From: an uncultured Oscillospiraceae bacterium
GTDB lineage: Bacteria > Bacillota > Clostridia > Oscillospirales > Oscillospiraceae
Length of the DNA: 32,542 nucleotides
Assembly (NCBI GenBank): GCA_904398675.1
Contig: CAJFPI010000037.1
Coordinates: 1-32,542, forward strand
Reading direction: 5' to 3'
The stretch's first letter is position 1, and every line of letters begins with the position of its first letter. The notes under the pieces were generated by a model that was given only the letters and a program-made list of their open reading frames with translations, was not told the origin of the DNA and did no database searches. Shown here in pieces: positions 1 to 32,542 of this stretch. Made by a program: the position numbers and the translations under genes.

Positions 1-1
1 G

Positions 2-133
2 CGGGCGCTGATGGGGCGGCGGGCCGGCGAGCGTGTGGAGGTCCGGGTCAGCCCGGAGCTCTCCTACGGCGTGAGGATCCTCTCCATTCAAAAGGGGCAG
101 GACGACGCCTCCCTGGAGATCAGCCGCTACTGA
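2..133 (+). CDS. C-terminal fragment of a GreA/GreB-family-like protein (5' truncated by window)
   Basis: Frame 2 reads RALMGRRAGERVEVRVSPELSYGVRILSIQKGQDDASLEISRY*; the ALxGxxxGExVxV...YxVxIxxI pattern resembles the GreA/GreB C-terminal domain. Short fragment. Confidence 0.5.
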   Translation, partial: RALMGRRAGERVEVRVSPELSYGVRILSIQKGQDDASLEISRY

Positions 134-166
134 TGGGCCGCGGACCAACTCTCGCCGTGGAAAACA

Positions 167-204
167 GCAGACCCCGGGGCCGGCAAGCCGGTCCCGGGGT
201 CTGC
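167..204. terminator. Hairpin terminator between convergent genes
   Basis: GCAGACCCCGGGGCCGGC-AA-GCCGGTCCCGGGGTCTGC, 18-bp stem with a single G-T wobble, between a plus-strand stop and the minus-strand phoU stop. Confidence 0.7.
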
Positions 205-230
205 CTCTATGATAAAGGAGAACTAGTGTG

Positions 231-893
231 TTAAGCCTCTTCCTTCACATTTTTGGGGTGGAACCCGGTGATGGAGTAGCACACCCACTCCGCCACATTC
301 ACCGCGTGGTCGCCGATGCGCTCAAAGTATTTGGCGATCATCAGCAGGTCCAGGCACCGCTGGCCCTGGTCCGGGCTGCTGACAAGGAGCTTTGTCAGCT
401 CCGCCTTCACCTGGTCAAAGAGGGCGTCCACCACATCGTCGTAGCGGATGGTCTCCTCCGCCATGCGGAGGTCCGACTGGACGAAGGACTCCACGCTGTC
501 CGTCACCATCTTGATGGTGGCCCGGGCCATGTCGCCGATATGGTCCACGCTCTGCAGACCGCCGTTTCCCGTGTAGTAGCCGAGGATTTCCGCGATGTCC
601 GCCGCCTGGTCGCCGATGCGCTCCATGTCGGAGATCATCCGCATAGCGGAGGACACGGCCCTCAGGTCGCTGGCCACAGGCTGCTGGCGCAGGAGGAGGT
701 TCATGCACAGCCCCTCGATCTCCCGCTCCATCTGGTCGATCCGCTGCTCGGTCTCATAGGCCTTGGGCAGCAGCGTGGCGTCCTGGTCCAGAAGGGCCTT
801 GGCCACCACGGCAATGGCCTGCTCGCACAGCGCGCCCATTCCCGTTAGGTTCATGTGCAGCTTGTGAAGCTGCTGGTCAAACCGGCTGCGCAT
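231..893 (-). CDS. phoU: Phosphate transport system regulator PhoU
   Basis: 220 aa, MRSRFDQQLHKLHMNLTGMGALCEQAI...ERIGDQAADIAEI...RIGDHAVNVAEWV; duplicated E/DRIGDxAxxIAE PhoU signature; directly downstream of pstB. Confidence 0.95.
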   Translation of the reverse strand: MRSRFDQQLHKLHMNLTGMGALCEQAIAVVAKALLDQDATLLPKAYETEQRIDQMEREIEGLCMNLLLRQQPVASDLRAVSSAMRMISDMERIGDQAADIAEILGYYTGNGGLQSVDHIGDMARATIKMVTDSVESFVQSDLRMAEETIRYDDVVDALFDQVKAELTKLLVSSPDQGQRCLDLLMIAKYFERIGDHAVNVAEWVCYSITGFHPKNVKEEA

Positions 894-1658
894 TTATCCG
901 AACCTCCCTGTAATGTAGTCCTCTGTCCGCTTGTCGTGGGGCTTGGAGAACATCTGCTCGGTGTCGTCAAACTCCACCAGCTCCCCCAGAAGGAAGAAGG
1001 CCGTCTTGTCCGCCACGCGGGCCGCCTGCTGCATGTTGTGGGTCACCATGACGATGGTGTACTGCTTTTTGAGATCCATCACCAAGTCCTCGATCTTGGA
1101 GGTGGAGATGGGATCCAGGGCGCTGGTGGCCTCGTCCATCAAAAGGACGTCCGGCTCCACCGCCAGGGCCCGGGCGATGCACAGCCGCTGCTGCTGGCCG
1201 CCGGAGAGGCCCAGGGCTGATTTTTTCAGCCGGTCCTTCACCTCGTCCCAGATGGCGGCGTTGCGCAGGGAGCGCTCCACGATCTCGTCCAGCTTGACCC
1301 GGCTGCGCACCCCGTGGGTCCGGGGGCCGTAGGCCACGTTGTCATAGATGGACATGGGGAAGGGGTTGGGTTTCTGGAAGACCATTCCGATGCGCTTTCT
1401 CAGCCAGGTGACGTCCAGGTTGGCGCTGTAGATGTCCTCGTCGTGGTAGAGCATCTTCCCCTTGATGGTGACGTTTGGCACCAGGTCGTTCATGCGGTTG
1501 ATGGTTTTGAGAAAGGTGGATTTTCCGCAGCCGGAGGGGCCGATCAGGGCGGTGATCTGCCGCTCGGGGATCTTCATGTTGATGGACTTCAGCGCCTGAT
1601 GCTCCCCGTAAAACAGGTCCAGCTGCTCCGCCTGCAGGATCGTGTTTTCTTCTGCCAT
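894..1658 (-). CDS. pstB: Phosphate ABC transporter ATP-binding protein PstB
   Basis: Walker [41 protein letters not shown]; PstB-type [18 protein letters not shown]. Confidence 0.97.
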
Positions 1659-1683
1659 ATGTTTTCTGCTCCTTTGTGCTCTT

Positions 1684-2544
1684 TTACCGTTTCAGCTTTT
1701 TCCCGGCATAGCCGGCAGCCAGGTTGATCACCACCGTCAGCACCAGCAGAATGGTGGCGATGGAGAAGGCCACGGCGAAATCCGCCCGCTCCTTGGCGTA
1801 GATGTAGAGGGCCACGGTGAGGGTGGCGCCGGAGGCGTCCATGAAATTCTGAATGGAGGAGAAGTCCTGCATCATGGTGGACAGCCCCGCCGTGTACATC
1901 AGCACCGCGCTCTCCCCCACCACCCGGCCGATGGCCAGGATGCAGCCGGTGACGATGCCGTCCACGCTGCTGGGCAGCACCACTGTGCGGATCATGCGCC
2001 ACTTGCCGCTGCCCAGCCCCAGAGAACCCTCCCGGTAGGACTGGGGCACGGTTTTAAGGCTCTCCTGGGTGGTGCGGATAATGGTGGGCAGCGTCATGAT
2101 CACCAGGGTGAGGCTGCCGGCGATGAGAGTGGTCCCCAGTTTCAGCGCCTCGCTGAAGATGATGGCGCCTACCAGGGCATAGATGATGGAGGGAATGCCC
2201 GCCAGGGTCTCGGTGGCGTATTCAATGGCCGTCACCAGCCGCCGGTTGTGGGCATACTCCGTAAGATAGATGGCGGCGCCCACACCCAGGGGCAGCGCAA
2301 TGATGATGGAAAACAAAATGACGTAGAGGGTATGGACAATCGCCGGGAGGATTCCCATGGTCCCCCGGAGGAGGCTCTCCTCTGTGGTCAGGAACTCCCA
2401 GTTGATGCCGGGGATGCCCCGGTAGCAGATATAGCCGATAATGCACACCAGCAGCAGCACCGTGACGGCCGAGCTGACGTACAGCAGCGCCCGGACCGCG
2501 ATGTCATAAAACCGGCGGGAGGGGGACAGTTGTCTTGTATGCAT
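1684..2544 (-). CDS. pstA: Phosphate ABC transporter permease PstA
   Basis: 286 aa multi-TM permease, [36 protein letters not shown]; position in operon. Confidence 0.95.
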
Positions 2545-2547
2545 GAT

Positions 2548-3516
2548 CTAATCCTCCTTTTCCCGTTTCAGGACCACGTTGAGCAGCACGTTGATGAGCA
2601 TGATGAAGAGAAACAGCACCAGGCCGATGGAGTACAGGGCGTTGCGCTGGAGGCTGCCGGGGCTGGCGTAGTTCATCTCAATGGCGATGCCTGTGGTGAG
2701 AAAGCGGACGCTGGAGAAGAGGGAGGGCATGTTGGCCACGTTGCCGGCCACCATCAAAATGGCCATGGCCTCGCCGATGGCCCGGCCGATACCCAGCACC
2801 ACCGCGGCGGCGATGCCGCTCTTGGCGGCGGGGACGCTGACACGGAAATAGGTCTCCAGCTCCGTGGCGCCCAGGGCAAGGCTCGCTTCCTCATACTCCT
2901 GGGGGACGGCCTGAAGGGCCGTCTCCGACACGGAGATGATGGAGGGCAGGATCATCACCGCCAGCACGATAATGGCGGCGAAGAGGCTGTCGCCGGCGGG
3001 GAGGTTGAAGGTGGTGCGGATCCAGGGCACCAGCACGATCATGCCCACAAGGCCGTAGACCACGGAGGGGATCCCCGCCAGGAGGCTCACCGCCGGGCGG
3101 ACCACCGCCGCCAGCTTCGGCGGCGCCACCTTGGAGAGAAAGACCGCCGTGAAAAACCCGATGGGGACGCCGATGACGATGGCCCCGGCGGTGCCGTAGA
3201 CAGAGGTGAGGATCATGGGCAGGATCCCGAACTGGGGATCGGTCTTGTTATAGGAGTCCCAGGTGTCCCCGAAGAGGAAGTTGACAAGGCCAACCTCCCG
3301 GATGGCGGGGATGCCGGAGATGATGAGGTAGACGGAGATCAGGAGAACAAAGCCCACGGCAATCAGCCCGCAGATCAAAAACACCACCTGCATGATGTGC
3401 TCCGCCGCTTTTCTCCCGTTTTTCCTGCCGGTGTCTTTTCCCACCACCTGGGCCTTTCCGGCGGTGCGGCCTCCGGCGCCGGCAGCGGTTAGATTCATGG
3501 CGTCTTTCATTTGCAT
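2548..3516 (-). CDS. pstC: Phosphate ABC transporter permease PstC
   Basis: 322 aa permease, VSLLAGIPSVVYGLVGMIVLVPWIRTTF; GRAIGEAMAILMVAGN. Confidence 0.95.
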   Translation of the reverse strand: MQMKDAMNLTAAGAGGRTAGKAQVVGKDTGRKNGRKAAEHIMQVVFLICGLIAVGFVLLISVYLIISGIPAIREVGLVNFLFGDTWDSYNKTDPQFGILPMILTSVYGTAGAIVIGVPIGFFTAVFLSKVAPPKLAAVVRPAVSLLAGIPSVVYGLVGMIVLVPWIRTTFNLPAGDSLFAAIIVLAVMILPSIISVSETALQAVPQEYEEASLALGATELETYFRVSVPAAKSGIAAAVVLGIGRAIGEAMAILMVAGNVANMPSLFSSVRFLTTGIAIEMNYASPGSLQRNALYSIGLVLFLFIMLINVLLNVVLKREKED

Positions 3517-3597
3517 CAGCCTTTCCTAGTCAGATCACGGCTGTGAGACACGGCCGTTTCCGGACGTGCCTCACAGGCTGGTTTGCGTTTGTTCTGC

Positions 3598-4503
3598 TTA
3601 CGCGTTGGGGGCGATGGCGCCGGCCTGCTCAATGTACTGGGCGGCATCAGCGCTCATGGCGAACTCCAGGAAGGCCTGGGCGGCCTCGGAGAGCTCGGTC
3701 CCCTCCACCGTCACCATGACGAAGGGGCGCTGGATGGTGTAGCTGCCGTCCTGCACGGTGGCCTCGGAGCACTCCACACCGCCCACGGGCACAGCCTTCA
3801 CCGTGTCATCCACGGCAGAGAGGGAGGCGTAGCCGATGGCGTTGGGGTTGCCGGCCACAGAGCCGATGACGTCGCCGGTGGAGCCGTACTCGTTGGTGTA
3901 GGCGCAGGCGTCCTCGATCCCAAGGATCTCCTCAAAGGCGCTGCGGGTGCCGGAGCCGGACTCACGGCCCAGAACGGCGATCTCCGCGTCGTTGCCGCCC
4001 ACCTCGGACCAGTTGGTGATCTCGCCGGTGTAGATCTGGGCGATCTGCTCCTCAGTCAGGTCGCTGACGGGGTTCTCCGGGTTCACCACGATGGCTACGC
4101 CGTCCAGGGCCACGATGTTCTCCACCGCGCCGCTGGCCTTCTCATCGTCGGTGAGGGCGCGGCTGGAGAGGCCGATGTCGCAGGTGCCGGCCAGCACCGC
4201 CTCGATGCCGGCGCCGGAGCCGGTGCCGGAGTAGTTCACGGTCACGCCGTCGTTCATCTCCTTGAAGACCTCGGTGAAGATGGACATCACATCGGCCATG
4301 GAGGTGGAGCCTTCCGTATTCACGGTGCCGGAGAGGGCTGCGGCGTCGCCGCCGTTTCCGGTGTTGCCGGTATTGTCGGACGTGTTGTTGCCAGTGGTGT
4401 TGTTCCCAGCGTTGCCGGCGTTGCCGCTGTTGCTGCTGGAGCAGCCGGCCAGCGCGGCGCAGGCCATGACCGCCGCCAGGGCCAGAGCAAGGATTCTTTT
4501 CAT
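3598..4503 (-). CDS. pstS: Phosphate-binding lipoprotein PstS
   Basis: Lipobox ALAGC, low-complexity N/G/T linker, then GSTSMADVM...YSGTGSGAGIEAV...GRESGSGTRSAFEEI, classic PstS motifs. Confidence 0.95.
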   Translation of the reverse strand: MKRILALALAAVMACAALAGCSSSNSGNAGNAGNNTTGNNTSDNTGNTGNGGDAAALSGTVNTEGSTSMADVMSIFTEVFKEMNDGVTVNYSGTGSGAGIEAVLAGTCDIGLSSRALTDDEKASGAVENIVALDGVAIVVNPENPVSDLTEEQIAQIYTGEITNWSEVGGNDAEIAVLGRESGSGTRSAFEEILGIEDACAYTNEYGSTGDVIGSVAGNPNAIGYASLSAVDDTVKAVPVGGVECSEATVQDGSYTIQRPFVMVTVEGTELSEAAQAFLEFAMSADAAQYIEQAGAIAPNA

Positions 4504-4748
4504 CGTACATACCTCCTATGTAGCTTGCATCATTCTTTTTGTTTCACTTTCCCTGTGAACACGCCTATTGTACGGCGCGCCCCGTTAACTGCGAAATCAC
4601 GCCTCCGTGAAATCCATGTTAATTAATCCGCCCCTTTGTAAAGGAATTTTTCCCAACCGAAGGCGATTGATTTTATCCCTTAAAAATGGTACCCTATCGC
4701 TGAGAACGTTTACAGGTTCCGCGTGGAACAATGACCCAGGAGGCAGCT

Positions 4749-5417
4749 ATGAAACTCTTTTTAGTGGAGGATGACGCCGTGATTGCCGGCGCCGTGCAGA
4801 AACATCTGGAGGCCTGGGGCTACCAGTGCGTGTGCGCCAGGGACTTTCAAAACGTGGCGGGGGAGTTTGCCCAGCTCAGCCCCCAGCTGGTGATTTTGGA
4901 CATCACTCTGCCCTATTTCAACGGCTACCACTGGTGCACCGAGATCCGAAAGCTCTCCAAGGTCCCCATCCTCTTCCTCTCCTCCGCCGCCGACAATATG
5001 AATATCGTCATGGCCATGAACATGGGCGGAGACGACTTCATCGCCAAGCCCTTTGACCTCTCTGTCCTGGTGGCCAAGGTCCAGGCCCTGCTGCGCCTGT
5101 CCTACGACTTCTCTGTCCCCGGGGACGTGCTCACCTGTGGGGATGTGGTGCTGCGCCTGGGGGACGGGGTAGCCGTCCGGGGAGAGCGGCAGGTGGAGCT
5201 CAGCCGCAATGAACTCAGGATCCTCCAGGTGCTCTTTACCAACAAGGGGAAGGCGGTCAGCCGGGAGACGCTGATGCAGCGGCTGTGGGAGACGGACCTG
5301 TTTGTGGATACCAACACCCTGACCGTGAACATCAACCGCCTGCGGCGGCGGCTGGAGGAGCTGGGGTGCGAGGGGCTCATCAAGACGAAAAAAGGCGTGG
5401 GGTATATGGTGGAATGA
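4749..5417 (+). CDS. OmpR-family response regulator, BceR/GraR-like
   Basis: MKLFLVEDDAVIAGAVQKHLEAWGY...LDITLPYFNGYHWCTEIRKLSKVPILFLSS...DDFIAKPFD plus winged-helix C-terminus; AGGAGG upstream of the internal ATG at 4749; followed by a BceS-like kinase and BceAB-like transporter. Confidence 0.9.
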   Translation: MKLFLVEDDAVIAGAVQKHLEAWGYQCVCARDFQNVAGEFAQLSPQLVILDITLPYFNGYHWCTEIRKLSKVPILFLSSAADNMNIVMAMNMGGDDFIAKPFDLSVLVAKVQALLRLSYDFSVPGDVLTCGDVVLRLGDGVAVRGERQVELSRNELRILQVLFTNKGKAVSRETLMQRLWETDLFVDTNTLTVNINRLRRRLEELGCEGLIKTKKGVGYMVE

Positions 5418-6406
5418 TACAGCTTTTCTGGTCCTATCTCCGGCGGCATCTGGGCTATATCCTTCTCCTGGCCGCCTTTGCCGCCGTCTTCGGTGCAATT
5501 CTCTTTCTCTACCGCGCGCCGGTGGAGGCGGTGGGATACGCCGCCATCCTCTGCCTGCCGGTGGGCGTGGTCTTTTTTACCGTTGGCTTTGTCCGCTATG
5601 CCCGGCGCCACCGGGCGCTCACCGATCTTCTCGCCGAGCCGGTGCTCCCCGCCGGAAAGCTGCCGGAGCCCCGGGACACGGTGGAGACGGATTACCAGCA
5701 GCTGCTGGAGTCCTTTTCTCTCCGTGCCCAGGCTGCCGCCGGGGAGCAGGCGGTGCGCTGGCGGGACATGGTGGACTACTTCACCCTCTGGGCCCACCAG
5801 GTGAAGACCCCTCTCGCGGCCATGAACCTGGTGGTCCAGCAGAGCGATGTCCCCGAGGGCCAGGTGCTCAAGGACCAGCTCTTTAAAATGGAGCAGTATG
5901 TGGAGATGGTGCTGGCCTATCTCCGCATGGACAGCGACAGCACGGATTTCCTCATCCGCCCCTACCCCTTGGAAAGCCTGGTGCGCCAGTCGGTGCGGAA
6001 ATACGCCCCTCTCTTTATCCACAAGGACATTCATCTTACGCTGGAGGGGCTGGAGGAGACAGTGGTCACCGACGAGAAATGGATGTGCTTTGCCCTGGAG
6101 CAGGTGCTCTCCAACGCCATCAAGTACACCCCCGCCGGCGGGGAGATCACCGTCTCCGCAGAAAACGGCCGCCTCACCGTCCGGGACAGCGGCATCGGCA
6201 TCGCGCCGGAGGATCTGCCCCGGATCTTCGAAAAGGGCTTTACCGGCCGCAACGGCCGGGCGGACAAGCGGGCCTCCGGCATCGGCCTGTACCTGACCCA
6301 CCGCATCATCCGGCGGCTGGGCCATGATCTCACGGTCACCTCCCGGCTGGGGGAGGGCACCGCCGTGACCTTTGACCTCTCCACCCGGGCCATCACTCCG
6401 GTCTGA
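5414..6406 (+). CDS. Intramembrane-sensing sensor histidine kinase, BceS-like
   Basis: ATGA overlap with the regulator gene; two closely spaced N-terminal TM helices, H-box YFTLWAHQVKTPLAAMNL, N-box NAIKYTP, DSGIGIAPEDLPRIFEKGFTG. No sizeable extracellular domain. Confidence 0.9.
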   Translation: MIQLFWSYLRRHLGYILLLAAFAAVFGAILFLYRAPVEAVGYAAILCLPVGVVFFTVGFVRYARRHRALTDLLAEPVLPAGKLPEPRDTVETDYQQLLESFSLRAQAAAGEQAVRWRDMVDYFTLWAHQVKTPLAAMNLVVQQSDVPEGQVLKDQLFKMEQYVEMVLAYLRMDSDSTDFLIRPYPLESLVRQSVRKYAPLFIHKDIHLTLEGLEETVVTDEKWMCFALEQVLSNAIKYTPAGGEITVSAENGRLTVRDSGIGIAPEDLPRIFEKGFTGRNGRADKRASGIGLYLTHRIIRRLGHDLTVTSRLGEGTAVTFDLSTRAITPV

Positions 6407-6474
6407 CCCCTGGGCGGCCTGCAAAATCCCCCCTAAAAACCTTGGTGTAAAACGCTTGCGCCATTGGGGGGGGA

Positions 6475-6497
6475 GAGCTCGAGGGGGCAAAGCCCGC
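6475..6497 (+). repeat. Copy A of dispersed intergenic 23-mer GAGCTCGAGGGGGCAAAGCCCGC
   Basis: Identical 23-mer at 29702-29724. Confidence 0.85.
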
Positions 6498-6543
6498 AAA
6501 AGCCTCGCAGAGTTTACCCGCAGACGCGAAATATGTGTAATCC

Positions 6544-6576
6544 GTTTTCCCCCAGGACATGCGCCTGGGGGAAAAC
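6544..6576. other. Perfect 13-bp hairpin inside the bceS-bceA intergenic element
   Basis: GTTTTCCCCCAGG-ACATGCG-CCTGGGGGAAAAC. Confidence 0.75.
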
Positions 6577-6640
6577 ACTTCTCGGCCCGCAAGTGTGGGG
6601 GGCGGCCGCCTCCTGCGCGCAGGGGAGCCGCATCCTTCTC

Positions 6641-6665
6641 AAAAAAGCGGCCCCGCCGCTTTTTT
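6641..6665. terminator. Bidirectional intrinsic-terminator-like hairpin
   Basis: AAAAAAGCGG-CCCCG-CCGCTTTTTT, perfect stem with A/T tracts on both arms. Confidence 0.7.
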
Positions 6666-6696
6666 GACAGTCTTTTCCGCCGTTTTTTCGCCGTAT

Positions 6697-6712
6697 CTTA
6701 CAGTATTGTAAG
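6697..6712. promoter_or_regulatory. Candidate BceR-type operator upstream of the ABC transporter
   Basis: Perfect palindrome CTTACA-GTAT-TGTAAG; another TGTAAG 20 bp downstream (6727-6732); TATACT -10-like element at 6765-6770 with a weak -35. Confidence 0.65.
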
Positions 6713-6801
6713 GTTGGGCGGCCCATTGTAAGGTGAATCGATGGAACCGCCCGGGCCGCTCTGGTATACTGATGGCAACGAACCGATAAGGAGGCATTCC
6801 C

Positions 6802-7569
6802 ATGGCGCTGCTTGAAGTCAGCAATCTTAAAAAGATCTACACCACCCGTTTCGGCGGCCAGCAGGTCCAGGCCCTCACCGACGTGACCTTCTCCGTGGAG
6901 GAGGGGGAGTTTATCGCCATCATGGGCGAATCCGGCTCCGGCAAGACCACCCTGCTCAACATCCTGGCCGCCCTGGATAAGCCCACCAACGGCGTTGTGA
7001 AACTGGAGGGACGGAACCTCACGGAGATCCGGGAGCGGGAGATGGCCGCCTTCCGCCGGGACAACCTGGGGTTTGTGTTCCAGGACTTCAATCTGCTGGA
7101 CACCTTCTCCATCCAGGACAACATCCTTCTGCCCCTGGTGCTCTCCGGCAAATCCCCCAGGGAGATGGAGCAGCGGCTGGCACCCCTGAGCGAAAAGCTG
7201 GGGATCCGGGACCTCCTCAAGAAATTCCCCTACGAGGTCTCCGGCGGCCAGAAGCAGCGCACCGCCATCGCCCGGGCCATGATCACCAATCCCCGCCTGA
7301 TCCTGGCCGACGAGCCCACCGGCGCCCTGGACTCCAAGGCCACCGACGAGCTTTTGACCCTCTTCGCCGCGGTGAACCGGGAGGGGCAGACCATCCTCAT
7401 GGTGACCCACTCCGTCACCGCCGCCAGCCGGTCCGGCCGGGTGCTCTTCATCAAGGATGGCCAGGTCTTCCATCAGCTCTACCGGGGGGAGGACACGGAC
7501 CGCCAGTTCTACCAGCGCATCACCGACACGCTGACGCTGCTGACAACGGGGGGTGGCAGCCGTGGCTAA
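6802..7569 (+). CDS. ABC transporter ATP-binding protein, BceA-like
   Basis: Walker A GESGSGKTT, VSGGQKQRTAIARAMI, LILADEPTGALDS; LolD/MacB-type ATPase paired with an FtsX-like permease. Confidence 0.93.
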   Translation: MALLEVSNLKKIYTTRFGGQQVQALTDVTFSVEEGEFIAIMGESGSGKTTLLNILAALDKPTNGVVKLEGRNLTEIREREMAAFRRDNLGFVFQDFNLLDTFSIQDNILLPLVLSGKSPREMEQRLAPLSEKLGIRDLLKKFPYEVSGGQKQRTAIARAMITNPRLILADEPTGALDSKATDELLTLFAAVNREGQTILMVTHSVTAASRSGRVLFIKDGQVFHQLYRGEDTDRQFYQRITDTLTLLTTGGGSRG

Positions 7570-9595
7570 GTCCTTTTTCCCCAAGCTGGCTGCCCAGAGC
7601 ATACTGCTCAACCGCCGGTTCTACTTCCCCTATCTTCTTACCATCATCGGTACGGTGGCCGGATTCTACAACATTGACGCCATTGCCACCGACCCGGGCA
7701 TGGCCGACATGCCGAGAGCCGTCTATGTCATGACCTTCGCCTTTATCGGCGTGTATATCACCGGCCTTTTCGCCCTGCTCTTTCTCTTCTACACCAACAG
7801 CTTTCTCATGAAACGTCGGACGCGGGAGCTGGGGCTCTACAACATCCTGGGCATGGGGAAACGGCACATCGCCCTTCTCCTCATCTGGGAGAGCGTCTAC
7901 ACCGCCCTCATCGGCATCGGCGGGGGGCTATGCGCCGGGATCCTGCTCTACAAGCTGGTGACCCTGGCCCTCTACCGGATTTTGCATCTGGACGTCCCCT
8001 TCGGCTTTACCATCCAGCCACAGGCCGTGTTCACCACTCTGGTCCTCTTTGGGGTCATCCTTCTTTTGACGCTGCTGCACAACCTGCGGCGCATCACCTT
8101 TGCAAACCCCATCGCCCTTCTCCACGGGGAAAACATGGGGGAGCGGGAGCCGAAGACCCGGTGGATCCTGACCATCCTGGGCATTGCGTCCCTGAGCGGC
8201 GGATACGCCATCGCCCTGATGACCCGGGACTCCATGGAGGCCCTGGCCTTCTACTTCCTGGCGGTGATCCTGGTGATCATCGGCACCTACTGCCTCTTCA
8301 CCGCCGTGAGCATCGCGGTGCTCAAGCTGCTGCGGAAAAACAAAAAGTTCTACTACAAGACCACCCACTTCATCGGCATCTCCGGCATGCTCTACCGCAT
8401 GAAACGAAACGCCGTGGGTCTTGCCAACATCTGCATCCTCTCCACCATGGTGCTGGTGATGCTCTCCGGGACGCTGTCGCTGTATCTGGGCATCGAGGAC
8501 GTCATCGCCCAGCAGGCTCCCTCTGACCTACTGCTGAATATCTACTACAATCCTGACGAGCAGTCCGGCCCGGACATCCCCGGTTTCCAGGAGAAGGTCC
8601 GGCAGCGGGTGGAGGAGCTGGGCCAGTCTGTCACCCGCCTGGAGGGCAACTACTCCACCGATTTCTCCGCCAGCGGCCAGGACGGGGTCTACGCCCTGGA
8701 TTACGAGGGCGCGGCCCGCTACAGCTCCCTCACCGTCTTCACCTTCCTCACCGCCCAGGACTATGCCGCCCTCACCGGCCAGGCGGTCCCCGAGCTGGCG
8801 GCGGACGAGGCGCTGGTCTACGGCATCGGCGATGACTCTCTCACCTTCACCTATCTGGGGGAGACCCAGCCCCTCTCCTTCCGCGTGCGGGAGACCCTCT
8901 CGGACTTCCCCGCCATCTCCGGCGGCAGCTACGGCAATGTGGGCCGGCCGGCCATGGTGGTGGTAAGGGATATGGACACTCTCCTGGCCATCCGGCAGAT
9001 GTACAGCGTCACCGGCTCGCTCCACTCCATCCAGTACGAGTTCCGGGTGGACCTCACCGGCACGGCGGAGGAGCAGTACCAGCTGGGGCAGTCATTCCTG
9101 GATATTGACGCCGCGGACTTCACCGGAACCGGGGAATGGGACGTCCTCCGCTGCAACAGCTATGAGAGCATCTACGCGGAAAACTACGGCCTTGCCGGAG
9201 GATTTTTGTTCCTGGGCGTCTTCCTGGGCGTCCTCTTCATGATGGCCACGGTGCTCATCATCTACTACAAGCAGATCAGCGAGGGCTATGAGGACCGGCA
9301 GCGGTTCCAAATCATGGAAAAGGTGGGGCTGGACCAGCGGGATATCCGCCGCTCCATCAACAGCCAGGTGCTGACGGTGTTCTTCCTGCCCCTTCTGGTG
9401 GCGGCGCTCCATGTAGCCTTTGACTTTCGGCTGATGCTGCAGCTGCTGCAGATCTTCTCCATCACCAACACCGCCCTCACCGCGCTGTGCTCCCTGGGCG
9501 TTCTGGCGGTCTTTATCCTGCTGTACGCAGCGGTGTTCTCCCTCACCGCGAAAATCTACTACCGCATCGTCAGCCGCCCGGCGGACGGCATCTGA
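7562..9595 (+). CDS. FtsX-family ABC transporter permease, BceB-like
   Basis: About 680 aa, N-terminal TM block, large loop of about 200 aa (DVIAQQAPSDLLLNIYYNPDE...), C-terminal FtsX-type TMs; overlaps the ATPase stop. Exact start uncertain (track gives 7553). Confidence 0.9.
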   Translation: MAKSFFPKLAAQSILLNRRFYFPYLLTIIGTVAGFYNIDAIATDPGMADMPRAVYVMTFAFIGVYITGLFALLFLFYTNSFLMKRRTRELGLYNILGMGKRHIALLLIWESVYTALIGIGGGLCAGILLYKLVTLALYRILHLDVPFGFTIQPQAVFTTLVLFGVILLLTLLHNLRRITFANPIALLHGENMGEREPKTRWILTILGIASLSGGYAIALMTRDSMEALAFYFLAVILVIIGTYCLFTAVSIAVLKLLRKNKKFYYKTTHFIGISGMLYRMKRNAVGLANICILSTMVLVMLSGTLSLYLGIEDVIAQQAPSDLLLNIYYNPDEQSGPDIPGFQEKVRQRVEELGQSVTRLEGNYSTDFSASGQDGVYALDYEGAARYSSLTVFTFLTAQDYAALTGQAVPELAADEALVYGIGDDSLTFTYLGETQPLSFRVRETLSDFPAISGGSYGNVGRPAMVVVRDMDTLLAIRQMYSVTGSLHSIQYEFRVDLTGTAEEQYQLGQSFLDIDAADFTGTGEWDVLRCNSYESIYAENYGLAGGFLFLGVFLGVLFMMATVLIIYYKQISEGYEDRQRFQIMEKVGLDQRDIRRSINSQVLTVFFLPLLVAALHVAFDFRLMLQLLQIFSITNTALTALCSLGVLAVFILLYAAVFSLTAKIYYRIVSRPADGI

Positions 9596-9609
9596 AAGGA
9601 GGAACGGTT

Positions 9610-10053
9610 ATGATCCAACTGCCAAGGCTGGCCGCGGCGGCATTGCTGGCGGCAAACCTGCTCACCGCCTGCGCCGCCCCGCCGGAGCAGGCAGAGGAGA
9701 TCCCCGACGACACCTTCGCTGTCCGTCTCATCTGCGAGAGCCAGGACATCTACCGGATCTACTACTCCTGCTATCTGGACGGCGCCTACTACAGCATGGG
9801 CGGCGTGGCGGATCTGGATGGGAAGGCGCTGACGGAGGAGGCCCCCATGACGATCTACTTCCCCAAGTCCTACTTTGACGGAGCGGAGGATATCTCCACC
9901 TTCTCCATGGACTTCTCCCCCTACGGGGAAAGCGACACCTCGGAGCTGGCCACCACCGCCCGGCTTTCGATCCCGGCGGCCTATGGGACCTGCTGCACCG
10001 TGGTGTTCTCCGGGGACAGGGAGACGGGGTTCACCGCCGCGCTGCAGGAATAG
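9610..10053 (+). CDS. Putative lipoprotein of unknown function, downstream of bceAB
   Basis: MIQLPRLAAAALLAANLLTACAAPPEQ: signal peptide plus lipobox LLTAC; AGGAGG upstream of ATG 9610. Confidence 0.75.
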   Translation: MIQLPRLAAAALLAANLLTACAAPPEQAEEIPDDTFAVRLICESQDIYRIYYSCYLDGAYYSMGGVADLDGKALTEEAPMTIYFPKSYFDGAEDISTFSMDFSPYGESDTSELATTARLSIPAAYGTCCTVVFSGDRETGFTAALQE

Positions 10054-10068
10054 AGGAGGTGGCAAAGG

Positions 10069-10227
10069 ATGCACGGGAAAACGCTGCTGCTCGCCCTTCT
10101 CTGCCTGGGGCTGTTCCTGGCGGCCTGCGGCGCAGAGGCACCCAGAGGCGGTGTCCCGGCCGATGCGGCGGGGGTTACTGTGTCGATCGACGTGACCTCG
10201 GAGGGGATCGCGGAGGCGCTCCCCTGA
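10069..10227 (+). CDS. Very small putative lipoprotein (52 aa), absent from the ORF track
   Basis: MHGKTLLLALLCLGLFLAACGAEAPRGGVPADAAGVTVSIDVTSEGIAEALP*; strong RBS GAGGAGGT and lipobox LAAC. Confidence 0.6.
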   Translation: MHGKTLLLALLCLGLFLAACGAEAPRGGVPADAAGVTVSIDVTSEGIAEALP

Positions 10228-10237
10228 CTGCCCGCCC

Positions 10238-10266
10238 TTGTCTCCCCGCCCTTTTCCGGGTATAAT
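10238..10266 (+). promoter_or_regulatory. Sigma-A-like promoter for mobA
   Basis: TTGTCT - 17 bp - TATAAT, 32 bp upstream of the mobA start. Confidence 0.6.
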
Positions 10267-10298
10267 GGAGAAAACAGCGGGCAAAAGGGGGCGGGTCT

Positions 10299-10907
10299 AT
10301 GGCAAGGGCGCGGGAGGCAATCAGTGCGGCCATCCTCTGGGGCGGGGGCAGTCGGCGGATGGGCCGGGACAAGGGTCTTCTTCCCTGGGGCGGCGGAACA
10401 TTTCTGACCACTCTGGCCGCAAATCTCTCCGGCGCGGAGACGCTGCTGCTGGCGGCGGGGGACCGGCGGGAGATCCCCCCGGGTCCCTGGCGGGCCGTGG
10501 CGGACCAGTTCCCCGGCTGCGGCCCTCTGGCGGGGCTCCAGGCGGCCCTGGCCGCTTGTCCCGCCCCACTCCTTTTCGCCGTGGCCTGCGACATGCCCCT
10601 GGCTGGCTTTGACGCCGCCCGGGCTTTGGCCGGGCATCTCACGGCGGGATCCCTGGCCGCGGTGCCGGTGGACGCCGCCGGCCGCCGCCATCCCCTCTGC
10701 GCCCTGTACCGGCGGGAGCTTGCCCCGCTTTTGGCGGATCTTCTTCAGGCTGGGGAGCGGCGGGTCACAGCGGCGCTGGAGCGGTTCCCGGCGGACTTTG
10801 TCCCCGCCTCCGCCCTCCCCCGGGGAGAGGACACGCTGCTGAATCTCAACACCCCCGAGGCCTATGAGGCCTTCTGCCGCCGGTTCGGCCCGGAACCCCC
10901 TAAATAG
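10299..10907 (+). CDS. mobA: Molybdenum cofactor guanylyltransferase MobA
   Basis: AAILWGGGSRRMGRDKGLLPW (variant of ILAGGxSxRMGxDK), DQFPGCGPLAGLQAAL, ACDMPL, LLNLNTPE. Confidence 0.88.
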   Translation: MARAREAISAAILWGGGSRRMGRDKGLLPWGGGTFLTTLAANLSGAETLLLAAGDRREIPPGPWRAVADQFPGCGPLAGLQAALAACPAPLLFAVACDMPLAGFDAARALAGHLTAGSLAAVPVDAAGRRHPLCALYRRELAPLLADLLQAGERRVTAALERFPADFVPASALPRGEDTLLNLNTPEAYEAFCRRFGPEPPK

Positions 10908-10913
10908 AGAAAA

Positions 10914-10953
10914 AGCGTCCCGCGCCGGAGCAGCTGCTCCGGCGCGGGACGCT
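10914..10953. terminator. Perfect 40-bp palindrome, bidirectional terminator between convergent mobA and molybdoenzyme gene
   Basis: AGCGTCCCGCGCCGGAGCAGCTGCTCCGGCGCGGGACGCT. Confidence 0.75.
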
Positions 10954-10984
10954 GATTGTTAAATCCGGCAGTCTCTTTCCGGGC

Positions 10985-13807
10985 TTATGTCTGGCTGGCC
11001 GCCCTGCGGATCTCCACAAGGTTGGTGTGCTGGGGGTTGCCGCTGGTGAGCGGGGTGGCCCGGTGGCTCATGGTCAGCACGTTGATGCTGCCCCGGGTGT
11101 CCACCCCCGTCTTGTCCGGGGTGTACCACCCGCCCTCGCTGAGGGCCGCCGCCCCCTCCACGATATCCTCCGTCACCCTGGCCGGGACGCGGACAGTCCC
11201 CCGGGCGTTGAAGATCTCCACCAGTTCCCCATCCCGGATGCCCCGGGCCGCCGCGTCCGCCGGGTGCATCCATACCGCCGGGGGATCCAGGGCCTCCAGC
11301 AGGCGGTTTTGGTCGTGGATGGAGTGGCAGCGGCGCTTGGTGTGGTAGCCGATGAGCTGCAGGGGATAGGTCTCCCGCAGCGGATCCGCCACTCCCTCCT
11401 CGCAGGGGACATAGCGGGGGATGGCCGGGATCTCCTCCGGCCTTCCCATGTCGTAAAGCCGCTTGGAGAAGATCTCAATCTTTCCGGAGGGGGTGTCAAA
11501 GGGTTTTCCCGCCTCCACATTCTCCTGAAAGGCCACATAGGGCCGGTTGTTCCGGTAGACGTGGCAGCCCCTGGCGCGGAAGGTCTCAAAGTCCGGCAGC
11601 TCCGGCTCCCGCTGCCGCCCCTCCTCGTAGAGCGCCCGGATCCAGTCCGCCAGCTCCCGGCGGCCCAGGGTAAAGTCCTCCCCGTGGCCCAGATACGCCG
11701 CCATTTTCCGTATCCACTCATATTCAAACTGCGCGCCGAACACCGGCTCGATGGCCTGCTGGTTATAGAGCAGGTAGTCCGACTCCATCCAGGGCGGCAC
11801 CACATTCTCCACCTCGAAGAAGGAGACCCCCGGCAGAAGGAGGTCGGCAAACCTGGCCCCCGGCGTCATGAACAGGTCTGAGACCACCAGCAGCTCCAGC
11901 TTGTCCGGCGCCTTCAGGATGCGGACGGTGTCGTTGATATTGGAGTGCTGGTTGAGAAGGATGCCGCTGGCCAGGTTGAAGATCACCTTCACGCCTGTCT
12001 CCAGCCGCTCCACTCCCCGCAGGCCGTTGGAGGCGTTCAGGGTTTCCGGCGCGTCGATGGCCCGGGTCCACTGGAAGGTGGCGATGGAGCCGGGGTAGGG
12101 GTTCTCCTTAGGCGCAAAATAGGGGGAGAGGTGGCCGTGGCGGGTGGCATAGGCCCCGGCGGCGCCGCCGGGAACGCCCACGTTCCCGGTGAGGCAGGCC
12201 AGCATGGCGCAGCTGCGGACATTCTGCTCCCCGTTCAGCGTCCGCTGGGGGCCGAGCCCCGGCAGGAGGCAGGCCGGCTTTGTCCGTGCAAAGCGCTCCG
12301 CCAGATCCCGGATGGTCTCCGCCGGGACGCCGCAGATGGCCTCCGCCCACTCCGGCGTCTTCAAAACGCCGTCCTTTTTCCCAAAGAGGTAGCTGTGGTA
12401 GCTCTCCCCGGCGGGAACGCCCTGGGGCATATGGGCCTCGTCAAAGCCCAGACAGAACCGGTCCATAAAGGCCTGGTCCTGGAGCCCCTCGCTCCAGATC
12501 ACATAGGCCATGGCGTCCGCCAGGGCCCCGTCGGTGCCGGGGCGGATGGGGATCCACTGGTCGGCAAAGAGCTTGGCCGTGTCGCTGCGCCGGGGATCGA
12601 TGACAATGATGGGGATACCCTGCTGCTTGAGCTGCACCAGCACCTGCTGCTGGTCGCCGCCCCAGTGGGTGGAGGCGGGGTTGTGGCCCCAGAGGAGCAG
12701 GAGCTTTGTGTTCAGAAGGTCCGCCTCCGGGCTGCCGCAGACGGAGGTCCCGTAGATATAGGGCAGGGTCAGCAGGGCGCAGCCCACGCTGTAGGTGTTG
12801 TAGTAGTCCAGATACCCGCCCTCCAGGCTCAAAAGGTGCTTGACGAACCGGTCCCCCCGCACCAGGGCGCTGACGCCGGAGGCGCTGGGGACATACCGGG
12901 CGCCGGGGCCGTACTTCTCCCCCGCCCGGCGGATGCCCTCCGCCGCCATGCGGGCCGCCTCGTCCCAGGAGATGCGGCGGAACACCCCGCTCCCCCGCTC
13001 CCCGGCCCGGACCATGGGGTAGCGCAGGCGCCGGGAGGTGAGGAAGGTCTGGCGGTAGGCCCGGCCCCGGGGACAGCCGGGAAAATCCTTGCCGGGAACC
13101 GTCCGGTCCGGGGAGATGGAGAGAACGCACCCCTCCTGCACCCGGGCCAGCATCTTGCACTTGTTGCCGCAGTCGCAGAAACTGGCGAGGCTGACGGTCC
13201 GCTCCGGCTCCAGGGGGATCTCCTTCCCCCGCCGCCAGGACCAGCTGTCGAAGTCCTCCCAGCCGCCCCTTGCAAGCAGCCCTTCATCCTCCCTGCCTTC
13301 AATGGCCTCCCGCAGCAGCCGGAGCACCAGGGACGCGTCCGCCCCCTGCTCCTCCCGCTCCAGGGCCAGGGACACGGCGTGGGCGGTGTCGATGAAGAAT
13401 TTCTGCAGAAATTCCTCCGCCGCCCCCTCCAGGTCCGCCCCGCCGCCATGGAGGCGGGAGACGGCCAGATACTCCAGGAAACGGCACTGCTGGCCGATGA
13501 AGTCCGGCGGGTTTCCGTCCATCGCCGCCCAGGCGTAGCCGTATTTTTTATAATATCGTATAACCTCCAGCGTCACCTCGTTGAGGAGGATGTCCTCCCC
13601 GCCGATGCAGGCCGAGGCCCAGAGGGGGATGTAGATGTCCGCGCAGGTCCCCTTGAAGAGCTGGTCATACCGCTCCTGGGTCAGCGCGGAATCCAGCCCC
13701 GCCAGCGGGGCGGCCTCCTCCCGCCACCGGGTGAGGTCCTCAAAAAAGAGGCGCAGCAGATGCCAGCGGACATAACCGACGAGGCATTTCCTGTCCAGCA
13801 GATTCAT
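10985..13807 (-). CDS. Molybdopterin oxidoreductase (DMSO reductase family) catalytic subunit with N-terminal TorD-like chaperone domain
   Basis: About res 1-175 resemble TorD/DmsD chaperones (PLWASACIGGEDILLNEVTLEVIRYYKKYGYAWAAMDGNPPDFIGQQCRFLEYLA); about res 205-940 are DmsA-like (CDCGNKCKM...CPRGRAYRQTFLTSRRLRYPMVRAGERGSGVFRRISWDEA, YYNTYSVG, LWGHNPASTHWGG, IDPRRSDTAKLFADQWIPIRPGTDGALADAMAYVI). No Tat signal peptide. Confidence 0.9.
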   Translation of the reverse strand: MNLLDRKCLVGYVRWHLLRLFFEDLTRWREEAAPLAGLDSALTQERYDQLFKGTCADIYIPLWASACIGGEDILLNEVTLEVIRYYKKYGYAWAAMDGNPPDFIGQQCRFLEYLAVSRLHGGGADLEGAAEEFLQKFFIDTAHAVSLALEREEQGADASLVLRLLREAIEGREDEGLLARGGWEDFDSWSWRRGKEIPLEPERTVSLASFCDCGNKCKMLARVQEGCVLSISPDRTVPGKDFPGCPRGRAYRQTFLTSRRLRYPMVRAGERGSGVFRRISWDEAARMAAEGIRRAGEKYGPGARYVPSASGVSALVRGDRFVKHLLSLEGGYLDYYNTYSVGCALLTLPYIYGTSVCGSPEADLLNTKLLLLWGHNPASTHWGGDQQQVLVQLKQQGIPIIVIDPRRSDTAKLFADQWIPIRPGTDGALADAMAYVIWSEGLQDQAFMDRFCLGFDEAHMPQGVPAGESYHSYLFGKKDGVLKTPEWAEAICGVPAETIRDLAERFARTKPACLLPGLGPQRTLNGEQNVRSCAMLACLTGNVGVPGGAAGAYATRHGHLSPYFAPKENPYPGSIATFQWTRAIDAPETLNASNGLRGVERLETGVKVIFNLASGILLNQHSNINDTVRILKAPDKLELLVVSDLFMTPGARFADLLLPGVSFFEVENVVPPWMESDYLLYNQQAIEPVFGAQFEYEWIRKMAAYLGHGEDFTLGRRELADWIRALYEEGRQREPELPDFETFRARGCHVYRNNRPYVAFQENVEAGKPFDTPSGKIEIFSKRLYDMGRPEEIPAIPRYVPCEEGVADPLRETYPLQLIGYHTKRRCHSIHDQNRLLEALDPPAVWMHPADAAARGIRDGELVEIFNARGTVRVPARVTEDIVEGAAALSEGGWYTPDKTGVDTRGSINVLTMSHRATPLTSGNPQHTNLVEIRRAASQT

Positions 13808-14997
13808 CCCTTCGCCCCCTTTCCCAAAATTTCCTCCTTCAGCCCGTACATGGCCGCCAGGTTCCCGATCAGCGCCGCGCCCACCAGTTTCCCGTCCCGG
13901 TAGACCTTTTTCTCATAAAAGCTGCCGCTGCGGGGGTTCACATAGAGCCGGTCCTTCCCCGCGCCGCGGGACACTTCAATGCTGTAGCTGTCGTCTCCGG
14001 CGGCGTTCTGCCCCAGGTCTCCCAGGGCAAAGAGGGCGATACGGCGGCTGTTGAGCACCAGGGACATGTCGCAGCCGGTGTAGGCCGCGCTGCCGCCGGC
14101 GGCGTTGATCCCAGCCACCCGCCCCTGTTCCATCCCCTGGGACCAGAGGGCGGCGTTGACGCCCTGGTACTGGGCGCAGTCGCCGCAGGCGAACACCGCC
14201 GGCGCGCTGGTCTCCATCCGCTCATTGACTACAATGGCCCGCTCCACGGCGATGCCCGCCTCCCGGGCCAGGGAGACATTGGCCCGGACGCCGCAGGCCA
14301 CCACCACAAAATCACAGGGAAATCTGCGGCCGTCGGCCAGGCGGACGGCGCTGACCGCCTCCGTCCCCTCCAGGGCCTCAATCTTCGCGTCGGTGTGGAT
14401 GGCAAAATCCCGCACCTGGCTCTGGAAGGCCCGGGAGGTCTCCTCGTCCAGCTGCCGGGGCATGAGATAGGGCATGGCCTCCAGCACCGTCACCTCCAGT
14501 CCGTAGCGGCACAGCTCAAAGGCGCACTCCAGCCCGATGACGCCCCCGCCGATGATGACGCACCGCCGCCCCAGAAGAGCCGCGGCCTTGATGAGGCGGA
14601 TGTCGTCCTTGGTGCGGATGGTGCAGAGGCCGGGGAGGTCCTTCCCCGCAAAGGGGGGCACAAAGTTGGAGGCCCCGGTGGCCAGGATGCACCGGCCGTA
14701 TTCGATCGTCTCTCCTCCTACCCGCACGGTCTTTGCCGCCGCATCCAGCCCCTCCACGCGGGCGCCCCGCAGCAGCGTGATCCGCTGCTCACGGTACCAC
14801 CCCTCGTCGTGGAGAGGGATGTCGCACCGGTCAAAGGAGGCCAGGGGACGCTTTGTCAGCATGGGCCGGGCGTAGGGCAGATCCCCCTCCCCGTCGGCCA
14901 GGAGGATCTCCCCCTCCCGGTCCAGCTCCCGGATGGCGGCAGCGGCGCTGACGCCGGCCACGCCGGCCCCCGCGATGACATACGCTGCTTTCCTCAC
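13804..14997 (-). CDS. FAD/NAD(P)-dependent oxidoreductase (NADH:rubredoxin/nitrite-reductase-type pyridine nucleotide-disulfide family)
   Basis: N-terminal GAGVAGVSAAAAIREL, second Rossmann VIIGGGVIGLECAFELCRYGLEVTVLE, FACGDCAQ; 4-bp ATGA overlaps with both neighbours. Confidence 0.9.
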   Translation of the reverse strand: MRKAAYVIAGAGVAGVSAAAAIRELDREGEILLADGEGDLPYARPMLTKRPLASFDRCDIPLHDEGWYREQRITLLRGARVEGLDAAAKTVRVGGETIEYGRCILATGASNFVPPFAGKDLPGLCTIRTKDDIRLIKAAALLGRRCVIIGGGVIGLECAFELCRYGLEVTVLEAMPYLMPRQLDEETSRAFQSQVRDFAIHTDAKIEALEGTEAVSAVRLADGRRFPCDFVVVACGVRANVSLAREAGIAVERAIVVNERMETSAPAVFACGDCAQYQGVNAALWSQGMEQGRVAGINAAGGSAAYTGCDMSLVLNSRRIALFALGDLGQNAAGDDSYSIEVSRGAGKDRLYVNPRSGSFYEKKVYRDGKLVGAALIGNLAAMYGLKEEILGKGAKG

Positions 14998-15545
14998 GGC
15001 TCCTCCTCCTTCTTTTTGCAGACTACCCGGGTCTTGGGCTCCGTCAGTGTGGGCGCGGGCAGGAAGGACAGGGCAGGCATCTCCGCGCCGTCAGTCCGCT
15101 GGAAGTAGTCCAGATCCCCCCACCGAAGGCTCCTGGTGGGACAGGCCTCCACGCACACAGGCGGCAGCCCCTGCTCCTGCCGCTCCACGCACCCGTCGCA
15201 CTTCTGCGTCACGCCCCGCCTTTCGCTGAAGGACACCGCCCCGTAGGGGCAGTTCCACACGCAGGCCCCGCAGCCGATGCACAGCCCGTCGTCGTGGAGG
15301 ACGAAACCCTCCTCCGTCTGGTGCATGGCGCCGGTGGGACAGGCTTTGACGCAGTAGGGATTTTTGCAGTGGTTGCAGGCGCCGGAGTAGGGAATGGAGA
15401 TGCGCCGCCCATCCTTGACCACCTCCCGCAGCTCCACCCGCCGGAAATATTCCCCTTCCCCCAGGCCGTGGCTCTCCTGGCAGGCTACCTGGCAGGCATA
15501 GCAGGCAAGGCAGGTGGTGCTGTTATATCGAAATCCAAACGCCAT
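14994..15545 (-). CDS. 4Fe-4S ferredoxin electron-transfer subunit (DmsB/NrfC-like)
   Basis: Start MAFGFRYNSTTCLACYACQVACQESHG, CNHCKNPYCVKACPTGAM, CIGCGACVWNCPYGAV, CDGCVERQEQGLPPVCVEACPT: four Cys clusters. Track start at 15776 rejected in favour of ATG at 15545. Confidence 0.92.
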   Translation of the reverse strand: MAFGFRYNSTTCLACYACQVACQESHGLGEGEYFRRVELREVVKDGRRISIPYSGACNHCKNPYCVKACPTGAMHQTEEGFVLHDDGLCIGCGACVWNCPYGAVSFSERRGVTQKCDGCVERQEQGLPPVCVEACPTRSLRWGDLDYFQRTDGAEMPALSFLPAPTLTEPKTRVVCKKKEEEP

Positions 15546-15761
15546 CGATACCCCCCGTTTCTTATTGACTTCTCCGCAAATCATTCCGGTCCGTCTGTTC
15601 AAGCTGCAGACAAGATATGATTTACGATACCATAACAAATTCCGCATTGCAAGTGGCAGCAGGGCAAATTGTACGCTGCATTTACAGCATGAGATTTTCG
15701 GCCCCATTGCCCCTGTCCCGGCGGCGCAGCGCGGGGCGGCAAACGGTCGAGAGGATGTAAA

Positions 15762-15797
15762 AACTTCCCCGCACACAGGGATGTGTACGGGGAAGTT
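15762..15797 (-). terminator. Hairpin terminator for the 15803-17623 gene
   Basis: AACTTCCCCG ... CGGGGAAGTT with nested ACACA/TGTGT. Confidence 0.65.
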
Positions 15798-15802
15798 CTC
15801 GT

Positions 15803-17623
15803 CTATTCGGCAAGATCTGCGGCGGAGCCGTCTGTCTCTCCTGTCACGGCGTCCGGTTCGGTCTGTGTTCCCATGTCGTTGTCCGCCGGCGCGCCGCCGT
15901 TGCGCTGATAGCCGGTGATGGAATAGCCGTCCAGAATGTCGCTTGCCGTCTGGTCCACCTCGTGCTCAATAGTCACCTGGTCGCCCACGCTGAGGATCAC
16001 GGCGATCTCATTGTCCGCTGCGGAGACGGCGTAGAACACCGTCTCCCCCTCCAGGCGGAAGAAGTAGGTGGTGTTGCCGTCCAGCACCGCCGAGCGGATC
16101 TCCGCAATGGTGCCGCTGGCCTCCGTCTGCGGCAGCTCCTCTGTCTCTGTGATCCCCTGATCGCTGAGCAGGCGGATATACGACTGCTCGCACTGGGATA
16201 CGGAGGAGCCCACGGTGACCAGCTGGTACTGGGCCACATTGACCATGGCATAGCTCTTCACCAGATTGGTGGCGTCCTTCAGGGGGATGAAGTAGGTGGG
16301 CTCCCCGGCAATATTCAGGAGGAGCGGGAAGGTGGCAATATACCCCAGGTCCTGCACCTCGCCCTCGGCAGAAGCCATGGCGGCATACTCCGTGGCGCCG
16401 GGCGCGTCATAGAACCTGGTCTCCTTGGTGCGCTGGTTCGAGAGGAGGAACCCCAGATTTGACTGGTCGGCATTGGCGGAGGTGACGCCGGTATAGACGT
16501 ATACATCGTCGTTGAGGGCGATGTAGTTGTATCCCTCTGTGGTTACCGTGACGCCCCGCTGGCCGAAAATGGAGTTGAAAAAGCCATTGATAAAGGTGCC
16601 GTGGTAGTCGTACTGCTCCATGATAAGGGCGGGGGTAAAGACATTGTCCACCCACTGGGGGATGTCCGCAATGTCATAGTAGGTGCTCTCGCCGGTAATA
16701 GCATTGCAGAGCACCGCCCCCTGGATATCCGTGCCGCCGAACAGGCCGATGATCTTCACCACCCGGGGGGCGATCCACCAGGGGTCGCCGTTCTCGTCGA
16801 TCTCAAACTGGGGCGTGTCAAACATAAAGGTGGGGTACTGGAACCGGAGATGGCGCTCAATGTTCCGGTTGAGGGGCTCGGAGAAGGAGTACTTCATCCC
16901 CTCCTCCAGCCGCACCACCGTGGCCTCCTGGGTCACCATGTCCACCAGCACATAGGCCGGCAGGCCCTCGCCGCGGTTGGTGATCCACTTGATCAGGTCC
17001 GCATAGGCGATGGGCGCCACCCGGACAGGGCGGCCCTGGTAGTTGATCTGGGTGGAGTCGGCGGAATACTCGAACTGGCTGACCATATCGCTGAGGGTGC
17101 CCATCTGCCGGTCACCCAGGTATTCGGCGCTGGCCCGGTCCAGGGTGGGGATCTTGTCAAAGGAGATCTGGCTGATGTCCTCTGTAAACTCCCCATTCTC
17201 CACGGTGAGGAGATCCCGGTAGTCACCGGCGCGGAAAATGGTCAGGGACGTGAGCTGTCCCACAAGGCCCACCGCCACCAGCAGCAGGAAGAGCAGGCCC
17301 ACCGGCAGGCACTGTTTCTTGATAAAACGGAAATATTCCCGGATCTGGTCCCGCACATCCGTGTAGACCACGCCGCTGTCGCGGGTGCCGCCGGAGGTGA
17401 GAAAGGCGCAGATCACATAGACGATGCACAAAATACCTATAAAGCTGTAGAAATCTCCGCACTGCAGGTTCAGCGCAGGCAGGGTGAAATAGAAGTAGAG
17501 AAAGCCCACCAGCGCAGTCACAACAATGTTGAAGAGGATCTTCCCCGCCTTGCTGCGGGGCAGGTGAAACCGCTTTTTCCGCGGCTGTTTGTCTCGGCTC
17601 AAGATACGTTCTCCTTTTTTCAA
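15803..17623 (-). CDS. Membrane protein with large extracytoplasmic domain, unknown function
   Basis: 606 aa; basic N-terminus, about 3 TM helices in the first 130 aa, then a long soluble domain and acidic C-terminus. Confidence 0.75.
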   Translation of the reverse strand: MKKGERILSRDKQPRKKRFHLPRSKAGKILFNIVVTALVGFLYFYFTLPALNLQCGDFYSFIGILCIVYVICAFLTSGGTRDSGVVYTDVRDQIREYFRFIKKQCLPVGLLFLLLVAVGLVGQLTSLTIFRAGDYRDLLTVENGEFTEDISQISFDKIPTLDRASAEYLGDRQMGTLSDMVSQFEYSADSTQINYQGRPVRVAPIAYADLIKWITNRGEGLPAYVLVDMVTQEATVVRLEEGMKYSFSEPLNRNIERHLRFQYPTFMFDTPQFEIDENGDPWWIAPRVVKIIGLFGGTDIQGAVLCNAITGESTYYDIADIPQWVDNVFTPALIMEQYDYHGTFINGFFNSIFGQRGVTVTTEGYNYIALNDDVYVYTGVTSANADQSNLGFLLSNQRTKETRFYDAPGATEYAAMASAEGEVQDLGYIATFPLLLNIAGEPTYFIPLKDATNLVKSYAMVNVAQYQLVTVGSSVSQCEQSYIRLLSDQGITETEELPQTEASGTIAEIRSAVLDGNTTYFFRLEGETVFYAVSAADNEIAVILSVGDQVTIEHEVDQTASDILDGYSITGYQRNGGAPADNDMGTQTEPDAVTGETDGSAADLAE

Positions 17624-17731
17624 ATCATCGGTCCGGGGTACAGCTCCCGCCGCCGGCGGCGCCGGCGGACAGGATGAAAACAGTATAGCCTGTTTTCAGA
17701 AAAAAAGCAATGGGGAGGCGGGGCGCGCCGG

Positions 17732-17760
17732 TTGTTTTCCCCGCCGGGACCTGCTATACT
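17732..17760 (+). promoter_or_regulatory. Sigma-A-like promoter for MBL-fold hydrolase
   Basis: TTGTTT - 17 bp - TATACT, about 30 bp upstream of ATG 17790. Confidence 0.6.
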
Positions 17761-17789
17761 GTAGAAACAAGTCTGAAGGGAGGCAGGAG

Positions 17790-18554
17790 ATGATGGAGCC
17801 GTGGTTCACCGTGGAGGAGATTGACGCCGAAACCTGGGCCATCAGCGAGTACGGCCACTGGGAGGAGCCCCACTGCTACCTCCTCGCCGGCAGCCGCCGC
17901 AGTCTTCTCATCGACGCCGGGCTCGGCCTCCGTCCCCTCCGCGGGATCGTCCGCTCCCTCACCGCTCTGCCCGTCACTGCCATCCCCACCCACGCCCACT
18001 GGGACCACATCGGCGGTCTGGCGGAATTTCCGGATTTCTATGTCCACGCCGCGGAGGCCGCCTGGCTCCAGGGTGCCTTCCCCCTGCCGCCGGAGGCGGT
18101 CCGGCGGGAGCTGGCCCGGGGCGGCGCCCTGCCGCCGGGCTTTGCGGCGGACGACTATGCCGTCTTTCAGGGACGACCCGCCGGCCTCCTGCGGGGCGGG
18201 GAGGTGCTGGACCTGGGCGGACGGAGAATCCAGGCGCTCCACACTCCCGGCCATTCCCCGGGCCACCTGTGTTTCTGGGAGGCGGAGCGAGGTTTCCTTT
18301 TCACGGGGGATCTGGTCTACGCCGGGGAACTGGCCGCCTTTTTCCCCACCACAGACCCGGCGGCCTATCTCGCCTCCCTGGAGCAGACGGCTGCGCTGCC
18401 GGTCCGCCGCCTGCTGCCGGGGCATCACAGCCTCGCGCTGGAGCCGGTTCTTCTCACACAGGTCCGGGATGCCTTCCGGACACTGGACGCCGGCGGCCTG
18501 CTGCGCCGGGGCAGCGGTGTGTTTTCCTTTGGGGACTGGTCTGTGCGGCTGTAA
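17790..18554 (+). CDS. MBL-fold metallo-hydrolase
   Basis: PTHAHWDHIGGL (HxHxDH), HTPGHSPGHLCFW, FTGDLVY; start from RBS GGGAGG. Confidence 0.88.
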   Translation: MMEPWFTVEEIDAETWAISEYGHWEEPHCYLLAGSRRSLLIDAGLGLRPLRGIVRSLTALPVTAIPTHAHWDHIGGLAEFPDFYVHAAEAAWLQGAFPLPPEAVRRELARGGALPPGFAADDYAVFQGRPAGLLRGGEVLDLGGRRIQALHTPGHSPGHLCFWEAERGFLFTGDLVYAGELAAFFPTTDPAAYLASLEQTAALPVRRLLPGHHSLALEPVLLTQVRDAFRTLDAGGLLRRGSGVFSFGDWSVRL

Positions 18555-18564
18555 AAAAGTTTTT

Positions 18565-18600
18565 GCCGCAGGCGGGGCGCAATAGCGCCCCGCCTGCGGC
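18565..18600. terminator. Perfect 16-bp-stem terminator between convergent genes
   Basis: GCCGCAGGCGGGGCGC-AATA-GCGCCCCGCCTGCGGC. Confidence 0.75.
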
Positions 18601-18606
18601 AGATTT

Positions 18607-19566
18607 CTACAGCTTGGCATAGGTCTCGAGAAAGTCCAAAAGCGCCTTTTTGCACCGCTCCCGGTCCTTCAGGTAGCTGGCGGCGTGGACCGCCCCCTCC
18701 ACCAAAACCTGCCGTTTCTCACCGGCCGCAGCCGCATAGTTCTCCTCCGTCATGCTGGCGGGGACAAAATCGTCCCCCGTGCCGTGGATGAAGAGGACAG
18801 GGAGGGTGCTGTTGGCCAGGGACTCGGCCGCCGTGGCATCCCGCAGGCTGTAGCCCGCCACCGTCCGGCAGAGAAGATCCGTCAGATGCAGCACAGGAAA
18901 GGCGGGCAGGCGGTACCATTTGTGGATACAGTGGCGCACCTCCGCCCAGGCGGAGTTGTACCCGCAGTCGGCCACTATGCCCCGGACGCTTTTGGGCATG
19001 GGCAGCTCCGCGGCCATCATCACCGTGGCCGCTCCCATGGACATGCCCTCCAGAATGAGGGGGACCCTTCCGCCGGTCTTAGCGTCCATGTAGAAGGCCC
19101 ACTGCTGGCAGTCGTACCGCTCCAGGATGCCGTAGCCGATATATTTCCCCTCGCTGCGGCCGTGGGCCCGCTGGTCCACCACCAGCATGCTGTAGCCGTT
19201 TTGATACAGCTCCGGCAGCACCATGGCAAAGTCCATCACCCCCTTGGAGCGGAACCCGTGGAACAGCAGAACGCAGCCCTTGGCCTCCGGCGCCTCCAGG
19301 TAATAGCCCCGCAGGCGCAGGCCGTCCCGGGAGCGGATGGAGACCTCCTCCGGTTTCTTTTCAAAAAACCACTGAATATCCGCCACGATCTCGTCGTGGC
19401 AAGCCCCATAGGCGCTGCGGTAGATCTTCCTGTCCCACTCCTCCTCGGTCCGGTCCCGGCGCAAAACGGCCCGCCGGAACCCCAGCACCGCCGCTCCCCC
19501 AAGCACTCCGGCCGCCGCCGCTGCGGCTGCCGCCCCCTTCTGCCATCCTTTCATACATTCCTCCAT
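18607..19566 (-). CDS. Alpha/beta hydrolase, membrane-anchored
   Basis: N-terminal hydrophobic segment; LLFHGFRSKG, VVDQRAHGRSEG, LEGMSMGAATVM nucleophile elbow, FIHGTGDDFVP, HAASY. Confidence 0.88.
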   Translation of the reverse strand: MEECMKGWQKGAAAAAAAAGVLGGAAVLGFRRAVLRRDRTEEEWDRKIYRSAYGACHDEIVADIQWFFEKKPEEVSIRSRDGLRLRGYYLEAPEAKGCVLLFHGFRSKGVMDFAMVLPELYQNGYSMLVVDQRAHGRSEGKYIGYGILERYDCQQWAFYMDAKTGGRVPLILEGMSMGAATVMMAAELPMPKSVRGIVADCGYNSAWAEVRHCIHKWYRLPAFPVLHLTDLLCRTVAGYSLRDATAAESLANSTLPVLFIHGTGDDFVPASMTEENYAAAAGEKRQVLVEGAVHAASYLKDRERCKKALLDFLETYAKL

Positions 19567-19628
19567 TCCGCCGCTGTCCGCAGCACAGATACATCAAAGC
19601 GATACTCCCAGGGAAGGCCGGCAGGCAT

Positions 19629-20633
19629 TTACGCAGCATCCTCCCGCCCCTGGGCTGCGGCGCGCAGCGCATCCAGGTCCAGGGCGTCCGCCGCCATCAG
19701 CGGCTGCTCCACACCCAGGCGCTGCAAAAGCTGCCGCCCGTCTTCATCGGCGAAAAGATCCGCCACCGCCCGGCCGAGGGCTGCCTGGAATGCAGGGTCC
19801 TGCAGCGCCTCCTGCCCCGGTCCCAGGGCCAGCACCTGCTCACAGATGGGCCCCACCTCGCCGATCACCGTCAGGCCGTCCCCGTCAATCTCCCCGGGGA
19901 TAAGGAAAACCAGATCCGCCTCCCCCATGGCCGCGGCCATCAGCAGCGCGTCCCGCCCCTCCAGCGTTTCCACGCTGGCCAGGTCCGCCGTGCTGACGCT
20001 GCCAAAGGTCTGCTGCAGCCAGAGATCTGCCCATTGCCTCACCTCGGCGCCGCCCTCCATCGCCCAGGAGGCCCGGGCCACCTGGTCAAAGGTGAGGTTT
20101 CCCTCCTCCGAGAGCGTCCGTCCGTAATCGCTGCCGGTCGCGCAGATTTTTCCCATCCGCCAGGGTGCCGCCTCCGACGCTCCGGCAACCGTAATCTGTC
20201 CCTCGCCTGTGGAAAGATCCACTGCCGCCGGAGAGGAGGACAGCAGGACGGGAAGGCCCCATGCATACTGCACATACCCCTCCGCCGGCAAAATCGCGGC
20301 GTCCACGCCGCCGCCGGCAAGGGCCTCTCCGGTGGCCCGCTCAGAAAGGCCCACCGTCACCTGGACGCTCTCAAAGGCATATCCCTCCTGCTCCAGCTGC
20401 TTCCGCAGCAGGCTGCCCAGCGGCTCCAGGGCCTGCAAGGCCTCCATCCCGCCGCTCTCCGTCCCCTGGATCTCCAGGGCAAGCTGCCCCAGCTGCACGG
20501 TCTCTCCCCCTGCAGGCGGAACGGGGATCTCCTCTCCGCCCTGATTTCCTCCGTCTTCCCCGGCCGTGCTGCCGCAGGCCGTCAGGCAGACCGACAGCAC
20601 CAGGGCCAGCAGGGTGAAGCTCCATCGTCTCAT
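19629..20633 (-). CDS. PhnD/SsuA-type substrate-binding lipoprotein (phosphate/phosphonate-family SBP)
   Basis: Start MRRWSFTLLALVLSVCLTACGS lipobox; TVGLSERATGEALAGGGVDAAILPAEGYVQY, GSDYGRTLSE pattern of the PhnD-like fold. Track start 20975 rejected. Confidence 0.65.
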   Translation of the reverse strand: MRRWSFTLLALVLSVCLTACGSTAGEDGGNQGGEEIPVPPAGGETVQLGQLALEIQGTESGGMEALQALEPLGSLLRKQLEQEGYAFESVQVTVGLSERATGEALAGGGVDAAILPAEGYVQYAWGLPVLLSSSPAAVDLSTGEGQITVAGASEAAPWRMGKICATGSDYGRTLSEEGNLTFDQVARASWAMEGGAEVRQWADLWLQQTFGSVSTADLASVETLEGRDALLMAAAMGEADLVFLIPGEIDGDGLTVIGEVGPICEQVLALGPGQEALQDPAFQAALGRAVADLFADEDGRQLLQRLGVEQPLMAADALDLDALRAAAQGREDAA

Positions 20634-20765
20634 TGTCCTGCTCCTCCTCTTCAGTGTCTCCCTCTTTCCCCCGATCATACACCAAAACGCGCCAAATAGC
20701 AACTGCGGCAGGTATGATGCCGCCGCTGGGCGCATATAGATGAACCATATCGGGATAGGGAGTGT

Positions 20766-21023
20766 GTGCCATTGAAGGGAAATATTGAGGAGCGGGCCTG
20801 CGAGCTGGCTGTCTACATCATAGAAAACCGCGCCACTGTGCGCTCCGCCGCCCAAAAATTCGGCATCAGCAAGAGCACGGTACATAAAGATCTGATCGAC
20901 CGCCTGCCTCTCTACAACCAGACGCTCTACCGGCAGGTGAAGGCAGTTTTGGAGGAAAATAAAGCGCAGCGCCATATCCGGGGCGGCATTGCTACCCGGA
21001 GGAAATACCGCGGGGACGAGTGA
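20766..21023 (+). CDS. spoIIID: Sporulation transcriptional regulator SpoIIID
   Basis: NIEERACELAVYIIENRATVRSAAQKFGISKSTVHKDLIDRL...AQRHIRGGIATRRKY; GTG start (alternative TTG two codons later). Confidence 0.92.
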   Translation: MPLKGNIEERACELAVYIIENRATVRSAAQKFGISKSTVHKDLIDRLPLYNQTLYRQVKAVLEENKAQRHIRGGIATRRKYRGDE

Positions 21024-21079
21024 TCGTCCCCCCTGTTTCCCGCTCTGGGCGGACAGGCCGGCATAGCGGGCAAATATGG

Positions 21080-21108
21080 CACCGTTTCCCCTCCATTTGC
21101 ATAAAATA
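21080..21108 (+). promoter_or_regulatory. Candidate sigma-K promoter
   Basis: CACC - 16 bp - CATAAAATA matches the mACm-N16/17-CATAnnnTA consensus; 31 bp upstream of the small ORF start. Confidence 0.5.
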
Positions 21109-21139
21109 CAGATGAAAACATCGAAATGGAGGGTCTCAT

Positions 21140-21355
21140 ATGCCTTGTTCCAGCCGCCGCCGCTGTGTGCCGGCCCAGCCGCCGGCCCGGGATGCCATCC
21201 CTGTCAAGCGCCATCCTCACCCCATCTGCATCGCGCCCTGCCCCTCGCCCCTTGAATGTCAGCTGCAGGAGATCCAGGCCGCGCTGGACCGGAACACCGC
21301 GCTGCTACAGGAGATCCATCTGCTGCTGTTGCAGGCTATTGGTAACAACCTGTAA
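21140..21355 (+). CDS. Small Cys/Pro-rich protein with Leu-rich C-terminal helix, unknown (possible spore protein)
   Basis: 71 aa MPCSSRRRCVPAQPPARDAIPVKRHPHPICIAPCPSPLECQLQEIQAALDRNTALLQEIHLLLLQAIGNNL; GGAGGG RBS 7 nt upstream. Confidence 0.6.
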   Translation: MPCSSRRRCVPAQPPARDAIPVKRHPHPICIAPCPSPLECQLQEIQAALDRNTALLQEIHLLLLQAIGNNL

Positions 21356-21424
21356 ACAAACCGAAAACAAATCTTCACAATTTTCAATTTCACTTGTATC
21401 AGATAATATTTTATGGTAAACTGA

Positions 21425-21460
21425 CATGGCCGCCGCCCCAGTGCCTGGCGGGCGGCCATG
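21425..21460 (+). other. Strong hairpin in lcp leader
   Basis: CATGGCCGCC ... GGCGGCCATG, perfect 10-bp outer stem; no U-tract. Confidence 0.55.
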
Positions 21461-21531
21461 CCTGTTGCATGCCGGCGGCAAAAGCCGCTTTCCATGTATA
21501 CAAAACCAAGGATACAAAGGAGCCGTTTCTC

Positions 21532-22557
21532 ATGCACGCTAACCGTTCCACCGGTCAGAAGAAACGCCGGCGGCACAGCCGCCGTGAACGCGCGATCCTG
21601 ACCCTCTGCATCGTCCTCTTTGCGGGTGTGGCCGTTATCGGCTTTGTCCGGGGCTACATCCGGGCGCCCGAGCTCAGCGAGCCGGACAGCAGCGCCCAGT
21701 CAGACACCGGCGACACGGACGCCGACAGCGTCGGCACAGACGATACAACGCCCGCCCGCGAGCGGAAGGAGAGCTACTACACCGTCCTTGTCTCCGGCGT
21801 TGACGACGGCAACGGCGGCAGCGATACCAACATCCTTCTGTCCATCGACGCGCAGAACGGCGTGATCAATGCCGTCAGCATCCCCCGGGACACCCTTCTC
21901 AATGTAAGCTGGAATGTCAAGAAGTTCAACGCCTCCTATAATGTCGGCGGCATCGACCGGATGAAGACGGAGCTCTCCCGTCTTCTGGGCATCCCGGTGG
22001 ACTTCTACATTTCCATTGATCTGGACGGGTTTGTGGAGCTTGTGGACGAGATCGGCGGCGTTTATTTCGATGTACCGGTAAACATGAACTACGACGACCC
22101 CACTCAGAATCTCCACATCCATATTGACAAGGGCTATCAATGGCTCAGCGGCGAGGACGCTGTAAAGGTGGTCCGCTGGCGGCAGAACAACGACGGCACC
22201 GGTTATCCCGACGGAGACATCGGCCGCATTGCCACCCAGCAGGCCTTTCTCACCACGGTGGCACAGCAAATGCTGGACAGCCTCAGCATCAGCACCATGA
22301 AGGCCTATGTGGATATCTTCTTCGAGTATGTGGATACCGACCTTTCCGTGGGCAATCTGGCCTGGATCGGCGAGGTGGCCATGAAGGCCGGCATGGAGAA
22401 CATACACTTTTATACCCTGCCCGGCGAGGGCGACTATGTCTACGGCGGATCCTATTATATCCTCAACCCGGAGGAGACCCTGGCTCTTGTCAACGCGTCC
22501 TTCAACCCCTATGACCAGGACATCACGGCAGACGAAATGGATATCCTGGTCCCCTGA
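21532..22557 (+). CDS. LytR-CpsA-Psr (LCP) family protein
   Basis: Basic N-terminus plus one TM, VLVSGVDDGNGGSDTNILLSIDAQNGVINAVSIPRDTL, VGGIDRMKTELSRLLGIPVDFYISIDLDGFVELVDEIGGV, DVRWRQNN-like region. Confidence 0.93.
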   Translation: MHANRSTGQKKRRRHSRRERAILTLCIVLFAGVAVIGFVRGYIRAPELSEPDSSAQSDTGDTDADSVGTDDTTPARERKESYYTVLVSGVDDGNGGSDTNILLSIDAQNGVINAVSIPRDTLLNVSWNVKKFNASYNVGGIDRMKTELSRLLGIPVDFYISIDLDGFVELVDEIGGVYFDVPVNMNYDDPTQNLHIHIDKGYQWLSGEDAVKVVRWRQNNDGTGYPDGDIGRIATQQAFLTTVAQQMLDSLSISTMKAYVDIFFEYVDTDLSVGNLAWIGEVAMKAGMENIHFYTLPGEGDYVYGGSYYILNPEETLALVNASFNPYDQDITADEMDILVP

Positions 22558-22587
22558 ACGCCCCGCAGCGGGCAGAGGAGGTAGCTT

Positions 22588-24099
22588 ATGAAATGCTGTA
22601 AGCAGCCGTCCGGCGCGGGACATGCGTCTTGTGCGCCCCGTCCGGCCCGGTGCGCGCGGATCATGGCCCTGGTTCTATGTCTGATCCTCATTACGGGGAT
22701 CCTGCCGGCCCACGCCGCCGGTTCCATGGGGAATTTTGTCAGCACCCGCAGCTATGACGGGCGGTTTTCCGATGTGGCGGAGGGCGCCTGGTACTATGAA
22801 AATGTGGTCTCCCTCTATGAGCTGGGCCTTGCCAACGGGCAGAGCGGCTCCGCCTTCGGCCCCCAGTCCTCCGTGACGCTGGGCGAGGCCGCCGCCTTCA
22901 CAGCCCGCCTGCGCAGCCTCTATGAAACCGGGGATCCGGAGAGCGGCGCCAGCAGCTATCCCCTTGAGGACGGCGATCCCTGGTATGCCGGCTATGTGGA
23001 TTACCTTTCAGCGCTCGGGGTTGTGGACAGCTCCTTTGCCGCATCCTATGACGCCTCAGCTACCCGCGCCCAGGTGGCCCATCTGATTGCAAACGCCCTG
23101 CCCGCCGCAGAGTTTGCCGACCGGAACGCCGCCGCTGTTGCGATGGGCTATGCTCTGCACGCCTATATCACAGATGTGGATGAGTACACCCCCTATCAGC
23201 AGGAGATCCTGCAGCTCTACCGGTGGGGCGTTGTCACAGGCTCGGACAGCCAGGGTTCCTACTACCCGGACCGGGCGATCACCCGCGGGGAGCTGACTGC
23301 CCTTCTCACCCGGCTGGCCGACCCGGCGCTGCGCGTTGCCCTGGAGTGGGATCTGTCCAGCTATTACTCCGCCCGTGGAACCACCTATCAGGACCTGGTG
23401 GAGCCGGGGACGCTCCGCCGCAGCCACAGCCTCAGCGACACCAGCGCCATTGACAGCAACATCCGCTACATGCTCTCCCGCGGGGAGTCTGTCCTCACAT
23501 TGCAGCTGGAGGCAAAGGACGTCACCGAGGCCAAGGTCACCGAGCTGATGAATCAATATCTCACCACCATGCGCCGCTATCTGGAGCAGAGCTACAACGC
23601 GGTGAACTGCACCTACAGCGCCAGCACCGGCCGGGTGACCCTGCGGTTTTACAGCAGCATCTTCTCCGACGCCCTGCTGCTCTCCGCCCGGAGCACCACA
23701 TTGGATCGGGCCATTGCAGTCCACGACGCGCTGTGGCAGGGCGGGACCATCACCGCCGACATGTCCGAGTATGAAAAGGCCCGCGCCTACTTCACCTGGA
23801 TCTGTGAAAACTGCGCCTATGACCACCGGGCCACCGACAACTCTGTGGCACACACGGCCTACAGTCTCTTTGAAATGGGAAGTGCCGTCTGCGACGGGTA
23901 CACCGCCGCCTACAATCTCCTTTTAAAGCTGGAGGGAATCGACTGCACCACCCAGTCCACGGAGGATCACATCTGGACGGTAGCCACCCTGGACGGGACC
24001 ACCTATCATATCGACACCACCTGGGGCGACCAGACCGGCTCTATCCGCTATCAGTATTTTGCTATGACGCCGGAGGTATCCATGGCTCGATTTTCCTGA
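22588..24099 (+). CDS. SLH-domain protein with C-terminal transglutaminase-like domain
   Basis: Signal peptide, three SLH-like segments (RFSDVAEGAWYYENV.., DPWYAGYVDYLSALGVV.., ITDVDEYTPYQQEILQLYRWGVVTGS..), then AYFTWICENCAYD...GSAVCDGYTAAYNLLLKLEGIDC...DHIWTVATLDGTTYHIDTTWGD (Cys-His-Asp). Confidence 0.88.
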   Translation: MKCCKQPSGAGHASCAPRPARCARIMALVLCLILITGILPAHAAGSMGNFVSTRSYDGRFSDVAEGAWYYENVVSLYELGLANGQSGSAFGPQSSVTLGEAAAFTARLRSLYETGDPESGASSYPLEDGDPWYAGYVDYLSALGVVDSSFAASYDASATRAQVAHLIANALPAAEFADRNAAAVAMGYALHAYITDVDEYTPYQQEILQLYRWGVVTGSDSQGSYYPDRAITRGELTALLTRLADPALRVALEWDLSSYYSARGTTYQDLVEPGTLRRSHSLSDTSAIDSNIRYMLSRGESVLTLQLEAKDVTEAKVTELMNQYLTTMRRYLEQSYNAVNCTYSASTGRVTLRFYSSIFSDALLLSARSTTLDRAIAVHDALWQGGTITADMSEYEKARAYFTWICENCAYDHRATDNSVAHTAYSLFEMGSAVCDGYTAAYNLLLKLEGIDCTTQSTEDHIWTVATLDGTTYHIDTTWGDQTGSIRYQYFAMTPEVSMARFS

Positions 24100-24117
24100 G
24101 TTGACAGACAGCAGGAA

Positions 24118-24147
24118 AGCCGCAGCAGACAGCTGTCTGCTGCGGCT
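24118..24147. terminator. Perfect 30-bp palindrome followed by T-run
   Basis: AGCCGCAGCAGACAGCTGTCTGCTGCGGCT then TTTTTT. Confidence 0.85.
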
Positions 24148-24157
24148 TTTTTTGCCC

Positions 24158-26590
24158 TTATACCGGCTGGGCCGGCGCGGCGGTAATGCCGTCTGCCGTC
24201 ACTGCAAGGCGGATCACATCCCCGCTCTTCACCACGCCCCGGAGCAGCTGCTCTGCGATCACATCCTCCACCTGCCGCCGGATCAGCCGCCGGAGAGGCC
24301 GCGCTCCCAGCGTTTGATCGAACCCCTCCTGGGCCAGCCGCTCCACGGCCTCCTCCGGGCATTCCAGCCGGAGGCCCAGTGTCTCGGCACGCTGTTCTGT
24401 CTTCTGCAGCAGCCGCCTGGCAATCTCCCGGATATCCTCCTGCTCCAGAGGGCGGAAAACGATGGTCTCATCAATCCGGTTGAGAAACTCCGGGCGGAAT
24501 GTCTTCTTCAGTTGTCCCAGCGCCGCCCGCCGGCCCTCCACAAGGGCGTTTTTTCTGTCCCCCGCGGCAAAGCCCAGGGGCGTGTGGGCCGTGAGCTGGA
24601 CGGCTCCAATGTTGGATGTCATCACCAGCACTGTGTTGCGAAAGTCCACCCGCCGGCCCTGGGCATCGGTGAGAACGCCGTCCTCCATCACCTGCAGAAG
24701 CAGGTTCCATACCTCCTCATGGGCCTTCTCCACCTCGTCCAGCAGCACCACGGAATAGGGTTTCCGCCGTACCTTCTCCGTCAGCTGCCCCCCCTCGTCG
24801 TGCCCCACATAGCCCGGCGGCGCTCCAATCAGCTTGGAGACGCTGTGGGGCTCCCGGTACTCGCTCATATCTATGCGGATGATGGCGCTCTCCCTGCCGA
24901 AAAGCGCCTCTGCCAGCGCCCGGCAGAGCTCGGTTTTTCCCACCCCGGTGGGACCCAGCAGCAGAAAGCTGCCGATGGGCCGGTTGGGGTCGCCGATGCC
25001 CACCCGGCTGCGCCGGATGGAGCGGGCCACGGCGCTGACCGCCTCCTCCTGGCCCACCACCCTTTTGTGGAGCAGCTCCTCCAGCCCCATAAGCCGCTGG
25101 GACTCACCCTCCGTCAGCTGTGTCACCGGCACGCCGGTCCAGACGGAAACAACCGCCGCAATATCCTCCGCCTCCACCTGCGTGCATCCGCCCGAGGCGG
25201 TGCAGTCGGCCAGCTCCGCCTGCCGCTGCACCTCAAAGTCCTGCTCGATATCCCGAAGGCGGGCCGCCTCCTCATAGTTCTGGCTGGCCAGGGCCTGGCT
25301 CTTCTCCCGCCTCAGAGCGGCCAGCTTGTCCTCCAGCGCCCGGCGGTCCGCCGTCATGGGTTCCCGTCCCATCCGCACCTGGGCGGCGGCCTCGTCCACC
25401 AGGTCGATGGCCTTGTCGGGGAGAAAGCGGTCGGTGATGTAGCGGCTGGAGAGATCCACCGCCGCCTCCAGCGCGCTGTCGCTGATGGCCAGGTGGTGAT
25501 GGGCCTCATATTTGTCCCGCACACCCCGCAGAATCGTCAGCGCCCCCTCCCGGTCCGGCTCCTCCACCCGGATGGGCTGAAACCGCCGCTCCAGCGCCGC
25601 GTCCTTTTCAATGTGCTTGCGGTACTCCGCCAGCGTGGTGGCTCCAATGACCCGGATCTCCCCCCGGCCCAGGGCGGGCTTGATGATGTTGCCCGCGTCG
25701 ATGGAGCCCTCCGCACTGCCGGCGCCCACAATGGTATGCAGCTCGTCCAGGAAAAGGATGATGTTGCCGGAGCGGCGCACCTCACCGATGGCGTTTTTCA
25801 CCCGCTCCTCAAACTCCCCCCGATACTTGGTTCCGGCCAGCATGGCAGGGAGATCCAGGGACAGAATCCGCAGGCCCAAAAGCTCCTCCGGCACATCTCC
25901 CAGCACGATCCGCTGGGCAAGCCCCTCCACCACCGCCGTCTTCCCCACCCCCGGCTCGCCGATGAGGACGGGATTATTTTTAGTGCGGCGGCTGAGGATC
26001 TGCACCGCCCGCTGGATCTCCCGCTCCCGCCCCACCACAGGGTCCAGCCTGCCCATCCGTGCCGCGGCGGTGAGGTCGGAGGCATATTCGTTCAGGGTCT
26101 TGTTGCGTCCGTCGTCCCGAATGGCTGCACGGGCCGGCTCCTGGAGGGGCCGCGCCTGGGGGCTGAGCCGCTGGAGCAACTGGGACTGCAGCCGCCGCAC
26201 ATCCACCCCGCCGCCGCGCATCAGGCGGACGGCCATGTTGTTTCCCTCCCGCAAAATCCCCAGCAGGAGGTGCTCCGTCCCCACATAGCTGTTGGTGCGC
26301 AGGGCCTCGCCAGCGGCAAACTCAATGGCCCGGCGGGCCTTCGGCGTCAGGCCCTGAACCGGCGCCGCTCCAGGAAGCCCCATTCCCGCGCTGCGAACCA
26401 GTGTCTGACGCAGCTGCTGACGGTCCAGCCCCTGTTCCCGCAGCAGCCGGCAGGCGCCGCCCGCCTCCTCCCCCAAAAGTCCCAGGAGCAGGTGCTCCGT
26501 CCCCACATAGCTGTGGCCCAGGCTCTCTGCCGCCTCGTGGCTCAGCCGCAGCACGTTGTGGGCCCGGGGGGTGAATCGGTTTTCACTCAT
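24158..26590 (-). CDS. clpC: ClpC-type AAA+ ATPase (Hsp100)
   Basis: Start [39 protein letters not shown] (Clp N-domain repeats), Walker A GEPGVGKT and [11 protein letters not shown]-like linker [14 protein letters not shown]. Track N-terminal extension rejected. Confidence 0.93.
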
Positions 26591-26742
26591 AGGACGTCTC
26601 CTCCGTTGCATCTGATCTCTCCCCGCGGCCGGGGAGGCGGGTATCCGGATGTAGTATCCCCTAAAGTCTCCCATTTTAAGCCTGTGGGGCGGGATCTCCC
26701 TCCCTCCATGGCTTGCACGGCGAAAATTCCATGATTTCACCC

Positions 26743-26770
26743 TTGCATTTTTGCGGTTTCGTGTTACAAT
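26743..26770 (+). promoter_or_regulatory. Sigma-A-like promoter for ferredoxin
   Basis: TTGCAT - 16 bp - TACAAT. Confidence 0.5.
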
Positions 26771-26805
26771 GTAGGTACAATCTAACCGATAATGGAGGTA
26801 CAATC

Positions 26806-26976
26806 ATGGCTCACAAGATTACCGACGCCTGCGTCAGCTGCGGCACCTGCGCCGAGAACTGCCCCGTCGAGGCCATCTCCCAGGGCGATACCCAGTATGT
26901 CATCGATGCGGATACCTGCGTGGACTGCGGCGCCTGCGCTGCCAACTGCCCTGTTGACGCTATCGTGGCCGAGTAA
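26806..26976 (+). CDS. 2[4Fe-4S] ferredoxin
   Basis: MAHKITDACVSCGTCAENCPVEAISQGDTQYVIDADTCVDCGACAANCPVDAIVAE. Confidence 0.97.
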   Translation: MAHKITDACVSCGTCAENCPVEAISQGDTQYVIDADTCVDCGACAANCPVDAIVAE

Positions 26977-26996
26977 TCCAATCCGGCTTACATACG

Positions 26997-27026
26997 AAAA
27001 GAGCGCGCCGCTCGGCGCGCTCTTTT
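26997..27026 (+). terminator. Intrinsic terminator after ferredoxin
   Basis: AAAAGAGCGCGCCG-CTC-GGCGCGCTCTTTTTT. Confidence 0.9.
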
Positions 27027-27145
27027 TTATTGTGCACCCCGCCGCAGGATGTCCCTGCGCCGCCTTTGGCGGCCCTGCCTGAAATCCCGGTTTCATGATC
27101 TGGGGCAGTCCATCTGCGCAGCGCCCCCTGCGGGGCGACTGTGCA

Positions 27146-27358
27146 TCATCGCGGCGTCTCTCCGTCTGTCCCCGGGACAAACAGGGCGTCTACCGTGGTG
27201 CCCAGCTCCCGGGCCAGGCGGAAGGCCAGGGCCAGGGTGGGGTCGTATTTGTTGTTCTCAATGGCGTTTACCGTCTGCCGGGTGACGCCGCACCGCCGGG
27301 CCAGCTCCTCCTGGGACATGGCCAGTGCCTTCCGTTTCTCCCGAATGGCGTTTTCCAT
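27146..27358 (-). CDS. XRE-family HTH transcriptional regulator
   Basis: MENAIREKRKALAMSQEELARRCGVTRQTVNAIENNKYDPTLALAFRLARELGTTVDALF. Confidence 0.93.
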   Translation of the reverse strand: MENAIREKRKALAMSQEELARRCGVTRQTVNAIENNKYDPTLALAFRLARELGTTVDALFVPGTDGETPR

Positions 27359-27359
27359 A

Positions 27360-27692
27360 TCAGCCTCCGTACCTCCGCCTGTATACCGCCAGGCTGATGG
27401 CGTACACAAAGGAGATTACCGCCAGCTGCACAAAGGGGTTGTTGCCCTCCATGGGCAGGCCGTGGGCGATGGAGCGGTACACCCCGCAGATCATGTCCAG
27501 CACCAGGGAACCTATCGTGATGTAGAGGGTGGTGCCGCTGGCCCGGGCAATGATCTCCCGCCGCCGCTCGTCCCCCTTTTGGGCCATGGACACCATCATA
27601 AACACCACGGAGAACATGCACCCCAGCAGAAACACCATCCCCAGGATCCCTAAGAGCGAAGTCCAGACGCTTTCCATGTTGCCTCCATCCAT
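27360..27692 (-). CDS. Small membrane protein paired with the HTH regulator
   Basis: 110 aa, several hydrophobic segments; stop immediately precedes the HTH start (one transcriptional unit). Start could be the internal MESVWTS. Confidence 0.75.
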   Translation of the reverse strand: MDGGNMESVWTSLLGILGMVFLLGCMFSVVFMMVSMAQKGDERRREIIARASGTTLYITIGSLVLDMICGVYRSIAHGLPMEGNNPFVQLAVISFVYAISLAVYRRRYGG

Positions 27693-27711
27693 ATCCTGTC
27701 TCCATCCTTTC

Positions 27712-27786
27712 TGTCAAAGTGTAAAATTCTTTTGACATTTTGAGGATAGCACGCCGTCCGCGAAATGTCAATAGTTTTTTACATTT
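27712..27786 (-). promoter_or_regulatory. Promoter with paired inverted-repeat operators for the HTH/membrane-protein operon
   Basis: Minus strand TTGACA (27771-27766) - 17 bp - TATCCT (27748-27743); operator-like sites TGTAAAattcttTTGACA (27720-27737) and TGTCAAtagtttTTTACA (27766-27783). Confidence 0.65.
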
Positions 27787-27867
27787 TTGTTTTCTCCCGC
27801 CTGCCTCTTGTCAGCGCCGGGGCTTTCCGGTACAATAGGGGAAAGCGCTGGAAAAGGGGGTGCCGAG

Positions 27868-28602
27868 ATGGAACGGATGGACCGGCTCTGGCCGGAGGGG
27901 CCTGTTTTTTACTATGATGACGCCCTCTTCCCCCCGGGGACGGACGCCTTCCTCCTGGGGGACTTTGCCCGGCCAAAGCCGGGACAGGCCGTCTGCGATC
28001 TGGGGGCCGGCACGGGGCTCATCGGCCTTCTCCTGCTCTCAAGGGTCCCCTCCCTCTCCCTCCACTGCGTGGAGCTCTCCCAGCCGGCTCTCCGCCTGGC
28101 GGAAAAGACGTATACCGCCAACAGACTGGACGCGGCCTGCCATCTGGCGGACCTGCGGGCGCTGGAGGGGGTGCTCCCGGCGGGCGGATTCCACCTGGTG
28201 GTGTCCAATCCCCCCTATTTCCCGGTGGGAGGGGGACCTGCCGCCGCCGGTCAGGCCCGGCAGACTGCCCGCAGCGAGGCGGCCTGCACCATCCAGGATC
28301 TGTGCCGCGCCGCCGCCCGGCTGCTGCGCTGGGGCGGCGCCCTGGCGGTGGTCTACCGGCCGGAGCGGCTGGTGGATCTCATGGAGGCCATGCGGCAGAG
28401 CGGCCTGGAGCCCAAGCGGCTGCGCCTGGTGCAGCACGCCCCGGGGCATACCCCTTCCCTGGCGCTTGTGGAGGGGCGGCGGGGCGGAAAACCGGGGCTC
28501 CGGGTGGAGCCGCCCCTTTTCCTGCACCACGCCGACGGGACGGACACCTCCGAGCTCCGCCGGATCTACTTTCGTGATGTTTCCCTGAGAAAGGAGCCAT
28601 AG
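27868..28602 (+). CDS. trmN6: tRNA1(Val) (adenine(37)-N6)-methyltransferase-like SAM methyltransferase (TrmN6 family)
   Basis: QAVCDLGAGTGLIGLLLL, FHLVVSNPPYFPVG (NPPY); directly upstream of rsmI. Confidence 0.85.
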   Translation: MERMDRLWPEGPVFYYDDALFPPGTDAFLLGDFARPKPGQAVCDLGAGTGLIGLLLLSRVPSLSLHCVELSQPALRLAEKTYTANRLDAACHLADLRALEGVLPAGGFHLVVSNPPYFPVGGGPAAAGQARQTARSEAACTIQDLCRAAARLLRWGGALAVVYRPERLVDLMEAMRQSGLEPKRLRLVQHAPGHTPSLALVEGRRGGKPGLRVEPPLFLHHADGTDTSELRRIYFRDVSLRKEP

Positions 28603-28604
28603 CC

Positions 28605-29441
28605 ATGGCAGGAACGCTGTATCTTGTGGCCACTCCCATCGGAAACCTGGGTGACTTCAGCCCCCGGGCGGTGGAGACGCTGCAGGCGGTGGACTTTATC
28701 GCCGCCGAGGACACCCGGGTCACCCGAAAGCTCCTCACCCACTTTGACATCAAAAAGCCCCTGGTGAGCTACCACCAGCACAACCATGTCACCGCCGGGC
28801 AGGCCATTCTGGAGCGGCTTTTGGCCGGGGAGACCTGCGCCCTGGTCACCGACGCGGGCATGCCCGCCATCAGCGATCCCGGCGAGGACCTGGTGCGGCT
28901 GTGCGGGGCGCACCAGGTGGAGGTGCTGGCCGTCCCGGGGTGCAGCGCGCTGGTGTGCGCCCTGGCCCTCTCGGGCCTGCCCACCGGCCGGTTTACCTTT
29001 GAGGGCTTTCTCACCACCAACAAAAAAAACCGCCGGGAACATCTCCAGTCCCTGGCGGATGAGCGGCGCACCATGGTGTTCTATGAGGCGCCCCACAAGC
29101 TCCGCGCCACCCTGCAGGACCTGCTGGACACATTGGGGGACCGCCCCCTGGCCCTCTGCCGGGAGCTGAGCAAGCTCCACGAGGAGACCATCCGCACCAC
29201 CCTCTCCCAGGCTGTGGCCCGCTATGAGGAGGAGCCGCCCCGGGGGGAGTTTGTCCTGGTGGTGGGCGGCGCGCCGGAGGCGGAGGCGGCCCCGGCCGTC
29301 ACCCTGGAGGAGGGCGTCCAGCAGGTGCTCCGCCGCCGGGCGGAGGGGATGCGGCTGAAGGACGCGGCAAAGGCCGTGGCGGAGGAGACGGGGCTGAGCA
29401 AAAACGAGCTGTACGCCGCCGCGGCCAGGGCCCAGGCGTAG
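28605..29441 (+). CDS. rsmI: 16S rRNA (cytidine(1402)-2'-O)-methyltransferase RsmI
   Basis: GTLYLVATPIGNLGDFSPRAVETL, AEDTRVTRKLLTHFDI, LVTDAGMPAISDPGEDLV, FYEAPHKL. Confidence 0.95.
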   Translation: MAGTLYLVATPIGNLGDFSPRAVETLQAVDFIAAEDTRVTRKLLTHFDIKKPLVSYHQHNHVTAGQAILERLLAGETCALVTDAGMPAISDPGEDLVRLCGAHQVEVLAVPGCSALVCALALSGLPTGRFTFEGFLTTNKKNRREHLQSLADERRTMVFYEAPHKLRATLQDLLDTLGDRPLALCRELSKLHEETIRTTLSQAVARYEEEPPRGEFVLVVGGAPEAEAAPAVTLEEGVQQVLRRRAEGMRLKDAAKAVAEETGLSKNELYAAAARAQA

Positions 29442-29655
29442 CCCCTCCGCCCGGAGGGCAAGTGAAATGCCCCCAAAGGCCTGTCCGGCCGATTTACAGC
29501 CGTCAGAGCACGAAAGACAGCGGTAGTTAAAAAACTCCCTTCAGGCGCACCACGAGCACAGGCAAAAGCCGGGGCACAGGAAGTTTCGCGTATGTGGGCC
29601 GTCCCGACCCATGCGCTTGGATCTCATGGCCGCGCCGCTGAAAGCGGCACATGGC

Positions 29656-29687
29656 CAATTTTGCTATGTTTTTATATAGCAAAATTG
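29656..29687. other. AT-rich perfect 12-bp hairpin within copy B element region
   Basis: CAATTTTGCTAT-GTTTTTAT-ATAGCAAAATTG. Confidence 0.8.
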
Positions 29688-29701
29688 TGTTGCGCGAGGG
29701 G

Positions 29702-29724
29702 GAGCTCGAGGGGGCAAAGCCCGC
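29702..29724 (+). repeat. Copy B of dispersed intergenic 23-mer GAGCTCGAGGGGGCAAAGCCCGC
   Basis: Identical to 6475-6497. Confidence 0.85.
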
Positions 29725-29830
29725 CTCGAATAGGATCAAATGCCCCGCAAAGCCTTGCTGCGCAAGGCGTGCGGCAAGCGCAGCGAGGACTTTCCTGCGG
29801 CGCAGCAGCGGGAAAGTAACGGCATTTTTC

Positions 29831-29870
29831 GGGCAGTCAAAAAAGTCCTTCGGGACTTTTTTGACTGCCC
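29831..29870. terminator. Perfect 18-bp stem with UUCG tetraloop, bidirectional terminator-like
   Basis: GGGCAGTCAAAAAAGTCC-TTCG-GGACTTTTTTGACTGCCC. Confidence 0.75.
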
Positions 29871-29879
29871 GTACTTTTT

Positions 29880-31298
29880 TCATGAGTTTTTATCGTTGAT
29901 GGGCCGCCGGATCAAAAGCTCCTTCAGCGCCCGCCAGTTGAAGGGCCAGAGGGGGTACATATACCCCTTTCCGGCGATAGGCTTTGTGGTAAAGAGCAGC
30001 ACCAGCCACAGCACCATCCCGATCCCGAATCCCCACCAGTCCCACAGGGCGATGAGCAGCAGCAGCACCACCCGCATGATCTTGAAGGCGTAGCCCATTT
30101 CAAAGCTGGGCTGGGCGAAGGAGGCGATGGACACGTAGGCCATATATACCAGCACCTCCGGCACCAGCCACCGGGCCTGGACGGCAAAATCCCCCAATAT
30201 CAGGGCGCCGATCATGGAAAAGGAGTTGCTGAGGACGTCGGGGGTGTTGAGGGAGGCCAGTTTCAGCAGGTCAATGATAAACTCCACCAGCAGCAGCTGC
30301 ACCAGGAGGGGGACATGCCCCATCTCCTCCACGGTGATGAACTGCAGCCATTCCGGCACATTGTGGGGGCTCTTGGCCAGAAGATACCACACCGGAGTGA
30401 CGATCAGGGACATCAGGAACACCGCCATGCGGATATAGCGGAAATAGGTACCCACCAGAGGCGGGAAGTAGAAATCGTTGGCCTCCTCCATGAAGTCGAA
30501 GAAGTGGGTGGGGAGCAGCATCACGGAGGAGGAGTTGTCCACCAGCAGCACCACATGCCCCTCCATGATGCAGGCGGTGGCGGTGTCCGGCCGCTCGGTG
30601 TAGCGGACCTTTGGAAAGGGATTGTACCACTGGGGCGTCATCATGGATTCCGCCACACTCTCCTGGCTCATGGCGGCGGCGCCGATGTCGATGCGCTTAA
30701 GCTTTCCCCGGACCTCCTCCAGGAGATCCCGGTCCACCCGGTCCTCCATATAGGCCAGCACCACGTCGGTGCGGCCGGTGCGGCCCACCTGGCGGCTCTC
30801 CAGGGTGAGGTTTTCGTCCCGGATGCGCCGGCGGATCAGAGAGGTGTTTTTCAGCAGGATTTCCACAAACCCGTCATGGGATCCCCGGAGCACCCGGCCG
30901 TTGGTGGGCTCCTGGACCTCCCGCCCGGGGAAGGTCTTGGCGTCGATCAGGGCGCAGCGGTCAAACCCCTCCACCACCAGGGCCGTCTTTCCCAGGAAGA
31001 CGCCGGTGAGGATCTTCCTCACCTGATTTTCCGCGCTGACCTCGCCGAAGGTGATATACCGGTCAATGAGCTGCTGCATGTCCTGAAGCTGTGCCATCTG
31101 ATCCTCTGTCACGGACAGCAGAAAGGAGAGCATGCGCTCAATCACTCCGTCATCTCCGTACCCGTCCACCACATACAGCCTCGCTCTGACTCCGCCGATG
31201 ACAAGATCCCGGGAGATCACATCAAAGTTTCGTCCCACGCCGATCTTTTCATCCAGCACCGCCTGATTCTCCTGCAGGCTGGCCGACAACTGCTCCAT
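29880..31298 (-). CDS. GerA-family spore germination protein, SpoVAF-like
   Basis: ISRDLVIGGVRARLYVVDGYGDD, SHDGFVEILLKNTSLIRRRIRDENLTLE, GRTGRTDVVLAYMEDRVD, RYTERPDTATACIMEGHVVLLVDNSSSVMLLPT, C-terminal TM segments. Confidence 0.9.
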   Translation of the reverse strand: MEQLSASLQENQAVLDEKIGVGRNFDVISRDLVIGGVRARLYVVDGYGDDGVIERMLSFLLSVTEDQMAQLQDMQQLIDRYITFGEVSAENQVRKILTGVFLGKTALVVEGFDRCALIDAKTFPGREVQEPTNGRVLRGSHDGFVEILLKNTSLIRRRIRDENLTLESRQVGRTGRTDVVLAYMEDRVDRDLLEEVRGKLKRIDIGAAAMSQESVAESMMTPQWYNPFPKVRYTERPDTATACIMEGHVVLLVDNSSSVMLLPTHFFDFMEEANDFYFPPLVGTYFRYIRMAVFLMSLIVTPVWYLLAKSPHNVPEWLQFITVEEMGHVPLLVQLLLVEFIIDLLKLASLNTPDVLSNSFSMIGALILGDFAVQARWLVPEVLVYMAYVSIASFAQPSFEMGYAFKIMRVVLLLLIALWDWWGFGIGMVLWLVLLFTTKPIAGKGYMYPLWPFNWRALKELLIRRPINDKNS

Positions 31299-31325
31299 AG
31301 CACGCCTCCTGTTGGCAATTTTGCC

Positions 31326-31355
31326 TAGTATGTGTTCCGGAGGCCGGTTTTATGC
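31326..31355 (-). promoter_or_regulatory. Candidate sigma-G (or sigma-F) promoter of the SpoVAF-like gene
   Basis: Minus strand GCATA - 18 bp - CATACTA, matching GHATR-N17/18-CATNHTA; 28 bp upstream of ATG; RBS AGGAGG follows. Confidence 0.65.
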
Positions 31356-31359
31356 CGGA

Positions 31360-31398
31360 AAAACCCGCCCTGATCCCGTGGGAAACAGGGCGGGTTTT
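31360..31398 (-). terminator. Intrinsic terminator downstream of the SLH remnant
   Basis: AAAACCCGCCCTG ... CAGGGCGGGTTTT, perfect 13-bp stem with flanking A/T tract. Confidence 0.8.
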
Positions 31399-31413
31399 GT
31401 CTGTCCGGTCCGG

Positions 31414-31623
31414 TTACTGGGCCAGATCCCGGTAGAGGAAGGTGACGATCTGCCCCCGGGTGCAGGTGGAGTCGGGGGAGAAGGTGGTGTCGCTGGTACC
31501 GGTGGTGATGCCCTCGCTGACGGCCCAGGCCACGGCCTGTGCGTAGTCCGCGTCGGCGGCCACGTCGGTGAAGTCGGCGGCCTCGGCCTCCGGCTCCTCC
31601 GCCAGTTTCCAGAGGTAGGTCAC
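31414..31623 (-). pseudogene. Truncated SLH-domain remnant
   Basis: VTYLWKLAEEPEAEAADFTDVAADADYAQAVAWAVSEGITTGTSDTTFSPDSTCTRGQIVTFLYRDLAQ*: end of one SLH repeat plus one full repeat, no signal peptide; in-frame stop lies a few codons upstream next to the tex stop. Confidence 0.6.
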
Positions 31624-31657
31624 AACGCGCTGTCCGCCCGGCGGCCCGTTGTCTCAC

Positions 31658-32542
31658 TCAATTGTCCGGCACCTGTTTCATGCTGAGGCCGATGCGCTTT
31701 TTCCTCTCGTCCACCTCCAGCACCACCACCTTCACCACGTCCCCTACGCTGACAGCCTCCGAGGGGTGCCGGATGAATTTCCGGGAGATCTGGGAGATGT
31801 GGACCAGGCCGTCCTGGTGGACGCCGATATCCACAAAGGCACCGAAGTCGATGACGTTGCGCACCGTGCCGGTGAGGACCATCCCCGGTTTCAGGTCCTT
31901 GATCTCCAGCACGTCGGTGCGGAGGATGGGGGGCGGCAGCTCGTCCCGGGGGTCCCGGCCGGGTTTCTGGAGCTCCGCCGCCACGTCCTGCAGCGTGGGC
32001 ACCCCCACGCCGCACCGCTCCGCCAGATTCTCCAGCCCCGCCTGCTCCATCCGCTTTTTCAGATCCGCCAGCCGCCCGGCGGCCACATCGGCCAGGGTGT
32101 ACCCCGTCTCCTCCAGGAGCTTTTCCGCCGCGGCGTAGCTCTCCGGGTGGACGGCGGTGTTGTCCAGCACGTTCTTGCTCTCCGGCACCCGCAGGAAACC
32201 GGCGCACTGCTCAAATGCCTTAGGCCCCACCTTGGGCACCTTCAAAATCTGTTTCCGGGTGGTAAAGGCCCCATTCTCCTCCCGGTACAGGACGATATTT
32301 TTCGCTGTGGTTGCGTTCAGGCCCGCCACCCGGGTGAGGAGGGAGGGGGAGGCGGTGTTTACATCCACACCCACGGCGTTGACGCAGTCCTCCACCACGG
32401 CGCCCAGGGCCTCATCCAGCCGCGTGGGGGGCATGTCGTGCTGATACGGTCCCACACCGATGGCCTTGGGATCGATCTTCACCAGCTCCGCCAGGGGGTC
32501 CTGGAGGCGCCGGGCGATGGACACGGCGCTGCGGAGGTTCAC
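31658..32542 (-). CDS. tex: Tex-family RNA-binding transcription accessory protein, C-terminal part (5' end outside window)
   Basis: [47 protein letters not shown] (HhH), S1 domain [34 protein letters not shown]. Confidence 0.95.

Follow-up and report, generated by a model that had tools for sequence, protein, structure and literature searches.

Short non-autonomous repeats that form mosaics in intergenic DNA, such as RUP and BOX of pneumococcus and the Correia elements of Neisseria, are thought to be moved in trans by the transposase of an IS; the IS families and targets involved are other than those described below, and the duplication is short and of fixed length. Group IIC introns insert beside rho-independent terminator hairpins. 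In staphylococci, IS1272 (IS1272/TnSha1, IS1182 family) is reported to target hairpins, many of which are terminators, with no consensus in primary sequence, and to delete or replace the hairpin without target duplication (PMC4923244, PMC5678879). Duplication of the hairpin was drawn as an alternative outcome of the IS1272 model (PMC5678879, Fig. 13, route 3b-6b).

The stretch of 32,542 nt analysed here (the window) corresponds to contig C37 in a draft genome of 2.3 Mb (270 contigs, 76% complete) from an uncultured Oscillospiraceae bacterium, and two of its intergenic intervals, copy A and copy B, represent short mobile DNA elements in decayed, composite form. These most probably (probability about 0.8) belong to a family of MITEs mobilised in trans by IS1182-family transposases, the target being a terminator hairpin that is usually left whole on each side. 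Duplication of a whole terminator hairpin sets the family apart from RUP/BOX and Correia, and it differs from group IIC introns in having inverted ends and a duplicated target, with no intron domains or reverse transcriptase.

The initial annotation had described a perfect 23-mer common to both intervals in the same orientation, and direct reading located GAGCTCGAGGGGGCAAAGCCCGC on the + strand at 6475-6497 and 29702-29724, as claimed. A repeat search lengthened the match to 27 nt with one mismatch (6471-6497 and 29698-29724). The identity was also rightly held to exceed chance, the number of pairs expected in 32.5 kb being approximately 1e-5 per orientation by a simple estimate (n^2/2/4^23). 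The perfect 13-bp hairpin of copy A, GTTTTCCCCCAGG-ACATGCG-CCTGGGGGAAAAC, was found exactly at 6544-6576, and the A-tract/T-tract hairpin TCAAAAAAGCGGC..GCCGCTTTTTTGA was confirmed with 13 pairs and a slightly wider measured span (Table 1), its counterpart in copy B having 19 bp. TTGCGC precedes the core in both copies. The layout claimed for both, a core followed by a terminal hairpin, is likewise beyond coincidence and holds in that general form; 3' of the 23-mer, however, copy A continues as the element termed type II below and copy B as type I. BLAST of copy A against its own genome, a check proposed with that annotation, resolved it into two distinct repeats that abut at 6497/6498. In copy A, a type I head is thus joined to a type II tail that extends to approximately 6673; the tail matched the type II covariance model (R2) with 150.8 bits (E 2.1e-33) and contig C111 of the same genome by BLAST (82% over query 99-274). 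Copy B, from approximately 29518 to approximately 29871, belongs to type I and has a third, nested repeat in its 5' arm. The terminal inverted repeats are eroded in both copies, and in copy A the 5' terminal repeat upstream of the type I head is no longer recognisable.

Table 1 Features of copies A and B in the window.
Feature	Position	Strand	Basis
Copy A head, 5' part of type I to the core hairpin	6444-6497	+	weak R1 match 6473-6579, E 1.9e-4
Copy A tail, type II, AAAAGCCTCGCAGAG to 3' terminal repeat GACAGTCT	6498-6673	+	R2 match 6498-6669
Type II helix 2, perfect 13-bp hairpin, conserved loop ACATGCG	6544-6576	+	sequence, alignments
Type II helices 3-5, long hairpin from CGGCCCGC, conserved internal loops	6585-6631	+	alignments
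Copy A 3' terminal hairpin, terminator-like, 13 bp and T-tract	6639-6667	+	fold
Copy B type I 5' end, mutated terminal repeat CAGCGGTAGTTAAAAAACTCCCTTCAGGCGC	29518-29548	+	sequence comparison
Copy B type III repeat nested in type I 5' arm (approximate edges)	29545-29684	+	comparison
Copy B type I core hairpin with the 23-mer (29702-29724)	29698-29724	+	sequence, repeat search
Copy B type I conserved region	29700-29826	+	R1 match 149.2 bits, E 2.0e-32
Copy B 3' terminal hairpin, 19 bp, terminator-like	29830-29871	+	far arm is the 3' terminal inverted repeat

Both element types measure approximately 200 nt (about 180-225 nt), are free of genes, including any transposase gene, and have in common a 3' terminator-like hairpin and imperfect terminal inverted repeats, CAGnnTGTCRAA...TTYGACAGnCT, of about 11-12 bp (CAGCGTGTCRAA...TTYGACAGCCTG). 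The end motif CAGNNTGTCRAA gave 55 matches versus 11 in a reversed control. Type I (~217 nt), which carries the 23-mer, opens with the 5' end CAGCGTGTCRAAGAACTCCCTTC, followed by an A-rich spacer, the core hairpin TCGAGG-GGGC-AAA-GCCC-G-CCTCGA, two more stem-loops and the 3' hairpin CAGGCTGTCRAAAAAGTC..GACTTTTTYGACAGCCTG. Type II (~200 nt), which carries the 13-bp hairpin of copy A, consists of the 5' end CAGCTTGTCAAAAAAGCCTCGCAGAGTT, hairpin 1, hairpin 2 (loop ACATGnG), ACACTTCTC, the long hairpin 3 and a terminal hairpin finishing in TTTTTTGACAGTCT. The fusion in copy A is not unique, a second chimera of type I head and type II tail being present in locus L050 (1-250) with its junction inside the core hairpin; in L075 (7300-7514) a shortened type I unit occurs as two tandem copies with an identical core. 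The nested repeat of copy B, designated type III, measures ~150 nt, runs from AAACTTCATGCGC to the hairpin TTTTGCTATGC..GCATAGCAAA with several perfect stems (L252-L268) and has neither the ends common to types I and II nor a terminator duplication; approximately six copies were counted in the window's own genome and approximately 20 in a relative (G152), and the same nesting in a type I 5' arm recurs on contig C93 of the own genome (13772-14056).

Dozens of copies exist, so the outcome by which the proposal of a dispersed element would have failed, two isolated copies with no conserved structure or boundaries, did not arise. In the window's own genome the 15-mer GAGGGGGCAAAGCCC has 16 exact copies, and 64 matches versus 7 in the reversed control when up to two mismatches were allowed; the covariance models gave 35 type I (R1) and 26 type II (R2) matches. 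An exact 28-mer searched against GTDB species genomes hit 31 contigs, mostly of chicken-gut Oscillospiraceae MAGs, including Candidatus Pelethomonas intestinigallinarum and Candidatus Oscillibacter excrementigallinarum. Type II was present in 26 of 60 sampled relatives, including all 11 genomes of the own genus and many other genera of the family; type I was narrower (12/60), with high numbers of matches confined to the own genome (35) and G158 (32). Two further families of the order have type II: G165 strongly, with at least 45 matches and somewhat different ends, and G177 marginally, with one match. In G165 (L202-L210) a second hairpin block, CTTCACTTGAAATTGCGC..GCGCAATTTCAAGTGAA, often lies directly downstream, and a different element carrying the same type II interior may be present there. 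Among plasmid records, type II was found on two Oscillospiraceae replicons, at 35 sites on one of Vescimonas fastidiosa and also on one of Pusillibacter faecalis, and type I on none; phage records gave three matches, weak and partial.

Intact copies sit in rho-independent terminators, with terminator hairpins directly outside the ends. The same hairpin was found on both sides in 18 of 31 full-length type I copies and 22 of 57 of type II, versus 0/930 and 3/3192, respectively, when flanks were paired from different copies. The duplicated unit, of 24-38 nt, follows the hairpin rather than a fixed length, as exemplified by L086, GAGACGGCCCCAGGCGCCAAAGCGCCCGGGGCCGTCTC|AGCGTG...ACAGCCT|GAGACGGCCCCAGGCGCCAAAGCGCCCGGGGCCGTCTC. 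Duplication was unseen in more than one third of type I and more than half of type II copies, and none was seen at copies A and B. At L063, L156, L196 and the IS of L274, the two flanking hairpins are reverse complements of one another and not direct copies, which is beyond simple fill-in. Gene orientation, assigned by a codon-usage score that was correct for 26/26 training genes, showed convergent neighbours for type I in 28 of 45 cases and divergent ones in 2; for type II, the downstream gene opposes the element in 53 of 63 cases, and in 28 the upstream gene also points away.

Comparison with close relatives disclosed sites lacking the elements. Copy B, which is bounded by the convergent genes for RsmI and GerA, lies in a spacing of 452 nt between flanks that are 93% and 91% identical to those of G157, where they are 70 nt apart and enclose one plain terminator that is absent from the window. 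At copy A, whose neighbours encode a response regulator, a HATPase kinase, an ABC ATPase and an FtsX permease, the gap between kinase and ATPase measures 395 nt versus 136-138 nt in G154, G155 and G156. Judged by these comparisons, copies A and B are insertions and not ancient sequence.

IS1182-family transposase genes were found in 40 of 151 genomes of the same bacterial family. A search for ends with exact 12-mers recovered only GGGGCTGTTG-like ends without hairpin duplication, and looser end matching over more loci revealed IS1182 elements with MITE-type ends. These autonomous elements measure 1520 bp (L274, and L275, which forms an entire contig) and 1494 bp (L273), and their ends are AGACTGTCGAARAAC and AGTTTGTCAAAAAAM; the type I 5' end TGTCRAAGAACTCCC is almost identical to the IS ends TGTCGAAGAACCCC and TGTCAAAGAACTCGCC. 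Both L274 and L273 lie inside a terminator hairpin found on both sides, and L103 and L311 have the same end type with a hairpin at one side. The transposases of L274, L273 and L103 carry PF13751 and PF05598 and exceed the NCBIfam IS1182 cut-off (NF033551, 270 bits) by more than 100 bits, with scores of 385.9 and 385.1 bits for the 1520- and 1494-bp elements, within a range of 385-389. The elements with MITE-type ends (L273, L274, L275 and L103) come from other genera of the family and are decayed in the own genus. The own genome yielded no IS1182 transposase, and no intact one was found in that genome or genus, which are represented by fragmented MAGs, nor did the own genome and four relatives contain end pairs spaced by kilobases. 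Multi-copy IS are often missing from fragmented MAGs. The own genus does have decayed remnants of IS1182 transposases beside the end AGYCTGTCGAAAAAG, which abuts a terminator hairpin (G156:C15 and G151:C23); an autonomous partner therefore seems to have existed there and later been lost, or to be missing from the drafts. The interiors of the MITEs match no IS interior, hence the MITEs are not simple internal deletions.

In the mechanism that we propose, an IS1182-family transposase would recognise the inverted ends CAGnnTGTCRAARA..., and its target would be a rho-independent terminator hairpin rather than a sequence, probably in the form of an extruded cruciform. Strands would be transferred at the two opposing feet of the hairpin and the gaps then repaired, which would place the whole terminator hairpin on both sides. 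Insertion would cost the host little, because the element supplies a terminator-like hairpin of its own at the 3' end. Interior modules would be swapped among copies, giving rise to arrangements such as those of copy A and copy B. The family of the transposase and the preference for hairpins, many of them terminators, are as in IS1272; the hairpin is retained whole on both sides here and deleted or replaced in IS1272. The elements are best classed as a new MITE family that belongs to an IS1182-type transposon and whose target mode is unlike that described for IS1272. Other IS1182 elements of Oscillospiraceae, with ends GGGGCTGTTGnCAAAG, encode a transposase of the same family (PF13751) and have a related end sequence (GGGGCTGTTGACAAAG versus AGnCTGTCRAAAAA here); at the few inspected, no duplicated hairpins were found. 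The open-access literature gave no matching report on terminator-targeting MITEs or Faecalibacterium repeats nor, judged by titles and abstracts, on IS1182 with MITEs, which is weak evidence of absence. The family appears to be a natural, repeated case of transposition that copies a hairpin target whole, an outcome drawn for IS1272 and not observed there. The findings also suggest that small elements with their own terminator-like hairpin have remodelled many terminators in a common group of gut bacteria, a point that matters when operon ends or non-coding RNAs are predicted from such genomes.

Covariation bears on another explanation, namely that the family is primarily a functional structured RNA, regulatory or catalytic, which was multiplied and whose mobility is secondary. 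The structured RNA considered in the initial annotation does have a basis in the type II half of copy A. With 76 type II copies aligned to the model, 27 of 32 pairs were changed on both sides and 94.5% of the cells were paired, in an alignment that is itself fitted to the structure, and 0/500 shuffles equalled the observed value; in a MAFFT alignment of 15 copies, free of the model, changes on both sides occurred in 25 of 34 pairs, a value that no shuffle equalled. G-U cells outnumbered A-C cells (233 versus 21; 58 versus 5 in the unambiguous helix 2 alone), which suggests selection on one strand, with a partial bias since an RNA-based alignment favours G-U. The unpaired stretches GCCTCGCAGAGTT and the loop ACATGnG are kept across genera and into another family. 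An RNA origin, however, leaves the common transposon ends and the duplicated target hairpins unexplained; covariation of type I is weak (9/37 pairs); and, given the opposing or outward orientation of genes around type II, the neighbours often cannot supply transcription of its + strand. At the gathering score, Rfam 15 had no family for the window, and L032, L036, L090 and L140 gave only chance-level scores at gathering and relaxed settings; Rfam thus has no counterpart for either type, strongly though type II covaries. We regard this explanation as unlikely. It is possible, if doubtful, that a conserved structured RNA lies at the heart of the mobile type II element, its single + strand adopting a defined fold with conserved loops that would aid IS1182-type mobilisation or serve the host, and that hairpin-duplicating transposition has carried type II through terminators while it persisted in many genera and at least one further family.

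The mobile repeat of the initial annotation, proposed as REP- or MITE-like, is borne out on the MITE side by its many copies, inverted ends, duplicated target hairpins, empty sites and IS1182-family partner. Spread as REP/BIME-type repeats by a Y1 (RAYT) transposase would account for short, palindromic, intergenic and mosaic units, and the nested type III, which lacks such ends, resembles the REP kind more. Types I and II do not fit a strict REP, as judged on their inverted ends and target duplication, neither of which is expected of Y1 transposition, and their ends are common to a DDE transposon, namely the IS1182 elements; a REP/BIME origin was already disfavoured and is very improbable. It is just as hard to credit that 6440-6670 is a bceAB leader, attenuator or dedicated operon terminator and not a repeat. 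The interval does have a BceS-like kinase gene and a BceA-like ATPase gene as its neighbours, and a terminator-like hairpin closes it, but the insert is missing from the same gap in G154, G155 and G156, and dozens of unrelated sites carry this sequence too, which already disfavours the reading. With copy A taken as an inserted mobile element, its co-option by bceAB after insertion is possible. The putative separation of bceRS from bceAB transcription, suggested in the initial annotation, is plausible because of the terminator-like hairpin at 6639-6667, which would have to act as such, and because the closest relatives are without the insert.

Between copy A and bceA (6698-6732) are two TTGTAAG-type half sites, CTTACAGTATTGTAAGG and ATTGTAAGG, which are kept in G154, G155 and G156 and are likely to form a predicted binding site of the BceR-like regulator. 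Elsewhere in the window, an intergenic segment at 10914-10953 is a perfect 40-nt palindrome without a loop.
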